A stretch of 64,000 nt of DNA from Maridesulfovibrio ferrireducens (GTDB taxonomy: Bacteria; Desulfobacterota; Desulfovibrionia; Desulfovibrionales; Desulfovibrionaceae): the NCBI RefSeq assembly GCF_016342405.1, contig NZ_JAEINN010000012.1:62001-126000 (forward strand). Reading direction: 5' to 3'. The notes below the pieces were generated by a model. The model saw nothing but the letters and a program-made list of their open reading frames with translations, ran no database searches and was not told the DNA's origin. Positions 1-64,000 of this stretch are shown here, in pieces (position 1 is the stretch's first letter; the number at the start of each line of letters is the position of its first letter). Made by a program: the position numbers and the translations under genes.

Positions 1-2
1 AC

Positions 3-1046
3 GTTGGCACCATAGAAAAAATTATTGGTGATTCAATGGCTGGTGCCATGCTTCTGAACAAGGGACTTCCTGCGGCGGTGACCCCTTATTATCTGGGAGT
101 CGTAGCCTCTTCCGGTACAGCGGGGCTTCGGCGCTGTATAGAACCGACCGTACATGAATTTATGGCTGATACGAATGAAAGTGTCGATCCTCTCGGGGAG
201 GAAGGGCACATGGTTGCTCCCGGATTAGTACATAGATATCCCGATCGTGTGTTGTTTCTGGTGACAGATTATTGTTCTACATATTGCCGTTATTGTACGC
301 GTTCCAGGCTGGTCGGTAAAACTGGACGTCCTCATTCTATGAAGAAGTGGAAAAGTGCGATTGCGTACATTAAAAGAACTCCCGTTATACGTGATGTTCT
401 TTTGTCAGGCGGAGATCCGCTGACTCTTCCGGATGAAAAGCTGGATTGGTTGTTGACTGAATTGCGCGCCATTCCACATGTGGAAATTGTCCGTATCGGA
501 ACTAAAGTACCGGCTGTTTTGCCTCAGCGCATTACTCCGGAATTAGTGGCAATGCTTAGAAAGCATCATCCGCTTTTCATGAGTTTACATTTTACTCATC
601 CAGATGAGCTGACTGCTGAAACAGCAAAAGCATGTGCCATGTTGGCGGATGCAGGTATTCCACTGGGAAGTCAGACTGTTCTTTTGAAAGATGTGAATGA
701 TGATGTTGATACCATGAAAAAGTTGATGCAGGGACTACTCAAGGTCAGAGTTCGCCCTTATTACTTGTATCAGTGTGATCCGATACCCGGCTCAGCCCAT
801 TTCAGAACCCGGGTGGAAAAAGGTCTGGAAATTATACAGGGACTCAGAGGCCATACTTCCGGTTACGCAGTTCCCAATTATGTGATTGATGCTCCCGGAG
901 GAGGAGGTAAAATTCCGCTTCTGCCTGAGTATTATGTGGGTAGAGATGAAAAAGGTGTTCTTCTTAGGAATTACGAAGGCAATATATACAATTACCCTGA
1001 TCCAGAGCCGAATGCTGAAGCATGTCTTGGGTCATTGAGGGCATAA
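3..1046 (+). CDS. KamA/AblA-family radical SAM aminomutase (5' partial)
   Basis: Radical SAM, PLP-dependent enzyme of the lysine 2,3-aminomutase family, which moves an alpha-amino group to the beta carbon. The reading frame is open to the left edge, so the true start lies upstream. Counting from the first in-window ATG (position 36), the 4Fe-4S motif CxxxCxxC is at residues 80-87 (CSTYCRYC), followed by LSGGDPL. The PLP-binding lysine motif PGGGGK is at about residue 292. It ends 1 base before an ATP-grasp gene, so it is the first visible gene of a coupled cluster. The substrate cannot be told from sequence: lysine is the family default, but the neighbouring genes suggest a dedicated pathway rather than lysine fermentation or EF-P modification. 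Confidence 0.88.
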   Translation, partial: VGTIEKIIGDSMAGAMLLNKGLPAAVTPYYLGVVASSGTAGLRRCIEPTVHEFMADTNESVDPLGEEGHMVAPGLVHRYPDRVLFLVTDYCSTYCRYCTRSRLVGKTGRPHSMKKWKSAIAYIKRTPVIRDVLLSGGDPLTLPDEKLDWLLTELRAIPHVEIVRIGTKVPAVLPQRITPELVAMLRKHHPLFMSLHFTHPDELTAETAKACAMLADAGIPLGSQTVLLKDVNDDVDTMKKLMQGLLKVRVRPYYLYQCDPIPGSAHFRTRVEKGLEIIQGLRGHTSGYAVPNYVIDAPGGGGKIPLLPEYYVGRDEKGVLLRNYEGNIYNYPDPEPNAEACLGSLRA

Positions 1047-1047
1047 A

Positions 1048-2049
1048 ATGAAAATAGGCATGACATACGATCTCAAAGACGACTACCTTAAACGGGGTTT
1101 GTCTTATGAAGAGGCCGCAGAATTCGATTCCGAAGTGACTATTGCAGGAATCGAGAACGTTTTAAAAAAAAGCGGTCACACCGTGGACCGTATCGGGAAT
1201 ATCACTGATCTGGTGTCCCGGCTCGCGTCAGGCGGAACATGGGATATGGTCTTTAATATTGCTGAAGGCCTTAAAGGTCTCGGCCGTGAAGCTCAGGTTC
1301 CGGCTTTGCTGGACGCGTGGGGTATTCCTTATACTTTTTCCGGCCCTGAACTGATGTCATTAACCTTACACAAAGCCATGACAAACGCCGTGGTGCGCTC
1401 TTTGGGAGTCGCAACTGCGGATAATTTTCTGGTCAGAAATGTGGAAGAAATTTCGCTCGTGAATCTTCCGTTTCCGCTTTTTGCCAAACCGGTAGCGGAA
1501 GGCACGAGTAAGGGGATCAGCAGCCGGTCTTTGCTTCATAATAAAGCCGGACTTCGGAGTATCTGTACTGAACTGCTTGAAAATTTCAAACAGCCTGTTT
1601 TGGTGGAAACATTTTTGCCAGGCCGCGAGTTCACAGTAGGTTTGCTTGGCAGCGGAAGTGACAGCCGGATTGCCGGAGTCATTGAAGTCGCGGCTGTCGG
1701 AAAAGGCGATTCTTCTGCATATACTTATGAGAATAAGCAGGAATGGAAGGATCGGGTTTCTTACGAACTTGTTGATGATGAAGCCGCTATGAGTGCTGCT
1801 TCGTTAGCTATTAAAGCATGGCGCGGTATGGGATGTCTTGATGCCGGACGAGTAGACGTTCGTCTAGGACGGGATGGAGCTCCCAGATTTATCGAGGTTA
1901 ATCCCCTTCCGGGGTTGAATCCCGAAAGCTCAGACCTTCCCATTCTGTGGGCTCTTGGCGGTGGCAAATATGAAAGTTTAATTAAAGAAATTTTACACTC
2001 CGCAATCCTTCGTCAGGGGCGGGTAGAAGCCTACAGGGGCGCTGCATAA
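1048..2049 (+). CDS. D-Ala-D-Ala ligase-like ATP-grasp protein 1
   Basis: ATP-grasp carboxylate-amine ligase of 333 aa related to D-alanine-D-alanine ligase. Visible signatures are the Ddl-like segment FNIAEGLKG in the N-terminal third, a glycine-rich EGTSKGI nucleotide-binding loop, and the Mg-ATP site segment FIEVNPLPGLNP near the C-terminus. Such enzymes activate a carboxylate as an acyl phosphate and join it to an amine. It starts 1 base after the aminomutase stop and its stop overlaps the start of a second ATP-grasp gene (TAATG), so the genes are translationally coupled. It is unlikely to be the housekeeping Ddl because it sits with an aminomutase, a paralogue and an acetyltransferase. 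Substrates are unknown. Confidence 0.85.
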   Translation: MKIGMTYDLKDDYLKRGLSYEEAAEFDSEVTIAGIENVLKKSGHTVDRIGNITDLVSRLASGGTWDMVFNIAEGLKGLGREAQVPALLDAWGIPYTFSGPELMSLTLHKAMTNAVVRSLGVATADNFLVRNVEEISLVNLPFPLFAKPVAEGTSKGISSRSLLHNKAGLRSICTELLENFKQPVLVETFLPGREFTVGLLGSGSDSRIAGVIEVAAVGKGDSSAYTYENKQEWKDRVSYELVDDEAAMSAASLAIKAWRGMGCLDAGRVDVRLGRDGAPRFIEVNPLPGLNPESSDLPILWALGGGKYESLIKEILHSAILRQGRVEAYRGAA

Positions 2050-3047
2050 TGAAAAAGATTGCCGCAATTGTGCGAAATCACGTTTCCCCCAACGCTTCGA
2101 TGGATGTTCAGGACGTAATCAATCAAAGTCGTTTCGTGAGTCGAGTGCTTCGCGAACAGGGCTGGAGCGTTGTTGAAGTGGAACTGGGCACTGATATAGG
2201 AGAGGTTGTGTCTACATTGCGGGGAATCAGGCCATATGTTGTTTTCAACCTCGTTGAAAGTTTCATGGGCTCGGATGAGTTAGCTAGCATGGCTCCTGTG
2301 ATATTCAGGAATCTAGGACTGTCATATACAGGAGCGGAAAGTCCTGTGCTGTTTATGACCAATGACAAGTTAGCCGCTAAACGTCATATGCTGTCTGTTG
2401 CTTTGCCGACTCCGTTCGGACTTGATGAAATAGGGCTTAAACGAGGACGTTTTAACCGTCCGGGGCGCTACATAATTAAAAGCCGATACGAACATGCTTC
2501 CCTTGGACTCGATGAAACGTCAGTGGTTTACGCCGAGAAAGCCGAAGATCTTCTTGCGGCAATGGACGACCAAAGGTCGCGGTTGGGCGGTTTCTGTATT
2601 GCTGAGGAGTTTATTGCTGGGCGTGAATTCAGTGTTTCTCTCCTTGAATCACCCAATGGAGAGTGCCTGATTCTCGGTTCTGCTGAAATTGCTTTCAGAG
2701 CCGACATGCCTGTGAAAATCGTCGGCTATGAAGCAAAGTGGGAAGAAGGCTCTGACGCGGATAAATCCACTGTCAGAGGGTTTGGGTTTCGTAAAGCGGA
2801 GCCTGAGTTGTCACGTCTTCTGGAAAAAACTGCGTTTGATTGCTGGGAGGAGATGGGACTCAGCGGGTATGCCCGTGTTGATTTCCGGGTTGATGATAAG
2901 GGGAGTGTTTACATCATTGATGTTAATGCCAACCCGTGTCTCTCGGAAGATGCGGGATTCATAGCGACGGCAATAGAAGTTGGCTGGAAATCTGAGGCTG
3001 TCATTTCCGCAATCGTAAAAAGTGCTTTAGGAAGATATGCAAATTAA
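2049..3047 (+). CDS. D-Ala-D-Ala ligase-like ATP-grasp protein 2
   Basis: Second ATP-grasp ligase of the cluster, 332 aa, sharing only the general fold with its neighbour. Signatures include VVFNLVES in the N-terminal part, TNDKLAAKRHM preceding the ATP-grasp domain, the IAEEFIAGREFSVSLL strand and the metal-ATP site IDVNANPCLSEDAG near the C-terminus. Its ATG uses the last base of the preceding stop codon and its own end overlaps the acetyltransferase by 11 bases. Two consecutive, diverged ligases suggest two successive amide- or ester-forming steps, or a heterodimeric ligase. The substrate is not predictable from sequence. Confidence 0.85.
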   Translation: MKKIAAIVRNHVSPNASMDVQDVINQSRFVSRVLREQGWSVVEVELGTDIGEVVSTLRGIRPYVVFNLVESFMGSDELASMAPVIFRNLGLSYTGAESPVLFMTNDKLAAKRHMLSVALPTPFGLDEIGLKRGRFNRPGRYIIKSRYEHASLGLDETSVVYAEKAEDLLAAMDDQRSRLGGFCIAEEFIAGREFSVSLLESPNGECLILGSAEIAFRADMPVKIVGYEAKWEEGSDADKSTVRGFGFRKAEPELSRLLEKTAFDCWEEMGLSGYARVDFRVDDKGSVYIIDVNANPCLSEDAGFIATAIEVGWKSEAVISAIVKSALGRYAN

Positions 3048-3582
3048 ACGAAATTGCGCGGATATAGTCACTCCTGAAGTTTTGCCCTATGAGATTTGTT
3101 TTTTGACTGAACTTGTTTTCGATGATGTCAAAAAACTTTGTTCAATGACTGCTCAGACAGGCTTTTTCTCAGAAGAGGAAGTGCTGATTGTTGAAGAGTT
3201 GGCATGGGCTTCCATTTCCGAAGGAGAGAAAAGTGGTTATCACTTTTTGCTGGTCCTCCCGCAGCATGAGGGGGGTGCAAATCCTTTAGGATTTGCCTGT
3301 TACGGGCCGATTCCGGGAACAAAAGACAGCTGGGATCTTTATTGGATTGTAGTTGATGAAAAAGTTCAGGGATGCGGATACGGCAGAAGAATTATCAAGG
3401 AAGTTGAGAGCCGTATACGGGCTGTTGACGGAAGAAAAATATTCTTGGAAACATCATCCCGAGAAGAATACTCTTCAACCAGAGGCTTCTATGAGTCCAG
3501 TGGCTATGTATTGGAATCCCGTCTTTTGGATTATTATGACCGTGGCGAAGATTGTATAATATTTGTAAAAGAACTGATCTAA
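3037..3582 (+). CDS. GNAT-family N-acetyltransferase
   Basis: Acetyl-CoA-dependent N-acyltransferase of 181 aa. The GNAT pyrophosphate-binding motif Q-x-x-G-x-G is at residues 111-116 (QGCGYG), preceded by the LYWIVVD beta strand. The C-terminal FYESSGY segment is typical of the acceptor-side helix and strand. The start overlaps the end of the preceding ATP-grasp gene and has AGGAAG just upstream. An acetyltransferase beside a KamA homologue recalls the ablA-ablB pair that makes N-epsilon-acetyl-beta-lysine, but the two intervening ATP-grasp genes make this a different pathway. The acceptor amine is unknown. Confidence 0.8.
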   Translation: MQIKRNCADIVTPEVLPYEICFLTELVFDDVKKLCSMTAQTGFFSEEEVLIVEELAWASISEGEKSGYHFLLVLPQHEGGANPLGFACYGPIPGTKDSWDLYWIVVDEKVQGCGYGRRIIKEVESRIRAVDGRKIFLETSSREEYSSTRGFYESSGYVLESRLLDYYDRGEDCIIFVKELI

Positions 3583-3622
3583 ACTGAACCGGCTGATTTT
3601 AAATTTTGCCGGAGAGATTTTT

Positions 3623-3898
3623 ATGAAAAAAACAAATGGACTGACAAAAATTTGCGGACGAGTTTTACCGTGGGAAAAGAGTCCTGAAGATTCTTATCTG
3701 CTTATGATCGCAACGGATGAAAATGAGCACCTTGTGGTTGATCAGACTAATGCCGGAATAGACTTGGAAGATTACGTAGGCGACTGGGTTGATGCTTCTG
3801 GCGTAATTAGAAAAGGTGAAAGTTGTCTGCGCATTTGCGTACACTCTTTTCAGGTTTCCGACGAAGACGATTGGGACGAGGAAGATGACGGCTGGTAG
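3623..3898 (+). CDS. small acidic hypothetical protein
   Basis: Protein of 91 aa with no family I recognise. It has alternating hydrophobic strands (residues about 10-75, for example LLMIATDEN, WVDASGVI) compatible with a small beta-barrel such as an OB fold, and ends in an Asp/Glu-rich tail (about residues 80-91). There is no signal peptide or membrane segment. AGAGAT precedes the ATG. It follows the acetyltransferase by 40 bases in the same direction and is directly followed by a terminator, so it probably ends the transcription unit. No function can be assigned. Confidence 0.6.
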   Translation: MKKTNGLTKICGRVLPWEKSPEDSYLLMIATDENEHLVVDQTNAGIDLEDYVGDWVDASGVIRKGESCLRICVHSFQVSDEDDWDEEDDGW

Positions 3899-3921
3899 AA
3901 AATTACAGATTAGTATTATTT

Positions 3922-3959
3922 GCCCGGCGCTTCAGTTTATGAAACGTCGGGCTTTTTTG
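3922..3959 (+). terminator. rho-independent terminator after the aminomutase cluster
   Basis: GCCCGGCG and CGTCGGGC form an 8-bp stem with one G-U pair, followed by TTTTTT. It ends the rightward aminomutase/ATP-grasp unit just before the convergent lpxB gene. Confidence 0.8.
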
Positions 3960-3980
3960 TGTCTTGTGAATACTTATTTT

Positions 3981-5108
3981 TTATAGAGAATTAAGATCGT
4001 CATGAATTATTTCAGCAACTCTGTCCGCAACTCCCGGCTCTCCGATCATTTTACGAAGATCTTTTAGCTCATTTCTGACCGCAGCGGCTGAGGCAGGATT
4101 TTCAATCCACTCACGCATATGGGGATAAAAAAACTTAGCTGAGGCTTTTTCGAGCAGGCACTCAGGAAGAATGGGTTTGTCGGGGATTAAATTGGCAAGG
4201 CTCACATATTTCACGGATATAATTTTTCGGGCTAGGAACGCTGAAAATGCTGACATTTTGTATGCGACCAGTGTTGGCGTGCCGATAAGGGCGCATTCAA
4301 GTGTTGCAGTGCCGGACGCTGCCATGATTACATTTGAGTTGCGCATTAACCTATAGCGGTTTTCAGGCTGATTAATGGTGACGGGAATATTGGAAGGCCA
4401 GAAACTGCGTAATTTTTTTTCTGTCACTCCCGGAGCGCGTGCTATTGAAAATTTCAGATAAGGAAAATCTGCAAGCAGCATTTCGGCTGTTTTAGCAAAT
4501 TCCGGTAGTAGTGAAGAGATTTCTTTGCTTCTACTGCCTGGAAGAATTCCCACGAGATTCGGGTCAGGATCTATTGCATCAAGTTCTGCAAGTGGAATCA
4601 GGTCCAGCAGAGGGTGTCCTACATACTGAGCGTCTACTCCGCGATCTTTAAAAAATTTCTGTTCGAAGGGTAGAATGCATAAAATTTTACGTACATATTT
4701 TTGCAGGAATTTGGCTCTTCCCTGCCGCCAGGCCCATATTTGCGGCGTAATGTAATAATATACCGGAATGCCGAGTTCATGGGCAATCTTGGCGACCCTG
4801 AAATTAAAGTCTGGGCAGTCAATTAATATGACAGCCTTGGGGCGTTCCGCTTTCAGAATGTCCTTGATTTGTCCGAATAATTTTAACAGACGGGGCAGTT
4901 TGGGAAATACTTCGGTAAAACCTACGAGGGAAATCAACTGCATAGGGTAGCGGATGTCACACCCCGCTTTTTCCATTGCTGATCCGCCCATACCTAAAAT
5001 TTTCAGGTCGGGGTCTTTATTTATAAGTTTGGAAGCAAGCAATGCGCCGTGCATATCACCGGAAGCTTCCCCTGCGTTAATCCAGATGCTGTTGTTTATT
5101 TTGCTCAT
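3981..5108 (-). CDS. lpxB: lipid-A-disaccharide synthase
   Basis: Glycosyltransferase (GT19) of 375 aa that joins UDP-diacylglucosamine and lipid X into lipid A disaccharide on the inner membrane. The N-terminus has the family hallmark NAGEASGDMHGA, followed by ILGMGGSAMEKAG. The middle carries YYITPQIWAWR and the C-terminal half has GILPGSRSKEI and MAASGTATLECAL, all LpxB signatures. Length matches the usual 370-390 aa. It is transcribed alone here, divergent from a small helical protein gene. Its presence shows a lipopolysaccharide-containing outer membrane. Confidence 0.95.
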   Translation of the reverse strand: MSKINNSIWINAGEASGDMHGALLASKLINKDPDLKILGMGGSAMEKAGCDIRYPMQLISLVGFTEVFPKLPRLLKLFGQIKDILKAERPKAVILIDCPDFNFRVAKIAHELGIPVYYYITPQIWAWRQGRAKFLQKYVRKILCILPFEQKFFKDRGVDAQYVGHPLLDLIPLAELDAIDPDPNLVGILPGSRSKEISSLLPEFAKTAEMLLADFPYLKFSIARAPGVTEKKLRSFWPSNIPVTINQPENRYRLMRNSNVIMAASGTATLECALIGTPTLVAYKMSAFSAFLARKIISVKYVSLANLIPDKPILPECLLEKASAKFFYPHMREWIENPASAAAVRNELKDLRKMIGEPGVADRVAEIIHDDLNSL

Positions 5109-5317
5109 GTCTGTATTTATTTAATAAGTTATAAAAAATGATAATACGTTTGCTGCGTAAAAAAGGCAACGGTTGTGCTGCAGAGGGTGTCGGATGGATA
5201 TTTAGAAGGCAGCTTAATCAAGGTTGTATGCTGAATTACTTGCAATAACGTATAAAATGGTGTTAATTCGATATAGCTAACAAGGGGTTTATTAACATTA
5301 TTTTTAAGGAGTGCGAG

Positions 5318-5578
5318 ATGGCTCAGAAGAACGTAAAAAAGATGATGGGCGTGCTGTCCGGAGTCTTTGTCCATACCGGCAATCTTTCCAAAGAAGAAGC
5401 CATGAAAATGACAGGCATGGATGAAGCTGAATTTAAAACTGTTTATGATAAAGCTGCGAATGTTGTTAAAAAGCTTGAAAGCTATGACACCGCTGCTGAA
5501 AAGTATGACAAATTTTCTGAACACCTTTGGGAAGAACTTCAGGAATATGTTAAAAAGTTCGGTCCATTCGGAGTTTAA
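5318..5578 (+). CDS. small helical hypothetical protein
   Basis: Soluble protein of 86 aa, rich in Lys, Glu and Ala with regular heptad-like spacing, so probably all-helical. There is no signal peptide or membrane segment. A good ribosome binding site (AAGGAG) lies 6 bases before the ATG. It stands alone between lpxB (divergent) and its own terminator, so it is a monocistronic unit. I do not recognise the family. Confidence 0.65.
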   Translation: MAQKNVKKMMGVLSGVFVHTGNLSKEEAMKMTGMDEAEFKTVYDKAANVVKKLESYDTAAEKYDKFSEHLWEELQEYVKKFGPFGV

Positions 5579-5596
5579 TTAATTTTTATCCGATCC

Positions 5597-5634
5597 AAAA
5601 GGGGAGGTCTGTGAGGACTTCCCTTTTTTATTTA
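5597..5634 (+). terminator. rho-independent terminator after the 86-aa gene
   Basis: GGGAGGTC and GGACTTCCC form a stem with one G-U pair around a TGTGA loop, followed by a TTTTTT run. It lies between the small helical gene and the convergent prepilin peptidase gene. Confidence 0.8.
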
Positions 5635-5637
5635 TGT

Positions 5638-6435
5638 TTAGCCGAGTAAATACCATAACCAGAATGGTTCTGCGTAAAGAATGCTGAGCATTGCTCCCAG
5701 AGCCAGAAAAGGCCCGAAGGGGATCATGCTTCCATACTCTCTCTTTTTTACCAGCATCATAATAAGTCCCGCGCATAATCCCGAAAAAGCGGCAATCGTA
5801 ATTACAAGCGGAAGGTTTTGCGGTCCGGCTAACGCTCCTATCATGCACATAATTTTTACATCACCGAGCCCCAATCCTTCAACTCCTTTGAGTCCGCGAT
5901 AAAGAAGCCTCAGCGACCAGAACATTCCTCCGCCGAGAACTGCTCCGAGCAGAGCTCCTTCCCATCCTACATTTGTGAACAGAGCCGCGCAGGGAATGGC
6001 TGCTATTGAACCGGGGATGGTTATGATGTCCGGGAGGATAAAAGTTTTCAGGTCGATAAAAGATGCGACAATCATAAGTCCGCCGAAAAACATGTACATA
6101 ATCCATAAAGTTGATGGACCGTACATAAACATTAGTAAAATTGCCCATAATATGGAAACGGATTCTATTACCGGATACATGGGGCTGATCGGTTTGCGGC
6201 ATTCCGAACATTTTCCTCTCAGTAAAAAAAAGCTCACCAGTGGAATATTTTCATACCACTTGATTTTATGTCCGCACTCAGGGCACATTGAGCGTGGCGG
6301 ATTTGTAAGGGTTTGTCCTGCAATATAGCGGTATACAGCACATGCATAAAAACTGCCGAGCACTGCGCCGATTAGGGCTGCTGCTGTAATCGCGGCGGGA
6401 GATGCATTCATAAAATTTATTGTGGATAATGGCAT
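5638..6435 (-). CDS. pilD: prepilin peptidase / N-methyltransferase (A24 family)
   Basis: Inner-membrane aspartic protease of 265 aa that cleaves and N-methylates type IV pilin-like precursors. The N-terminal cytoplasmic loop carries the two zinc-binding Cys pairs (CPECGHKIKW and CSECRKPISP). The catalytic aspartates are in the conserved contexts FIDLKTFILPD and GLGLGDVKI. About eight hydrophobic segments fit the known topology. No pilin genes are nearby, so its clients (type IV pili or type II secretion pseudopilins) must be encoded elsewhere. Confidence 0.92.
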   Translation of the reverse strand: MPLSTINFMNASPAAITAAALIGAVLGSFYACAVYRYIAGQTLTNPPRSMCPECGHKIKWYENIPLVSFFLLRGKCSECRKPISPMYPVIESVSILWAILLMFMYGPSTLWIMYMFFGGLMIVASFIDLKTFILPDIITIPGSIAAIPCAALFTNVGWEGALLGAVLGGGMFWSLRLLYRGLKGVEGLGLGDVKIMCMIGALAGPQNLPLVITIAAFSGLCAGLIMMLVKKREYGSMIPFGPFLALGAMLSILYAEPFWLWYLLG

Positions 6436-6554
6436 GATGATCAGGTCTTACTCGAAGATTTATGGTTTTCTTGCAAAAAAAATTAGTTTAACAAAGTCAC
6501 TCAGATATGATTACGACAGTTATCGGGATTGAACAAGTTTTCAAGGAGACCCCA

Positions 6555-7844
6555 ATGAGCGGTAAATATAGACTTATTCCAGAGCTTGAACCTGAGGAAT
6601 TAGCGAAGAAGCAGCTTGAAGGACTCAAGTGGACGGTCTCTCATACTGCTGAGAACTGTCCGTTTTATGCTTCGCAATATAAAGAAAAATCTATTGAACC
6701 CGGTGAGATAAAAACTCTGGATGATATTAGAAAACTTCCTTTTACCTCCGCAGATGATTTGAAAGACGGCTACCCGTTGCCGCTTTTGTCTGTTCCTGAG
6801 GAACAAGTCGTAAGAATCCACGGTTCAAGCGGAACAACCGGAAAACGGAAAATTTTATCGTACACTCAAAAAGATCTTGATACATGGAAAAATATGTTTG
6901 CCCGCTGTTACGAACTTGCCGGGCTGACAACTCTTGATCGGGTGCAGATTTGTGTGGGGTATGGTCTCTGGACTGCCGGGGCCGGATTCCAACTCGGTTC
7001 TGAACATTTCGGAGCAATGACTCTGCCTGTCGGGCCGGGAATGCTGGAAATTCAACTTCAAATTTTGGTTGATCTAGAGGCTACATGTCTTTGCTCGACC
7101 GCCTCCATGGCGCTGCTTTTGGGCGAAGAGGCTCACAAGGCGGGTTTAACTGATAAGCTTAAACTCAAGCGTTGTATTTTCGGAGGAGAAGCTCATACTC
7201 CCAAAATGCGTAAACAGTTTGAAGAGTCACTCGGGCTTGAATCAAGTCACGATATTTCCGGTATGACCGAGCTTTATGGGCCGGGAGCGGGCATTGAATG
7301 TCAGGCTCATGACGGAATTCATTATTGGGGTGATGAATACATTGTTGAAATTATTGATCCCGTTACTCTTGAACCTGTCGCAGATGGTGAAACAGGGGAA
7401 CTTGTTGTTACTACACTCAATAAAGAAGCTTCTCCGCTTGTGCGTTACCGGACTCATGACCTAACCCGGATTATTCCCGGAAAGTGCTCATGCGGGTGTT
7501 CTATGCCGCGTCATGACCATATTTCAGGTCGAAGCGATGATATGTTTATCTTCCGTGGTGTAAATATTTATCCGGGGCAGATCGGTTCTGTGCTTGAATT
7601 TTTCTCGGAAGCCAGTTCGGAGTATCAGATTTTTCTAGAAAGACGCGAAGGACTTGATCACATGTCTGTCAGGGTTGAGCGTAAACCCGGGATCTCCGCA
7701 GAAAATGATGCAAATCTAGCCAAAGCTATTTGTGATAGAATCCGTAAATTTATTTTGGTCAGGGCAAATGTTCAAATTTTGAAGCCCGGACTTTTGCCGA
7801 GAAGTTTCGCAAAAACAAAACGTGTTTTTGATGAGAGATCTTGA
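6555..7844 (+). CDS. phenylacetate-CoA ligase family protein
   Basis: AMP-forming acyl-CoA ligase of 429 aa, the usual length of PaaK. Seen are the ATP-binding loop HGSSGTTGKRK, the segments CIFGGEAHTPKMR and SGMTELYGPGAG, and the C-terminal hinge GRSDDMFIFRGVNIYP. I chose the ATG at 6555 because AAGGAG lies 6 bases upstream. An upstream in-frame ATG at 6507 adds 16 residues outside the family length. In strict anaerobes such genes often activate arylacetates made from aromatic amino acids, with indolepyruvate oxidoreductase. That partner is not in the window, so the substrate is inferred only by family. Confidence 0.88.
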   Translation: MSGKYRLIPELEPEELAKKQLEGLKWTVSHTAENCPFYASQYKEKSIEPGEIKTLDDIRKLPFTSADDLKDGYPLPLLSVPEEQVVRIHGSSGTTGKRKILSYTQKDLDTWKNMFARCYELAGLTTLDRVQICVGYGLWTAGAGFQLGSEHFGAMTLPVGPGMLEIQLQILVDLEATCLCSTASMALLLGEEAHKAGLTDKLKLKRCIFGGEAHTPKMRKQFEESLGLESSHDISGMTELYGPGAGIECQAHDGIHYWGDEYIVEIIDPVTLEPVADGETGELVVTTLNKEASPLVRYRTHDLTRIIPGKCSCGCSMPRHDHISGRSDDMFIFRGVNIYPGQIGSVLEFFSEASSEYQIFLERREGLDHMSVRVERKPGISAENDANLAKAICDRIRKFILVRANVQILKPGLLPRSFAKTKRVFDERS

Positions 7845-7885
7845 TTTAAATAGTTACTAATTAATTTACTTTTCAAATTATTAAA

Positions 7886-7935
7886 ATTCCAAGTTGTAAG
7901 CCGATGATAGAGGCTTACTGCTTGGAATTTTTATT
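7886..7935 (+). terminator. rho-independent terminator after phenylacetate-CoA ligase
   Basis: A long hairpin (17-base arms at 7886-7902 and 7912-7928, mismatched at two central positions) is followed by TTTTTAT. It ends the ligase transcript. Confidence 0.8.
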
Positions 7936-8045
7936 TATGAAGAATATTGAATAAAATATTTTAAGAAATTAAAATAATATGTAATTATGAAATAATATTT
8001 TTTAAGTGCTCATTCTTTTCGGTGGATATTTAAAAGGAGATGTTT

Positions 8046-8216
8046 ATGAGTAAGTTAATTTGTTCAATTATGTTGGCTATGTTTCTTTTTTCAGTAATTC
8101 CAGCTTGTACATGGATGGGAAAGCAGACTGGAAAGGTTACAGAAAGTGTGAAGGAATCTCCTGACGATTTTAAGGAAGGGTATGAGCAGGGTAAGCAGGA
8201 AATAAAAGATAAATAA
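8046..8216 (+). CDS. small putative lipoprotein, 56 aa
   Basis: Short gene with a strong ribosome binding site (AAAGGAGA about 6 bases before the ATG). Residues 2-20 form a signal peptide with one Lys and a hydrophobic core, ending in Cys21 in the context VIPAC. This is an acceptable though not ideal lipobox, because Pro-Ala replaces the usual small-residue pair. The mature part of about 36 residues is hydrophilic and Lys/Glu/Gln-rich, which suggests a short surface helix. It resembles entericidin-like small lipoproteins only in architecture. A perfect terminator hairpin follows directly. The function is unknown. Confidence 0.6.
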   Translation: MSKLICSIMLAMFLFSVIPACTWMGKQTGKVTESVKESPDDFKEGYEQGKQEIKDK

Positions 8217-8219
8217 AAA

Positions 8220-8255
8220 GGCCGCTGAACTGTTACAGTTCAGCGGCCTTTATTT
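8220..8255. terminator. bidirectional terminator between the small lipoprotein and pnp
   Basis: A perfect 13-bp inverted repeat (8220-8232 and 8236-8248, loop TTA) has A-rich sequence on the left and TTTATTTTG on the right. It can therefore serve both the lipoprotein (plus) and the end of the pnp operon (minus). Confidence 0.85.
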
Positions 8256-8284
8256 TGTAATTTAAGGCTTAGATCTTAAGTAGC

Positions 8285-10465
8285 TTATCTGCGTGGACGG
8301 CTGTCGCGACGGCCACCGCTAGGCATTTTGAATCTATCAAGATCAACTTCCTGTCCAGCCTGCTCCATGAGCCAAGCTTTACGGGAAAGTCTGATACGTC
8401 CGTTAGGCTGAACTTCAACAACCTTAACAGTTACTTCCTGACCGAGTTGAATCACGTCAGTTACGTTTTCGATGCGTTCAACGTCAATCTGTGAAACGTG
8501 CAGAAGGCCTTCGAGTCCGGGTAGAATCTCAACGATTGCGCCGATTTCGAGGATCTTTTTAACGGTACCAACGTAGTTTTTACCGAGTTCTGCTGTCTGG
8601 TCGTAGTACTGAACCATTTCCACAGTTTTCTTGAGAGAATCAAGAGTCGGTGCGAAGATGGAAACTTTACCTGAATCTTCAATATCGATATCAGCTGAAG
8701 TTTCAGCAGTGATCGCTTTGATATTTTTACCGCCAGGTCCGATGAGGTCTCTGATTTTTTCCGGGTTGATGTTAACAACCTGCATCTGAGGAGCATGATT
8801 TGAAAGCTGAGCTCTTGGAGCTTCTATAACTTTCTTCATGTCATCAAGGATAAGCATTCTTGCTTCTTTGGCCTGAGAAAGTGCTTTGCGAAGAACATCA
8901 GCAGGAATACCGCTGATTTTGATATCCATCTGGATGGCAGTGATGCCTTCTTCAGTACCGGCAACTTTAAAGTCCATATCGCCGAGAGCATCTTCGTCGC
9001 CGAGAATATCGGTTAGTACGAAGTAGTCGTCGCCTTCTTTACAAAGACCCATTGCAATACCTGCAACAGGAGCTGTGATTGGAACACCTGCGTCCATGAG
9101 AGACAGAGTTGTGCCGCATACGGAAGCCATTGAGGATGATCCGTTAGAGTCCATAACTTCTGAAACTACACGCATGGTGAACGGGAAGGATTCAGCAGAA
9201 GGCAGAACAGGAGTAAGAGCGCGTTCTGCGAGTGTTCCATGTCCGATTTCACGGCGAGAAGGAGCACGAAGGAATCTGGCTTCACCAACACAATATGGAG
9301 GGAAGTTGTAATGGAGCATGAAACGTTTAGAATCGTCACCGATGAGGGTTTCAAATCTTTGTTCGTCGCGTGAGCTACCAAGAGTACAAATTGCAAGAGC
9401 TGATGTTTCACCTCTGCGGAACAGAGCGGAACCATGAGTCATAGGCAGTGTGCCGACTTCCATGGAAAGGTTACGGACTGTAGTAAGGTCACGTCCGTCA
9501 ATGCGGATTCCTTTTTCTACAATGCGATTACGAACTATTTTCTTTTCAAGAGCAGCCATTGCTTCGCCGACAGCTTTAGCTCTTTTAGGTTCTTCCGGGA
9601 ATTTTTCTTCGATGAATTTAACAGCCTTTCCTTTAATTTCTGATTTGGCAGATCTACGTGCCATTTTTTCAGGAATAGTAAGAGCTGTGTCGAGATCGGC
9701 AGCAAAGTTGTCAGAAACTAAATTGATAACTTCATCGTCTTTGACAGTTTCAACTACTTCAATTTTAGGTTTGCCGATTTTTTCTCTGAGTGCGTCCTGA
9801 AGGTCGAACATTGGAGCAACCTGCTCGTGTCCCCATTCAAGTGCTTCAGCAATTGTAGTTTCAGAAAGGAACTGAGAGCTTCCTTCAACCATGATTACTG
9901 CGTCGCGTGTCGCTGCAAAAACAAGGTTGAGATCGCTGTCTTCAGCAATACCTTTATAAGTAGGGTAGAGAACGAACTGGTTATTGACCATTCCGATTCT
10001 GGCTGCAGCGATAGGCCCGTTAAAAGGCATATTTGAAATATGAAGTGCTGCGGAAGCTCCTGTCATAGCCAGAACATCAGGGTTGGTGTGTTCGTCAGCG
10101 GAAAGTACAGTTGCGATAATCTGTACTTCGTCGCAGAAAGATTTAGGGAACATAGGGCGGATAGGACGGTCCATCATGCGGGAAACAAGAGTTTCACGGT
10201 CAGAAGGGCGACCAACTTCACGGCGGAAATAGCCACCGGGAATGCGGCCGGCTGCATATGTTCTTTCAAGATAGTTACAGGTAAGCGGGAAAAAGTCTCT
10301 AGGCTCACTTGTAGCCATGTTGACAGCTGTTACGAGAACGACGGTTCCACCGGACTGAATCCATACGGTTCCGTTGGTCTGGTTAGCCATGCGGCCTGTT
10401 TCAAGTTTGATATCAAGTGCGCCGACTTGACCTGTTACTTCGATTTTATCGAGTGGTACTAACAT
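8285..10465 (-). CDS. pnp: polynucleotide phosphorylase
   Basis: 3'-to-5' phosphorolytic exoribonuclease of 726 aa, a core degradosome enzyme. It has two RNase PH-like halves (second core with FRRGETSALAICTLG and RREIGHGTLAERAL), then a KH domain (IRDLIGPGGKNIKAI, about residues 555-615) and an S1 domain (VGTVKKILEIGAIVEI through RIRLSRKAWL), ending in a short Arg-rich tail. ACTCCTT on the plus strand gives an AAGGAGT site before the ATG. It is the last gene of the nusA-infB operon, directly after rpsO as in most bacteria. Autocontrol through the rpsO-pnp leader hairpin is possible. Confidence 0.97.
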   Translation of the reverse strand: MLVPLDKIEVTGQVGALDIKLETGRMANQTNGTVWIQSGGTVVLVTAVNMATSEPRDFFPLTCNYLERTYAAGRIPGGYFRREVGRPSDRETLVSRMMDRPIRPMFPKSFCDEVQIIATVLSADEHTNPDVLAMTGASAALHISNMPFNGPIAAARIGMVNNQFVLYPTYKGIAEDSDLNLVFAATRDAVIMVEGSSQFLSETTIAEALEWGHEQVAPMFDLQDALREKIGKPKIEVVETVKDDEVINLVSDNFAADLDTALTIPEKMARRSAKSEIKGKAVKFIEEKFPEEPKRAKAVGEAMAALEKKIVRNRIVEKGIRIDGRDLTTVRNLSMEVGTLPMTHGSALFRRGETSALAICTLGSSRDEQRFETLIGDDSKRFMLHYNFPPYCVGEARFLRAPSRREIGHGTLAERALTPVLPSAESFPFTMRVVSEVMDSNGSSSMASVCGTTLSLMDAGVPITAPVAGIAMGLCKEGDDYFVLTDILGDEDALGDMDFKVAGTEEGITAIQMDIKISGIPADVLRKALSQAKEARMLILDDMKKVIEAPRAQLSNHAPQMQVVNINPEKIRDLIGPGGKNIKAITAETSADIDIEDSGKVSIFAPTLDSLKKTVEMVQYYDQTAELGKNYVGTVKKILEIGAIVEILPGLEGLLHVSQIDVERIENVTDVIQLGQEVTVKVVEVQPNGRIRLSRKAWLMEQAGQEVDLDRFKMPSGGRRDSRPRR

Positions 10466-10634
10466 TTAAACTCCTTGTGAGTTTGGTTTTAAACTATTGT
10501 GTACAAACGGATTTCGAAGCAGCCCGAATTTTCTAGCCGGCTTAGGGAAGATTTCAGAGTTAAAATCTGAACGCTTGCCTTAGCCAACTAAAAATCCATA
10601 GTGGGATGCATGAGTCCGTGTTTAAAAATGAGAA

Positions 10635-10655
10635 GGGGGAGGTAATACCTCCCCC
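10635..10655 (-). terminator. rpsO-pnp intergenic hairpin (terminator/processing site)
   Basis: A perfect 9-bp inverted repeat (GGGGGAGGT / ACCTCCCCC, 3-base loop) lies 10 bases past the rpsO stop. On the minus strand the T-rich stretch after it is weak (TTCTCATTTTT). It may therefore be a leaky terminator or an RNase III cleavage stem of the kind used for pnp autoregulation. The 169 bases between it and pnp hold no gene I can see. Confidence 0.6.
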
Positions 10656-10665
10656 AAAAAACAAC

Positions 10666-10935
10666 TTATTTGCGAAGACCAAGTCTTGCGATAAGATCAC
10701 GATAACGCTGAATGTCTTTAGACTTCAGGTATTTCAGGATGTTTCTGCGCTGTCCTACCATTTTCAGGAGGCCTGTGCGGGAATGAAAGTCCTTTTTGTG
10801 AGTCTTGAAGTGGTCAGTAAGATACGTAATCCTTGCAGTAAGGAGTGCTACCTGTACTTCAGGGGAACCGGTGTCTCCAGGTGTTGTCTGATAGTCCTCA
10901 ATTACTTTTGCCTTATCTACAGCAGTCATTACCAC
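10666..10935 (-). CDS. rpsO: 30S ribosomal protein S15
   Basis: Primary 16S rRNA-binding protein of the small-subunit platform, 89 aa, exactly the family length. Conserved blocks are [28 protein letters not shown] and the C-terminal LIARLGLRK. Translation probably starts at GTG (10935), which is 7 bases after GGAGGG. An ATG two codons later is the alternative but is spaced 13 bases from that site. It sits between truB and pnp, the standard order. Confidence 0.97.
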
Positions 10936-11003
10936 AGCGATACCCTCCTACGCGCCCGTGCGCGATGTTCTGTTTGTGCCGGAAGTAAAATTCCCACAGG
11001 GAA

Positions 11004-11942
11004 TCAACCCCACAAGCCGCGAAGAACAGTCCAGTGCAGACGATTATCAATAATCTTGGCTTCCGCTAAAGATAACGGAGTACCGTCGGAGGCAAGAAAC
11101 ATAGCCCTATCTCCTTCGATTAAAGCAATTCCGACTGATCCGGGCACATTTTCGACCGGGATTCTTGTTCCGTTCATGATATCGGTTGCCATCTGTTCAC
11201 CCACAGTGAACTTAGGCCAGTGAGGCAGTGCTTCCGCAATAGGAATAACACGGCTCTCAAAACCGTCAGGATCGTTAAGAACCTCGTCTAAGTCATGCGC
11301 ATCCACCAACCTGAAAGGTCGGCTTTCTTCACGCTTAAGTGATTCCATTACTGCGCCGCATTCGAGCCGCATCCCCAAGCTGTGGACGAGGGAGCGAATA
11401 TAGGTGCCGGCAGAGCACCCAACTCGAAAACGGGCCATTGGCAGACTCACTTCCAGCGGTTTAGCTTCAAAAATTTTAATGCTCTTGATCTTGACGGGAA
11501 TTTCTTCGCCATTTCGAGCCAGCTCATAGAGCGGTCTGCCCTTGTGCTTAGCTGCCGAATATGCGGGAACCTCCTGACTAGTCAAGTCATTCCATGCTAA
11601 AATTTCATTTTCGACCATCTTTTCCGTAATGCCGGAAATATCATGGGTCGAAGTTTCTTGGCCTTGAATATCGTAAGTGTCTGTAGTTCTACCGATAATC
11701 AGGCTTCCGGAATAAATTTTTTCATTTTCAGTCAAATACGGGCCGAGCTTGGTGGCCTGCCCGAGCATTACCAGCAAAACACCCTCAGCAAGAGGGTCCA
11801 GTGTGCCGGCATGACCTATTTTATATTGCATCAATTCCCGTTTGATCGAGTTGAGGCAATCTGCTGAAGTCGGGCCTGAAGGTTTATTCAGGACGAGGAC
11901 TCCATGTTTCTGATGAGGGCTTACGCGAGGTTTTCTTCCCAC
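11004..11942 (-). CDS. truB: tRNA pseudouridine(55) synthase
   Basis: Makes the universal pseudouridine 55 in the T-loop of tRNAs. The 312-aa protein has GVLVLNKPSGPTS near the N-terminus and the catalytic aspartate in GHAGTLDPLAEGVLL (about residue 48). Further TruB blocks are PAYSAAKHKGRPLYE and SAGTYIRSLVHSLG, with a PUA-like C-terminal region. It lies 11 bases downstream of nrnA within the translation operon. Confidence 0.95.
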   Translation of the reverse strand: MGRKPRVSPHQKHGVLVLNKPSGPTSADCLNSIKRELMQYKIGHAGTLDPLAEGVLLVMLGQATKLGPYLTENEKIYSGSLIIGRTTDTYDIQGQETSTHDISGITEKMVENEILAWNDLTSQEVPAYSAAKHKGRPLYELARNGEEIPVKIKSIKIFEAKPLEVSLPMARFRVGCSAGTYIRSLVHSLGMRLECGAVMESLKREESRPFRLVDAHDLDEVLNDPDGFESRVIPIAEALPHWPKFTVGEQMATDIMNGTRIPVENVPGSVGIALIEGDRAMFLASDGTPLSLAEAKIIDNRLHWTVLRGLWG

Positions 11943-11953
11943 AGGATTATCCT

Positions 11954-12922
11954 TTATATATGATATAGCTTTTCAGCTAAAGCTGTGGTGAGTCTAGTGC
12001 GAACATTTTCAGCAGAGCTTTCAATCATGCCGCCGCTGGCGTTTTTGTGTCCGCCGCCGCCGAACATGGAAGCGATCATCTGAACATTGTCAGAACCGGA
12101 CGAACGCAAGCTGAATTTAAATCTGTGCTGAGAGTCTTCGCGGACAACAATTGCAACACGCACATTACGAATTCTGCGGATGAAATTGACTAATCCTTCA
12201 CAATCCGGCCCACCGGTATTAGTTTCAGTCAGCATTTCCTGAGTGATGAAAATTATAGCTGTCTGGTCATTATGATACAGTTTGACTTTGTCCAGCGCAA
12301 GGGTCCACAGTTTGATCCTTTTCATGGTCCACTGGTTGCGTATTTTTGGAACGAATTCGTCTAACTGTAGGCCGTGTCTGATGATATCGGCAATTATTTC
12401 AAGTGTTTCAGGTTTGGTGTTCCCGTAAGTGAAAAAACCGGTATCTGTGGCGATTGATAAATATAGTGCTTCACCAATAGCGCCTGAAAGAGAAATTTTC
12501 AGTTCACGTGCGATAAGCGTGATCATTTCACCGACAGCAGGGCGTGTTGTATCTACCCAGTTGATGGTGGCAAAATCAGTATTGCCCATGTGATGATCAA
12601 TGTTTATGGATTTTTCAGGGTCCATAGCATTCATGAGAGTTTCACCCATGCGTGGAGCATCACCACAATCCAGAATTATGTACCAGCCGTCGAATCCTTT
12701 AGGGATTTCGGTCAGCATGGGAGCTGGAAATTGGAGCCATTCCATAGACTCGGGAACGCCGCTCTGGTTATAGATGCGAAAGCGTTTTCCGAGAGATTTT
12801 AAGATGAAACCGAGTGCGGCAGTAGAGCCTAGTGCGTCACCATCAGGATGGTAATGTGCTGCAATAAGAAAATCGTCTTCACCCTTAAGAATCTGGCAGA
12901 TCTCTTTGAATTGGTTTTCCAT
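11954..12922 (-). CDS. nrnA: DHH-family oligoribonuclease / pAp phosphatase
   Basis: DHH/DHHA1 phosphoesterase of about 322 aa, the NrnA/RecJ-like type that degrades nanoRNAs and 3'-phosphoadenosine 5'-phosphate. Metal-binding motifs are AAHYHPDGDALGS (residues about 20-32), LDCGDAPR, the DHH motif IDHHMGNTDF, and the C-terminal GGGGHKNASGGMI that binds the substrate phosphate. I take the ATG at 12922 (MENQFKE), which has GAGGAG 7 bases upstream; a TTG start 15 bases earlier is possible. It overlaps the end of rbfA by 38 bases, the usual coupling in this operon. Confidence 0.92.
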   Translation of the reverse strand: MENQFKEICQILKGEDDFLIAAHYHPDGDALGSTAALGFILKSLGKRFRIYNQSGVPESMEWLQFPAPMLTEIPKGFDGWYIILDCGDAPRMGETLMNAMDPEKSINIDHHMGNTDFATINWVDTTRPAVGEMITLIARELKISLSGAIGEALYLSIATDTGFFTYGNTKPETLEIIADIIRHGLQLDEFVPKIRNQWTMKRIKLWTLALDKVKLYHNDQTAIIFITQEMLTETNTGGPDCEGLVNFIRRIRNVRVAIVVREDSQHRFKFSLRSSGSDNVQMIASMFGGGGHKNASGGMIESSAENVRTRLTTALAEKLYHI

Positions 12923-13238
12923 ATACCATCTCCTCAAGGAAATTATCGTGAATGAATGTGAGCTGTGGAACCTGTCTGACTCTCATGCGCTTGCTGAGTG
13001 TGCTGCGCATATAACCGGCAGCGTTCTGCAGTGCTTGTTGTGCAGAAGCAATTCGTTCTTTGTCTCCTGAAAGAGTAAAAAGAACTTCAGCAAATTTGAG
13101 ATCTTTATTGAGTCTGACTCCGCTGATTGAAACAAGTTCAAGACGCGGATCTGCTACATCTTCAATAAGCATTGTTGCGATTTCTCGCATTATCATGTCA
13201 CCCATTTTTATTGAGCGGCGTGATGTGGACGTTTTCAT
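12885..13238 (-). CDS. rbfA: 30S ribosome-binding factor A
   Basis: Small KH-fold protein of 117 aa that assists late 16S rRNA maturation. Typical blocks are RRSIKMGDMIMREIATML at the N-terminus, VSISGVRLNKDLKFAEV in the centre, and the C-terminal RVRQVPQLTFIHDN. The 3' end overlaps nrnA. It sits between the DUF503 gene and nrnA in the nusA-infB operon. Confidence 0.94.
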   Translation of the reverse strand: MKTSTSRRSIKMGDMIMREIATMLIEDVADPRLELVSISGVRLNKDLKFAEVLFTLSGDKERIASAQQALQNAAGYMRSTLSKRMRVRQVPQLTFIHDNFLEEMVYGKPIQRDLPDS

Positions 13239-13279
13239 ATCTATCTACCTTTAAAAAAAGACTATCCTGACCGTTGTGG

Positions 13280-13567
13280 TCAGGAACTAAAAAATTCGGT
13301 TTTACAGTGCACCAATTCTGCCGGGGAAATTGCTTCAATCATGGACAGCGCTTTTGATAATCTACTTTCAACTTTACGAGTTTCGCCTGCTACTGTCACT
13401 ACTGCCAGCACCAGTTTTTCATGGGAGTCTTGCGCTTCTATCTCAGAAACCGATACATTAAATTTATTACGCAATTTTTGTTTCAGGCTAAGTGATATTT
13501 TCCGTTTGCCTTTTAGAGACCTGTTCCCGTGAAGTCTGAATTCCAGTGAAAGTACGCCGATTATCAT
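13280..13567 (-). CDS. DUF503 family protein (YlxP-like)
   Basis: Protein of 95 aa of the YlxP/DUF503 family, recognised by the N-terminal GVLSLEFRLHGNRSLKGKR and by SVSEIEAQDSHEKLVLAVVTV. These short alpha/beta proteins are nearly always encoded between infB and rbfA, as here. Their role is thought to relate to ribosome assembly but is not established. Confidence 0.88.
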   Translation of the reverse strand: MIIGVLSLEFRLHGNRSLKGKRKISLSLKQKLRNKFNVSVSEIEAQDSHEKLVLAVVTVAGETRKVESRLSKALSMIEAISPAELVHCKTEFFSS

Positions 13568-13619
13568 TTGGGTGCCGGAAATTTAAAAAAGGGGCGGCAA
13601 GTGCCGCCCCTATGATTTG

Positions 13620-16544
13620 CTATTCGAGAGTTCTTGCTACTTCGACTTCTTCAAAGGCTTCGATTGCGTCGCCTTCCTTGATGTCGTTGTATCTTTCAAG
13701 TCCAACACCACATTCGTAGCCTTTTGCTACTTCTTTAGCGTCGTCTTTGAAACGTTTGAGCGAGGTCAATGTTCCGGTATAGATTACAACACCTTCACGC
13801 AGAAGTCTGACTTTAGCATGTCTTGTGAGTTTTCCGTCTATAACCTTACAACCTGCAACTGTTCCGATTTTCGGTACAGTGAATACCTGCTGAACATCAG
13901 CCTGACCTAAGTAGTTCTCCTTAATATCAGGGGAGAGCATACCGGCCATAGCGTCTTTGATTTCGCTGACCAGTTTGTAGATGATGTCGTAGAAGCGGAT
14001 TTCCACTTGTTCACGTTCAGCCACTTCTTTGATTTTAACAGTAGGTCTTACGTTAAAACCGATGATGATGGCCTGACTTGCAGATGCGAGCAGAATGTCA
14101 GATTCTGTGATGGCACCGGCTCCTCCGTGAATGACTTCAACTTTAATTTCTTCAGTAGCAAGCTTTGCGAGAGCTTCAGCAATTGCTTCAAGTGATCCCT
14201 GTACGTCGGCTTTAAGAACCACGTTGAGAGTCTGAATTTCCTGATCAGGTTTTGATGCAAGGAATGATTCAAGAGTAACCTTGGATTTTCCTGCAAGCTC
14301 ACGTTCGCGATGTTTCAGCTTACGTTCCTGAGCAATTTTACGAGCAATTTTATCGTCAGCTACGCAGATGAATTCATCACCTGCTAGAGGTATTCCGTCG
14401 AATCCCTGAATTTCTACAGGGAAAGCGGGACCAGCTGTTTTAATATTATGTCCACGGTCATTGAACATGGCTCTGACTCGTCCGTGGTAAAGTCCGCAGA
14501 CGAAAGGATCTCCCTGATTGATGGTTCCTTCCTGAATCAGGACGGTTCCGAGAGGGCCACGACCCTTGTCGAGTTTTGCTTCAACAATGTTACCGCGAGC
14601 TGATTTGTTCGGGTTAGCTCTAAGTTCCAGAACTTCTGCCTGGAGCTGAACCATTTCGAGCAACTGATCAAGTCCTGTGCGTTCTTTAGCTGAAACGGGA
14701 ACGAACATTGTGTCTCCGCCCCATGCCTCTGGTACAAGGTCGAAATCAGCAAGTTCGCGTTGAACTCTTTCAGGGTTGGCTCCTTCTTTATCCATTTTGT
14801 TGACTGCAACAACAATGGGAACTCCGGCAGCCTTGGAATGGCTTATTGCTTCACGGGTCTGGTCCATAACTCCGTCATCGGCGGCGACAACAAGAATTAC
14901 GATGTCAGTAACCTGTGCTCCACGGGCTCTCATGGTTGTGAAAGCTTCATGGCCGGGAGTATCAAGGAATACGATATCTCCGCGATTGGTGGAGACATGA
15001 TAAGCACCGATATGCTGTGTTATGCCGCCTGCTTCACCATCGGTAACAGTACTGTGACGGATGGCGTCAAGCAGTGATGTTTTACCATGGTCAACGTGTC
15101 CCATGATGGTAACGATGGGAGGACGAGGCATAAGTTCTTTTTCATCATCAGCTTCGTGTACCGGTACTAATAATTCTTCTTCGGAGAAGGATACGTTTTC
15201 GATTCCATATTCAAATTCTGCTGCAAGCAGGGTCGCTGTATCCAAATCAAGAGACTGGTTTATGGTCGCCATGACTCCGAGAGCGAAGAGAGTTTTAATA
15301 AGCTCTTGCGCTTTGAGTCCCATCTGGTGAGCCATATCAGCTAGTCTGATAGCTTCATTGAATTTTACTTTACGCTTTGCGGCCTTCAAAGGCTTCTGCA
15401 ATACAGGCTCAACTTCTTTATTTTTGCCTTTTTTGCCTTTTTTCTTGTGACGGAACTTACTATCCATATCACGTTCTTGATTGGTCTTTTTGTTATCTTT
15501 ACCAAACTCAACAACGCGTTTATCTTTCTTGAATTTCTTCTTTTTGCTCTGGCCTTCATCTGAGCCTGGCTGAGGAGCACCCGGAACAGGTCTTCCGCTT
15601 GTAGCAGGTCTGCCACCTGGAGCAGGTCTGCCACCTGGAGCAGGTTTGCCACCCGGAGCAGGTCTACCGCCCGGAGCAGGTCTACCGCCCGGAGCAGGTC
15701 TGCCACCCGGAGCAGGTCTGCCGCCCGGTCTGGCCGCAGGTCTACGCTCTGGCAGTCCTCTATCTCCGGCAGTTCTTGCTCCTGCTGGACCTTCTGCCGC
15801 ACGCTGTGCAGCTTGAAGATTAGGATCGGGCCTTGAAATAATTTTTACCTTAGGAGGCTCGATTTCTTTCTTTTTCTTGCGTTTTTTCTTTTTAGGCTCG
15901 GAATCTTTCGCCTTAACGTCTTTTTTATCAGCAGCGGGCTGTTCTTTCTTTTGTTCGCTAGTGGCTTTTTCTACAGGGGGAGCCGAAGCAGCTACTTTTT
16001 TGGGAGCTTTTTTCTCGGCTGAGTCCGCAGATGGGGGTGTTTCCGCTTTTTCAACCGGTGCGGTTTCTTCCTTCACAGGAGCTTCTTCTTGTTTCTTTTT
16101 TTCAAGGTCTTCAGGCTTGATAATTTTAACAAGAGGTTTAGCATCCTTAAGAGGTTCTTTCTTTTTAGCTTTTTTCTTTTTAGCAGGGGCAACTTTTTCA
16201 GTTGCCTCTTTTGCATCGGCAACAGGAGTTTTGACGTCCTTTTTAGCTGGCTTTTCAACAGGAGCTTTTTTAACTTCAGTTGTTTTTTCTTCCGGCTTTT
16301 CAGCTTCGTCTTTAGGTGGTCCGGCTTTACGACGGCGCACTATAACTCCGGGCTGAACTTCTCTTTGAACAACATTTGAGGATGCTCCGGCAAGTTCTTT
16401 GCGGATGGTCTGAGCGGAATCCGCATCAATGTCCGCAACAGTACTTTTTGCCTGCACTCCTAAATCTCGCAACTTTTGAAGAATATCCTTGGGATTGACG
16501 CCTAACTCGACGGCCAATTCCTTAACTTTTATCTTTGCAGTCAT
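13620..16544 (-). CDS. infB: translation initiation factor IF-2
   Basis: GTPase of 974 aa that brings fMet-tRNA to the 30S subunit. Residues 1-55 form the IF2-N domain. Residues about 60-370 are a long Lys/Glu/Pro/Ala-rich disordered extension containing a tandem GRPAPG repeat. A second IF2-N module follows (about 395-445), then the G domain with GHVDHGKTS (G1), DTPGHEAF (G3) and NKMDKEG (G4), then domains II-IV. Residues match the family throughout. The extension is longer than in E. coli. It is flanked by ylxR and ylxP. Confidence 0.97.
15602..15728. repeat. 18-bp tandem repeat inside infB
   Basis: About seven tandem copies of an 18-bp unit (GAGCAGGTCTGCCACCTG and close variants differing at a few third positions) encode the six-residue unit GGRPAP in the IF-2 linker. 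The repeat keeps frame and lies in the disordered extension, where copy number could vary between strains without loss of function. Confidence 0.85.
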
Positions 16545-16550
16545 ATAACA

Positions 16551-16790
16551 CTACCCCCTGAATTTCTTCTTGCGCGGCTTAAAAAATTTAATTTTTTCCA
16601 GACAGCGTTCATTTTCGCAGACGTAGTATCCGCGTCCATGCATTATTTTCTTGTTGTCCGGAATAAGCTCGTAGTCGGAAGCCCCCTTGCCGATAACGAA
16701 CCTGAGTAGGTCTTTTTTGGCAAATCGCTGCCTGCAAATCACGCACGATCTGACTGGATCATTTCCGTCAGTGCTATCCATTCCGGTCAA
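16551..16790 (-). CDS. ylxR: YlxR (DUF448) RNA-binding protein
   Basis: Protein of 79 aa with the DUF448 signature: RSCVICRQRFAKKDLLRFV at the N-terminus, then GRGYYVCENERCLEKI and a Lys/Arg-rich C-terminus. The Cys pairs suggest a metal site. YlxR proteins bind nucleic acid and are encoded between nusA and infB, as here. The function is not firmly known; regulation of RNase P or general transcription has been proposed in other bacteria. Confidence 0.88.
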   Translation of the reverse strand: MTGMDSTDGNDPVRSCVICRQRFAKKDLLRFVIGKGASDYELIPDNKKIMHGRGYYVCENERCLEKIKFFKPRKKKFRG

Positions 16791-16796
16791 AGACTA

Positions 16797-18212
16797 CTAC
16801 TCGCTTATTTCTTTATCAGTTTCCGAAGTTTGGTTTTCTTCGGATTTACTTTCTTCAGTTTCAGTTTCTACAACTGAGGCATCTTCGTTTTCTTCTTCGG
16901 GAACATTTGCTTTTCCCTCAGCTTCTTCCAGAGATGCTTGTTTGATTCTCAAAGATTCTTCCATGTAAGATTCTTCATCTTCACCCATGCCAAGCAGCTT
17001 AATTGCTGATTTGATATCGGCTACTTTTGAAGGAGTCATATTCTCAATTGTCATGAGAATTTCTTCAGAAGCTCTGGCAATCTGATTGACGGTCTCGAAA
17101 CCGGCTGAAATGAAATTATCAAGGCTTATTTCAGCAACGCTTGCAAGCTGGTCCATTCCTTTGCTTGCTGCGTTCATTTCGCCGTAGCGGCTCTCGGTGA
17201 ATATATCAATTTTCCAACCGAGCAGTCTTGATGCCAGCTTAACGTTTTGTCCTTTGCGACCAATTGCAACAGTAAGCTGGTCGTCAGGAACAACCACTTC
17301 AAGAATTTTTTCATCATCATCAACGGCAATTCTGGAAATAATAGCAGGTGAAAGTGCATTCTGGGCATAGACAGCAATGTCCTGACTCCAGACTACGATA
17401 TCAATTCTTTCACCACGGAGTTCCTGAACTATGTTCTGGATGCGGGAACCGCGAATACCTACGCAAGCTCCTACAGGATCAACATCTCTGTCCAGTGAGT
17501 TAACAGCAACTTTGGCCCGGAGACCTGGATCACGGGCTACACCCATAATTTTTACTGTATCATCGTCAACTTCAGGAACTTCTCTCTTGAAAAGTGCGGT
17601 CATGTAATCAGGGTGAGAACGGGACACAGTTATCTGAGGTCCGCGTGCTTCTTTCTGTACATCAATGAGGAAAGCCTGAACTCTGTCTCCGCGTTTGTAT
17701 CTTTCGCGGGGAATCTGCTCGTTTTTAGGTAGAACTGCTTCAGTGCGTCCCAAGTTGATAATCCAACCGGAACGGTCTCTGCGCTGAATAATACCGCTGA
17801 CGATTTCGTTTTTGCGGGTTTTATATTCATCGTAGATAATTTCCTGTTCAGCATCACGCATGCGCTGAATAATTACCTGCTTTGCGGATTGAGCTGCGAT
17901 TCTTCCAAGATCTTCGATTTTGAGCTTAAAGCCCATTTCGTCGTCGACCTGAACATTCGGATCATGTTCTTTAGCTTCTGAAAGGACGATTTCGCTTATC
18001 TCGTCAGTTACTTCTTCAGCAACTACTTTAAACTGGTAAACTTCAATTTCACCGATATCTTCATTATAGTTGACTTCGATATCCATGGCGTCGCCATATT
18101 TGCGAGCCACAGAAGAACGAACTGCTTCTTCAAGTGTATCTACCAGAAGATCTCTGTCGATCCCACGGTCTTTGCTGATTTGATCGATCGCTTTTTTCAG
18201 TTCAGATCCCAT
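16797..18212 (-). CDS. nusA: transcription termination/antitermination factor NusA
   Basis: RNA-polymerase-binding factor of about 471 aa with an N-terminal domain (MGSELKKAIDQI onward), S1 domain (EIVSGIIQRRDRSGWIINLG), tandem KH domains (GACVGIRGSRIQNIVQEL and VAIGRKGQNVKLASRL) and a C-terminal helical region ending in a long acidic Glu/Ser/Thr tail. I choose the ATG at 18212, preceded by GGAGGAG; an ORF extension upstream adds 19 residues foreign to the family. It follows rimP and is transcribed with infB. Confidence 0.95.
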   Translation of the reverse strand: MGSELKKAIDQISKDRGIDRDLLVDTLEEAVRSSVARKYGDAMDIEVNYNEDIGEIEVYQFKVVAEEVTDEISEIVLSEAKEHDPNVQVDDEMGFKLKIEDLGRIAAQSAKQVIIQRMRDAEQEIIYDEYKTRKNEIVSGIIQRRDRSGWIINLGRTEAVLPKNEQIPRERYKRGDRVQAFLIDVQKEARGPQITVSRSHPDYMTALFKREVPEVDDDTVKIMGVARDPGLRAKVAVNSLDRDVDPVGACVGIRGSRIQNIVQELRGERIDIVVWSQDIAVYAQNALSPAIISRIAVDDDEKILEVVVPDDQLTVAIGRKGQNVKLASRLLGWKIDIFTESRYGEMNAASKGMDQLASVAEISLDNFISAGFETVNQIARASEEILMTIENMTPSKVADIKSAIKLLGMGEDEESYMEESLRIKQASLEEAEGKANVPEEENEDASVVETETEESKSEENQTSETDKEISE

Positions 18213-18287
18213 GTCGCTCCTCCGCTTCGGTACATTGTTCAAGGCATATAACGCGTACCGGCAAGCCAAATAATTGCCTGATTTGTA

Positions 18288-18755
18288 TTATTTAAACTCG
18301 TGAATGAGTTTTGCTTTTCTAATTCTGTCCCATTCCAGTTTGACAGGCTCTTCCTGATCTGCAAGCTGGAGCACTAAACCTTCATCGTCGGTTTCGATTA
18401 AAATTCCGCGAAAGTTTTTACGCTCTTCAAATGACATGATGAGCGCAACTTCCAATTTTTTACCGATGTTGGCTGCAACCTGTTCAGGTTTGAAAAATTT
18501 GCGTTCTAATCCCGGAGAGGAAACCTCTAAAACGTATGCGTTGTCGATAACTTCTTCAACTTCAAGCATAAGTCCTATTTCTCTGCTCACCTTGGCGCAC
18601 TGATCAATGCTGACACCCGACTCGTTCTCAATATAAATGATTACGGTCGGACGGTTTGCGGAGGTCACTTCAACACCCCAAAGTGAAAGTCCCATGGCAC
18701 CGAGTGCAGGTTCCACGAAATCACTTATTTTCTTGGCTAATGAGCCTTGCTCCAC
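18288..18755 (-). CDS. rimP: ribosome maturation factor RimP
   Basis: Factor for 30S subunit maturation, about 155 aa from the GTG at 18755. The frame is open for 22 more codons upstream, but the extra sequence runs through a terminator hairpin and does not look like the family. Typical RimP segments are GLSLWGVEV, INQ-like SIDQCAKVSREIG, YVLEVSSPGLERKF and the C-terminal Sm-like domain ending IRKAKLIHEFK. The start site is only moderately supported (GGGG upstream). It is the first gene of the operon with nusA, just downstream of a probable 6S RNA gene. Confidence 0.88.
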   Translation of the reverse strand: MEQGSLAKKISDFVEPALGAMGLSLWGVEVTSANRPTVIIYIENESGVSIDQCAKVSREIGLMLEVEEVIDNAYVLEVSSPGLERKFFKPEQVAANIGKKLEVALIMSFEERKNFRGILIETDDEGLVLQLADQEEPVKLEWDRIRKAKLIHEFK

Positions 18756-18789
18756 GATAATCCCCGTTTTTATTGTCGCTTGGCGACCA

Positions 18790-18822
18790 AAATAAAAAAA
18801 GTGGACCCGAAAAAGGCCCACC
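18790..18822 (-). terminator. terminator of the 6S-like RNA, upstream of rimP
   Basis: On the minus strand GTGGGCC and GGGTCCAC form a stem with one G-U pair around a TTTTTC loop, followed by TTTTTTTATTTT. It separates the small RNA from rimP; readthrough could add to nusA operon transcription. Confidence 0.75.
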
Positions 18823-18950
18823 TCAGCATCTTAAACCCAACAAAAAGGTTACAGTATGAGGCCTGATGCGGAGTGAATAGGTGTGCCAAGCTTCTTTTAA
18901 GAAGTATATTGCTCACCAAATAACAAACTCTGAGATACACCCGCACCGAG
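18790..18950 (-). ncRNA. ssrS: probable 6S RNA (SsrS-like)
   Basis: A gene-free stretch has a strong minus-strand promoter (TTGACA at 18985-18980, 17-base spacer, TAAGTT), an RNA body of about 160 nt and a terminator. The transcript can pair its ends (CCTCGGT near the 5' end with GCTGAGG near the 3' end). Between them it contains GGTGAGCA and CTATTCAC segments reminiscent of the conserved 6S positions either side of the terminal stem, with the apical hairpin CTTCT/AGAAG. 6S RNA mimics an open promoter and sequesters sigma-70 polymerase. Identity rests on architecture, size and these short motifs; an unrelated small RNA is possible. Confidence 0.6.
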
Positions 18951-18956
18951 GACAGC

Positions 18957-18985
18957 AACTTAGGCGTATCGATTTGCAATGTCAA
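18957..18985 (-). promoter_or_regulatory. sigma-70 promoter of the 6S-like RNA
   Basis: On the minus strand a consensus -35 TTGACA (18985-18980) is followed by a 17-base spacer and TAAGTT (18962-18957). Expected transcription start is near 18950. Confidence 0.7.
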
Positions 18986-19153
18986 GCCTTGTGATTTTTT
19001 AAGCTGAGAGGCTTTTGGTACTGTAGGAGAGTCTTTTTACTCAGTCCGGGTATCTTGTAGAATTAATACCATATAAGATAGGCTTACAGCAAATCATATT
19101 CGCAATTGTAAATTGTAGGGAATTTATCAATATTTTAAGACTAGCTTGATGAT

Positions 19154-19182
19154 TTGACATGTTCGGATCATGTGTTATTTTA
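19154..19182 (+). promoter_or_regulatory. sigma-70 promoter of the repeat protein gene
   Basis: TTGACA at 19154-19159, a 17-base spacer and ATTTTA at 19177-19182 (alternatively TTTATA two bases on) lie about 35 bases upstream of the repeat protein start. It gives this gene its own transcription unit. Confidence 0.55.
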
Positions 19183-19217
19183 TAGGTAGATATACGTAAA
19201 TAAAAAGCGGGTGAATT

Positions 19218-19490
19218 ATGCCTATTCTTACAGATAATATTATAGCAGGGCCAGCAGGGCACATCACAGCCGGACCAGCCGGGTCTTTTTCCGCGGGTGG
19301 TCCCGGTGCAGTAATAGCAGGGCCGGCAGGTCATGTTCAAATTTTACCGGCGACTCAAGGTGTAAGAAGTGCTGATGCCACCATGGCCTTCGAAGTTTTG
19401 GATGCGACACAGGGTTTTGAGGGCGTGGACGCAACTCAGGCTGTTTTCCCAGAATCATCTGTCGGGGTTGTTATTCATTATACGGCCTGA
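19218..19490 (+). CDS. AGPAG/ATQ repeat-rich small protein
   Basis: Protein of 90 aa that I do not recognise. Residues about 9-40 contain three AGPAG units and an AGGPGA variant, each followed by a short beta-prone stretch (HIT, SFS, AVI, HVQI). Residues about 44-75 contain four (P/D)AT(Q/M) units (PATQGV, DATMAF, DATQGF, DATQAV). There are no Cys or Lys residues, no signal peptide and no membrane segment. The composition suggests a small repeat fold or an assembly-forming protein. GCGGGTG precedes the ATG. It has its own promoter and terminator and lies just upstream of the flagellar sigma-54 operon, though nothing proves a flagellar role. Confidence 0.6.
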   Translation: MPILTDNIIAGPAGHITAGPAGSFSAGGPGAVIAGPAGHVQILPATQGVRSADATMAFEVLDATQGFEGVDATQAVFPESSVGVVIHYTA

Positions 19491-19519
19491 TTATATCCCC
19501 ATAAACATGTTTTGAACTG

Positions 19520-19556
19520 TCCCGGTTGAGTTAACACTCAACCGGGATTTTTTTTA
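19520..19556 (+). terminator. rho-independent terminator after the repeat protein gene
   Basis: A perfect 11-bp stem (TCCCGGTTGAG / CTCAACCGGGA, loop TTAACA) is followed by TTTTTTTT. It isolates the repeat protein gene from the flagellar operon. Confidence 0.9.
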
Positions 19557-19616
19557 TTCAAAATTATTCTTCTCACTCTTCATACCTCATTATTTGATTT
19601 TTATCTTTTGTTCATA

Positions 19617-19633
19617 TTGGCCTGCTGTTTGCA
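19617..19633 (+). promoter_or_regulatory. sigma-54 promoter of the flgF operon
   Basis: TTGGCCTGCTGTTTGCA has the invariant GG and GC of the -24/-12 elements separated by exactly 10 bases, and lies 41 bases upstream of the flgF start. Sigma-54 control of rod/hook genes is common in polar-flagellated bacteria. An enhancer-binding protein such as FlrC/FlgR is expected but not in the window. Confidence 0.75.
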
Positions 19634-19673
19634 AGTACAGTTGCAAGCAATCGCCTTTTTTAGGAGAAAAGAT

Positions 19674-20441
19674 ATGCAAACCAGTACATTTAGTGCCCTT
19701 TTTGGGGCCATGTCCAACGAACACAGGGTTAATATCAGCGCCAATAATTTGGCGAACGTGAATACTACAGGCTTTAAACGGGACACCTGCGCTTTCGAAG
19801 ACACCTTTGTTAAATTTGCTCACGATTACGTTGTGGATGCAAAGCCGTTCATACGGGACAAAAACATGTTTCCGGAGCCTAAAATAATGGCCCGACCAAG
19901 GTTGTCTGAAGAGGTCATAGATATGTCTCAAGGCTCTTTTCAAAAAACCGGTAACTCACTTGATTTTGCTATCAGGGGTGACGGATTTTTCAAAGTTCAG
20001 AAGGACGGAGGCGAGTTCTACACTCGTAACGGGGTGTTTACTCTCTCTCCTGAAGGAAACCTGATGACTGAGCAGGGTTATCCTGTGATGGCTTCCGGGG
20101 GTGTTGTGGCGATCCCTCCAAGGGCTGAAGTTACAGTTGATGGAACCGGAGTTATCCGGGCGAACGGGGAGGAGCTTGCGCAGCTTGATTTTGTTGAGGC
20201 TGTAGACCCTCGAACCGTAAAGAAAGAGGGCGAAAATTTATATACAATCGGCGGAGAGGTTCTTCCTGGAACCGGAGATATTCTTCAAGGGTTTATTGAA
20301 AAATCCAATGTTGAAGTTGTAACTGAAATGGTCTCTATGATCGAATGTCAGCGCAGCTTCGAAATGTATCAGAAAATGATTTCCGGCACTGATGAACTTG
20401 ACAAGAAAGTTATTCAGCAAGTCGGTCAGACAGCAATGTAA
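19674..20441 (+). CDS. flgF: flagellar basal-body rod protein FlgF
   Basis: Proximal rod component of about 255 aa. The N-terminal rod signature NISANNLANVNTTGFKRD is clear, and the C-terminal SNVEVVTEMVSMIECQRSFEMYQKMI block is the conserved coiled-coil partner. I start at the ATG at 19674, preceded by TAGGAG 8 bases upstream; the frame is open further up but would add non-family residues. It is first in the long flagellar operon, followed after 17 bases by flgG. It could equally have been named flgG-like; order and size favour FlgF. Confidence 0.88.
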   Translation: MQTSTFSALFGAMSNEHRVNISANNLANVNTTGFKRDTCAFEDTFVKFAHDYVVDAKPFIRDKNMFPEPKIMARPRLSEEVIDMSQGSFQKTGNSLDFAIRGDGFFKVQKDGGEFYTRNGVFTLSPEGNLMTEQGYPVMASGGVVAIPPRAEVTVDGTGVIRANGEELAQLDFVEAVDPRTVKKEGENLYTIGGEVLPGTGDILQGFIEKSNVEVVTEMVSMIECQRSFEMYQKMISGTDELDKKVIQQVGQTAM

Positions 20442-20458
20442 CATAGGGGGATAGAGTT

Positions 20459-21241
20459 ATGATGCGTTCTCTTTGGACAGCTGCAACAGGAATGGTTGCA
20501 CAGCAGACTCATATTGATGTTCTTTCGAATAACCTTGCCAACGTAAATACTCAGGGTTTCAAGAAAAGCAGGGTTGAGTTTGAGGATTTGATGTACCAGA
20601 CCATGCAAATTGCCGGGACTCAGGTTCAGGGTGGCAACAGGCTTCCTACAGGTATGCAGATTGGTATGGGTGTTAAGGAAGTAAGTATCCATAAATTTTT
20701 CAGTCAGGGTTCTTTTGAAAATACCGGAAACCCGCTGGATATGGCAATTGAAGGACGCGGTTTTTTCCGTATCGATCATAATGGCGAAGACGGTTATACC
20801 CGTGCCGGAGCATTTAAACTTGATAATGAAGGGCGTGTCGTAACCTCTAACGGATATGCACTACAGCCTGAATTTGTTGTTCCTCCTGAAGCTGTTAACG
20901 TTGTTGTCTCTGAAAAAGGCCATATGGCAGCTCTTGATAAGAACGGTATTGAATTGGCGGCAGTTGATATTCCTATTTATGATTTTATCAATGAAGCCGG
21001 ACTTAATGCTGTCGGTAAAAATCTCTATGTGACAACTGAAGCTTCCGGTGCGCCGGTAGAAGGAGTGCCCGGAGATGACAGGTTCGGAACCATCTCTCAG
21101 GGGTATCTTGAAGGTTCAAACGTGGAGTTGGTAGATGAAATGGTAGGACTTATTGTCGGACAGAGAGCTTATGAAACCAACTCCAAAGTTCTAACAACTT
21201 CAGATTCTATGCTTCAGACCGCAATTAATGTGAAAAGATAA
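20459..21241 (+). CDS. flgG: flagellar basal-body (distal) rod protein FlgG
   Basis: Distal rod protein of 260 aa, the usual length. It has MMRSLWTAATGMVAQQ at the N-terminus, the rod signature DVLSNNLANVNTQGFKK, the specific GTQVQGGNRLPTGMQIG stretch seen in FlgG, and the C-terminal SNVELVDEMVGLIVGQRAYE block. It forms the rod segment that passes through the P and L rings encoded just downstream. GGGGGA precedes the ATG. Confidence 0.95.
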   Translation: MMRSLWTAATGMVAQQTHIDVLSNNLANVNTQGFKKSRVEFEDLMYQTMQIAGTQVQGGNRLPTGMQIGMGVKEVSIHKFFSQGSFENTGNPLDMAIEGRGFFRIDHNGEDGYTRAGAFKLDNEGRVVTSNGYALQPEFVVPPEAVNVVVSEKGHMAALDKNGIELAAVDIPIYDFINEAGLNAVGKNLYVTTEASGAPVEGVPGDDRFGTISQGYLEGSNVELVDEMVGLIVGQRAYETNSKVLTTSDSMLQTAINVKR

Positions 21242-21312
21242 ACCGGGTGAAGGGTAATGTCGTCATTCGGCGGGATTACTTGATTTCTCCTGCTCGGAAC
21301 AGGGTGGTACTT

Positions 21313-22320
21313 ATGACGTTTGCAGAAAGATATATAAACCTTAGCAGGGCATCAGTAATGTTTCTGGTAATAGCAGCTATAGCTGTTCTTGCTGTTACTT
21401 CTGCTGATGCGGCAACAAAGGAAAATAATGATTGGCGTATAGTCATCAAGTCTGCTGCAACTGTTAACGATGCGAGAGTCAGGCTTGGAGATGTTGCTGA
21501 TTTTTATGGCAATCTTCCGGCTGAAACGAAGAGAGATCTCTCACAAGTAGAGTTATGGAATGCGCCGCCCAGAGGTCGCAAACCCATAAGTGTTAACCGC
21601 ACGAAACTTAAAGTCATCTTAAAGCACTATCTCGGTGATATGATCTCAAATTGCGTACTTCCTGCCACTTTGACTATTCAATCCGGCGGTAAGGTTATGA
21701 GCGGAGCAGAGCTTCAACGAGTGGTTGTCAAAGTCTTGACTCCTCGTGCCAGAGCTTTGGATGGTAATTACAAGTTCAGAGATTTCAAACTGCCGGATCA
21801 TCTTTTTTATTCTGATGTAATGGACAGTTTGAAAGTTCAACTGCCGCAGAATTTGAAGCCTGGAAATAATTCTTTCAGAATGGAAATAGTCAGCGTCGAC
21901 GGACAGGTTTTGCGTAATTTGTCCGGTAGTGTGTTTATGGATCTTTGGAAGCCTGTTCCTTGTCCGGTTCGCCCCCTGAATCGCAAGGAAATACTTACAC
22001 CAGACCTGATTACTTGGAAAAATCAAAATATGGCTCATATGGGTGACAGGGCTTGGGATGGCAAAGGCGGTCCTTGGAGAGTCAGGGTTCCTGTCGGAAC
22101 CGGACAGCCTATTATGAAGTCCTCCATTGAGCCTGCTCCGGTCATTGCACGCGGGGATAAAGTCTCCTTAGTTTTTCAAAGTGCTCACCTGCGTTTGACT
22201 ACTCCCGTCGAGTCATTAGAGGACGGAGGCGTTGGGCAGACCATAACGGTACGCAACTTGCAAACTAAAAGAAAAGTTATTGCTAAAGTTCTCAACGCTC
22301 AGACTGTTTCAGTCAGGTAA
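21313..22320 (+). CDS. flgA: flagella basal body P-ring formation protein FlgA
   Basis: Periplasmic chaperone for P-ring assembly, about 335 aa. The start is uncertain: the frame opens at a GTG at 21247, but the ATG at 21313 has AGGGTGG 5 bases upstream and leads into a signal peptide (VMFLVIAAIAVLAVTSADA). The C-terminal SAF-like domain carries the FlgA features VGTGQPIMKSSIEPAPVIARGDKV (in two parts) and VRNLQTKRKVIAKV. It lies between flgG and flgH, ahead of the ring genes it serves. Confidence 0.87.
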   Translation: MTFAERYINLSRASVMFLVIAAIAVLAVTSADAATKENNDWRIVIKSAATVNDARVRLGDVADFYGNLPAETKRDLSQVELWNAPPRGRKPISVNRTKLKVILKHYLGDMISNCVLPATLTIQSGGKVMSGAELQRVVVKVLTPRARALDGNYKFRDFKLPDHLFYSDVMDSLKVQLPQNLKPGNNSFRMEIVSVDGQVLRNLSGSVFMDLWKPVPCPVRPLNRKEILTPDLITWKNQNMAHMGDRAWDGKGGPWRVRVPVGTGQPIMKSSIEPAPVIARGDKVSLVFQSAHLRLTTPVESLEDGGVGQTITVRNLQTKRKVIAKVLNAQTVSVR

Positions 22321-22341
22321 GTAACCGCGGAGGAAGGAAAA

Positions 22342-23040
22342 ATGAAAAAATCAGTATTGGCAGTTTCGCTATTAATAATCCTTAGTGCCGGATGCACACC
22401 TGCCAAGCAGACCCCAACACCTATGCCGGTTATGACTCCGCCAGTGTCTTACGAACCGGAAGCGTTGAATAATCCGGGATCTCTCTTTTTACCTTCAAAT
22501 TCAGAATATCTTTTTGATGACAACAGAGCTCGCAGAATCGGCGATATAGTTGTTGTGACTGTTACTGAAATCAGCAAGGGCAAGCATACTTCGAATTCAA
22601 AAGCTGAGCGTGAAAATAAAACAGGTATGAGCGTCTCGAATTTCTACGGGGGTCCTTTAGCTGTAGTAGATGCTTTCAACCTTAAGGGAAATGCCGGAGA
22701 TACTCCGCTTATCGGCTCTGATACTTCCAACAAATTTAAAAGTACCGGCGAAACAAAGAATGAGTCGACTCTCACAGCTTCTGTTGCCTGCCGGATAGTT
22801 AGAATTCTTCCCGGCAATGTCATGCAGGTTGAAGGTGCAAGGCAGGTCAGAATTAATGAAGAAACACAGGTTCTGGTTGTTCGCGGTCTGCTCAGACAGA
22901 GAGATATCGGCCCCAGCAACACTGTGCAGTCCAGTTATCTTGCAGATGCTCAGATTGAAGTCTACGGACGCGGCATTCTTGCAGATAAGCAGAGACCCGG
23001 ATGGCTCTCAAGAATTCTTGATAACGTATGGCCTTTCTAG
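22342..23040 (+). CDS. flgH: flagellar L-ring protein FlgH
   Basis: Outer-membrane lipoprotein of 232 aa forming the L ring. A signal peptide ends in the lipobox LSAGC (Cys at about residue 18). Family blocks are SLFLPSNSEYLFDDNRARRIGDIVVVTV, the ESTLTASVACRIVRILPGN strand and the C-terminal VQSSYLADAQIEVYGRG (each partly quoted). AGGAAGG precedes the ATG. It is followed by the P-ring gene flgI, as in many flagellar operons. Confidence 0.94.
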   Translation: MKKSVLAVSLLIILSAGCTPAKQTPTPMPVMTPPVSYEPEALNNPGSLFLPSNSEYLFDDNRARRIGDIVVVTVTEISKGKHTSNSKAERENKTGMSVSNFYGGPLAVVDAFNLKGNAGDTPLIGSDTSNKFKSTGETKNESTLTASVACRIVRILPGNVMQVEGARQVRINEETQVLVVRGLLRQRDIGPSNTVQSSYLADAQIEVYGRGILADKQRPGWLSRILDNVWPF

Positions 23041-23100
23041 TCAGCATAATATTTTCAGCAGTTTAATTTCGAGTCAAAGTTGACCAAACCGGAGGATAAG

Positions 23101-24234
23101 ATGAAACGTGGTAATAGGATGAACAATATATCAGCAGGGTTTACGGCAACCATACTGCTTTTGTTCGTCATATTTATGCACGCACAGCCGGTAGAAGCTG
23201 TCCGTTTGAAGGATATTTCTTCTTTCAGTGGTGTGCGTGACAATGCTCTGGTCGGATACGGTCTTGTTGTCGGTCTTTCGGGCACCGGTGACGGAACGAA
23301 TTCGGCTTTCACGATTACCTCCATGATGAACATGCTCGAAAAAATGGGTGTGCAGGTTGATCGCAGCTCCATCAAGCCCAAGAACGTTGCGGCGGTAATG
23401 GTAACTGCTAAAATGCCGGTATCTGCTAAGCCCGGCGCACCGCTTGATGTAACAATTTCATCCATCGGTGACTCTAAAAGTCTTTTCGGCGGAGTGCTGC
23501 TGCTTACACCTCTTAAAGGTATAGACGGAAATGTTTATGCCTTGGCACAAGGAGCGCTTACTGTAGGTGGTTTTTCGGCCACCGGTGAAGCCGCAACTGC
23601 TTCGAAGAACGTAGTCACTGTTGCCCGGATTCCTAACGGAGCAACAATTGAAAGATCAGTTTCTTTTGCCTTTAATAAGCAGAGAAAGATTACCATCAAT
23701 CTCGGTATGTCAGATTTCGGAACCATCATGCAAGTTGTTAAAAGGATAAATACTGCTATCGGCGGGAAATACGCTACAGCAGTTGATGCTTCAACTGTAG
23801 ATCTTGCCATCCCTGATAATTTCAGAGGAAATATGGTTCCTTTGATGGCTTCCCTTGAGAATCTTGAAATCAGCCCGGATGTAAAAGCGAAAGTCGTGGT
23901 TGATGAAAAGACAGGCACAGTTGTTCTCGGACGTAACGTACGCCTGACCAAGGTCGCAATCGCTCACGGAAACTTGCAGGTGATCATTGCTGAAGGCGCA
24001 GATGTCAGCCAGCCCGGTCCGTTTGCTCCTGAAGGTGCTCAAACAGTCACTACCCCTGAAACAGACTTACAGGTTGAAGAAGATAATAACAGGCTGATGC
24101 TTGTTGAAGGTGCCACTTTGCAGGAACTGGTTGACGGATTAAATGCTATCGGCGCAACCCCGCGTGACCTCATATCCATTCTCAGGACAATGAAGGTTGC
24201 CGGAGCACTGCACGCAGAACTGGAGGTCATATAA
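23101..24234 (+). CDS. flgI: flagellar P-ring protein FlgI
   Basis: Periplasmic P-ring subunit, about 377 aa from the ATG at 23101, which has GGAGG 8 bases upstream; an in-frame ATG at 23080 is less well placed. A signal peptide ends near HAQPVEA. Conserved FlgI segments include [48 protein letters not shown] and the C-terminal [27 protein letters not shown] (in parts). The stop overlaps the flgJ-type gene region by coupling through the GGAGGTC site. Confidence 0.95.
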
Positions 24235-24235
24235 C

Positions 24236-24994
24236 ATGATTATCACCGGACATGATGCTGCTACAGCAAAAGCAAGTGCCGAAGGTCAGGAACTGCTTGG
24301 TTTTAAGAATCAATTGAATTCTCTCAATGATAAAATCTCAGGCGGCAAAGATGTCGAAGAAGGCCTCCGTACCGCTTGTAAGAAGTTTGAAGCTGTCTTT
24401 ATGGGTAAAATCTGGAAGCAGATGCGTAAGGGCGTTGAGAAGTCCGGTTATCTGAGCAATCGGTATGAAGACCAGTATACTTCAATGTTTGATAAGGACT
24501 TTTCGGAAAAGCTTGCTGATGGCGGCGGAATCGGACTCGGAGACATGCTTTATCAGCAGCTCAGGTCAAAGCTTGATAACGCCAGCAAAGCGACTCTTCC
24601 CGGAACCGGAAACTCTACAGGACTTAAGACTCTTGATGAAGTAGGACGCAAAGGTTCAAGGGAAGGTGATCATCTTAAAAAGAATGAAAATATCGGGGCT
24701 AACGGTATTCCGGGGATTCCACTTCCTAAGCCGGGGATTGCTCTGGATGACTCCGATTTTCCTTTTGCTCATCAGGTTGAAAGAAAGCTGTCTCGTGAAA
24801 TGGAAGCTATAAATGAAGAGACTGAGTCCGGAACTGAAAAGTCCGCTGTGAAAGATGTTTCTTTTTTGAGCAGACCGGAAGCAATGGCCAGGATTGAAAA
24901 TTTGGCTCGAAGAATTGAGATGGAACATGACAAGAAAGTTTATGGAAAGGGAGTCACTGCTGACGAAATTGGCAGGAAACTTGCTGGTATATAA
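24236..24994 (+). CDS. rod-binding protein (FlgJ N-terminal domain type)
   Basis: Protein of about 252 aa with a FlgJ-type rod-binding domain in its first half (ACKKFEAVFMGKIWKQMRKG and FSEKLADGGGIGLGDMLYQQL). The second half is hydrophilic and has no muramidase domain, so it would scaffold the rod but need a separate peptidoglycan hydrolase. The ATG at 24236 is one base after the flgI stop and preceded by GGAGGTC. A longer frame from 24197 overlaps flgI and is unlikely. The C-terminal half looks like an anti-sigma or chaperone-style linker but is not recognisable. Confidence 0.85.
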   Translation: MIITGHDAATAKASAEGQELLGFKNQLNSLNDKISGGKDVEEGLRTACKKFEAVFMGKIWKQMRKGVEKSGYLSNRYEDQYTSMFDKDFSEKLADGGGIGLGDMLYQQLRSKLDNASKATLPGTGNSTGLKTLDEVGRKGSREGDHLKKNENIGANGIPGIPLPKPGIALDDSDFPFAHQVERKLSREMEAINEETESGTEKSAVKDVSFLSRPEAMARIENLARRIEMEHDKKVYGKGVTADEIGRKLAGI

Positions 24995-25070
24995 GTACAG
25001 GATTTGTATATTAAAAAGAAATTTTACTAATCTCAATTAAAATAGTTGCTTAGCAGTTAGGGGAGATGAA

Positions 25071-25550
25071 ATGATTAGACTCATACAGGAAAATATTAAC
25101 AGGCAGTCAAAGGCTGTATTGTTGCTTTTCATGCTCCTTAAGGAAGAATTTTCCTTACTTATGAACAAAGATCCTCATGGAGTGACTAGAGTTGAGATGG
25201 TAATTCAGGAGCTTATGCGCCAGATTGCCTCTGAACGTATGTCCCTTAGAGGCTTAGTTCAAAAAGTTGACCCTGCTGCGAAGAGAATGAAAGAAATTTT
25301 GCCGGCACTTGCTGATGAGCAGAGAGAGAAAATTGAGAATCTGCTTGCCATGATGGATACTCGTGAACAGGAATGCGCGGTTCAGGCTACTAAGAATCAG
25401 CAGCTTGCACAGGCCTTGCTGGATCAGTCCTCTTCAATGCTTGATTTTTTGCATCGCGAAATAACACCTAAGAATCATAATGTTTACTCCGCTCGCGGGA
25501 GATACCAGAACGTAGCACCACCAGCAACACTGATTAACGGGAGATTGTAA
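25071..25550 (+). CDS. FlgN-like flagellar export chaperone
   Basis: All-helical protein of 159 aa placed directly before flgK, with which it overlaps at ATG/TAA. Size, helical pattern (RQIASERMSLRGLVQKVDP, LLAMMDTREQECAVQATKNQ) and position fit FlgN, the cytosolic chaperone for the hook-junction proteins FlgK and FlgL. GGGGAG precedes the ATG. Sequence conservation in this family is low, so the call relies partly on context. Confidence 0.8.
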   Translation: MIRLIQENINRQSKAVLLLFMLLKEEFSLLMNKDPHGVTRVEMVIQELMRQIASERMSLRGLVQKVDPAAKRMKEILPALADEQREKIENLLAMMDTREQECAVQATKNQQLAQALLDQSSSMLDFLHREITPKNHNVYSARGRYQNVAPPATLINGRL

Positions 25551-27688
25551 TGCCCGGCGTAAATTCCCTTTTTAACTTAGGCACTGGGGCTTTGTTTGCC
25601 TCCCAGTCAGCCATTCAGGTTACCGGTGATAACATTTCGAATGTTAACACTGAGGGGTATTCACGTCGTAACGTACGTCTTGAAGAAAATGCCAGCATCA
25701 ACTGGAAACCCGGTCAGATCGGTACAGGTGTCAGAGCTGCTGAAGTTTATCGTAATTTTGATCAGTTTATCGAGAACAGCTATAACGATAAATCTTCCCA
25801 ACGTGAACGCTGGGATTCTCTGTATAATACCCTTGGCAGTGTAGAGAGTCTTTTTAATGAATCACGCGGTTATGGTATTAACTCCAGTTTAACAAAATTT
25901 TTCAATGACTGGCAGGATCTCGGTCAGCGTCCGAATGATGCCGCTTCCAGACAGCAGCTTTTGAATGATTCCAAAAACATGGTCAGCAGCCTGAACAGTA
26001 TGCAGGGAGATTTGACTCGCTATCAGGAGCAGGTTGAAGATTATATCAGGCAGGACGTAAATTCCGCCAATGATCTGATGACTCGTATTGCGGATATTAA
26101 TGGGCGTATAAATGTTGAACAGGTTGACGGTCAGAATAATCCGAATGCTCTTTACGATGAGAGAGCTCGTTTAGTTCGCGATCTGTCAAAGATAATGGAT
26201 ACGCAGACAATTGATAACGGCAAAGGGAGCATGACCATCATTACCAAGGCCGGACAGACTTTGGTAGATGGCGACAAACATTTCAGTCTTTCATATGAAG
26301 GTCCTCGCAGTCAGAATAATCTGAAGCCGGATTCTGATTTTGACGGACAAGCCTATTTCGATGGTTCAAGTGAATTTGAATATACTCTTGATGTTGTAGA
26401 TTCAGGCAAGAACGTTGGTTCAGGTGCCGGAGCTGCACAGTTCAGAGTCTCACTTGACGGCGGGAATACATGGCTCAAGGATGCAGACGGAAACACAAGA
26501 ACATTCTATGCCCGCGGTGAAGAGAAGGCCATACAGGTTGATGATCTGAAAATATGGTTCGGAACCGCTGATGATTCCGGTGCGGTCCCTGCAAATGATT
26601 TTACTAAGGGTGACAGATTCACAGTTGTTCCTAAGAGTGCCCTTTACTGGGTACAGAATACTTCCACCAAGGAAAACATCACTCCGCAGACTTCTTTCTC
26701 CGGTCAGGATGATAATAGAAGACTCTGCGGCGGTACTTTGACAGGTTATTTCTCTTTCAGAGATGAGCATGTAGGCAAATACAAGTCCCGCATGGATGCT
26801 CTGGCGAATGAAATGATCTGGCAGACCAACAGAATCCATTCACAGGGGTCCGGGCTTAAGGCTCACACTTCAATGGAAGGAACGTACTCTGTTACAACCG
26901 ATGATACTGCTCTCGGCAGCGGTTCATCTGGACTGGCTTTTGCCGATAAACTGGAATCCGGAAATGCTATGATGTATTTCTATGATTCAACTACCGGTGA
27001 GCTTGCTTCTTCTGCTTCTTTCGGTCCTCTTGATTTTAGCGGAATAATTCCTCCCGGAATTGAAAATTTCGACCCAGACCAGCATTCAATGAATGATGTT
27101 GTCTCTGCCATTAACGATACTTTCGGAACTTATGTAAATGCTTCGGTTGTTAACCACAAGCTGCAGCTTAACGCAAAGCAGGGTTATGAGTTTCAGATGG
27201 GGACTGATACATCAGGACTTTATGCAGGGCTGGGCTTGAACACATATTTTTCCGGTTCCAGTGCAAGTGATCTCTCATTGAATGCAAAAGTCAGTGAAGA
27301 TGTCGGGTATATAAATGCCGGGCATGTAAACGGAGCCGGAGAAGCCAACTCCGGGGACAACACAACCGCACTGAAAATCAAAGAGATGGCTCAGGGCAAG
27401 GTGACGATTACGACTCCTTTTGACGGGACGACCAGTCAGACTCTTATTGAATATTATGATTCTACTGTCAGTGTTGTCGGCGCGGATACTGGTAATGCGA
27501 AGTTCAATTTTAATTTTCAGAACACTCTGGCTTCTGATCTCAATCAGAAGCAGCAAGAAATTTCAGGTGTGAATATTGATGAAGAAATGAGTAACCTTAT
27601 TAAGTTCCAGCATTCTTACACCGCAGCGGCAAAGCTAATCACAACCGCTGATCAGATGCTTCAGACTGTACTCGGGCTGAAAAATTAA
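25550..27688 (+). CDS. flgK: flagellar hook-associated protein 1 FlgK
   Basis: Hook-filament junction protein of 712 aa. The N-terminal signature NLGTGALFASQSAIQVTGDNISNVNTEGYSRR (quoted in part) and the C-terminal SGVNIDEEMSNLIKFQHSYTAAAKLI (part) are the paired coiled-coil D0 segments. It is longer than the 547 aa of the E. coli protein because of an extra surface domain between about residues 250 and 600. It is encoded with its presumed chaperone and FlgL. Confidence 0.93.
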   Translation: MPGVNSLFNLGTGALFASQSAIQVTGDNISNVNTEGYSRRNVRLEENASINWKPGQIGTGVRAAEVYRNFDQFIENSYNDKSSQRERWDSLYNTLGSVESLFNESRGYGINSSLTKFFNDWQDLGQRPNDAASRQQLLNDSKNMVSSLNSMQGDLTRYQEQVEDYIRQDVNSANDLMTRIADINGRINVEQVDGQNNPNALYDERARLVRDLSKIMDTQTIDNGKGSMTIITKAGQTLVDGDKHFSLSYEGPRSQNNLKPDSDFDGQAYFDGSSEFEYTLDVVDSGKNVGSGAGAAQFRVSLDGGNTWLKDADGNTRTFYARGEEKAIQVDDLKIWFGTADDSGAVPANDFTKGDRFTVVPKSALYWVQNTSTKENITPQTSFSGQDDNRRLCGGTLTGYFSFRDEHVGKYKSRMDALANEMIWQTNRIHSQGSGLKAHTSMEGTYSVTTDDTALGSGSSGLAFADKLESGNAMMYFYDSTTGELASSASFGPLDFSGIIPPGIENFDPDQHSMNDVVSAINDTFGTYVNASVVNHKLQLNAKQGYEFQMGTDTSGLYAGLGLNTYFSGSSASDLSLNAKVSEDVGYINAGHVNGAGEANSGDNTTALKIKEMAQGKVTITTPFDGTTSQTLIEYYDSTVSVVGADTGNAKFNFNFQNTLASDLNQKQQEISGVNIDEEMSNLIKFQHSYTAAAKLITTADQMLQTVLGLKN

Positions 27689-27727
27689 GGCCGCAGGAAC
27701 AATGAAAAAGGTTAACGGAGAAAGGTT

Positions 27728-29293
27728 ATGAGAGTTACGCAACAAATGCTTTTCGGCACCTATGTGTCTAATATGAACAGATCTCTTACGGATCTGGTAG
27801 AAAGCAATATTCAGGCACAGACTCAGAAGAAGATTAATAAACCTTCTGATAACCCTGTGGGCATGGCGCGTATTCTTGACCACCGTGAAACTCTTGCAAC
27901 TGTAAAGCAGTATCGAAATAATATTGATACCGCCAAGGGGTGGTTGTCACTTTCTGATACCACTTTGAATCAGTCTTCAACAATTATCACCAGAGCCAAG
28001 GAGATTGCTGAACAGGCTGCGTCCGGTACGATTACCGCAGATAACAGAGAACAGTTAAGTTATGAAGCCCGCCAGCTTTTTCAGCAACTTGTATCTCTCG
28101 CTAATACTGAATATGAAGGCAAGAGCATTTACGCTGGTCATAAGGTTGATCAGAACGCGTTTAAAGAAACCTTATGGATGACCACAAATGATTCTAATGT
28201 TTCTTCGCAGCAGTTCAGTATTGAGGGAAACACTGATAAAACTATAGTCGTTCAGTTCCTCGATTCAGGCAATATTGGAGCTGCAGACCTTGATTATCGT
28301 TATTCAAAAGACGGCGGGAAAACTTTTACTACAAAGACTTTAACAACCGGCACCAATACGCTGGATTTTGACGGCGTGACTATGTCCCTTGAAACCGGAA
28401 CAACAGTCCGGGCCAATCCCCTCGCAAATACCAATGATTCAACTGGAACATGGATGTGGGTAAGGCCTACTGCTCAATACATGGGTGATGATGAAGATGC
28501 CGTAAACATTGTCGGAATGAACACAACCCTTGCCGGCGGCAGAACCAAAGCCGAGGGTGTTTTTACTAACGATGTTGTTGTAAGAATTGATTCTGCAGCC
28601 CAGCTTCAGTCTAATATCAGTTACTCTTACAGTATTGATGGAGGTATTAACTGGGTAGAAGGTAATGTTAAGTCGGCGGACGGAATTGCTTCAAATGCGG
28701 TTCTGAGTATTCCCGGCGGAATCTTGACAATATATTCAAATGCCGGAGCAGGCGGAACAAATCAGCTTCAATCTAATTCACAGTTTATTGTCAGACCTGA
28801 TACTGCGGCTATAAATTTTCAGATTCAGGAAAATGAATATGTAAGAGTTAATGACGTTGGTAAAGATCTTTTCGGTGGAGTGTACCAGGCTCCGGGAGAA
28901 TCTGCGGCCAGTACTGTTTTTAACGATGACAGTATGCTGACCGGAAGTAATGCCAGTTCGACTCAGAATTTACTTGAAACAATGGGTAATCTGGTTGCGT
29001 TTCTTGAAACCAATAATCAGTCCGGCGTTCAGGAATGTCTTGCCAGTCTTGATAAGTCACAGCAATATCTGCTCACTAAGCTGGCTGATGTCGGGGGCAG
29101 GGAGAATAGACTTGCTGTAGCGGATAATGTTCTTTCAAGCCTTGAATTGAATGAAAAGGAAAGAATCTCACATATTGAAGATATTGATGTCGGAGAACTT
29201 ATGACTCAGCTTTCACAGCAGCAAATTGTTTACGAGGCAGTGCTGAAGAGTTCTTCAATGATTATGAAGATGAATCTTTTAAATTATATATAA
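27728..29293 (+). CDS. flgL: flagellar hook-associated protein 3 FlgL
   Basis: Second junction protein, 521 aa, with the flagellin-like N-terminus RVTQQMLFGTYVSNMNRSL and IQAQTQKKINKPSDNPVGMA (part), and a C-terminal LSQQQIVYEAVLKSSSMIMK. The central insert between about residues 150 and 400 makes it much longer than the 317-aa E. coli FlgL and probably forms exposed domains. It is the last structural gene of the operon; csrA and fliW follow after 153 bases. Confidence 0.92.
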   Translation: MRVTQQMLFGTYVSNMNRSLTDLVESNIQAQTQKKINKPSDNPVGMARILDHRETLATVKQYRNNIDTAKGWLSLSDTTLNQSSTIITRAKEIAEQAASGTITADNREQLSYEARQLFQQLVSLANTEYEGKSIYAGHKVDQNAFKETLWMTTNDSNVSSQQFSIEGNTDKTIVVQFLDSGNIGAADLDYRYSKDGGKTFTTKTLTTGTNTLDFDGVTMSLETGTTVRANPLANTNDSTGTWMWVRPTAQYMGDDEDAVNIVGMNTTLAGGRTKAEGVFTNDVVVRIDSAAQLQSNISYSYSIDGGINWVEGNVKSADGIASNAVLSIPGGILTIYSNAGAGGTNQLQSNSQFIVRPDTAAINFQIQENEYVRVNDVGKDLFGGVYQAPGESAASTVFNDDSMLTGSNASSTQNLLETMGNLVAFLETNNQSGVQECLASLDKSQQYLLTKLADVGGRENRLAVADNVLSSLELNEKERISHIEDIDVGELMTQLSQQQIVYEAVLKSSSMIMKMNLLNYI

Positions 29294-29446
29294 GTATTTA
29301 TTCAGTTGAGGACCGTATTCTGCTTGCCCGCAATGGCAATGATGCGGTAAGAGTTTTTTCAGTGGGTTGAAAATGTTCTCCGCAGTGGCGAATGTTTTTA
29401 CTGAAAGCAAAAACGATCCGAAAGGATTACTTACACACAAGAGAAT

Positions 29447-29686
29447 ATGCTGATTCTGACTCGGAGACCGGGCGAAGCTCTTTACCTGGATGACAATATA
29501 AAAATTACGGTATTAAGTGTTCAAGGCAGGCAGGTTAAGCTGGGCCTCGAAATACCGCAAGAAACTACTGTCTATAGGGAAGAGGTTTACCTCAAAATTA
29601 AAGAACAGAACCGTATGGCGCTTGAAAACAGACAGCAGGACCTCTTTGCTGCGACCGAATTATGGCAAAAGAAAGAAAAAAAATAA
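29447..29686 (+). CDS. csrA: carbon storage regulator CsrA
   Basis: RNA-binding dimer of 79 aa that blocks or stabilises mRNAs at GGA motifs. The N-terminal [22 protein letters not shown] and the central [17 protein letters not shown] fit the family (quoted in parts). The last 25 bases overlap fliW. Adjacent fliW implies the FliW-CsrA-flagellin partner switch, in which FliW frees flagellin mRNA from CsrA until FliW is captured by flagellin. The 153-base leader contains several GGA triplets but no clear CsrA hairpin. Confidence 0.94.
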
Positions 29687-30114
29687 TCAGGACTCGGCTT
29701 GGCGAAAGAGAGATCACTGAGGAAGGGATTATTTACTTTTCCCGAGGTCTCATCGGCTTTGACGACAAAAGAGATTTTACTCTGATTCAGATCAGGGAAG
29801 ATTCTCCTTTTCTGTTGTTGCAAAGTATTGAGGATCCTAACTTAGGTCTGTTAGTAGTCGATCCGTACAGTTTTATGGATGAATATGAAGTCAAGCTGAG
29901 TGATGCTGAAAAACGAATCCTCAGATTAGATAATGTTCGTCAACTGGGCGTGTTGGTCACTGTGACAATTCCTCCGGGAAGACCTGACGAAACAACTCTT
30001 AATTTGGGCGGTCCGATTGTGATAAACTCTGAAGCCCGCCGCGGCATGCAAATTCCGCAAGTGGATTCAAAATATCCAACGCACTACCGCCCGGCAAATG
30101 ATGAGTCTAATTAG
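29662..30114 (+). CDS. fliW: flagellar assembly factor FliW
   Basis: Beta-barrel protein of 150 aa that antagonises CsrA. Family features are the N-terminal [36 protein letters not shown] (in parts), and the C-terminal [17 protein letters not shown]. Its start lies 25 bases inside csrA, which ensures matched synthesis of the two antagonists. A terminator follows, and the flgM gene converges on it. Confidence 0.93.
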
Positions 30115-30178
30115 GACATTGCCGGGTATTTTGACGGGTTGAATTTATTCCCGTTTAATTGTTTAGAATGTGATTTAC

Positions 30179-30212
30179 AGGTGAGACTCTTTATGGGTTT
30201 CACCTTTTTTTT
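30179..30212 (+). terminator. rho-independent terminator after fliW
   Basis: An 11-bp stem with two G-U pairs (AGGTGAGACTC / GGGTTTCACCT, loop TTTAT) is followed by TTTTTTT. It overlaps the last codon of the convergent flgM gene. Confidence 0.8.
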
Positions 30213-30510
30213 AGCGCAAAAAGTCTATATCTTCACGGACAAGATTCATCGCAGTCTTGCGAATGTCAGGCTTGTATGTTCCTGCGCGCACCTGATCTCT
30301 TAAGTCTTTGACCTTCTGTTCTCTCATGTCGGGACTTTCTGCAGCAGTCTGCCTCGCTGTGCCGAGTAACTTTGCCTGCGACGAGACATTCACGACATCA
30401 CGAGTGGACACAGAGCTTGTACTCTGTGACTGAGCCTTTTCTGCAGGATTCTTTACCCGGTTATCAGAATAGGCCTTGAGGGGGGCGTTGTTAAACTGGT
30501 TGATCTTCAT
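30211..30510 (-). CDS. flgM: anti-sigma-28 factor FlgM
   Basis: Small, partly disordered protein of 99 aa that holds sigma-28 (FliA) inactive until it is exported through the finished hook. The C-terminal helix VKDLRDQVRAGTYKPDIRK followed by ALN-like AMNLVREDI is the FlgM sigma-binding signature, preceded by the VVNVSSQAKLLG linker. GGAGGGGATC lies just upstream of the ATG. It follows a DVU0524-type gene, and the pair is driven by a sigma-28 promoter, giving negative feedback. Confidence 0.9.
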   Translation of the reverse strand: MKINQFNNAPLKAYSDNRVKNPAEKAQSQSTSSVSTRDVVNVSSQAKLLGTARQTAAESPDMREQKVKDLRDQVRAGTYKPDIRKTAMNLVREDIDFLR

Positions 30511-30572
30511 GATCCCCTCCGGGGTTACCAGGGTTTGTTCATTTATAGGTTAAAAAAGGGTGATGGTGTAAA

Positions 30573-30989
30573 TCAGAGCATTGTCCGGTCAACCTTTTCC
30601 AGTGTTATTTCCCACAATCGGTTCATAATTACCGACTTTTCTTCCGGAGGCAGATCTATAACGCCTTCAGCGCTTTTCTTGAGCACTTGAACATCACTTC
30701 CGTCAAGAGGGTACTCAAATAAGTACCTTTCTCCGAAATCCAACTCCAGCTGTTCTAGTATATCGGACACTACCGGATTTTCATTACCCGAGACAATGAG
30801 ATTTTCGATAATTTCCCTTGAAATCTTTTCTATCAGCTCGCGGCGCCTTGCCTGCCGTGAAATAGTGACAACGTCAACAGACTCGCTCATTTTCAGGGCG
30901 CGCCTGAATCTGGCCAGTCTCTTGGCGTTCGTCAACTGCTTACCATAGGTTCGCAGCATATTTCTAATTTCGGCAGGGTTGTTAGCCAC
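30573..30989 (-). CDS. FlgM-associated protein (DVU0524-like)
   Basis: Protein of 138 aa of the kind encoded directly upstream of flgM in Desulfovibrio species. It has a basic helical N-terminal half (KQLTNAKRLARFRRALKM) and an acidic alpha/beta C-terminal half with the RYLFEYPLDGSDVQVL stretch. AAGGAG precedes the ATG. It is co-transcribed with flgM from a sigma-28 promoter, so a role in late flagellar regulation is likely, but no mechanism is known to me. Confidence 0.75.
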   Translation of the reverse strand: MANNPAEIRNMLRTYGKQLTNAKRLARFRRALKMSESVDVVTISRQARRRELIEKISREIIENLIVSGNENPVVSDILEQLELDFGERYLFEYPLDGSDVQVLKKSAEGVIDLPPEEKSVIMNRLWEITLEKVDRTML

Positions 30990-31013
30990 AGCATGTACTC
31001 CTTCTTATTAGCT

Positions 31014-31042
31014 CTATCGGCAGGTTGCTATGTATACTTTAG
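31014..31042 (-). promoter_or_regulatory. sigma-28 (FliA) promoter of the flgM unit
   Basis: On the minus strand CTAAAG and GCCGATAG are separated by 15 bases, matching the TAAAG-N15-GCCGATAA consensus except for the last base. It lies 25 bases upstream of the DVU0524-like start, so flgM is itself under FliA control. Confidence 0.8.
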
Positions 31043-31164
31043 GGTGAAAATATGAAAAAAATATATTTAAATAAGTTTTAAATTTCAGATTGTTATAAAA
31101 GTAAGGTCGGGTTTGTGTTTATTGTGGGGTATAATATAGCAGTAAATTTATAAGAAATCTCGGG

Positions 31165-31209
31165 TTAAAAAAATAAAAACAGCCGCAGTATGTTCAACGC
31201 TGCGGCTGT
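31165..31209 (-). terminator. terminator after the methyltransferase gene
   Basis: A perfect 10-bp stem (ACAGCCGCAG / CTGCGGCTGT) is followed on the minus strand by TTTTATTTTTTT. It ends the methyltransferase transcript. The remaining 31043-31164 stretch is AT-rich with no gene visible. Confidence 0.85.
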
Positions 31210-31239
31210 TGTTTTAATCATTACAATACAATTGAAGTT

Positions 31240-32010
31240 TTAGTTCTTTTTGCAAGCTATAATGTAGCCGAAACTGACCCAGCGTCCGTTGTCGATTGAC
31301 AAAGTTTTAGGGTCCTCGTCAGGTGTTTGGATACAAAACGGATCAAATTCAGCATATTCACTCCACCATAATTGGGAATCGGGGGCATAATCTGCCTCGA
31401 TTATTTCAAATCCGGCACTCTTTATAGCCGCACAGGTTTGATGAATATCACGGAAACATTCTTTCCATGAGAATTCGTCCTGTGACACAAATGGTTCGAG
31501 GTCCGGCGGCAGAGGTACGTCCAAATGCATAGGCTCGCCTATGGCAAGAATTCCTTCGGGTCTAAGTACTCGCAAAGCTTCTTTCAGGCAATTGAGGTAT
31601 CCTTCCTCTCCAATTAGAATCCGCACCATTTCAAGTGCGGTTGTAGAGTATACATAGTCGAATGAATTTGACGCAAAGTTCGTCTCAGGCATTCCGGCCT
31701 GCTGTGCCAAGACTGAATTTTCGACACCCCATAACTCTGCATTGCGTTGCAGGTGTTCCGACATGGGTAATCCATCCATGCGATCCTTCCACGGATCAAT
31801 TCCGACAATGGACAAACCGTATTCTTTAGCAAGAAAACAAGCTTGATAACCTCGGTTACAACCTACATCAAGCAAGCGGGAACCTTTGCTAACTCCCATT
31901 TTTTCGGCCATAAACTCAGCAAGTTTAAGTCCGCCGGGGCCACTGCATTGTGCATAGATCGTTTTTAAATCGGTATACTTTGTCGACTTGTTATATTTAA
32001 AATGTGTCAT
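31240..32010 (-). CDS. class I SAM-dependent methyltransferase
   Basis: Methyltransferase of 256 aa. The SAM-binding motif I is RLLDVGCNRGYQACFLA (about residues 40-56), with an acidic ribose-binding residue in IVGIDPW and motif III-V type segments SFDYVYSTTALEMVR and LRPEGILAIGEP. The overall pattern resembles UbiE/Methyltransf_11 proteins acting on small molecules. It stands alone, with a long structured leader and a strong terminator. The substrate is unknown. Confidence 0.85.
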   Translation of the reverse strand: MTHFKYNKSTKYTDLKTIYAQCSGPGGLKLAEFMAEKMGVSKGSRLLDVGCNRGYQACFLAKEYGLSIVGIDPWKDRMDGLPMSEHLQRNAELWGVENSVLAQQAGMPETNFASNSFDYVYSTTALEMVRILIGEEGYLNCLKEALRVLRPEGILAIGEPMHLDVPLPPDLEPFVSQDEFSWKECFRDIHQTCAAIKSAGFEIIEADYAPDSQLWWSEYAEFDPFCIQTPDEDPKTLSIDNGRWVSFGYIIACKKN

Positions 32011-32039
32011 TGGATATCCTTGTTAACGTTTTAATCGAA

Positions 32040-32114
32040 GAAGCATAAACTGCTTCCGCCGCTGTAAACAGGATTCCTCCGTCTGTGAGGACACACAAGC
32101 CGTCCAACAGACGG
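32040..32114 (-). promoter_or_regulatory. structured leader upstream of the methyltransferase
   Basis: Two hairpins can form on the minus strand: an 8-bp stem (CCGTCTGT / ACAGACGG, 32114-32079) with an inner GGA/TCC helix, and a 6-bp stem (GAAGCA / TGCTTC, 32056-32040) about 30 bases before the methyltransferase ATG. It matches no riboswitch I know. The rest of the 378-base gap (32115-32388) holds no gene; it includes an 8-bp hairpin at 32344-32366 before nadK. Confidence 0.4.
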
Positions 32115-32388
32115 ATTACTTTACAATGCTCTTTTTCATGAAAAATCCACATAGTGTTTAAAAAAGTGAGAAAATATTAAGTACTACCTCAGCCAATGAA
32201 ACGGATTTATAATTAACGTAGCTAGCGGTGTCAATATGACTATTTTGAAAATAGTCTTTGTGTTGAATATAAAAAAATGTCTTCAAAATAGAGCCGACCA
32301 TTCTTTATAGGTTAATTAAGTTAATGCGATGAAATTTAACGACAGCTTAAGGTTGAATCTTAAGCTTCTTTCTAATAGGTAGAAGTCT

Positions 32389-33240
32389 ATGTCCGACTGT
32401 AAAGGTTTTGTACTTATAGTTACGAAGGCCGGAGGAGGCGCCGCAGCCAAGCTTGGAATAATTATTTCAAGATGGCTTTCTGCGCGTGGTGTGGATTCTC
32501 AAATCATTGCACATCCCGCTCCCCCAGCCCATGTTGAGGTGGCTGAGTTTAGAGAAAATTGCTCTCTTGTGCTTGTGCTGGGAGGGGATGGTACTTTTAT
32601 AAGTACTGCCGGAGTCGTTATAGACTGGAAAATTCCTGTTCTTGGTATTAATCATGGCAGAGTCGGCTTTCTTGCAGAAGTTTTGCCTGATGACTGGGAA
32701 GTCGCACTTGAGAATTTTTTCAGTAATAAACTGGATATTTCTCGAAGACTTGCGTTTCATTACGAAATACAGCGCGGCCATTCTATTATAGCCAGAGGCG
32801 TCGCTGTAAATGATCTGGTTATTTCCCGGGGTGCGGTCGCCCGTATCATTTCTCTCGATATAGGACAGAAGGGGCAGTGGATTAAAAATATCCGTGCTGA
32901 CGGGCTGATTATTTCAACTCCCACAGGTTCCACCGCATACAATGTCTCCGCCGGCGGACCGCTTGTCCATCCAGAATTGCCGGTTATGTGTGTTACCCCC
33001 GTATGCCCGTTTTTAAATGGTATACGGCCTATGGTCCTGCCTGCTGACCGGCCTATGACTATAGATGTTTCTGAGTCGAGCGGGGATGTATACATTACCG
33101 AGGACGGAAGAGTTCCTTACCCGCTGAATACCGGCGACCGTGTAATTGTGACCAGGCATGAAAATGATTTGTTACTGGCCCGCATCCGCAGCAATACTTT
33201 TTTTGAAAAACTCAGAAGCAAGGGCTTCTTTTCGGAGTAA
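32389..33240 (+). CDS. nadK: NAD kinase
   Basis: Phosphorylates NAD to NADP; 283 aa. Signatures are the GGDGTFIS diphosphate-binding loop (about residues 65-72), INHGRVGFLAE, and the NE/D-containing block VAVNDLVISRGAVARI followed by GLIISTPTGSTAYNVSAGGPLVHP (in parts). AGGTAG lies upstream of the ATG. It is followed after 6 bases by a DUF89-like gene, which suggests joint function in nucleotide-cofactor metabolism or repair. Confidence 0.93.
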   Translation: MSDCKGFVLIVTKAGGGAAAKLGIIISRWLSARGVDSQIIAHPAPPAHVEVAEFRENCSLVLVLGGDGTFISTAGVVIDWKIPVLGINHGRVGFLAEVLPDDWEVALENFFSNKLDISRRLAFHYEIQRGHSIIARGVAVNDLVISRGAVARIISLDIGQKGQWIKNIRADGLIISTPTGSTAYNVSAGGPLVHPELPVMCVTPVCPFLNGIRPMVLPADRPMTIDVSESSGDVYITEDGRVPYPLNTGDRVIVTRHENDLLLARIRSNTFFEKLRSKGFFSE

Positions 33241-33246
33241 CAGACA

Positions 33247-34992
33247 GTGAGTGTCCTGCTTGATTTTACATCTATAAAAGATGTTCGTTACGGAAAAGAT
33301 CCGGTTTCAGATGCTTGGCTTCTTCATTTTATGACGGCCAATCATCTGGAAAGTTTTATGGACCCGATTAAAAACGCTTCTCCGGAACAGTTGCGCTTTA
33401 TGGTTGCGCTTGATGAAAACCAAGTCTTTGCACCTTGTTCAGACTGGCTGTTCAAACGGCTGGTTACACCCGGACTTGCCTCTGATCTTTTGCAGGAATA
33501 CATTTATGTATGGAAAGCACTGATCAAGCTGGTCAGAACTCATGTTTCCGATAGATATCAGCGCAGATTGATTTTGAATCTCTGCCGTCATAAATTTAAG
33601 CAGGCCATTGATGCCTCCATCCTTATCCCCTGGCGGCTGCTAAAAGGGATGGTTACAATTTTTCTTTCCCGAAGTGGACTTGATGATCCTTATCGTAACC
33701 GTAAAAATGTTTTGACCAGCAGAGGTCGGGCATACGTTGAAAGTGATTTTTTTAAGAGGGCAATGGAATCGTGCCCTTATCCGCCATTGCAGTGTAACTG
33801 TCTTGAAGATATGCGCTTTGAGCTTGATATGATCGAACTTGAAAGGATTTTCAGATTATCAACACTTCCTGATATATGGTCTTCGGATTTGTTTTCCGGC
33901 GATTTTTCTCGTTACTCCACATGTTTTTCTAAAGATAAAATTGATTTTTCCGGTATTAGAGATATTTTTTGCAAGAGTAGATCCGGGCTTAAAATTTTGT
34001 TTTTACCAGACGAGTCCGGTGGATTGCAGGCGGACTTGTTAATGATTAAATCTCTTTTGAGGCAGGGTCATAGTGTCATCATGTCTCTTAAGGAGGGGTT
34101 TTGTTTTGACAGCCCTACATTCTGGGATAATGAAAATGATCCGGCTCTTGCTGAGGCCCTTAAAGGTGCTTATTTTATAACAGAGAACAGAATTTCCAAA
34201 AATGATCTTCTGTCTACACTGCGTAAGAATCCTTTTGTCATTATTTCAGATGGAACAAGAGAACGTCTCAATCTGGTTCGTTGCAGTGTTACTTTTGCCA
34301 GAGCTTGGAAGGAATCCGATCTTATTCTTGCAAAAGGCTGGTCCAACAGGCGTAGACTGATCAGAAATACACACCGTTTCACACGGGATGTGATGTGCTT
34401 CCATAGAAATCTTGACGGTAAATTTAAGCTCGAATTTAAAGCTAAATATCCGACAGCTCATAAGTTCAGTGAATCGGATATCTCTGCTAAAGCTGATGAG
34501 ATAATTGCGGAAATGCAGCAAGCCCGGTCAGCAAGAAAAGCAGTGATGTTCTACAGCGGAATTGTCGGCAGTATTCCGGGACAGGTTGACGTTGCGATTC
34601 AGCTTTTGAAAACTTTTGTTGCCGATCTTCGTAATAGACTGGAAGATACATATATTATTAATCCTGCGGAACATTTTGAAGAAGGCATGGATGCTGATGA
34701 TCTCATGTTTATGTGGGAAAAAGTTCAGCGCAGCGGTTTAATTTCAACCTGGAGATTCCAGACTTCTGCTGATATTGAAAAAAGTTTTGAGCTTATGGGT
34801 AAAAAGGTTCCGACAGTCTGGGTTGGTAAGGACGCAACTTATTCAACGGGCTGTACTAAGGAAATGCACATAGCGCAGGATGTTCAGAGGCAATATCGCG
34901 AATTGCAGATAATCGGCCCCGGTGCTGATAAATTTTTGCGCAGGCGTGAGTACGGAGTCGGCAGATTTAGCGATGTTGTTATTGAGCCTTAA
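33247..34992 (+). CDS. DUF89/ARMT1-like protein of unknown function
   Basis: Protein of 581 aa without signal peptide. The central part (about residues 250-370) resembles the DUF89 damage-control phosphatase core: LKILFLPDESGG sits where that family has a DNAGE-type metal loop, followed by DLLMIKSLLRQGHSVIMSLK, and then ESDLILAKGWSNRR in place of the family's D-L-V-I-A-K-G-Q. The replacement of key Asn/Asp residues leaves activity uncertain. The N-terminal about 240 and C-terminal about 180 residues are unrecognised. It starts with GTG 6 bases after nadK, with GGAG 9 bases upstream. Confidence 0.65.
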   Translation: MSVLLDFTSIKDVRYGKDPVSDAWLLHFMTANHLESFMDPIKNASPEQLRFMVALDENQVFAPCSDWLFKRLVTPGLASDLLQEYIYVWKALIKLVRTHVSDRYQRRLILNLCRHKFKQAIDASILIPWRLLKGMVTIFLSRSGLDDPYRNRKNVLTSRGRAYVESDFFKRAMESCPYPPLQCNCLEDMRFELDMIELERIFRLSTLPDIWSSDLFSGDFSRYSTCFSKDKIDFSGIRDIFCKSRSGLKILFLPDESGGLQADLLMIKSLLRQGHSVIMSLKEGFCFDSPTFWDNENDPALAEALKGAYFITENRISKNDLLSTLRKNPFVIISDGTRERLNLVRCSVTFARAWKESDLILAKGWSNRRRLIRNTHRFTRDVMCFHRNLDGKFKLEFKAKYPTAHKFSESDISAKADEIIAEMQQARSARKAVMFYSGIVGSIPGQVDVAIQLLKTFVADLRNRLEDTYIINPAEHFEEGMDADDLMFMWEKVQRSGLISTWRFQTSADIEKSFELMGKKVPTVWVGKDATYSTGCTKEMHIAQDVQRQYRELQIIGPGADKFLRRREYGVGRFSDVVIEP

Positions 34993-34997
34993 AATTA

Positions 34998-36272
34998 ATG
35001 CTTAAATCAATTTATTTTATTAAAACGTTGTTAGGTATTTGTTTCCTTTCGTTATTTATCAGCGGATGTGCGACAAAAATTCCCAGTGTAAGAAAGACTT
35101 CTTCGAGCGCCCGGTCAAAAGCGTGGAAAAGCAAGCGAGCTAAAGAAGGAAAAGCAATTTCCGGTCCTGTGAAATTTTCTATGCTTCCATCTTCATCTTC
35201 TGAAATTGCTGCTCGAAGGATTAATATAAAATCTCAGGCTATTTCTTCGTGGAGACAGCTTGGACCGCAAATTCGTAAATCTATTGAATATGCAGGTCGT
35301 AACCCCTCGGGGGGGCTGGCTCTTAAAAGAAAGGATTTGCGTCTTACATGGGGACAGCTTCGTAAGTCTCTTGAAGATCTTGAACGGTTGCTGCCTCGTT
35401 TAGACATTAATCCGGAGTTGCTTGGAAGATATTTTGTCTGGTACGAACTCCAGTCCGGGGCAGAAATGACAGGGTATTATACTCCTGTTATTGAGGCCAG
35501 CCTTGTCAAAACAGGGCCGTATAAATATCCAGTTTATAGAGTTCCGCCGGATTTACGCAAGGCCCGTCCGGGACAGACTCATCCGTGGTCTGAGCAATTG
35601 CGTAAAGCTTACCGGGTTGAAAATGGAAAAATTCTTCCGTATCATTCCCGCCGAGCTATCGATGTTAATAAAGTGTTAGCAGGACGCGGGCTTGAAGTTG
35701 CGTGGCTTAAAGATCCCGTAGATTTGTTTTATATGCACGTTCAGGGAGGCGGAGTGCTTCGCTTGCCTGATGGTCGATTGAGAACCGCCGTGTTTAGCGG
35801 AACCAACGGACTTTCCTTTAAAGGGCTTGGTCGAATTATGCTTGAGAAGGGAGTTCTCAAGAAGAGTCAGCTTTCCCGTGAAAAAATTAAAGGTTATCTC
35901 CTCAGCCACCCCGAACGCATGTGGGAATTGATGGCGGAAAATAACAGTTATATATTTTTTAAGCTGACTCGCGGGCAACCCCTCGGAGCGAACGGCAAGC
36001 CGTTGATGTCAATGGTCAGTCTCGCTTCTGATCCCGCGCTTATTCCGTTGGGGTCAATAGTCGCATTCCGTACAGATATTTTTCCGAAAAAAGGTAGCCC
36101 CTCGCGCAGGGTAAACGGCCTTGGTCTTGCTCAGGATGCGGGTAAAGCTATACGCGGAGCAAGGCTCGATTATTATATCGGAACCGGAAATGAGTTTAAA
36201 TATACAGCACATCATTTGAAAAAGAGAGTACCGGTTTATTTATTGATCAGCCGGGCGGCACTAAGAAGATAA
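34998..36272 (+). CDS. mltA: membrane-bound lytic murein transglycosylase A
   Basis: Outer-membrane lipoprotein of 424 aa that cleaves peptidoglycan glycan strands. A signal peptide ends in LFISGC (Cys about residue 25), followed by a Lys/Ser-rich linker. The MltA barrel shows EMTGYYTPVIEAS, YHSRRAIDV and DPVDLFYMHVQGGGVLRLPDG (part). The C-terminal 3D domain has the catalytic-aspartate blocks PLGSIVAFRTDIF and GLAQDAGKAIRGARLDYYIG (part). It starts 6 bases after the DUF89-like gene and is probably co-transcribed. Confidence 0.92.
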   Translation: MLKSIYFIKTLLGICFLSLFISGCATKIPSVRKTSSSARSKAWKSKRAKEGKAISGPVKFSMLPSSSSEIAARRINIKSQAISSWRQLGPQIRKSIEYAGRNPSGGLALKRKDLRLTWGQLRKSLEDLERLLPRLDINPELLGRYFVWYELQSGAEMTGYYTPVIEASLVKTGPYKYPVYRVPPDLRKARPGQTHPWSEQLRKAYRVENGKILPYHSRRAIDVNKVLAGRGLEVAWLKDPVDLFYMHVQGGGVLRLPDGRLRTAVFSGTNGLSFKGLGRIMLEKGVLKKSQLSREKIKGYLLSHPERMWELMAENNSYIFFKLTRGQPLGANGKPLMSMVSLASDPALIPLGSIVAFRTDIFPKKGSPSRRVNGLGLAQDAGKAIRGARLDYYIGTGNEFKYTAHHLKKRVPVYLLISRAALRR

Positions 36273-36317
36273 TATCAGGCTAACACCTGTGTAATATGAA
36301 ATTGCAAGGAGTGATAT

Positions 36318-37763
36318 ATGGTTCAGTTTGAAACAGTTATAGGGCTTGAGGTTCATGCTCAGCTTAAGACTAAAACAAAAATATTTTGCGGTTGTTCCAC
36401 TGAGTTCGGGAAAGAACCTAATGAGAACGTGTGTGAAGTCTGCTCGGGAATGCCCGGTGTGCTTCCTGTTTTGAATGAAAAAGTTATGGAATACGCAGCC
36501 AAAATGGGCCTTGCAACTAACTGCACCGTAAATCAGAAATCAATTTTTGCTCGTAAAAACTATTTTTATCCTGATCTTCCAAAAGGGTATCAGATTTCAC
36601 AGTTTGAATTGCCCATATGTGAGCATGGACATCTTGATATTGCTTATGAAGATAAATCCGGTGAGCCTTGTAAAAAACGCATTGGTCTTACTCGTATTCA
36701 TATGGAAGAAGATGCAGGTAAAAATATTCATTCTGCCGCTGAAAATGCGAGTTTTGTTGATCTTAACCGCACAGGCGTTCCGCTTATTGAAATAGTCAGC
36801 GAACCGGATATGCGTAACGCTGAAGAAGCTGTTGCTTATCTTAAATCATTGCGCAGTATTCTGCTTTATCTTGATATTTGTGACGGTAACCTTGAAGAAG
36901 GTTCATTTCGTTGTGATGTAAATATTTCGGTCCGTCCATTTGGTCAGGAGGAGTTCGGCACCCGTGCTGAACTTAAAAATATCAACTCGTTTAGAAATGT
37001 TCATAAGGCTATTCATTATGAAGTAGCTCGTCAGATCGATCTTATTGAAGATGGCGAAAAAATTATTCAAGAAACACGTCTTTATGATGCGGACAAGGGA
37101 ACCACTCATTCCATGCGCGGAAAAGCGGATGCTCATGATTACCGCTATTTCCCTGATCCTGATCTTGTTCCGCTGGTTATTGCAGATGAATGGCTTGCCG
37201 AATGGCAGGCTTCGCTTCCTGAACTTCCAGCCGAACGCAAGGCCCGTTTTGAAAGTGATTTCAAAGTGAGCGAACAGGATGCAGATCTTCTTACCTCTGA
37301 AAAAGATGTTGCTGATTATTTTGAAGCTGTTCTTGATTCCTACAACGAACCGCTAAAAGTTGTTAACTGGATTAAAGGTGAGTTTCTTAGGGAACTCAAT
37401 CAATCAGGCGGATCTGTTTCGGAGTGCAAGTTTAAACCTGAGATGATGGCTAAGCTTGTGGAATTGGTTGATAAACAAGTTATCAGTATTAAAATAGGTA
37501 AAGATATTTTCAACGAAATTTTCACTGAAGGGCTTGATCCAGTTAAATTCGTAAAGGACAAAGGGCTTGAGCAGAATTCGGATTCTTCCAGTCTCGAAGC
37601 TGCTGTAGATAAGGTGCTTGCGGATAATCCAAATGAGGTTGAAGCGTACAAAGGCGGCAAAAAGAAATTGGTCAGCTTCTTCATGGGACAAGTCATGAAA
37701 GAGACCAAAGGACAGGCCAACCCCGGTATCGTCAGTAAAATGATTCAGCAAAAACTTTCTTAA
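36318..37763 (+). CDS. gatB: Asp/Glu-tRNA(Asn/Gln) amidotransferase subunit B
   Basis: tRNA-binding kinase subunit of GatCAB, 481 aa, which makes Gln-tRNA and Asn-tRNA by transamidation. Conserved blocks are [21 protein letters not shown] (part), [44 protein letters not shown] and [12 protein letters not shown], and the C-terminal YqeY-like tail ending in [19 protein letters not shown] precedes the ATG. gatA and gatC are not adjacent. Confidence 0.96.
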
Positions 37764-37777
37764 TAAGGATTAATTCA

Positions 37778-38812
37778 ATGACCGAACATATTCAGTTTTC
37801 TGCGGAAAAAGACGCACTTGTTCTCCTCGATCAGCGCTATCTTCCAACTCGTGAAGAGTGGTTCGATTGCAAAAACACCGATGATATTGTCGAGGCCCTT
37901 GTTGTTATGGTTGTGCGCGGAGCTCCCGCCATCGGCGTGACAGCCGCATACGGCTGTTATCTGGCAGCGCGCGAAGTCGCCGGCCGTGATGACTGGAAAA
38001 AAGCTCTTGAAGTTAATCTTGATAAAATCGAGAAAGCCCGTCCGACAGCTGTAAATCTTCGCTGGGCGGTTCGCGAAATGAGAAGAATCTGGCAGGAAGC
38101 CGGTGACGTTTCTCTTGATGATTTGTGTTCCACCTGGCTTGAACGTGCTAAAGTCATTCACGTTGACGATATCCGTATGTGTGAAGACATTGGACGTTTC
38201 GGCGGTGCGCTTATTGATGACGGTGACACTGTTATGACTCACTGCAATGCCGGAGCACTTGCAACCGCAGGATACGGAACAGCGCTGGGTGTTATCAGAG
38301 GAGCGGTTGATCAGGGTAAAAAAGTTCAGGTTATTGCAAACGAAACGCGTCCTTTTTTACAGGGTGCCAGACTTACAGCTTATGAACTTCACCGCGATGG
38401 TATTCCTGTAAAGGTTGCCTGCGACAATGCTTGCGCTTTGCTCATGAAAAAAGGGTTGGTGCAGAAAGTCGTTGTAGGTGCTGACAGGATTACTGCAAAT
38501 GGTGACGCTGTTAATAAAATAGGAACCTACGGGGTTGCACTTCTTGCCCGTGAATTTGGTATCCCTTTTTATGTGGCTGCTCCTGTTTATACAATTGATC
38601 CTGAAACTCCCACCGGAGATGATGTGCCCATTGAGGACCGCACTCCGCGTGAAGTTACTCATGTCGGTGATACAAGAATTACTCCCGAAGGAGTTGAAGT
38701 TTTCAACTTTGCTTTTGACCCGACTCCTAATGAGCTGATTGCAGGAATTATCACAGAGAAGGGCGTGCTTAGACCTCCTTATTCTGAAGCTATAAAAAAA
38801 CTGTTTAGTTAG
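37778..38812 (+). CDS. mtnA: S-methyl-5-thioribose-1-phosphate isomerase
   Basis: Aldose-ketose isomerase of the methionine salvage pathway, 344 aa. Family blocks are [15 protein letters not shown] near the N-terminus, [17 protein letters not shown] with the catalytic cysteine, [17 protein letters not shown] and [19 protein letters not shown]. The final [16 protein letters not shown] is also typical. It starts 14 bases after gatB with AAGGAT upstream and ends in a spaced terminator. No other methionine salvage genes are nearby. Confidence 0.95.
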
Positions 38813-38944
38813 TTAAAATTATATGGTTAGATAGTTACTTGTTCCCGAAAAGTTTTTTCAGGCAATTTTTTTATTTTGACTAATTGCAGTTGAGGCTTTA
38901 CAGAGTGACTCTCCTTGTGCCATATGCCGCTATTGGACACCAAG

Positions 38945-38976
38945 GACGGAAAGATGATCTCTTTCCGTCTTTTTTC
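38945..38976 (+). terminator. rho-independent terminator between mtnA and der
   Basis: A perfect 10-bp stem (GACGGAAAGA / TCTTTCCGTC, loop TGATC) is followed by TTTTTTT. It lies about 130 bases past mtnA and 75 before der. Confidence 0.85.
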
Positions 38977-39050
38977 AGTTAGAGTTTCTTTCGTAACACG
39001 CTTCATCCACGGTTTACGGTTTACACGTTATATTTTTCAGGAGGCTGGCC

Positions 39051-40394
39051 ATGTTGCCGACCATAGCACTTGTAGGACGTCCTAATGTTGGAAAGTCCAC
39101 TATATTCAATAGATTGTTACGAAAGAAAAGAGCTCTGACTCATGATATGCCCGGGATTACCCGCGATCGTATCTATGATGAAGGTCACTATGAAGGCGTT
39201 AGATATGCCCTTGTAGATACCGGTGGACTCGTAATGGAAAGCGACAATGATTCCGGAGAATTTCAGGGAGATATCTTTGATCAGGCCCGGGAAGCAATCG
39301 AAGAATCTCATGCGCTTATCTTAGTAGTAGACGGGCGTGCCGGTCTTACTCCGCTTGATGAACAGGTTGCCGCTTTTATTCGTCAGAGCAATAAACCTAT
39401 TGTTCTTTTGGTAAATAAGGTTGATGGCTCCGAGCTTGAAGCTCAGTGTCTGTCAGAATTTCATGGTCTCGGATTTGAAATTATGCCTGTTTCCGCAGAG
39501 CATGGTTACAATCTTGAAGCTTTGCGCGCTAAAGTTGCTCAGCTTGCTGAGGAAACAGGAATTGTGCCCGAGGAAGAAGATCCTGAAAAAGTCGGGCTGA
39601 AAATTGCCATGCTCGGACGGCCTAATGCTGGTAAATCCTCAATGGTAAATGCTTTGACCGGAGAAGAAAGAGTTATCGTAAGTGACATTGCCGGGACAAC
39701 CCGTGACAGTGTTAACGTTACTTTTAGATCCGGCGGGAAGATTTTTACTTTTGTTGATACTGCCGGTGTTCGCCGCAGAACCAATATTGCAAATACAATT
39801 GAAAGATACAGCGTTCTCAGGGCGCTGAAGAGCAGCAAAATAGCAGATGTAACCGTTATGGTTGTTGATGCTCTGGGCGGACTGACAAAGCAGGATAAAA
39901 GACTGCTTGATTTCCTTGCAAAGGAAGCAACTCCGTTTATTATTGCTGTTAATAAAATAGATTTGGTTTCACAGAAAGAACGTGACGCACTTAAAGAAGG
40001 GTTTGAAAGAGCTCTTAGGATGGCGCATCATGTTCCGGTGATTTATACTTCTTGTATTTCTAAATCCGGCCTTGGTGGGATTCTGCCTTTGGCTGCAAAG
40101 CTTAAAGCAGAGTGCTCCATAAGAGTTTCTACAGGTCAGCTTAATAGAATCATGAAAGAAGTGATTCAGAAGCATCAGCCACCTGTTGTTAAACGTAGAA
40201 GGGCTAAGTTTAAATATTTGACTCAGGCTGATGAAGAGCCGCCGACCTTTATTTTCTTCATTAATGATGAAAGGTTAATCAGGCCGACTTATCACCGTTT
40301 CCTTGAGAATAAGCTTAGAAAGATTTTAAATATTAAGATTGCTCCTTTGAATATTTACTTTAGATCTACAGCAAGAGATAAAGAAACAAGATAA
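39051..40394 (+). CDS. der: ribosome biogenesis GTPase Der (EngA)
   Basis: Tandem-GTPase of 447 aa needed for 50S assembly. The first G domain has GRPNVGKST and DTGGL, the second GRPNAGKSS, DIAGTTRDS, DTAGVRRR and NKIDLV, followed by the C-terminal KH-like domain (PPTFIFFINDERLIRPTYHRF, part). CAGGAGG lies close upstream of the ATG. It is transcribed alone between a terminator and a tRNA gene. Confidence 0.96.
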   Translation: MLPTIALVGRPNVGKSTIFNRLLRKKRALTHDMPGITRDRIYDEGHYEGVRYALVDTGGLVMESDNDSGEFQGDIFDQAREAIEESHALILVVDGRAGLTPLDEQVAAFIRQSNKPIVLLVNKVDGSELEAQCLSEFHGLGFEIMPVSAEHGYNLEALRAKVAQLAEETGIVPEEEDPEKVGLKIAMLGRPNAGKSSMVNALTGEERVIVSDIAGTTRDSVNVTFRSGGKIFTFVDTAGVRRRTNIANTIERYSVLRALKSSKIADVTVMVVDALGGLTKQDKRLLDFLAKEATPFIIAVNKIDLVSQKERDALKEGFERALRMAHHVPVIYTSCISKSGLGGILPLAAKLKAECSIRVSTGQLNRIMKEVIQKHQPPVVKRRRAKFKYLTQADEEPPTFIFFINDERLIRPTYHRFLENKLRKILNIKIAPLNIYFRSTARDKETR

Positions 40395-40418
40395 TTTAAG
40401 AAAACAATAAGTTAATGG

Positions 40419-40447
40419 TTGACAACAGAGCGGAGAAAACATATTTA
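40419..40447 (+). promoter_or_regulatory. promoter of tRNA-Ser(GCU)
   Basis: TTGACA at 40419-40424, a 17-base spacer and TATTTA at 40442-40447 lie about 50 bases upstream of the mature tRNA. It is followed by a G+C-rich stretch compatible with a stable-RNA discriminator. Confidence 0.65.
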
Positions 40448-40495
40448 AACGCTCCGAGCGGGTGAAGCGCATTGCGCAAAACCGGTTCAATGAAT

Positions 40496-40590
40496 GGAGA
40501 GGTGGCCGAGCTAGGCTGAAGGCGCTCGCCTGCTAAGCGAGTATAGGGCTTAAAACTCTATCCGGGGTTCGAATCCCCGCCTCTCCGCCA
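40496..40590 (+). tRNA. tRNA-Ser, anticodon GCU
   Basis: A 7-bp acceptor stem (GGAGAGG / CCTCTCC) with discriminator G and encoded CCA, anticodon arm CTCGC-CTGCTAA-GCGAG, a long serine-type variable arm, and the T-loop GGTTCGAATCC. It reads AGC/AGU codons. Confidence 0.96.
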
Positions 40591-40600
40591 TGAATGTTAA

Positions 40601-40636
40601 AAAGGCAGTTGAAATTATTCAACTGCCTTTTTTTGT
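40601..40636 (+). terminator. terminator after tRNA-Ser(GCU)
   Basis: A perfect 13-bp stem (40601-40613 with 40618-40630) and a TTTTTTT run lie directly after the tRNA. Confidence 0.9.
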
Positions 40637-40782
40637 GTTTGAGAATTATGTCTTGCCAATTTATACGATTGTTTAATTTCGTGTACTTGTTTTATTCTGT
40701 TACCGTGTGTTATGCGTTTACCAGTTCAATTCCGCGGTGTTTTTTTATAATAATTGGCTGCTTGTAACTCGTTAGAGGATAA

Positions 40783-41442
40783 ATGCCTAATCTTGTCGGT
40801 ATAATCATTGTTGATGACCATGCGTTAGTCAGAGAAGGTTTGAAGAACATTCTGAAGGCTCAGGACGGAATCAATGTCTTGGGTATGGCTGAGAATGGTC
40901 TTGAGGCTGTTCGCTTGTGTAAACGCTTAAATCCTGATGTTGTGCTCATGGATTTGTCTATGCCTGTTAAAAGCGGTGTTCAGGCTATTCAGGAGCTTGC
41001 AAAAGATGATGGGCGGATCAAGCTATTGGCTCTTACTGCTCATGTTGATGCTGAGCACGTTTTTTTGGCTCTTGATGCCGGTGCATGTGGGTATGTTCTC
41101 AAAAATTCAACCAGCGAAGAGTTGGTAATGGCTATTCGGACTGTGATGGAAGGTAAAGTTTATCTTGCACCGGGAATATCCGCAGAAGTTGCTAAAGGTT
41201 TTTTACAGAAAGGGCGTGGGGAAAGTTGTGACAAGCTTGAAACGCTGACTAAGCGGGAAAGAGAAATTTTGAAAAATATTCTCGCGGGCTACAAAAATCG
41301 TGAAATTGCCGACATTTTGATTATAAGCGTTAAGACCGTAGAAAAGCATCGCGCAAATTTAATGAAAAAATTAGGGCTAAAATCCATTACGGAACTCAGA
41401 GCGTACGGCGAAGAGCTTTCTTCCCGTGATATATTTTTATAA
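40783..41442 (+). CDS. NarL/FixJ-family response regulator
   Basis: Two-domain regulator of 219 aa. The receiver domain has the acidic pair IIVDDHALVREG, the phosphoacceptor aspartate in DVVLMDLSMPVKSG (about residue 53) and the conserved Lys/Thr region LALTAH. The C-terminal LuxR-type HTH is LTKREREILKNILAGYKNREIADIL (part) with SVKTVEKHRANLMKKLGL. No histidine kinase is adjacent, so it is an orphan. It sits between two tRNA-Ser genes, next to the prophage insertion site. GAGGAT precedes the ATG. Confidence 0.9.
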   Translation: MPNLVGIIIVDDHALVREGLKNILKAQDGINVLGMAENGLEAVRLCKRLNPDVVLMDLSMPVKSGVQAIQELAKDDGRIKLLALTAHVDAEHVFLALDAGACGYVLKNSTSEELVMAIRTVMEGKVYLAPGISAEVAKGFLQKGRGESCDKLETLTKREREILKNILAGYKNREIADILIISVKTVEKHRANLMKKLGLKSITELRAYGEELSSRDIFL

Positions 41443-41620
41443 TCGAATATTTTTTGAGCTGTAACTGCTCAAATATAAGCTGATATTTTTAAAATTAGTC
41501 TTTTTTTTGAATTTTTCCTATGCAGATAATTTAATGTAAGCTCAAAAACGAATATTTTAGCTGTTTTTAATAAAAACGGTTGACATTCTGAGCGATATCG
41601 ACAAGGTTCATTTTGCGTTT

Positions 41621-41712
41621 GGAGAGGTGGCAGAGTCCGGTTGAACGCGGTAGTCTTGAAAACTATTGAAGGTGTGAGCCTTCCGGGGGTTCGAATCCCT
41701 CCCTCTCCGCCA
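41621..41712 (+). tRNA. tRNA-Ser, anticodon UGA (prophage attachment gene)
   Basis: Acceptor stem GGAGAGG / CCTCTCC with discriminator G and CCA, anticodon loop CTTGAAA (anticodon TGA), long variable arm and T-loop GGTTCGAATCC. It reads UCA codons. A TTGACA -35 lies at 41580-41585 but the -10 is poor. A tyrosine integrase gene begins 72 bases past its 3' end, so the tRNA 3' part is the probable attB site rebuilt by integration. Confidence 0.95.
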
Positions 41713-41784
41713 TTGAAATTAAAGGGTTAATTGTTCAATCTGGGTGCTATGCGTAAAAGCAAGCGTAAAAGCGCACTCAGAAAC

Positions 41785-42825
41785 TTAGCCTTGCTTCATA
41801 TTTATAGACCGCAGTGTATCCGCACTGTGGTCTTCTTTTTTGTCAAACACACGGTTTAACGCGCTTGTTTTACCGCATATCTTATGAATGTACCTGTTGG
41901 TTGTTTCAACGTTCCTATGCCGCAAGCTATCCCGCGTCTCTTCAAGATCAGAACTCGCAATCAACAATGATGCGGTAAGATGCCGAATTCCGTGGAATCC
42001 GAATGGCTTCACGTTAACACGCTCACAGATACGCCGCATATACTTTCCCCGGCTGGTGTATGGCTGGCCGTTCTCCCGGCAGAACACATACACGCTCTTA
42101 GCCTGTTTTTTATGCGCCTTAAGCTTTTCGTGCAGCTCGTTAGTCAGTGGCAACCAATCGAACTTCATGCCGCCGCCTTTTTTGCGAGTGCCGAGCTGTA
42201 CAAGTCCACGCTCCAGATCCACATCGTTCCAGCGCAATCTGAACCCTTCGTCTTTCCGCGCTGCTGTGTGGAAATAGAAAAGCAGCATCAGTTGATCGTC
42301 AGGCTTTGCCGCCGCATGGACAGTCCAGAAGTCCGCTTCAGTGGGAACCTCCGCAGGTTTTTCATCCACTACATATTTCTTGATGGATGAAGCCGGGTTG
42401 ATGCCGTCCAGATCATAAACATCAACAGCCCATACCCACATTGCCGAAACCTCTTTGCGAAGCGTATTCGCCGCACCTGAACCGAACTCTGCCTTCACGT
42501 TTTTCATAGCGTTAAGGAACATCGGCTTTTTTAGTGCTTCAGGAGCCAGCTCTGGATGTATTGTCTGAAACAATCGTCTCATAGCCAGCCTTTTACGCTC
42601 AAAGGTTTTACGCACGAAGTTGTCCTTTGCGTGGCTTAAGTACGCTGTTGCCAGCGAGAAGACCGTGAGGATCTCCGCAGGTATTTCGACCTGAATCCAA
42701 TCCTCTTTTTGCTGAACTACTTCCCACGATGTTGCGTCTCGTTTGCTGTCGAATAACTTTGACCGACGCTGTCCGTCGATCATCCGTTGCGCCCTCCATT
42801 TCCCGTTTTTCATTTTGTAAGGCAT
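41785..42825 (-). CDS. int: phage tyrosine-recombinase integrase
   Basis: Site-specific recombinase of about 346 aa. The N-terminal half is the arm/core-binding part. The catalytic domain shows the first Arg in HTAARKDEGFRLRWNDVD, HGIRHLTA (H-x-x-R), and the H...Y pair in LRHRNVETTNRYIHK. I start at the ATG at 42825, which has GAGGAG a few bases upstream; a further in-frame ATG at 42855 has none. It points towards the adjacent tRNA-Ser(UGA), the normal arrangement of a tRNA-targeting integrase. Its start lies inside the upstream HTH gene's frame. Confidence 0.92.
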   Translation of the reverse strand: MPYKMKNGKWRAQRMIDGQRRSKLFDSKRDATSWEVVQQKEDWIQVEIPAEILTVFSLATAYLSHAKDNFVRKTFERKRLAMRRLFQTIHPELAPEALKKPMFLNAMKNVKAEFGSGAANTLRKEVSAMWVWAVDVYDLDGINPASSIKKYVVDEKPAEVPTEADFWTVHAAAKPDDQLMLLFYFHTAARKDEGFRLRWNDVDLERGLVQLGTRKKGGGMKFDWLPLTNELHEKLKAHKKQAKSVYVFCRENGQPYTSRGKYMRRICERVNVKPFGFHGIRHLTASLLIASSDLEETRDSLRHRNVETTNRYIHKICGKTSALNRVFDKKEDHSADTLRSINMKQG

Positions 42826-42982
42826 GTTCTCCTCGCAATATTTTATCAATGACATCTGAGGAGAAGAGAATAGAGCCGCCTTTTTGGGGCTGAAACCCTC
42901 CCAGTGCTAGTTTGTTGCGATACACCCAGTTTAATGGTTTACGCAATAGCTCAGCTACCTCTGGTGCGGTTAATGGCGGCAT
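42608..42982 (-). CDS. HTH excisionase-like protein overlapping int
   Basis: Protein of 124 aa. The first about 55 residues form a winged-helix, excisionase/AlpA-type DNA-binding segment (LTAPEVAELLRKPLNWVYRNK, part; then a beta wing GGSILFSSDVIDKIL). The remaining about 70 residues are basic and low in structure, because they are read in another frame over the first 218 bases of int. It probably acts as excisionase or a regulator of int. The long overlap could also reflect an ancient frameshift that destroyed an earlier stop. Confidence 0.7.
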   Translation of the reverse strand: MPPLTAPEVAELLRKPLNWVYRNKLALGGFQPQKGGSILFSSDVIDKILRGEHALQNEKREMEGATDDRRTASVKVIRQQTRRNIVGSSSAKRGLDSGRNTCGDPHGLLAGNSVLKPRKGQLRA

Positions 42983-43000
42983 GATCTATATTCTCCAACT

Positions 43001-43159
43001 CTATTCAGGTTCAGGAACGCTGACAAAAACATCGAGCTCAAAATTAGCCATCTTAATCATATCTTCGATCTCAGTAACAGTTTCTTCGCAACCCTCAGCT
43101 GGAATGCCTGAAATTCTGATTTCTACCGTGTAAGTTACTTCTTCTTGTTCTTCGCTCAT
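43001..43159 (-). CDS. small acidic phage protein
   Basis: Protein of 52 aa starting at the ATG at 43159, which has a GGGGGAA site 6 bases upstream; a longer frame starting 18 codons earlier overlaps the previous gene. It is acidic, with alternating hydrophobic residues (YTVEIRISGIP, FELDVFVSVPEP), so probably a small beta-alpha-beta fold. No family is recognised. It is part of the leftward early operon between the 105-aa gene and the excisionase-like gene. Confidence 0.55.
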   Translation of the reverse strand: MSEEQEEVTYTVEIRISGIPAEGCEETVTEIEDMIKMANFELDVFVSVPEPE

Positions 43160-43163
43160 GATT

Positions 43164-43481
43164 TTATTCCCCCACCGCCTTCGCCGTTTTAAATTTATTA
43201 CGAGCCATATCACTCAGGCTAGTTAATTTAGGTAAATATAATTTCAATGTTTTTTCGGTTTTCGAAAATTCATTTGGCAGTTCTTCGCGTGGATAATGGT
43301 TTTGAAATATCTCACAAATCTTTATGCGAGACTTGGAACATGTATTGGATTTCCATCCGCCAACATAAAGATAAACTTCTACACACTTACAATGTCCTGA
43401 ATATTCAAAAGAAACGGAGTGGTCCGTTGTGTTATCTATTTTGAGACACATTCCTAAAAGTTTTGTGATTCTATCGTTCAT
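43164..43481 (-). CDS. hypothetical phage protein, 105 aa
   Basis: Unrecognised protein with four Cys residues in the first half (LGMCLKI, HCKCVEV, NTCSKSRIKICEIF) and a basic C-terminus. There is no signal peptide. It is packed 5 bases after the Dam-type methylase gene in the leftward early operon. The Cys spacing does not form a known zinc motif. Confidence 0.55.
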   Translation of the reverse strand: MNDRITKLLGMCLKIDNTTDHSVSFEYSGHCKCVEVYLYVGGWKSNTCSKSRIKICEIFQNHYPREELPNEFSKTEKTLKLYLPKLTSLSDMARNKFKTAKAVGE

Positions 43482-43485
43482 GCTT

Positions 43486-44337
43486 TTATTGTCCCACCGC
43501 TAAAAGTGATCCCTGCTCCGGTAACCGATTCCGCTCCAAAGCCTCAGCCGTCTTCGGACTCAAATATAAAACCTCAGTGCGCGGCGCTGATTTATCCGCA
43601 TACGCTTTGCGCTGAATTTGTGGCCAGCCCTTGAAAATTTCATCGTATAGTTCGGACGGGTAGCCGCTAACGACTACATAGCCCTCGACCGCATGAAGAG
43701 CTTCGGCTAGTTCGCGGTGATCCTTATCCGACATTTCAAACAGGTATGAACCTTGATTCAAGTTCCGACTGTCGTGAACATAAGGAGGATCAACATAGTA
43801 AAGCGCGTCATGGTCATATTTCTGAATGACTTCCAGCGCAGGAAGGTTTTCGATTACGACCCCGCGAAGCCTTTCAACAAAGGCCGGAATTTGATCGGGC
43901 CAAGTTGACCAATCCACTGCCGGAGAATTTGTATTTGCCCGTCTGGACCTGAAACCGTTCTTTGTGATGGAAACGCAGCTCTTCGAGCCGTAGCCGAAAA
44001 AGGAGCGAACTATCAGCCGTCTAGCGGCTTCGATTGGATCGGTTGTTTCTTCATATGAAATGTCAAATTCCGATCTTGCGAAAGGTGTAAGATGGCAACG
44101 TCTCCGCAATTCTTCGGCCTGAGTTTTGTCCTGCAGGACTGAAAAAAGAGAACAGAGTCGACCGTCCAGATCGTTCAGGACTTCGCATTTCACACGGTCC
44201 TTTTGCATCAGCACCGAAGCGGCTCCGGCGAATGGTTCGCAGTAGGTGACGTGGGGTGGTAGGTGTTCAATAACCCACGGGGCCATTTTCCATTTTCCGC
44301 CGTGGTAGCGTAGGATTGGGCGGGTTGGGTTAAGCAT
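43486..44337 (-). CDS. D12-class DNA adenine N6-methyltransferase (Dam-like)
   Basis: Phage-type Dam methylase of about 283 aa. The SAM-binding N-terminal motif is RYHGGKWKMAPWV with PFAGAASVL (the FxGxG-like motif). The catalytic D-P-P-Y motif is in LYYVDPPYVHD (about residue 180). The ATG at 44337 follows GAGAAGG; the frame is open 14 codons further. Phage Dam enzymes protect DNA from host restriction or control packaging. It overlaps the preceding gene by 8 bases in the early operon. The recognised site is not predictable but GATC is usual. Confidence 0.9.
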   Translation of the reverse strand: MLNPTRPILRYHGGKWKMAPWVIEHLPPHVTYCEPFAGAASVLMQKDRVKCEVLNDLDGRLCSLFSVLQDKTQAEELRRRCHLTPFARSEFDISYEETTDPIEAARRLIVRSFFGYGSKSCVSITKNGFRSRRANTNSPAVDWSTWPDQIPAFVERLRGVVIENLPALEVIQKYDHDALYYVDPPYVHDSRNLNQGSYLFEMSDKDHRELAEALHAVEGYVVVSGYPSELYDEIFKGWPQIQRKAYADKSAPRTEVLYLSPKTAEALERNRLPEQGSLLAVGQ

Positions 44338-44647
44338 TTGCTGCCTTCTCTGCTGCTTCGAGAGTCCAGTCCCCAGCATACGGTTCGATTAAAAAAGTTA
44401 TACCTTTTTTTCTTTTACACCACTTGCTAGGCTTGCCAGAAATCCATTCCATTTCATGCGGCAACACTCCGAGCCTTTTCCCATTATCAGCAATGACGCT
44501 AACAGCACCATATCTGTTCATGTACGCTTTGTACTCTCCGGCTCGCGCTCTAGTATCGGTGGCAAATAAATCACCACGAATGTCGTGTAAGAGTTTAATT
44601 GTGGGGATTTCACCTTCGGGTATGTATTGAGGTAGATATTTACGCAT
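44330..44647 (-). CDS. hypothetical phage protein, 105 aa
   Basis: Unrecognised protein starting at the ATG at 44647, which has GGAGGGG about 8 bases upstream and overlaps the preceding ASCH-like gene by 8 bases. It contains SVIADNGKRLGVLPHEMEWI and WCKRKKGITFLIEPYAGD stretches, suggesting a compact alpha/beta fold. The C-terminus is Ala/Glu-rich. It belongs to the early operon. No function can be given. Confidence 0.6.
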   Translation of the reverse strand: MRKYLPQYIPEGEIPTIKLLHDIRGDLFATDTRARAGEYKAYMNRYGAVSVIADNGKRLGVLPHEMEWISGKPSKWCKRKKGITFLIEPYAGDWTLEAAEKAANA

Positions 44648-45377
44648 TGTCCCACCCCTCCGGCTTACCGCACAATTCATAACGATAAACCCACACCCAC
44701 GGATTGTCTTCCCATCGAGAACCATCTTTAGCGAGTAAGTCCCAGAGGGTTTCGAATGACCCTCTGGCTGTGCGTGTGAAGCCTTCTTCTTCATCTACAA
44801 TTTTTGCACTGTAATCCTTGTAGAGAGGGTATCGGTCATTCATGTTGCCACAGAAGCCGACATGTTCAACCCCTTCTGCAATCGCGTCTTCTTCGCTGAT
44901 CTGCCACAACCTCTGAACACGAACACTCGTAACTTTAAGCCATGTGCGGGCTGCCTCTTTAAAACAGCCGTTAGGGATGCCCTGTTTTTTGCTTATCCAG
45001 TTAGGCAAATTAGATGCAGGATCACTTGTTTTGTTCCATCGATCCGAAATCCTTTCCGGCAGTTTGCATAAGCGTTTTGCTCCATCAGCGAGAAATTTAA
45101 TTTTCAGGATATCCCCGGAAAAAAGAGGACATTTGAATTCGAAAAAAGTATCAATGACTATTGCAGGTTCACGTTGCCAGAGTATATCGCCGGGCTGATA
45201 AGGTGCCCAATCTTGAAGAGGAATAAAATTACCGTATTCATCCTCAATAAATGGTTTCCCGTCAGTGAGTTCAATGCAACTTGTAAATTTTTTAGGGACA
45301 AGCCGCCGAGTGTTGGTTTTTATTTTCATGCGGTTGGCTCGGGCCATAGGAGCGGTGAAGGGGATGGGTTTAGACAT
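44640..45377 (-). CDS. ASCH-like phage protein
   Basis: Protein of about 245 aa of a type common in temperate phages: an N-terminal segment MARANRMKIKTNTRRLVP, then YQPGDILWQREP, WLKVTSVRVQRLWQISEEDAIAEGV (part) and a C-terminal NPWVWVYRYE. This WxRE / GDxLW / ISEEDA / NPWVWV pattern resembles ASCH/PUA-fold proteins thought to bind RNA or modified bases. The start at 45377 follows GGGAGGGTGAG. It is in the early operon with Dam and ligase genes. The exact function is unknown. Confidence 0.75.
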   Translation of the reverse strand: MSKPIPFTAPMARANRMKIKTNTRRLVPKKFTSCIELTDGKPFIEDEYGNFIPLQDWAPYQPGDILWQREPAIVIDTFFEFKCPLFSGDILKIKFLADGAKRLCKLPERISDRWNKTSDPASNLPNWISKKQGIPNGCFKEAARTWLKVTSVRVQRLWQISEEDAIAEGVEHVGFCGNMNDRYPLYKDYSAKIVDEEEGFTRTARGSFETLWDLLAKDGSRWEDNPWVWVYRYELCGKPEGWDNA

Positions 45378-45729
45378 TCTCACCCTCCCGCAACCTATCA
45401 ACCCGCGCCAAATAGAGTGCAGAGCCTTTAAGCGATACCCAGCCGCCGCAAAATGCGAGTAGAGTCCACCATGCAGAACAGATGATTAGAGTGATGACAC
45501 ATATCCCGTCTATTTTATTTACGAGTGAGTCGGCATCAGAGGGTCTTTCCGGCTTTTTATTTTGAAAGAAAGTAGCGACTCCGTAGAAGAAAGAGCACCA
45601 CTCAAGAATCATAAACGGGTAGGTCACTATTCCATTATTAAAAAATACACCAAGTGCGAAAAGTAATAAAAGGACAACGTAAAGAAGAACGAACCCCTTG
45701 AACTCATCGTGTGTTGTTGACGTTTTCAT
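45370..45729 (-). CDS. small membrane protein of the early operon
   Basis: Protein of about 119 aa with two N-terminal membrane segments (FVLLYVVLLLLFALGVFF and YPFMILEWCSFFYGVATFF) and a third around ICVITLIICSAWWTLLAF. The short loop between them is basic and polar. The start at 45729 (second ATG) has a better placed GGGG site than the ATG two codons earlier. It overlaps the ASCH-like gene by 8 bases. No family is recognised; it could act in superinfection exclusion, but that is a guess from topology. Confidence 0.6.
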   Translation of the reverse strand: MKTSTTHDEFKGFVLLYVVLLLLFALGVFFNNGIVTYPFMILEWCSFFYGVATFFQNKKPERPSDADSLVNKIDGICVITLIICSAWWTLLAFCGGWVSLKGSALYLARVDRLREGENV

Positions 45730-45738
45730 TCCCATCCC

Positions 45739-46308
45739 CTACGAAAACGGATAAAAATTAGAGTCACGAAAATCAAAACCAGTGCTGCAAGCTTGTTCAA
45801 AAATCCTACAACTGGAATTCAGTTCATGTTTATTTGCCCAGGGCGCAAACTTTGAAACTGAATCTTGTTTTTCTTGTTGGTTTGCAATCTTCCGTGCTTC
45901 TTCCACCAGTTTTGTTTCTTCTATTGAAGCCTTTGCTGTTGTGCCTATTTCGTTTGCCTGTCTTCTTTCTCTCAACCATTTTGCGCGGAGCAGGGTGTTG
46001 TTCTCTTTCGCTTCCTCGCGAGTTTTGCGATACCATGCGACATCAAATTCAACTGCGGGGATAAAGTGCTCCGACACAAGTTCCTGCACACTGAAATTGA
46101 TACTCTCTTTATTGCAAGTCAGTGTGTACTGAGGCCGGACAGATTTACCCGGTTTGCCCGGCATCATCTGCCAGCCGAAGCCGTATCCCGAATGATACTG
46201 AGTGCTGTAAAGTCGGCCCTGATCGTCAATTTCGTAATTAAAACCTTTGATCTTTTTCCGCACCGGCTTTTGATCTTCTGCTTCAATAAAGTCTTTTTGA
46301 TTTTTCAT
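45739..46308 (-). CDS. NUMOD4-like hypothetical phage protein
   Basis: Protein of 189 aa. The N-terminal FNYEIDDQGRLYSTQ resembles the NUMOD4 motif found at the start of phage HNH endonucleases, but no HNH triad is seen. The middle (about residues 90-150) is a charged coiled-coil-prone region, and the C-terminus is Cys-containing. GGAGG precedes the ATG. It overlaps the 72-aa gene by 4 bases (ATGA). It may be a homing-endonuclease relic or a DNA-binding adaptor. Confidence 0.55.
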   Translation of the reverse strand: MKNQKDFIEAEDQKPVRKKIKGFNYEIDDQGRLYSTQYHSGYGFGWQMMPGKPGKSVRPQYTLTCNKESINFSVQELVSEHFIPAVEFDVAWYRKTREEAKENNTLLRAKWLRERRQANEIGTTAKASIEETKLVEEARKIANQQEKQDSVSKFAPWANKHELNSSCRIFEQACSTGFDFRDSNFYPFS

Positions 46309-46523
46309 AATGCCTCCTCAAATACGCACCGCATTCCGTCTTCGGTTAATACGGCTGTTACATTCTTTGGCCTGATTATGCAGAGCCTAGTCTTATTCAT
46401 GCGTCCGTTATGGATTCGAAAACCCACCCAAAATCCGCGACAATCTAAGCGGTCAACTTGTGCCATGTATGAGTGTCGGCGCGGCGTTGCTTTTACCTGC
46501 ACTCGCATTCCAGCTTTCAACAT
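46305..46523 (-). CDS. small basic phage protein
   Basis: Unrecognised 72-aa protein, rich in Arg and short strands (MRVQVKATPRRHSYMAQV, FWVGFRIHNGRM), compatible with an SH3-like barrel that binds nucleic acid. The start has no strong ribosome binding site and depends on coupling to the upstream 69-aa gene, which ends 3 bases earlier. It is part of the early operon. Confidence 0.5.
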   Translation of the reverse strand: MLKAGMRVQVKATPRRHSYMAQVDRLDCRGFWVGFRIHNGRMNKTRLCIIRPKNVTAVLTEDGMRCVFEEAL

Positions 46524-46525
46524 GG

Positions 46526-46735
46526 CTAATCTAGATAAGCTCCGCGTTCACATCTTCTTGTCGGCTCTTCTGGTGGGCACTGTGGTTGTGCATGCTCTTT
46601 CAAACTGTGCAGATCCACTAACAGGCCGCCTAGAATTGCACTGCCTCTGCCCGTTAGCTGAGGGCGCATTTCAAGCAGTCGTGCTCTCATGTTTTCCACT
46701 TCCTGATTCACATACGGATTCACTTGTTTTGACAT
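46526..46735 (-). CDS. small hypothetical phage protein
   Basis: Protein of 69 aa starting at the ATG at 46735, with GGAG 7 bases upstream. The N-terminal part looks helical (VNQEVENMRARLLEMRPQL), and the C-terminus is Pro/Arg-rich. It overlaps the Cys-rich gene by 65 bases in another frame, so one of the two may be shorter than drawn. No function can be assigned. Confidence 0.45.
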   Translation of the reverse strand: MSKQVNPYVNQEVENMRARLLEMRPQLTGRGSAILGGLLVDLHSLKEHAQPQCPPEEPTRRCERGAYLD

Positions 46736-46883
46736 GACAATCTCCAAAAGCTTTGTTGCACTTCTTATGATCCCGCTCGAACTCTTTCACTTTTTCTGCA
46801 CCGTTCAGAGTAGCGTGGCATCCACACGCCGAGCAGGTGCAATCGAAAGTCACTTTGCGGATAATTTTAAGATGCTGTAACAC
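46671..46883 (-). CDS. small Cys-rich zinc-ribbon-like phage protein
   Basis: Protein of 70 aa with closely spaced cysteines at the N-terminus (FDCTCSACGCHATL) and two more Cys towards the C-terminus (KKCNKAFGDCH). This suggests one zinc site. It starts with GTG at 46883, overlapping the preceding gene by 17 bases, with a GAGAG stretch upstream. It belongs to the early operon. Zinc-ribbon-like phage proteins often bind DNA or regulators, but no specific role is visible. Confidence 0.5.
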   Translation of the reverse strand: MLQHLKIIRKVTFDCTCSACGCHATLNGAEKVKEFERDHKKCNKAFGDCHVKTSESVCESGSGKHESTTA

Positions 46884-47139
46884 CGTCTCTCACCAATGCG
46901 TTTTCTAAACGGGCAGCATGGGATGCGGCTTGAAAATCGCCTTTAAATTTGTAGAGGGATTCAAGATATTTAACCGCTTCATGCACGGCTTCGCTTAAAG
47001 ACTCTGTGCAAGCCATGCCCGGAGGATTCGGGAGAAGCTTGAAGCTGTTCGGACCATGCTCGCAAACCGAGCAGTCGGTTCCATCGCAAAAGCCTTCATT
47101 ATGTTCGCAATTGGCGTAGTCAAAAATAGTGTCGCTCAT
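46867..47139 (-). CDS. small Cys-rich phage protein
   Basis: Protein of 90 aa with a cysteine cluster near the N-terminus (NCEHNEGFCDGTDCSVCEHG) followed by a helical C-terminal half (ESLSEAVHEAVKYLESLY, AASHAARLENALV). GGAGG lies 5 bases before the ATG. The four Cys plus His could bind a metal. It follows the 138-aa gene in the early operon. No family is recognised. Confidence 0.55.
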   Translation of the reverse strand: MSDTIFDYANCEHNEGFCDGTDCSVCEHGPNSFKLLPNPPGMACTESLSEAVHEAVKYLESLYKFKGDFQAASHAARLENALVRDGVTAS

Positions 47140-47165
47140 GATGTCCTCCGTTTTTTGAATGAGTT

Positions 47166-47582
47166 TTATTTTAAGCTGCAGAGCAATTCCTGAATCGCGG
47201 TTAACGCTTCGTGTCCTTCTTTGCGGATCTTTACTTTGTCGGAACAGCTGAGGCTTCCGTCTTTGATGCCTTCACCGTAAGCGGCAATAAATTCACCGAA
47301 TTCCTTCACGACTTTGATAACGTCGCGTTCGCAAGAATCTGATTCGGGAAGTTTGATGAAAACACCGCCAAATTTTTTAGCTAAGAAATGAAGCGGCTCC
47401 ACAGTCCGGCATATGCGCATAATCGGGATCAGCATATTTACGCCGAGTTTATGGCTGTCACTATCGGGGTTCAGTTCATTGAGCAGGACATGGTATTTTT
47501 TTTCTACAGCCTCAGCGACTTCTCGCGAGCATCCTGATTTTTGAACTATTTCGTGTAAAAGTTCGGTCAATGTCTTTGTCAT
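47166..47582 (-). CDS. hypothetical phage protein, 138 aa
   Basis: All-helical, soluble protein starting at the ATG at 47582, preceded by CGGAGCG; a longer frame adds 9 residues without a ribosome binding site. Segments such as LTELLHEIVQKSGCSREVAEAV and VVKEFGEFIAAYGEGIKDG show regular amphipathic helices. It lies 82 bases downstream of the ligase gene in the early operon. No family is recognised. Confidence 0.6.
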   Translation of the reverse strand: MTKTLTELLHEIVQKSGCSREVAEAVEKKYHVLLNELNPDSDSHKLGVNMLIPIMRICRTVEPLHFLAKKFGGVFIKLPESDSCERDVIKVVKEFGEFIAAYGEGIKDGSLSCSDKVKIRKEGHEALTAIQELLCSLK

Positions 47583-47663
47583 TATTCGCTCCGTTAAATA
47601 AACGCCCATTTCAACGTTGATATGGCTCTAAAAAACCTTATTATTGTTGCTATGCTAAACGGT

Positions 47664-49478
47664 TTAACTCTTGATCAGCTTGAGGAATTCAGCCTCGCTC
47701 AGAACCTTGGCTCCGCTCTTGGCGGCCTTATCCGTTTTGGCTTTGCCGACGTTCGCGCCGCAGATGAGATGCGTTGTGGTGGCGGTGATGGAACCTTGGA
47801 CATTCGCTCCGTTCTGGATAGCGAGGTTTTCGCAATCCTTGCGGCTTCCGGTTTCCATTTTACCAGTGAAGACAACAGACATACCTGTCATTTTACCCGC
47901 GATGCTGCCGGACTCCGGCTCAGTGGACACTTCAAACTTAAAGTGATGTATGAGCTTTTCAATCAGGGAGAGGTTGTTTTGGAGTCCGGCAACGATCGAG
48001 GATGCTGTAGCCGCACCGATGGAGGGGATGTTCATCAGCGCGTCAGGAGTAGCGAAAACAAGGTCCATGAAGGACATTTCAGTCAGGATTTTTTTAGCTG
48101 TGGATTCGCCAAGTCCATCGATGCCGAGCGCGGCGAGGAACTTAGCAGGGTTGACAGGATTCGCTTTTCGATCCTGAATTGCGCTATTAAGGTTGACACT
48201 TTGCGTCTTTCCGAACCCGAAACCGATATAATGTACGTCGTCCATCTGATCAAAGAAATGATGAAGCGGGACAGTAGCCATTTTCTCAACGGTCGAAGGG
48301 CCGAATCCTTTGATATCCAGCGTCTTAAAAAAGTGCTCCTTCTGGCGGCACTGACGCGCAACGCAGTTTTCAGCATCGCAAATAAGATTCACGCCTTCTC
48401 TATGGAGCCAGCCGCCGCATTCAGGGCAGTTGGAAGGGAGGCGGGGAGTTGTGGCTTTCAACACTTCATCAACCTTCGGAATAACTTCGCCAGCTCGAAC
48501 AATGCGCAGCCGGGTTCCAACGCCGATACATTTATCTTCTATGTATGCGGAGTTGTGCCCTGTCACATTGCTGATTTTTGCACCGGAAATATTTACAGGT
48601 TCAATCTCGATAACGGGAGTGACCGCTCCAGTGCGCCCAACCTGCCAGCGAATAGCTTTGACCGTAGTCTCGGCAGTTTCGCCTTTGCGTTTGAATGCGA
48701 TCTGCCATCTATGATGGTGGGATGTGGAGCCGAGGTGTTTTTTCAGATCGGAATTCGTCACTTCAAGAACGAGGCCATCGATAGGATCACTAAGCTGGTA
48801 AGCATCAGCAATCCATTCTTCATCGGTCAAGGCTCCCATTATGTCCTTGCCAGAACATGGAGGACCAAAGAGTCTTTTCAGGTGTCCAAAATTTGCAAAT
48901 CTAACAGCGTCTTTGCCGAACGCTCTTTGTGCTTTTTTCGAAAGTTCATCAGCAAGGATATTACCTGCTATGAAATTCCTAGGGTGAGAATAATTTTCAG
49001 AGAGAAAATGTTTGAAGTAAGCCTTATCTACAACAATTTCACCGGGACCAATTTCATCAGGACAAATAAGAATTCCCTTATGAAGAGCATCGGTAATATC
49101 AAACCCCGTTTCGCCATCACCACGGGAAGTCAATCTTTCACCGTCCCAGTGTGCCGCCATGCCATCCAGCTTAGGCGTGATGAGATAAAAAACTTCATCA
49201 AGCCCAATCTCAGCCGCCGCAGTTTCGCACCGTTCAATAAACTTTTCTATCTCAGCGATGGAATAAGCTTTCTCAGTAGAAAGCATGGGCGAAGCGTGGC
49301 GCACTTTAAGCCGGTCGGACTTTTCCGGCTCAACCGCATGCAGAAATTTGTTGTCTGGATCAGTCGCGCGGAGTTCGTCCAGCATTTCATCATATACATG
49401 GTCGTCCATGATGGAGTTGCCAGCGCGGTATGCTTCGTTTGCTTCGGTCAGTTTGGTGACGAGTTCGGAGTTAGACAT
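47664..49478 (-). CDS. NAD-dependent DNA ligase of the prophage
   Basis: LigA-type ligase of 604 aa, shorter than the about 670 aa of host enzymes. The adenylation domain has the active-site lysine at about residue 103 (K-L-D-G in LITPKLDGMAAH), TSRGDGETG and an OB fold. A four-Cys zinc finger follows (CPECGG ... CDAENC), then HhH repeats (LAALGIDGLGESTAKKIL, part) and a C-terminal BRCT domain (MSVVFTGKMETGSRKD). The housekeeping ligA is expected elsewhere. A phage-borne copy suggests ligation in its own replication or recombination. It follows the Cro-like gene by 2 bases. Confidence 0.9.
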   Translation of the reverse strand: MSNSELVTKLTEANEAYRAGNSIMDDHVYDEMLDELRATDPDNKFLHAVEPEKSDRLKVRHASPMLSTEKAYSIAEIEKFIERCETAAAEIGLDEVFYLITPKLDGMAAHWDGERLTSRGDGETGFDITDALHKGILICPDEIGPGEIVVDKAYFKHFLSENYSHPRNFIAGNILADELSKKAQRAFGKDAVRFANFGHLKRLFGPPCSGKDIMGALTDEEWIADAYQLSDPIDGLVLEVTNSDLKKHLGSTSHHHRWQIAFKRKGETAETTVKAIRWQVGRTGAVTPVIEIEPVNISGAKISNVTGHNSAYIEDKCIGVGTRLRIVRAGEVIPKVDEVLKATTPRLPSNCPECGGWLHREGVNLICDAENCVARQCRQKEHFFKTLDIKGFGPSTVEKMATVPLHHFFDQMDDVHYIGFGFGKTQSVNLNSAIQDRKANPVNPAKFLAALGIDGLGESTAKKILTEMSFMDLVFATPDALMNIPSIGAATASSIVAGLQNNLSLIEKLIHHFKFEVSTEPESGSIAGKMTGMSVVFTGKMETGSRKDCENLAIQNGANVQGSITATTTHLICGANVGKAKTDKAAKSGAKVLSEAEFLKLIKS

Positions 49479-49480
49479 GT

Positions 49481-49750
49481 TTATATCCTCACTTCGTTGG
49501 TAGGGAGAGGGCCAGTCTTGCCGCGAGACTCAAGAGGGAGGGCGGCAGAAGGAACTTTGGCGGCTTCAAGGGTGGTGCGCTGTTCAGGTGTGCAGATACC
49601 CTTGTTGACAATTTGGTTTCCGCGTTTTGATCCAACGCCTAAAATGTCGGCAATCCAGTGATAGGATTTGTCGTTTTCCAGCAACCAGATCTTAAGGTTT
49701 TTGGATTGCGTTTCTGCTTTAGTTTGGTTAATCATTCTAGTGAACTCCAT
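49481..49750 (-). CDS. Cro-like HTH protein
   Basis: Protein of 89 aa with a helix-turn-helix-like N-terminal half (SKNLKIWLLENDKSYHWIADILGV) and KRGNQIVNKGICTPEQRTTLE. It is the first gene of the leftward early operon, divergent from the CI-type repressor across a 116-base operator region. This is the position and size of Cro. Start at 49750; an internal ATG five codons on is possible. Confidence 0.7.
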   Translation of the reverse strand: MEFTRMINQTKAETQSKNLKIWLLENDKSYHWIADILGVGSKRGNQIVNKGICTPEQRTTLEAAKVPSAALPLESRGKTGPLPTNEVRI

Positions 49751-49755
49751 TTGTG

Positions 49756-49845
49756 TAGAAAATCTTGGTAGAGATTTCTAATAAATCAACTTCGTAAAAA
49801 TAGTTTTAATAGAAATTGCTAGCAATAGTCAACAGAATTTTCTAT
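49756..49845. promoter_or_regulatory. prophage operator region between cro-like and cI-like genes
   Basis: Four half-sites of the type TAGAAA(A)T(C/T) form two inverted pairs: 49756-49764 with 49773-49780, and 49809-49817 with 49836-49845. A minus-strand early promoter lies across the second pair: TTGACT (49832-49827), 17-base spacer, TTAAAA (49809-49804). Repressor bound there would block early transcription. Confidence 0.65.
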
Positions 49846-49866
49846 TAAATAAAAGAAAAGTTTATT

Positions 49867-50964
49867 ATGTGGTCAAAACAGCTTGAAATAATTGCAGAAA
49901 TTGCAACAAAAAAACTTGCCGAAAACGGTCAGAAGTTTAGTTATGCCAAAGCTGAAGCTTTGATCGGTGTTAGCAAAAACAAATGGGTTGCGTGGAAGGG
50001 CGGTCAAAGACCTAGTGCTGAAGATTTGGCAAAAATTTCTAAGATTTTGAATATCTCCGCTCACTGGTTACTATTCGGAGAAGGATCTATTTCTAATGAT
50101 CCGCGCGAATTAGAAGAAAATCCCGAGCTGACATGCTTTGCGGATACTATTCATGAGGTTCTTTTCGAGCGGTTGAGTACGACTCCAGAAAATTTTGCTG
50201 AGATTGGTGGTATTTCTGTGGATGAATTGACCGCTATTATGCAACGCAAGATTCAGCCTTCGGCAATGACGCTGCGAAACTGGTGTGTGCGGTATCGTGT
50301 TAACATGAACTATATAATTGCTCAGATGGGTTATCCGCTCCTTACAAGAGCGCAATACGAGCAAGACGGTCCGCTTATGTCTGTACGTAAGCGCGATAAA
50401 GAAGACGAATATCCGAGAGGTTGCGGTAATCCGCCTTTTGCAAGAGAGGCTGAGAATCTCGACAGTGATTTATATGATGGTGAACCATACGAGCACGATA
50501 GGCACAAGAAACCGCTGCCGGAAGTAACTGAAAATATGCTTTGTCCCGGGCAAGAATTGAAGCTCATAGGTATTGCTCAGTGCGGGCCGATGGGTTGGTC
50601 GCTCACAATGCCGTTGGCAGCTACGAGTTCGGTTCCGACATTTCATAAAGATATGATTGCAGCGCTCGCAATCGGTGACAGCATGGTTCCGGCGGGAATT
50701 AATCCGGGCAATATTGTTTATTGTGACCCCAGATTGGAGCCGTTGAAAAACGAGCCTATTTTCGTAATCCGGCGCGGGAGAGATGCGGATAAGGAAGGCG
50801 ACGCTACAATCAAGCTTTTCGTAAAGCAGGATGACGAATGGCTGTACATGAAGGGATGGTTGCAGAAGAACGGAGAACCTCATCAGAGAGATTTTGAAAT
50901 CAAGCAGCATCTTGATGAAGTTGAGGTAGTCGCTCCGGTCGTTATGATTCGAAGGCGAGTTTAA
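49867..50964 (+). CDS. CI/LexA-type repressor with S24 peptidase domain
   Basis: Lysogeny repressor of 365 aa. The N-terminal about 75 residues are an HTH domain (EALIGVSKNKWVAWKGG; ILNISAHWLLFGEG). A second HTH-like segment lies at about residues 105-155 (ISVDELTAIMQRKIQPSAM). The C-terminal S24 peptidase has a Cys-Gly pair at 239-240 (candidate autocleavage site, as in UmuD), the catalytic serine at 272 (GDSMVP) and a lysine at 316 (ATIKLF). RecA-stimulated self-cleavage and SOS induction are therefore expected. It is transcribed away from the Cro-like gene and ends in a terminator. Confidence 0.9.
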   Translation: MWSKQLEIIAEIATKKLAENGQKFSYAKAEALIGVSKNKWVAWKGGQRPSAEDLAKISKILNISAHWLLFGEGSISNDPRELEENPELTCFADTIHEVLFERLSTTPENFAEIGGISVDELTAIMQRKIQPSAMTLRNWCVRYRVNMNYIIAQMGYPLLTRAQYEQDGPLMSVRKRDKEDEYPRGCGNPPFAREAENLDSDLYDGEPYEHDRHKKPLPEVTENMLCPGQELKLIGIAQCGPMGWSLTMPLAATSSVPTFHKDMIAALAIGDSMVPAGINPGNIVYCDPRLEPLKNEPIFVIRRGRDADKEGDATIKLFVKQDDEWLYMKGWLQKNGEPHQRDFEIKQHLDEVEVVAPVVMIRRRV

Positions 50965-50976
50965 TTTTTGAGGATT

Positions 50977-51007
50977 AACCCCTGATTTCGGTCAGGGGTA
51001 TTTTTTG
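50977..51007 (+). terminator. terminator after the CI-type repressor
   Basis: An 8-bp stem (ACCCCTGA / TCAGGGGT, loop TTTCGG) is followed by ATTTTTT. Confidence 0.85.
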
Positions 51008-51070
51008 TGCCTGATAAGCTAGTTATAGAGTTTATTGAAATGTCGGTAGATAATTTAAAGGAGAATTTAT

Positions 51071-51292
51071 ATGACCAAAGATAAAAGTTCAAAACCGGAA
51101 GAAATTACGGCAACGGCAGATGCTCTTTATTCAATTGCTAATCAGTTGAATCGACTCGGTATTGGCAATGCTGGAACAGATGAAGGCGCAATAGAAGTCT
51201 TGGCAAAAAGTATTAAAGACGGTCTTGAATCAGTCGCTACGTCAATTGATGGACTTGCATCTGCTGTCGAAAGTTTAGCTGAAAAGGAATAA
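51071..51292 (+). CDS. small acidic helical protein
   Basis: Protein of 73 aa, fully helical in appearance, with repeated Ala/Leu/Ile heptads (ITATADALYSIANQLNRLGI, then LAKSIKDGLESVATSIDGL). There are no Cys residues and no signal peptide. AAGGAG precedes the ATG by 7 bases. It is followed by a lipoprotein gene after 3 bases, forming a small accessory operon behind the repressor. No family is recognised. It may be expressed in the lysogen. Confidence 0.55.
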   Translation: MTKDKSSKPEEITATADALYSIANQLNRLGIGNAGTDEGAIEVLAKSIKDGLESVATSIDGLASAVESLAEKE

Positions 51293-51295
51293 CTC

Positions 51296-51784
51296 ATGCG
51301 GAAAATATTATTACTCACCATATGCTTAATGGCTTTTGTTTTGAACGGGTGTGGTTCCTCTGATGTTCCTGGTACTTCTGAGGCTCTAAATTATAATTAC
51401 CTGAAGACTGAATCTCATTCTGCTAACGATAAAACTTCGATGGTAAGGTACATACAAATTCAACCAGACCCATTAACCAAAGATGCAATTACACAAAAGG
51501 CATTAGCTCAGACTGTGATCAAAGCCGCGTTCACTCTTTATGAAGAAGAGCCAAGCGACATCACCCAGATTTATGCAGAGATTGATGAAAGTCAGATAGG
51601 CAGAGGTGAAGTGTTGGCAAAGGCTGTTTATATTCCTGGCAAAAAGGATGCTGGTGGTAGTGATGTTCCGATGTGGCAGGTTAATACCGTGGGGAAAGAT
51701 ATTCCTCGCGAAGTATGGGAGAAGTTGCCGCAGACTGGTTTAGTGGGTGGGATGGTTTTTAAGAAAACTTATGAGGTTGAGTAA
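51296..51784 (+). CDS. prophage-encoded lipoprotein
   Basis: Protein of 162 aa with a signal peptide ending in the lipobox FVLNGC (Cys about residue 19). The mature part is mixed alpha/beta (KALAQTVIKAAFTLYEEEP, ITQIYAEIDESQIGRGEVLAKAVYI, each part) and ends in MVFKKTYEVE. It lies in the accessory unit behind the repressor, a typical site for lysogenic conversion genes. It could alter the envelope (for example superinfection exclusion), but this is inferred from location only. Confidence 0.7.
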   Translation: MRKILLLTICLMAFVLNGCGSSDVPGTSEALNYNYLKTESHSANDKTSMVRYIQIQPDPLTKDAITQKALAQTVIKAAFTLYEEEPSDITQIYAEIDESQIGRGEVLAKAVYIPGKKDAGGSDVPMWQVNTVGKDIPREVWEKLPQTGLVGGMVFKKTYEVE

Positions 51785-51786
51785 CA

Positions 51787-51975
51787 ATGAGCGAAGAATG
51801 GAAATGTGTAATCGTCCATTGGGATGGTGACGATGAAACTATTAGGTATGATAATAACGGCGAATTTCGTATTACCAAAGTCAATGTCGTAAAGCGACTG
51901 CCAAAATTAGATATAGAGATTATCAGAAAAAATGGTTTTAAGGTTGAGATTCTAGACGATAGTAAGTGCAAATAA
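51787..51975 (+). CDS. small hypothetical protein of the accessory unit
   Basis: Protein of 62 aa starting 2 bases after the lipoprotein stop. It is rich in Asp, Lys and Ile/Val, with alternating strands (KCVIVHWDGDDETIRY, FRITKVNVVKRL). No signal peptide and no recognised family. An 8-bp hairpin follows. Confidence 0.5.
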   Translation: MSEEWKCVIVHWDGDDETIRYDNNGEFRITKVNVVKRLPKLDIEIIRKNGFKVEILDDSKCK

Positions 51976-51982
51976 TATTAAC

Positions 51983-52014
51983 CTAGCCCGTTTGCTACTG
52001 TATTAGCGGGCTAG
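51983..52014 (+). terminator. hairpin between the accessory unit and the coiled-coil gene
   Basis: CTAGCCCG and CGGGCTAG form a perfect 8-bp stem with a 16-base loop, followed only by TTTCG. It ends 4 bases before the GTG of the next gene, so it may be a weak terminator or may control that gene's translation. Confidence 0.5.
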
Positions 52015-52018
52015 TTTC

Positions 52019-52738
52019 GTGAGTAAATATATGTGGGATTGGAATACTGTTTTAAGGATCATTGCTGAGATTTTCGCAATCGTTGGACTATTGATAGGAA
52101 TATTCGTTTTTTGGGGTAAAAGAAAGATTGAAAGTTACTTCGCAAAGGAACTTAAAGATCACGAAGCAAAGCTTGCTAAAGAACTGCAAGATACCAAATA
52201 CGAAATTGATACTCTTTTTGATAAAGTAAGCATGGTGCAAAAGAAGGAATTTGAAGTTCTGCCTATCGCTTGGGACAATCTATATGAAGCATACAGATGC
52301 ATGGAGGTATACTTGTTTAGTGGTATTGAATTATATAATTTTACTGATTGGAATTCCTCCCAAGTTGAGAAGTTTCTCCGTGATAAGCAATGTAGCGAGA
52401 GTGCTATCGCAGAAATTTTAAAAAGTGGTAACAAAGGGGCGAAGTATGTATCTATGCAAGAAGAAATAAAAAAAGTTAACTTTCATAATTCGATTTATAA
52501 ATTTAATGATTATATAAATCGAAATAAAATTTTTATGAAGGCCGATATACAAATAGCTTTTGTTGAAGCAATTAGTTTTTTTACAAAGGTGTTATCAACC
52601 CTTAAAAAAAGTGATAATTTCTCTGACACAGGTGATTCTATAACTGATCTTAATAATTTTAAAAATGAAGTTAAAGCGATCATGGATAAGATCGAATTTC
52701 TTGTTCAAAAGAAACTTCAATTTGAAAAAGCATTGTAG
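52019..52738 (+). CDS. membrane-anchored coiled-coil protein (accessory prophage gene)
   Basis: Protein of 239 aa with one N-terminal membrane helix (IIAEIFAIVGLLIGIFVFW, about residues 13-31), then a coiled coil (KELKDHEAKLAKELQDTKYE) and a helical, Lys-rich C-terminal domain. Start is GTG at 52019 or ATG at 52031; neither has a clear ribosome binding site. The sequence is noticeably AT-rich against its neighbours. It lies tail to tail with the PAS-CI gene, 1 base apart. This looks like a transferred accessory (moron) gene; architecture would fit a phage-exclusion or membrane-sensing protein, but no family is recognised. Confidence 0.6.
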   Translation: MSKYMWDWNTVLRIIAEIFAIVGLLIGIFVFWGKRKIESYFAKELKDHEAKLAKELQDTKYEIDTLFDKVSMVQKKEFEVLPIAWDNLYEAYRCMEVYLFSGIELYNFTDWNSSQVEKFLRDKQCSESAIAEILKSGNKGAKYVSMQEEIKKVNFHNSIYKFNDYINRNKIFMKADIQIAFVEAISFFTKVLSTLKKSDNFSDTGDSITDLNNFKNEVKAIMDKIEFLVQKKLQFEKAL

Positions 52739-52739
52739 C

Positions 52740-53627
52740 TCACCCCTCAAAAAACTTCTCCCCAATTCCACCATAAAGCCAATGGAACCGGATTTTACAA
52801 TCCAGACAGCATTGCACAAGCCATGTGTCAGGCATTTCGCGATTATTTGTCCGGACGTTTGATATTGCTGAGGACACTACGCCCAAACATACAGCTAAGT
52901 CTTTATCATTCTCTACTTGATAGGCTTCCGCCATTCTGGTGAGTATGTGTAGAGTTCTGCTGATTGCCGGGCGCGTCATGACAAAATATCTATTTCCGTA
53001 AAACATGTCCGCTAAATAAATAATATCAGCCTCAACCCGGCATATTCCATGCTTGCGCTGTGCATCAACGGTTATAGTTATCATTTCGCCGGGTGAAAGG
53101 ATCGCTTTTTCAAAAGCCGCAAACATCAAGTTGTGATCCTTTTCCTGAATAGCTTCAAAAAGTGAAAAGCCGGGATTGCGTCCGTTGAAAATACAATCTT
53201 CATCTGCTGTGAACTTTAACGTTTTATAATTTTCATCAATAATCCAACGGCAATCCGTCGGCAATTTGCTTTTTCTGTCGAACAAAGCGTTTTCCAGCCG
53301 ATGCAAAGTATCAACTGGATGAAAAAGCATTATTGCAAGATATTTATCTTCAATTTCAAGCGGATAAATTTGTCCAAAAATTGGATGAATCCCGTCTCCG
53401 AAATCTATCTCAACATCTATTGCAGTCAGTGACCGACTCGTTATTGCGCTTTGTATTTTTGCGAGCACAGAACCCGCTTCATTCCCGAAAACTTCATCCA
53501 ATCGGCTGACCGGATATTGCAATACATCCTGCAACGGCGGGTTGCAGTGCAATATTACACCGTTAAAGTCTAATATTAAACCGTATTGACTGACCATATT
53601 CATAAAATCAATAATCTGGTTATTCAA
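52740..53627 (-). CDS. PAS-domain regulator with C-terminal CI-type HTH
   Basis: Protein of 295 aa. The N-terminal about 115 residues look like a PAS sensor (YGLILDFNGVILHCNPPLQDVL, part; then GNEAGSVLAKIQ). A second similar module follows (about 125-220). The final about 68 residues match the phage CI repressor DNA-binding type: a helix-turn-helix around DLAVCLGVVSSAISNVRTNN and RFHWLYGGIG, where CI-family domains have similar endings. It is encoded in the prophage divergently from a 70-aa gene, with an inverted-repeat operator between them. It probably links a small-molecule or redox signal to phage gene control. The ligand is unknown. Confidence 0.75.
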   Translation of the reverse strand: MNNQIIDFMNMVSQYGLILDFNGVILHCNPPLQDVLQYPVSRLDEVFGNEAGSVLAKIQSAITSRSLTAIDVEIDFGDGIHPIFGQIYPLEIEDKYLAIMLFHPVDTLHRLENALFDRKSKLPTDCRWIIDENYKTLKFTADEDCIFNGRNPGFSLFEAIQEKDHNLMFAAFEKAILSPGEMITITVDAQRKHGICRVEADIIYLADMFYGNRYFVMTRPAISRTLHILTRMAEAYQVENDKDLAVCLGVVSSAISNVRTNNREMPDTWLVQCCLDCKIRFHWLYGGIGEKFFEG

Positions 53628-53640
53628 ATTCGTAAATCCT

Positions 53641-53678
53641 AGTTCACAAAATGTGATTTAGTTCACTTTTTGTTAACT
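53641..53678. promoter_or_regulatory. operator between the PAS-CI regulator and the 70-aa gene
   Basis: AGTTCAC occurs twice, 19 bases apart. The first lies in the perfect palindrome TCACAAAATGTGA (53644-53656), and the second in the near-palindrome AGTTCACTTTTTGTTAACT (53660-53678). A plus-strand promoter (TTGACA at 53690-53695, 17-base spacer, TAATTC) follows. Confidence 0.6.
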
Positions 53679-53767
53679 GTTTTAAATTATTGACAAACTT
53701 TTATCAGAATAATAATTCTAATATAATGCGGGAGGTCGTTCAACGTTAAAGAATACAGGAGATTAAC

Positions 53768-53980
53768 GTGGATAATAGTTCGAATATTAAGTTGATGATT
53801 GAAGAGGCTTGTGATCCTGCGGAGATTTTAGCAACTCTGGGGGACGGAATGACAACACTGACAAGTTTTATCGGAGGGGAAAATAAAAAGGAAACAGAAT
53901 CACTAAAATTTATGATGAATTTAATGGCGAAAGGAGTGACGGAAGTCGCAGTGCGTATGAAAAATAGAGCAAGGCTGTAA
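53768..53980 (+). CDS. small hypothetical protein divergent from the PAS-CI gene
   Basis: Protein of 70 aa starting with GTG, preceded by AGGAG 8 bases upstream. It is helical, with Met-rich amphipathic stretches (KFMMNLMAKGVTEVAVRMKN) and an acidic start. No signal peptide and no recognised family. It is the only gene downstream of the TTGACA promoter and the palindromic sites, so it is the likely target of the PAS-CI regulator. A terminator follows. Confidence 0.5.
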   Translation: MDNSSNIKLMIEEACDPAEILATLGDGMTTLTSFIGGENKKETESLKFMMNLMAKGVTEVAVRMKNRARL

Positions 53981-53985
53981 AAAAT

Positions 53986-54020
53986 AAATCCCCGGCACTC
54001 ACACTGAGCACCGGGGATTT
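53986..54020. terminator. bidirectional terminator at the right end of the 70-aa gene
   Basis: AAATCCCCGG and CCGGGGATTT form a perfect 10-bp stem with A and T runs on both sides. It serves the 70-aa gene (plus) and the late tail operon (minus). Confidence 0.8.
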
Positions 54021-54052
54021 AAAAGGGTACGGGAGGTTAATCCGTTAACAGT

Positions 54053-54433
54053 TCAAACATTCTTCACCATTTTATAAGGTTTTCCAAATCCCCAACGGTA
54101 CGAAGTCGGTAGCCACCAGACCCCGCCGATCCGCACTGCCGCAAACATTACAAGCCCCCAGCGGGGATAACCTGCTTCAGCAACTCCGTGCATAAGCTCT
54201 TTGTCAGCCGCAAGCCTCTGCGCGGCACTTCCGCCAGCATGGTATGCAATGTCGTGCCGGACGCATTCATCAGCCCACGGGACGCGCTTTCTTGTCAGTT
54301 TTTTATAGAGCCAGCTCATACCGCCGGAACAATCATCAGTTTCAAATTCTTTGATGCCGCGCCATTGGTTTTCACGATTGTATGCGTAGGCAAACCAACA
54401 GACAGCCAGTCCTAATAAAATTAATAGTTTCAT
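54053..54433 (-). CDS. phospholipase-A2-like prophage protein
   Basis: Protein of 126 aa with an N-terminal membrane or signal segment (LLILLGLAVCWFAYAY). Residues 34-38 (DCSGG) resemble the Ca-binding loop of PLA2, and residues 57-68 (CVRHDIAYHAGG) carry the C-x-x-H-D dyad with a nearby Tyr, followed by an Arg/Ala-Asp helix (AAQRLAADKEL). The pattern fits the prokaryotic/viral PLA2 fold, with Cys35-Cys57 a likely disulfide. It is last in the late operon after the tail fibre gene. A role in lysis, envelope penetration or host interaction is inferred. Confidence 0.6.
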   Translation of the reverse strand: MKLLILLGLAVCWFAYAYNRENQWRGIKEFETDDCSGGMSWLYKKLTRKRVPWADECVRHDIAYHAGGSAAQRLAADKELMHGVAEAGYPRWGLVMFAAVRIGGVWWLPTSYRWGFGKPYKMVKNV

Positions 54434-54436
54434 AAT

Positions 54437-54781
54437 TTACCCCTCGTTTAATTTGCAATTTGCTGGCTTCGGAAACCGCGCTTTAACAGCATCCACATGC
54501 GTTTCCCATGTTCCGTCTGATTGCATATTCATTTGCTTTTGCCACGGCCCATAAGCTGCTTCGCGGACTTCGCTCCAGCCGCCTTGTCTGTACCAATCGG
54601 TTTGCGTAATAAACTCAGGCCAGACATCAGGACAGTCCGTTAACAACTTATCAGAATAGTAATCCTCCAAATCATCATCGAATTTGCGTACAAGATTTTT
54701 TTCAGGCTTACTTACACGTTTGAGTGAAAGAACAGTTTCAGGCTCACTTGCAAGCATGATACTTAAATAATTATCAAACAT
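54437..54781 (-). CDS. phage tail assembly-like protein
   Basis: Protein of 114 aa directly after the tail fibre gene, overlapping it by 1 base at ATG/TAA. The C-terminal stretch REAAYGPWQKQMNMQ with VDAVKARFPKPA follows the AYG-x-x-x-QLDM ... VK-x-x-FPKP pattern common in small phage tail and fibre-assembly proteins. The N-terminal half is acidic. The likely role is fibre assembly or chaperone, but this rests on position and that pattern. Confidence 0.55.
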   Translation of the reverse strand: MFDNYLSIMLASEPETVLSLKRVSKPEKNLVRKFDDDLEDYYSDKLLTDCPDVWPEFITQTDWYRQGGWSEVREAAYGPWQKQMNMQSDGTWETHVDAVKARFPKPANCKLNEG

Positions 54782-57348
54782 TATGCGTCTCCTACTTTCT
54801 TTATCTCAACACCCATACAGCCGACTGGAACCTCGTTACCATTCAAGTCTAACTCATACGTTTTATACCCTTTAATATTAATAAGACCATCGTCGCCCCA
54901 GTTGCCGGCATCCGAATCCCAGACAAGCCCTTTGAACCAGCAAGCTAGGTGATCAGCTCCAGCTTTTTCAAACAAGCCGAATATGCACTTAAACCCTACT
55001 TTGCATGATCCACTACCCAAAGGATATACCTCATGTTTTACGGGATATCTCCACTGCCCAAGTGTGCCACCGGGAGTTAAGTTGTAACTTAAAACCTTAG
55101 CAGTAAACTCTAAATTAGGAGTTGATGTTGATGTATGTATGTTACCTGTTAAATCTCCGGCTAAAGCGTTACCAAACGATGCGTAATGATCATTAGAGTA
55201 AAAGACATCACTAAGTATTTTGACATTACTAGGATTATCGATCGGTCTAAACACCCTTGCTCTGGTTTTGTACACAGGATTTAAAGCGGTCGACAATGTC
55301 ATTTCTTCAACTGACGTATACCCAAGAGCCGCATACGAAGCTAAAGAATCTACAGCGATATCATTGCCAACATTTGGCATTTCCCCACCACCAATGAGAT
55401 CAAATCGAAATTGTCCCGGAACGCCCCCTTTTGAAAAAGGCTGCCACGTGCCATCTTTCTTCAATACGTTTATCACTGACGGAATCTGAGACATTTTTTT
55501 GCCAAGTCTGAACTGAATGTATGGAGATGTAATCGCAAGATCGCCAACGAATTGGCTAACCAATTCGTTGTTTTTTGTGCGGTAGCCCGTGTTTAAAGAA
55601 CCGTTGCTGCCAGTTGGAATAATGGCTTCCAAATCTGCTACAGATATAGAGTTAGACACAACATTTGATACAAACTCGACGTCTGTTATTGTAAGCAAGT
55701 CTAAACCAATTGACGGGTGAACAGACTGCGCAGAATCATACCAAGTGCAAGACCAAATCAGGTAAATAAAACCTTGGTCAGCTGAAACTTCAAATGTTCC
55801 TGTGTGCTGTCCTGCTATATTATTCCCATCAAAATAACCGAGCTGGCCTAAAATATTATTCCTATCCCCATCCCTTATTTGCAATTGTGCCATCTGCCCA
55901 TGTAACTCAGCAGCAGTGACATTAATATTCAAATTAAATCTTAACGTTGAATATCCGCCGGGATTTGCTGGAAGTGCAATCTTCGTGGAACACATCTGAA
56001 ATACATTGCTTGTTGGACCATTACTAAAAAGAACAACTCTTGCGTTGTTATAAAATTCAGGTGTTGGCGTGGCGTCAAAATGCGGTGCGCCTGCAACGCT
56101 ACCATCAAAATCTAAAGCCCATTTACCAAGCTCCGGTACATTTGAACTTGTTGGTGTTACCCACCCATCCGCAGTCAAAATATCTGGAACAGAAATCGAA
56201 GCTGGGGTCGTATTTGATTCTGCGGTGTTAGTTTTTCCGCCAATTAAATACTCAACAACATCCCGCACACCTGGCTGCTGTTCTGCGGGCTCTAAAGATT
56301 CCCGTGCAATAATAACAGGATATGTACTGCCAAGTGTAAATTCTGCTAAAACGTTACCATGATCAGGGTGCAACCGGAGGTCTTTAACTGTCCCATCTGT
56401 AGACATGATAGCGCCAGTAACTACATATGGACTCCCAGAGTCCCCAAATAATACACCTTTAATTTGTTCAGATAGTACAAAATAACTCCCATAAGTTATT
56501 CCGCTACCGTCCCCGTTCCCCGCAAGGCCTGTGCACACAGGCCCGTATCCTGTGTCAATAAATAGATCTGATATGTTCTCTATGGTAGATATAACCTCAG
56601 TTTTAAACGGCCCCTCAATGCCGTTAATCTGGCCTGATATAGCCTTAAGCACCTTATCATTAAAAATACTTTGAACATCACCGAGAACGCCCGTTATTTC
56701 ACTAACGTCATGCCCGTGATTGACGTTGGCTTTATCGTTAAGAGTTGATTGTAAAGCAGCAACATCAGGGATTGAGTGAGTATGTTCTGCATCCGCAAAA
56801 TCACCCATAGTTGCTGTGATTGTTGCAATTTGGGTGCGGATATCTGCATGTGCATCAACAGCTGCGTTGTGGTTGTCGATATCCTGCATGGTCGCACCGA
56901 AAAAGCGGTCATCAATTGAGATTGTCACATTGCTTGATGATCCAACCAACAGATGCAAACTGATAGGAATTTCAACGGGTGCGGAATCTTTATCAACGAT
57001 GTACGAAGCTGTTTCGATAGGCGTGTAATCTGCCATATACAGAATTTCACCGAGCGTTGGGTGCATGGCAGTAACGCCGATTTCAGTGATAGCAAACCCT
57101 GTATCAAGATCACTATTGCTGAGAGTTCCAGTTACGACTGCGGCCTCTCCGCTTGTATCAAGTTTTGTTATTGATAAAGCCCGTTGCTGTCCCAGCAGAT
57201 TCGCCGGAGGATCGCCAGCTTGCTGCTCGTTTGTCCATGCCCCGTTGCCGACTACAATTTTTTGCAAGGCAAGTTCAGCCCCCGCATGAGTACGCGCTAA
57301 CAAGTCGCGCCCAGCAGGGGTTAAACGCATTTTTGTAAAACTGCTCAT
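54781..57348 (-). CDS. phage tail fibre / collar protein (gpH-like)
   Basis: Protein of 855 aa. The N-terminal about 160 residues match the tail-collar fibre domain (LTPAGRDLLARTHAGAEL, QRALSITKLDTSGE, FAITEIGVTAMHPTLGEILYMADY, parts), which attaches the fibre to the baseplate. A coiled-coil/repeat stretch follows (DNHNAAVDAHADIRTQIATI), then a long beta-rich distal part that should bind the host surface. It overlaps gpI by 1 base. The distal half shows no recognisable family, as expected for a host-specificity region. Confidence 0.85.
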   Translation of the reverse strand: MSSFTKMRLTPAGRDLLARTHAGAELALQKIVVGNGAWTNEQQAGDPPANLLGQQRALSITKLDTSGEAAVVTGTLSNSDLDTGFAITEIGVTAMHPTLGEILYMADYTPIETASYIVDKDSAPVEIPISLHLLVGSSSNVTISIDDRFFGATMQDIDNHNAAVDAHADIRTQIATITATMGDFADAEHTHSIPDVAALQSTLNDKANVNHGHDVSEITGVLGDVQSIFNDKVLKAISGQINGIEGPFKTEVISTIENISDLFIDTGYGPVCTGLAGNGDGSGITYGSYFVLSEQIKGVLFGDSGSPYVVTGAIMSTDGTVKDLRLHPDHGNVLAEFTLGSTYPVIIARESLEPAEQQPGVRDVVEYLIGGKTNTAESNTTPASISVPDILTADGWVTPTSSNVPELGKWALDFDGSVAGAPHFDATPTPEFYNNARVVLFSNGPTSNVFQMCSTKIALPANPGGYSTLRFNLNINVTAAELHGQMAQLQIRDGDRNNILGQLGYFDGNNIAGQHTGTFEVSADQGFIYLIWSCTWYDSAQSVHPSIGLDLLTITDVEFVSNVVSNSISVADLEAIIPTGSNGSLNTGYRTKNNELVSQFVGDLAITSPYIQFRLGKKMSQIPSVINVLKKDGTWQPFSKGGVPGQFRFDLIGGGEMPNVGNDIAVDSLASYAALGYTSVEEMTLSTALNPVYKTRARVFRPIDNPSNVKILSDVFYSNDHYASFGNALAGDLTGNIHTSTSTPNLEFTAKVLSYNLTPGGTLGQWRYPVKHEVYPLGSGSCKVGFKCIFGLFEKAGADHLACWFKGLVWDSDAGNWGDDGLINIKGYKTYELDLNGNEVPVGCMGVEIKKVGDA

Positions 57349-58067
57349 TATGCTATGACTCCTATAATTTGATTTCCGATACGCGCCAGACCTGCGGCGT
57401 ATATCAGGCCGTCACCGTTGATATTCTGTGGTATGGGTAAAGTTGCCGAAACAGGCACAGCTAAACGGGCCAACCCGACAGCGTAAAGAGTTGTAGGGGA
57501 AGTCTGTACATTACAATAAATGTAACCTGTTACATTCAGACCGAGGCGACCAACGCCCGCGACATAAACCTTGCCTTCTACGTTGTGTGGAACTTCGATA
57601 GCTTCAAGGTGAGAGCGGACATTTTTAGCGGATTTTACAGCTAATAGAACAGGCTCAAAGTCTGTAATTGGTCTCGTCACTGCAACCTTGAATTTGTAGG
57701 GATCGCCGTTGTAATTAAACCATTCGATAACCTTGGCAGGTGCTCTAGTAGCAACCTCAATAGCTTTGCGTACTGCCCAAGGTGTGCCTTTCTTCTTATG
57801 CAATTTAATCGACGTTTTAACCGCTTCACGCTTTGTTTCTAGGGGCCAGTGTGGTTCCCAGTGGTCAACGTGAAATTGCCAAGCCAGTAATGAAAGGAGA
57901 GGCTCTTCAAATTCATCAATGCGAGAATAAATCAGCACTTGCGGAATAGCAGCGGTAACAGCTTTTAATTGTGAATCAAGAACCGTTGCTGAAGCTGCGA
58001 TCCGTTCATCTTTTGTGATGGATGACGGAAGCAAATCCTGAAAATTAAAATCTAAAAGCTTAGTCAT
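57348..58067 (-). CDS. phage tail protein I
   Basis: Baseplate protein of 239 aa of the P2 gpI family. It has SLLAWQFHVDHWEPHWPLETKREAV (part), TPWAVRKAIE and a C-terminal repeat of VAGVGRLGLNVTG and AAGLARIGNQIIG. It overlaps gpJ by 8 bases and the fibre gene by 1 base, so it belongs to the baseplate cluster. It connects the baseplate wedge to the fibres. Confidence 0.88.
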   Translation of the reverse strand: MTKLLDFNFQDLLPSSITKDERIAASATVLDSQLKAVTAAIPQVLIYSRIDEFEEPLLSLLAWQFHVDHWEPHWPLETKREAVKTSIKLHKKKGTPWAVRKAIEVATRAPAKVIEWFNYNGDPYKFKVAVTRPITDFEPVLLAVKSAKNVRSHLEAIEVPHNVEGKVYVAGVGRLGLNVTGYIYCNVQTSPTTLYAVGLARLAVPVSATLPIPQNINGDGLIYAAGLARIGNQIIGVIA

Positions 58068-59184
58068 CCTCGAGGCCTCCGTATGTCACTAAAAGACCAT
58101 CATGTGCGAGGATTGCAACTTGTCTGCCTGTGAGTGGCGTATGTACAGGTGATGTTATTTCAACTCGTTTTGCTCCAGCTTGGCGCATTTGATGTGCTAA
58201 TTCTGTCGGATTGATATCGCGACCTAGTGCGGATCTTTGCCACAGCATGAAATCAGTTATGGCCTGATTTACTTTGTCCTGGATAGATGCGGCAAGTGTC
58301 GCATTAGATCTGCCGATAAACCATGAAAGTTCGATAGTGTATTCTACTGTTTCTGCCGCGAGAACTTCGGTGTTGTCTGTCAGAGGCCGCACATCTTCTG
58401 GCGAAACAACGGCCTCGACCGCATTCAATATTTCGGCATTCGGCAGTTCTCCATTCTTAAGCAAAACGATGATATCAACCTTGCCGGGAGTGGGTGAGAG
58501 CACTGCAATATCTGCTATGTCCGTATGTGCGGATTTAGCCCAATATTCATACTTGCCTGACGGTCCGGCAACGGATGCCTTTTCCGGTGAAAGCTGAACT
58601 CTTTCACGGTAACGGTCGTCGGCTTCAATTTCAGCGCCACCTAATGTGGTTGAAATATTATGTGCCTTTGTGACTCCGGCAACAGGGTCAACGAGTCGAT
58701 TTATTTGGTCCGGTATAAATCCGTTTCCGATTGTTCCTTCAGTCTGGCAAGTCGCAATAGCATCTATAGATAATGATCCAGCAGGTATTTCCGCTAAGTC
58801 ATCCGTTGCAAACATAAGCTGGTTGTCGGGCGTGATCCTCGTCCCGGCAGGAATCACGACAGCGGAAGTTTGCACTTCGCCAAGCTCGAAACGAACAGCT
58901 GTACTGGCGAAGTAGGCTTGTAGGCGTGGGGTGTCGGTCAGTGCTCCGAGGTGGTCAAGATGATCCCCTCTAGCGTAGGCAAGCAGGTTTTTCTTTCCCG
59001 TCAAATCAATAACCTGCCGTTGCACGGTTAGAATGTAGGCAAGAGATTCAAGATAAAGCCGGACCGGATCGCCAGCAGCCAAAGTTACTCCGGCAATTTT
59101 CTCATATCCGGTGATGACTTCTTGCTCGACATTTGATCCGTCAGTCTCGCAGAAAGATATATTCGGCAAGTTGTCTAGATTCAT
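58060..59184 (-). CDS. baseplate assembly protein J
   Basis: Baseplate wedge protein of 374 aa of the gpJ family (Baseplate_J). Key features are an N-terminal SLAYILTVQRQVIDLTGKKNLL (part), VIPAGTRITPDNQLMFATDDLAEIPAGSL (part), GGAEIEADDRYRERVQLSPE and VDIIVLLKNGELPNAEILNAV (part). It overlaps gpW by 4 bases. It is part of the minus-strand baseplate operon of the P2-like tail. Confidence 0.92.
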   Translation of the reverse strand: MNLDNLPNISFCETDGSNVEQEVITGYEKIAGVTLAAGDPVRLYLESLAYILTVQRQVIDLTGKKNLLAYARGDHLDHLGALTDTPRLQAYFASTAVRFELGEVQTSAVVIPAGTRITPDNQLMFATDDLAEIPAGSLSIDAIATCQTEGTIGNGFIPDQINRLVDPVAGVTKAHNISTTLGGAEIEADDRYRERVQLSPEKASVAGPSGKYEYWAKSAHTDIADIAVLSPTPGKVDIIVLLKNGELPNAEILNAVEAVVSPEDVRPLTDNTEVLAAETVEYTIELSWFIGRSNATLAASIQDKVNQAITDFMLWQRSALGRDINPTELAHQMRQAGAKRVEITSPVHTPLTGRQVAILAHDGLLVTYGGLEDD

Positions 59185-59510
59185 AGCGCACCGTCCTTAA
59201 TCTTAATTCTTACAACGGGATAAAGCCGCCCCTGCATGGCATCTTTTTCTTTTGGCAAAAATTTAACGCGGGTAACGGATATGCGCGGCTCCTGCCTTTC
59301 AACTTCCTCGACAATCTCACCTGAGAACGCCGCCATTGCTTCGGGAATCGGCCTGTCCAGATATGTGATGGACAAACCGAAAGTGCGGTCGAGCGGAACT
59401 TCGCCTTTAATCGTGCTTAAAATCGTGCGCACGTTTTGCAAAATTTCAGCAATGCCTGTCGCGCCGATAACAATGGCGTTTGAAGTGCGGGTATCAACTA
59501 CGGTTTCCAT
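59181..59510 (-). CDS. GPW/gp25-family baseplate protein
   Basis: Baseplate wedge protein of 109 aa of the gp25/gpW family. NAIVIGATGIAEILQNVRTIL and VPLDRTFGLSITYLDRPIPEAM (parts) are typical. The ATG at 59510 shares its first base with the end of the gpU stop and has an AGGAAT site upstream; the longer frame to 59549 lies inside gpU. It acts with gpJ in the sheath-baseplate junction. Confidence 0.9.
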   Translation of the reverse strand: METVVDTRTSNAIVIGATGIAEILQNVRTILSTIKGEVPLDRTFGLSITYLDRPIPEAMAAFSGEIVEEVERQEPRISVTRVKFLPKEKDAMQGRLYPVVRIKIKDGAL

Positions 59511-59893
59511 TAGTTGTATTCCTTGAGGCTGAGTTCGAGTTCGATGCAAAGCGGTTTACCGTCGGGGCCGTTGTGCTTGTGTCCTTCCGTGATATTTGTC
59601 ACCACGAACTTTCCGTAGTTCCTGCCACCTAAAATAAGGTTGCGCGGTTCGCCTGATTCTTGCGCTGTCCAGAAGCCGATTGCTCTATCTTCTGGATCAG
59701 TGAGTCCCGCCATTAACAACACCGAGAAAGATATTTCTTCGAGTGATACGCCCGTAAATTGAAGCCGTGATTTTTTCTCAAGTACTGGGTGTTCTGCAAA
59801 TTCGGCAGTGCGAGTGCGGGATAAATCTTTAAAAGTCATGACCTCTTTATCCGAGCAGGAAAAAACAATGGTTCCGAATGAGCCGACTTGCAT
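59510..59893 (-). CDS. phage tail protein GpU-like
   Basis: Protein of 127 aa with the P2 gpU pattern: IGSF-like GSFGTIVFSCS at the N-terminus, LQFTGVSLEEISFSVLL in the middle, GEPRNLILGGRNYGKFVVTNITE and a final IELELSLKEY. This family forms the tail-tube terminator or tail-completion ring. It overlaps gpV by 1 base and gpW by 1 base. It is called from the pattern and position; sequence identity in this family is low. Confidence 0.75.
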   Translation of the reverse strand: MQVGSFGTIVFSCSDKEVMTFKDLSRTRTAEFAEHPVLEKKSRLQFTGVSLEEISFSVLLMAGLTDPEDRAIGFWTAQESGEPRNLILGGRNYGKFVVTNITEGHKHNGPDGKPLCIELELSLKEYN

Positions 59894-60795
59894 TACACCG
59901 CCAGAGTTCCGTTGATAGGATCGTCAACGGTTAAAGTTTTTACATGTAGATGTCCGACGATGATTGAATCACCCGTAAGATGATAACTGCCTTCATGTTC
60001 AGTGTGCGCCCGTTTGTCCTCATGCCCGATTGCGCCCTCATTACCTTCGCAAGTTATGTCGCCTGTAATGTTAATGAGCGGGGAAGTCAGGTCGATGGAT
60101 TGTCCGGCTTTTATTTCGGCCTTTTCCGTTGCTTCAGCTTGAATATTTTTAGCCGTAGCTTCCAAAGTCTCAGTGACCTCAATAGTCGCGTTATTGCCGA
60201 CAGTGGCAGAAAGGTCATTCGTGATATCCAGCGAAGCATTCCGTCCAATTTCAGCTCCGACATCACGAACTACTTTTGCAGATAGATCGCGACCAATTGT
60301 GATAGCCGTATCTCGTCCGATATTCGCGGTCAGGTCTTGCCCGACAGTGAGTTTTGCATCGATATCAATTTCGAGATCAGCGCAACCGTTAACAACATGA
60401 CCTGAAAGAAAGTGTTTTTTACGGTCGTACTGAAACCATGATCCATCTTTGAAAATGACATGCCGGACATCTGGATCAGAGAGAGGGACTGTGTCCGCGT
60501 CGGAGTAAAATGCGCTGACAACGAATCCCTGACGCTGGGCGAAGGGCAGGAACACACACAAAACATGTTCGTCCACGTCCGGCATCCAGTAACTTTTGTC
60601 GTGCAGAGTCTTGTGAGCAAGCACGGGTAGTTCGTAGGAAACAAGCTGTTTACCGGAAGCGTCTGCGTCAGGAAATTGAACTCGCACGGTCCCGCGTTCT
60701 GGGATCAGCGAAACGACTTTGCCTACACGCACCACTTGAGCCAGTGCAGATTCAAGGGAATCAAGTCTGTCCAGTATTTGTGATAATCCACTCAT
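59893..60795 (-). CDS. baseplate assembly protein V (spike)
   Basis: Central spike protein of 300 aa of the gpV family. An OB-fold N-terminal half (GTVRVQFPDADASG, LPVLAHKTLHDKSYWMPDVDEHVLCVFLPFAQRQGFVV, parts) is followed by a long repetitive region of the type GRD-x-x-x-x-I (IGRDTAITIGRDLSAKVVRDVGAEIGRN, parts). This would form a triple-stranded beta-helix needle. The C-terminus contains H-E-G-S-Y and HLHV, which may bind the tip metal. It lies between gpU and gpD. Confidence 0.9.
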   Translation of the reverse strand: MSGLSQILDRLDSLESALAQVVRVGKVVSLIPERGTVRVQFPDADASGKQLVSYELPVLAHKTLHDKSYWMPDVDEHVLCVFLPFAQRQGFVVSAFYSDADTVPLSDPDVRHVIFKDGSWFQYDRKKHFLSGHVVNGCADLEIDIDAKLTVGQDLTANIGRDTAITIGRDLSAKVVRDVGAEIGRNASLDITNDLSATVGNNATIEVTETLEATAKNIQAEATEKAEIKAGQSIDLTSPLINITGDITCEGNEGAIGHEDKRAHTEHEGSYHLTGDSIIVGHLHVKTLTVDDPINGTLAV

Positions 60796-61827
60796 TTAAA
60801 ATCCCAGCACTTGGTGTACGTTTGAATTCGTTGTGTATCCGCCAGAGCGGGTGAAAGCATGTGTTGCCTGGTCGATGAAATATTTGCCGGAAAAATTGCC
60901 GAATCCTGCGAGATAAATATTCATAGTTGCAGCAAGACGGGGATTGCCCATCATGGAAATGGAGCCGGTTGTTTCCATCTTATTTTTGGAACGCAGTCGA
61001 GATTTAGCAAGCCGCTGGGCTTGTGCGATAGATTCAACTTCTTTGTTGATCTGCAAAATTTCTCCGCTTGGCGGTGGATTCGGTGGGGTATAGGTAAAGC
61101 TCTTGAGCTGCTTATCTTTTGGGTCGTGATATTTAACCGTGCATGCTCGATAAATTTCGGTGATTTTAGAGCGGAGCTGTACTGAACCGATGTCAGATTC
61201 TCCGCGCGTAAACGTGTGGGCAATCGGGGCCGCTTCGTAGTCATTGCCGGAATAAATTATAAGCCGCTTGTCTGCGAGCTTGATGCTGTTGCCTTCGTCT
61301 TCGATCAATCGTTTAAGCAATTTCAGGTCGGACTCTTCGCGCTGGTCGATGCGGGTATATGTTGCATCGTTACCTTCAAATTGCAGAGTCAAACTATGTT
61401 CGGAGGCAATGTCACCGGCTATGGATGAAAGCGAAATGTTTTCCCAGGCGCGAGTTTTCTTTTCTTTGCGAATGGAGTTCATGACCAGCGCGGAAACTCC
61501 TTTCAGCATGACAGTATCGCCAGTTCCTGCAGACATTTCAATTTCATCAAGTTCAAACTTTCCGCAGGGCAGTATTATGGGCGGCGCTTGTGGTGCAAAC
61601 CAGTTTTCGCAACGGATGGAAGCTTCAAGACTTGCGCCTTTGGACGGATACCAAGAATTTTTCCAGAGTGATTTGCGATCCTCAAGAGTGACAGACAAAT
61701 CATCAGCTTGAGACCCAGCGTTGTCCGTGAATGAAAAATTAGTGACGTAGTCAGCAATGGAAGAGGAAATATTCACGCCGTTATAGGATAGAATGAGCTG
61801 TGCGCTACGAGGCTTAATCACGTTCAT
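60796..61827 (-). CDS. phage late control protein gpD-like
   Basis: Protein of 343 aa of the gpD family, the tail hub/baseplate protein related to T4 gp27. Features are LILSYNGVNISSSIADYV at the start, LKRLIEDEGNSIKLADKRLIIYSG (part) in the middle and GFGNFSGKYFIDQATHAFTRSGGYTTN (part) near the end. It ends directly before gpV and its start overlaps gpX by 4 bases. In P2 this is where the tail module ends; here it is in the middle. Confidence 0.92.
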   Translation of the reverse strand: MNVIKPRSAQLILSYNGVNISSSIADYVTNFSFTDNAGSQADDLSVTLEDRKSLWKNSWYPSKGASLEASIRCENWFAPQAPPIILPCGKFELDEIEMSAGTGDTVMLKGVSALVMNSIRKEKKTRAWENISLSSIAGDIASEHSLTLQFEGNDATYTRIDQREESDLKLLKRLIEDEGNSIKLADKRLIIYSGNDYEAAPIAHTFTRGESDIGSVQLRSKITEIYRACTVKYHDPKDKQLKSFTYTPPNPPPSGEILQINKEVESIAQAQRLAKSRLRSKNKMETTGSISMMGNPRLAATMNIYLAGFGNFSGKYFIDQATHAFTRSGGYTTNSNVHQVLGF

Positions 61828-62030
61828 GATTTAGCCCTCCAAGGCGCAGTGGTCACGGTTACAGCGGTTTCTATTTCTGGCACGTTCAGGACTATTCCGC
61901 TTGAAAATATTATAGTTTCAGCATGATCAGGATTTACATTCATCAAATCAGAACACATGGTTTCACGGTCCCATAATTTACGGGCAATAATGTCCCAAGT
62001 ATCGCCTTGGATTGTGGTGTAACTAAGCAA
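61824..62030 (-). CDS. tail protein X (LysM-like)
   Basis: Protein of 68 aa starting with TTG, preceded by GAGAGG. It has the LysM-like tail X pattern TTIQGDTWDIIARKLWD and a final VLNVPE. It overlaps the tape measure gene by 8 bases. gpX lies next to gpD in P2-like phages. Confidence 0.88.
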   Translation of the reverse strand: MLSYTTIQGDTWDIIARKLWDRETMCSDLMNVNPDHAETIIFSSGIVLNVPEIETAVTVTTAPWRAKS

Positions 62031-63999
62031 AACGAAGCCTCTCTTTTTTCTCGAACCACTGATCCATTATCTTGTGGATCCGTGGTTCGAGTCCTTCATT
62101 GGCCTGAGAGAGAGCCTTGCGCACGGTAGATTCGTCGCTGCCGCTGACGGTGATGTTCTGCTCTATTGTGAGGCTTATGGGGGAAGATGTTTGCGCCGTA
62201 CTGGATACATGTGTGGCTGAGGATTGAACCGATGATGTTGATTTTGTGTCATCGACAAATATTTCACCACCCATGCGGGCCACAGGCGCGGAACTCTTTA
62301 CCACGGTCTTGTTGGACGGGGCTGGTTCGTCAGAGCCGAACCAGCTGGACACACTTTTGAAAGCATCGATAACTAAACCGAAAGGGGAGTTTTCAAAAAG
62401 AGTTGTAATCGCATTCCAGACCCATTTAGCGCCGGATACAATTCCATCCCAAAGACCTGAGAAAAAATCTTTAACAGCACTCCAATTATTGATCAGCAGA
62501 TAAGCTCCTCCAGCAAGTGCGGCAACTCCAGCTACAACTAGTCCAATAGGATTAGCTGTCATTGCCGCATTTAATAGCCATTGCGCTCCTGTCCAAACCT
62601 TGGTTCCGACAGCCACAATTTTCTGAGAGGCGGCAAAAGCGTAAGTGCGGACGGTGGCAAGTTTCTGCGAGTCGGATAACCATGTGACGGTATCTTTTAA
62701 AATGGAAATGCCGTCTGCTGCCATTGATCCAATATACTTAGTGCCCTTGATCGCCAGATTCAAAGCAAGGAAACCGAAAGCCGCTCCGCCAACTACAGCT
62801 GTTACTCCTGGGAAGTTTTCAGCCATCCAAGCAACTGGAGTAAGTAATCCCGTAAAAACACTAGTCACTGCAATTACGCCGGGGAGCAAAACGGTTCCGA
62901 CAGTTGAACCGAGCATTACCAATTGGTTCTTAATCTTCTCAATTTTTACCATTCCAGACTTGAGATACTTTTGCGCTTGTTTATCAACAATACCTCTTGA
63001 ACCTTCGGATACATCCTTTTGGACTGTCCGCAATTCTTTGAGCTTTTCGAGGAGTGGGGCAACGCCTTTTAACCCTTCATCGCCAAAAGTTTTTTGTAAA
63101 ATTTGCGATCTTTCGTCCGTATCCATGTCGGCTGTTGCTTCTTGAATCTGTTCAAGTGTGGAGATGAGATCCAGTTGACCATTATCATCTCGCACAATAT
63201 CAGTGCCGAATTCTTCCTGTGCTTTGCCAAGACTGCGGAGAACCGCATTGAGAGCTGTGCCTGCTTCCCCGCCAACTACACCCGCACTATTCAGCGTTCC
63301 GAGCATGGTTAATCCCTGCTCAATTCCCATGCCGTAAGTGTTCATGGAAGCCGCCGCTTTTTTCATAGATTCACCGAGCTGATCAAAATTAGTCAGCTGA
63401 AACTTAACCTGAGTCTTGGTGAACAAGTCACCGATGCGGTTCAGCTTTTCTTCATCAGTTCCCATCATCTTTTTGCCGAGGTTATTATATGCTGTGGCAA
63501 GGACTTCGCCGACTCCTTCGGCCTGACCGTTTGTAACTTTCGCAACCTTGGCCACAACAGAAGATCCGGCGCGGGCCATCTTTGCAGTCATCCCGGCAGA
63601 GTTCAGAGCGTATTGAATATCGAACGCTTCATTGTAAGCAACAAGGCCCGTCTTTGCTAACTGCTTTGCACTTCTCCGTGCCGCAATCATTGCATTCGCT
63701 TCATCATCAGTATTAATAGCTGTTGATAAGCGTATTTCAGATTGTTCTGCTTGGGCGGCAAGCAATACAGGGGCAAGCATTACTGCCCCCATTGCCGCAG
63801 TTTCGCCCACTTCGGTGCGGAGGTTTTGACGTTGACCAGCACGGGCAGAACGGGCTTTCATTGACTTAGCAAGGGCGCTTTGTTTTCGTGTCAGTTTTTC
63901 AACTTCGGAGGATGTGGAGCGGTAATCATTTTGCAACCCTCTGACAGATTGACCAACGGCTTTGATTGCCACAACTTGAGATTTATATTCGCGGCGAGC
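62023..63999 (-). CDS. phage tail tape measure protein (5' partial)
   Basis: At least 658 residues; the frame continues past the right edge without a stop, and the in-window GTG at 63972 is not the start. The N-terminal visible part is a coiled coil (VRGLQNDYRSTSSEVEKLTRKQSALAK, part). The core has TP901-type tape-measure stretches (ALNSAGMTAKMARAGSSVVAKVAKV, MSGT-like MLGTLNSAGVVGGEAGTALNAVL, parts), followed by membrane-like segments (VGTVLLPGVIAVTSVFTGLL, part; ANPIGLVVAGVAALAGGAYLL, part). It sets tail length and is probably injected with DNA. It is the first gene of the visible late operon. Confidence 0.9.
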   Translation of the reverse strand, partial: ARREYKSQVVAIKAVGQSVRGLQNDYRSTSSEVEKLTRKQSALAKSMKARSARAGQRQNLRTEVGETAAMGAVMLAPVLLAAQAEQSEIRLSTAINTDDEANAMIAARRSAKQLAKTGLVAYNEAFDIQYALNSAGMTAKMARAGSSVVAKVAKVTNGQAEGVGEVLATAYNNLGKKMMGTDEEKLNRIGDLFTKTQVKFQLTNFDQLGESMKKAAASMNTYGMGIEQGLTMLGTLNSAGVVGGEAGTALNAVLRSLGKAQEEFGTDIVRDDNGQLDLISTLEQIQEATADMDTDERSQILQKTFGDEGLKGVAPLLEKLKELRTVQKDVSEGSRGIVDKQAQKYLKSGMVKIEKIKNQLVMLGSTVGTVLLPGVIAVTSVFTGLLTPVAWMAENFPGVTAVVGGAAFGFLALNLAIKGTKYIGSMAADGISILKDTVTWLSDSQKLATVRTYAFAASQKIVAVGTKVWTGAQWLLNAAMTANPIGLVVAGVAALAGGAYLLINNWSAVKDFFSGLWDGIVSGAKWVWNAITTLFENSPFGLVIDAFKSVSSWFGSDEPAPSNKTVVKSSAPVARMGGEIFVDDTKSTSSVQSSATHVSSTAQTSSPISLTIEQNITVSGSDESTVRKALSQANEGLEPRIHKIMDQWFEKKERLRFA

Positions 64000-64000
64000 T

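Follow-up and report, generated by a model that had tools for sequence, protein, structure and literature searches.

The usual pathway to N-acetyl-beta-lysine is encoded by ablA-ablB. Synthesis of N-acetylglutaminylglutamine amide combines an ATP-grasp ligase with a GNAT acetyltransferase, and the KamA-family enzyme EpmB supplies the beta-lysylation of EF-P. N-epsilon-acetyl-beta-lysine itself serves as an osmolyte (PMC3543383). The locus analysed here, at one end of a 64,000-nucleotide stretch from Maridesulfovibrio ferrireducens (hereafter the window), encodes a KamA-type aminomutase, two ATP-grasp ligases (AG1 and AG2) and a GNAT. We think it probable, with some reserve, that this operon directs synthesis of a small intracellular acetylated beta-lysine amide.

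Organization of the four-gene cluster

Four ORFs on the forward strand occupy positions 3-3582 of the window (Table 1). Their tight packing, reported in the first-pass annotation as one base between KamA and AG1, a TAATG overlap between AG1 and AG2 and an 11-base overlap between AG2 and GNAT, is borne out by the ORF coordinates. The domain scans likewise agree with its assignments: the KamA-type protein carries LAM_C and Radical_SAM domains with CxxxCxxC and PGGGGK in its translation, both ligases match the D-alanine ligase C-terminal domain while scoring below the listed Ddl cut-offs, and the acetyltransferase contains QGCGYG. The KamA start codon lies 198 bases upstream of base 3, outside the window; the complete gene is found in the genome at L009:11805-13046 and encodes 413 aa.

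Table 1. Genes of the cluster and the small ORF that follows it, in window coordinates
Gene	Coordinates	Strand	Evidence
KamA-family radical SAM 2,3-aminomutase, distinct from AblA	3..1046 (5' side open in window)	+	TIGR00238, LAM_C, Radical_SAM
AG1, Ddl-fold ATP-grasp ligase	1048..2049	+	Pfam Dala_Dala_lig_C 1.1e-25
AG2, second Ddl-like ATP-grasp ligase, old AG1 paralog	2049..3047	+	Pfam Dala_Dala_lig_C 4.6e-16; profile match to AG1
GNAT acetyltransferase, family of PDB 2r7h	3037..3582	+	Acetyltransf_1 2.5e-9; 2r7h profile match
91-aa acidic small protein	3623..3898	+	ORF listing

The 91-aa protein, whose gene may close the operon, is without any Pfam family in a Pfam scan. Its only clear copy stands beside the operon of a congener (G014, locus L063; 170 bits), and weak matches occur in L066 and L071. 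The 7.8 kb upstream of the cluster encode a sigma-54 regulator, two small proteins, an MscS channel, a DUF389 protein, CorA and a 105-aa protein; no lysine-fermentation, EF-P or cell-wall gene is among these listed ORFs. Sigma-54 regulators scoring above 300 bits accompany 18 loci, or 17 distinct ones, as the window locus is counted twice (L009 and L205). Sigma-54-like sites upstream of KamA were not enriched: they were found in 8 of the 18 regulator loci (6.2 expected) and in 20 of 86 loci lacking a regulator (21.5 expected), both sets including a few duplicate own-genome loci. Sigma-54 control of the operon was rejected on this near-expected frequency, and the site at L009:11077 is suggestive only.

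Conservation and variation across genomes

When the gene order was sought across genomes, KamA-AG1-AG2-GNAT recurred exactly in 70 of 121 loci; the remaining 51 comprise 26 interrupted by contig ends and 25 that deviate or have an additional hit. Flanks on both sides of AG1 were sufficient in 46 of the 80 loci from named organisms, and 39 of these 46 show a same-strand KamA upstream and AG2 plus GNAT downstream, a recurrence beyond what chance would give. Across the phylum, AG1 is present in 104 of 297 genomes (E ≤ 1e-40), and it is also found in other phyla. Hence about a third of the sampled phylum genomes have AG1, yet in the portions of the literature searched we recognised no paper describing this cluster or its product.

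Fused proteins that join the parts in differing pairings speak for the amide reading: AG2 with GNAT in two loci, two ATP-grasp units in two, and a GNAT-deacetylase with a further GNAT in two. Loci that deviate from the core speak against it. Among named loci with enough flank, L115, L164, L165 and L182 have no GNAT, or no AG2 and GNAT, detected downstream, while L112 has AG1 with KamA absent from the 8 kb upstream. In G036 the locus (L066) is reduced to KamA-AG1, and other matches to the AG2 profile in that genome are weak; hence, AG2 and GNAT may be dispensable.

The aminomutase and its tie to the ligases

The cluster KamA scores 312.3 bits against TIGR00238, the KamA family model (cut-off 199.2). 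The full protein stays under the curated cut-off for AblA (TIGR03820; 463.4 against 525.4 bits) and under those for glutamate and arginine 2,3-aminomutases (TIGR04368 and TIGR04468; 416.7 and 351.6 against 650 and 600 bits). The family profile matches lysine 2,3-aminomutase 2a5h (1.2e-181), and the Asp residues at the LAM D293 and D330 places, which are lysine-side-chain sites in 2a5h, are retained together with CxxxCxxC and the PLP lysine in 144 of 144 KamA rows. These residues predict lysine 2,3-aminomutase activity for the family.

KamA and AG1 also keep company across genomes: KamA (E ≤ 1e-60) is found in 30 of 30 AG1-positive genomes as against 22 of 49 others (Fisher 6e-8, uncorrected for relatedness). 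All 17 genomes without a KamA at the ligase locus encode one elsewhere, counting one partial match and two ligase loci that are truncated by the contig immediately before AG1. The flanks of these unlinked KamAs, which extend over at most 1.5 kb, contain no AblB. Of 16 unlinked KamAs placed in a tree, one lies inside the main cluster clade and the other 15, joined by two cluster KamAs, form its sister group; three AblB-linked AblAs form a separate clade (100/100). The 16 fall with or beside the cluster KamAs and not with AblA. As a counterpoint, the trans KamA of G091 (L230) branches in another part of the tree, alongside L082 and close to L089, L090 and L101.

Distinction of AG1 and AG2 from ordinary D-alanine ligases

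AG1 has the Ddl fold, and AG2 is related to it (profile match E 7.1e-53) while forming a clade of its own. Against TIGR01205 and NF002378 (cut-offs 245.65 and 243 bits), AG1 reaches 107.7 and 134.2 bits and AG2 64.6 and 75.9 bits. No Ddl or Van model cut-off was attained by AG1 among the best 25 of its 29 hits, or by AG2 in 18 of 18. These scores, and the co-occurrence of the ligases with KamA, speak against the refuting case named in the first pass, in which the pair would match a described family unlinked to KamA. As in Ddl and Van ligases, ATP-grasp residues are present in both AG1 and AG2. Unlike in those enzymes, however, what we take to be the place of DdlB H63 holds Glu in every one of the 233 rows across four groups, and the presumed place of Tyr216 holds Glu in 58% of KamA-linked AG1s, with Trp there in the remaining three groups. 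The host moreover has an ordinary Ddl (309 bits against a cut-off of 243) 9 kb upstream of KamA. On cut-offs, active-site residues and this true Ddl we rejected ordinary Ddl or vancomycin-type ligases as an identity; AG1 and AG2 are liable to be annotated as D-alanine ligases.

The Ddl fold of AG1, its paralog AG2 and the precedent of EpmB could point to a macromolecular acceptor: the ligases would load beta-lysine onto a protein, in the manner of EpmA and EF-P, or onto a cell-wall precursor. This is very unlikely: KamA lies well under the EpmB cut-off (TIGR03821; 233 against 369.3 bits), the listed upstream ORFs include no EF-P or cell-wall gene, and the host already has its own Ddl.

Arginine decarboxylase and deacetylase partners

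In a sister lineage, arginine decarboxylase genes and not KamA adjoin AG1: a pyruvoyl arginine decarboxylase is encoded upstream of AG1 in 13 loci, frequently accompanied by agmatinase and a gene resembling deoxyhypusine synthase. This suggests that another amine may also be a substrate. The place of Ddl Leu282 in AG1 differs with context, being Asp in 97% of KamA-context sequences versus Cys in 13 of 13 from the decarboxylase context. We considered arginine decarboxylase as a full replacement for KamA and rejected it, since KamA is present in trans in every one of the 17 genomes noted above.

A second partner is a GNAT fused to an acetylpolyamine-amidohydrolase-like domain, which is newly described here as an accessory part found in relatives and is absent from the window's own genome. 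It occurs in 16 of 20 AG1-positive versus 0 of 38 AG1-negative relatives (6e-11, phylogeny ignored). In the phylum sample, 26 of the 27 carriers are AG1-positive, and the remaining one (G129) retains KamA and AG2 along with an AG1 fragment; at E ≤ 1e-100 the fusion is absent from 78 of the 104 AG1-positive genomes and thus present in about a quarter. Pfam detects Hist_deacetyl in 6 of 6 proteins scanned, and the motifs HH (34/34), EGGY (34/34) and DxDxH (29/34 by strict pattern) supply the His pair, Tyr and metal positions of an acetylpolyamine amidohydrolase domain, from which the substrate class is predicted. Among solved structures, acetylpolyamine amidohydrolases are the nearest to the deacetylase half (best PDB match 9gkz, 2.2e-74); the three copies of the fusion scanned gave no NCBIfam hit at E ≤ 1e-3.

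These partners, with the retention of KamA in trans by decarboxylase-type genomes and the context-dependent AG1 residue, would fit a beta-lysyl (or other acyl) conjugate of a polyamine or agmatine, whose acetylation is toggled by the GNAT and the amidohydrolase-like domain. We regard this as unlikely. The window genome has no polyamine gene beside the cluster, and among KamA-type loci polyamine-gene matches lie near only two, at a distance (L175 and L180). All decarboxylase-linked AG1s fall within one clade of 18 rows in the AG1 tree, which may reflect a single origin of the arrangement, and none of the 15 decarboxylase-type genomes tested for KamA is among the 27 fusion carriers.

The acetyltransferase and a possible role in salt stress

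The GNAT family profile matches 2r7h (2.3e-61, 209 bits), whose title makes the protein liable to annotation as a D-alanine acetyltransferase; the cluster GNAT gives no match to TIGR03827 (AblB) at E ≤ 1e-3. The host AblB is encoded at C1:40687-41484 beside a different KamA, and does not adjoin the cluster KamA. This separate ablA-ablB locus indicates that the cluster is not the usual N-acetyl-beta-lysine pathway; together with the AblA cut-off, the tree clade and the non-AblB GNAT, it rules out identity with ablAB.

A narrower form of the amide reading, overlapping it in probability, is a compatible solute for salt stress: an acetylated dipeptide of beta-lysine akin to N-acetyl-beta-lysine or N-acetylglutaminylglutamine amide. 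We consider it somewhat unlikely. The osmolyte precedent and the MscS and CorA genes upstream in the window genome speak for it, as does the greater frequency of AblB in AG1-positive than in AG1-negative relatives (16/20 versus 15/38; p 0.005, phylogeny ignored). However, MscS is not recurrent among cluster neighbours, and within the genus AG1 is present in only 2 of 17 genomes (own counted) while AblB is in 15 of 17. AG1 record titles, which include MAGs from fen, freshwater lake and groundwater, also lend no support to a salt-specific distribution.

Functional prediction

For the acetylated beta-lysine amide that we favour, homology and the conserved lysine-binding residues suggest that KamA would convert L-lysine to L-beta-lysine. 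AG1 and AG2, whose Ddl fold points to ATP-driven ligation, would form two amide bonds, with one or two additional amino acids or amines as the putative partners of beta-lysine, and the GNAT would acetylate an amine on either an intermediate or the product. In fusion-bearing relatives the GNAT-deacetylase probably puts acetyl groups on and takes them off, whether for temporary protection while ligation proceeds or to adjust the charge of the product. Such a pathway would be separate from the ablA-ablB that the host carries elsewhere. The lack of an exporter or peptidase recurring at a constant position next to the cluster is weak evidence for an intracellular solute or stress metabolite and against a secreted antibiotic. 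The first-pass proposal of a beta-amino-acid amide or short peptide is partly supported: a dedicated KamA, two-ligase and GNAT set distinct from ablAB stands. It had overlooked the fusion and the decarboxylase lineage.

A broader proposal, rather improbable in our estimate, is a bacterial primary-metabolite class in which beta-lysine is joined by two ATP-grasp ligases to a polyamine or amino acids and the charge of the product is switched by a bifunctional acetyltransferase-deacetylase. If true, this would be a widespread unrecognised class that amounts to a reversibly acetylated polyamine analogue. Whatever its exact product, the cluster could bring a new beta-amino-acid metabolite into bacterial physiology and assign a role to the GNAT-deacetylase fusion. 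Given a defined four-gene core and a constant partner enzyme, the product is directly testable.

Comparison with known systems

The ATP-grasp amidoligase pathways reportedly catalogued by Iyer et al. in 2009 are likewise conserved neighbourhoods of ATP-grasp ligases and amino-acid-modifying enzymes, and that catalogue may already include or predict the neighbourhood analysed here. The ligase-GNAT combination is shared with N-acetylglutaminylglutamine amide synthesis; unlike in that system, KamA and a second ligase are present here and no asparagine-synthetase-like gene was noticed at the locus. With ablA-ablB the cluster has in common a KamA-type lysine 2,3-aminomutase and a GNAT, but its KamA belongs to another clade, its GNAT is not AblB, and it has two ligases in addition.

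Organization of the locus

The first-pass annotation had described a KamA-type radical SAM aminomutase, two Ddl-like ATP-grasp ligases (AG1 and AG2) and a GNAT acetyltransferase as one closely spaced cluster, and its gene spacings and motifs proved correct for all four ORFs (table); the ORF reading places the 5' edge of the window within the KamA gene.

Gene order around the operon, with L009 denoting the window locus in its contig
Feature	Position	Remark
sigma-54 activator	L009:9450-10877	upstream of KamA
small acidic protein, 102 aa	L009:11101-11409	between sigma-54 activator and KamA
small acidic protein, 127 aa, signal-like N-terminus	L009:11387-11770	between sigma-54 activator and KamA
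KamA, 413 aa	L009:11805-13046; window 3-1046 (open 5')	
AG1	window 1048-2049	
AG2	window 2049-3047	
GNAT	window 3037-3582	
acidic protein, 91 aa	window 3623-3898	downstream of GNAT

The core is flanked in this genome by three small acidic proteins, for which a Pfam search returned no family; judged by eye only, they resemble one another in pattern and may be small OB-like domains. The receiver domain match of the sigma-54 activator is weak; 17 distinct loci carry regulators resembling it at >300 bits, and sigma-54 sites show no enrichment 5' of KamA. Further upstream lies a divergent block (L009:4546-9219) encoding an MscS channel, a DUF389 membrane protein and CorA, the last also found near the operon at three other loci (L084, L107 and L152).

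Conservation and fusions of the operon

Of 58 relatives, the window's own genome among them, 20 carry AG1 (E<=1e-80; a 4e-23 match in a 21st was excluded as a probable Ddl), as do 118 of 297 genomes of a phylum sample at E<=1e-25, or 104 at E<=1e-40, the stricter count leaving out 14 weaker matches. The named loci, the best 80 of 573 from one scan, add Bacteroidota, Spirochaetota, Planctomycetota, Aminicenantes, WOR-3 and others, nearly all as MAGs whose taxon labels may be wrong. The exact KamA-AG1-AG2-GNAT order recurs in 70 of the 121 loci read around AG1; 26 of the other 51 are cut by a contig end under the flank limits applied and 25 depart from it. These 25 include the locus of the window itself, where the full order is present and a nearby Ddl was scored as an extra match. 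Of the 80 named loci, 46 are sufficiently flanked, and in 39 of these AG1 is preceded by KamA and followed by AG2 and GNAT, all in one orientation; L103, L115, L148, L164, L165, L166 and L182 do not fit this pattern. Moreover, AG2 and GNAT are joined in one protein at L076 and L101, two ATP-grasp units at L087 and L088, and a deacetylase lies between two GNATs at L091 and L172; these fusions argue for one pathway uniting the parts.

In one genome (G036) the locus is reduced to KamA and AG1 (L066), further AG2-profile matches being weak; this is perhaps a natural minimal version. At two loci a third, RimK-like ATP-grasp protein adjoins AG1 (L102:2091-3050 and L096:6634-7557), one with KamA and the other with an arginine decarboxylase. 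Recurrent neighbours, mostly downstream (L113, L117, L118 and others, many from Syntrophaceae), include a Pit-type phosphate transporter (9 loci, by eye), a DUF47 protein (7) and a DAP/ornithine-type decarboxylase (8).

An accessory GNAT-deacetylase protein

Inside or directly adjoining the operon, 23 of 121 loci (leaving out a 136-aa opposite-strand piece at L080) encode a ~570-750 aa protein with a GNAT-like N-terminal half and a C-terminal histone-deacetylase-family domain. Among proteins of solved structure it most resembles acetylpolyamine amidohydrolases (9gkz, 2.2e-74; 6phr, 5e-70). Its catalytic motifs are well kept (HH and EGGY in 34/34, DxDxH in 29/34 by a strict pattern). The full-length fusion occurs in 16 of 58 relatives, that is 16 of 20 AG1-positive versus none of 38 AG1-negative ones (p 6e-11), and in 10 of the 16 its gene lies on a different contig or far from AG1. 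In the phylum sample 26 of 27 carriers are AG1-positive, the 27th (G129) having KamA, AG2 and a piece of AG1; the fusion was not found in 78 of the 104 AG1-positive genomes of that sample, nor in the window's own genome. There, the place syntenic with the congener G014 spans ~0.7 kb instead of ~4 kb on a single unbroken contig, so the fusion is truly absent and not lost in an assembly gap. KamA, AG1, AG2 and GNAT are the core and the fusion is accessory.

KamA as the probable partner of the ligases

A rapidly built tree, in which many forks are weakly supported, separates AG1 and AG2 into two old clades. In one AG1 sub-clade of 18 rows, a gene for a pyruvoyl arginine decarboxylase accompanies 13 members, often together with agmatinase and a deoxyhypusine-synthase-like gene; three others have KamA at the locus, and two show neither, their contigs ending just upstream of AG1. 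This lineage and the acetylpolyamine-amidohydrolase half of the fusion speak for polyamine-like chemistry, the boldest of the readings, and a beta-lysyl conjugate of a polyamine or agmatine could be the product. However, the fusion is found in 0 of 15 arginine-decarboxylase-lineage genomes tested, which slightly lowers the odds of both polyamine and reversible-acetylation readings, and we regard such a conjugate as unlikely. A full swap of substrate, with arginine decarboxylase replacing KamA, was rejected on account of the trans KamA copies described next.

All 17 genomes tested whose ligase locus shows no KamA (15 from this sub-clade and two with double ATP-grasp proteins) encode KamA elsewhere, with no AblB in the sequence flanking these trans copies (1.5 kb at most). 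KamA matches are likewise present in G079, G091 and G117, whose AG1 loci show none (G169 and G267, with divergent, weak AG1 matches, being omitted). In a KamA tree of 52 rows, including a sample of 26 cluster KamAs and excluding that of G311, one of the 17, whose match is partial (254 bits), 15 trans KamAs and two cluster KamAs form one 100/100 group, which is sister to the main cluster clade with 97/94 support; the G352 trans KamA falls within the main clade, and three AblB-linked AblAs form a separate 100/100 clade. The picture is complicated by weak support for the deepest forks (60/59), by the placement of six cluster KamAs (of the 26) outside the joint clade and by the G091 trans KamA, which groups with some of these six. 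Across 79 phylum genomes, KamA (E<=1e-60) is present in 30/30 AG1-positive versus 22/49 others (p = 6e-8, a statistic that ignores phylogeny). Given the trans copies, the tree and this co-occurrence, KamA looks like a constant partner of the ligases.

A ~100 aa MerR-like protein precedes the unlinked KamA at three of six trans loci looked at (L216, with a MerR_1 match just below cut-off; L238 and L242, assigned by eye).

Predicted product and function

The mechanism draws directly on gene content, homology, conserved residues and co-occurrence, from which we infer the reaction steps. KamA would convert lysine to beta-lysine, AG1 and AG2 would form two ATP-driven amide bonds, GNAT would transfer an acetyl group, and the fusion protein would remove it. 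Ddl-type ligases phosphorylate a carboxylate, which is then attacked by an amine; beta-lysine could be on either side. The AG1 pocket is rich in acids in the alignment (Glu25, Asp27 and Glu73), which would suit a substrate with extra amines. 

With neighbours identified largely by eye, 9 of the 121 loci have ABC-type ATPases close by, at offsets that vary, and L143 has a transporter-like gene inside the operon. Neither exporters nor peptidases keep a constant position beside the operon, which weakly favours an intracellular role for the product, as a solute or a stress metabolite. The operon probably makes a small intracellular acetylated beta-lysine amide, the odds being slightly lowered by loci without AG2 or GNAT. 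A salt-stress compatible solute overlaps with this proposal, which slightly reduces its own odds, and seems somewhat unlikely. That the ligases join beta-lysine to polyamine or amino acids, with charge switched by acetyltransferase and deacetylase, giving a class of polyamine-analogue metabolites, is a more doubtful prospect.

Relation to known pathways

The host encodes the usual N-acetyl-beta-lysine pair, ablA-ablB, elsewhere (C1:40687-42769), so the four-gene operon represents a different pathway. In a literature search we recognised no paper describing the cluster, and none combining '3-aminomutase' with 'ATP-grasp', while the amidoligase catalogue of Iyer et al. (2009) may predict the neighbourhood. 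We place the cluster among the ATP-grasp peptide pathways.
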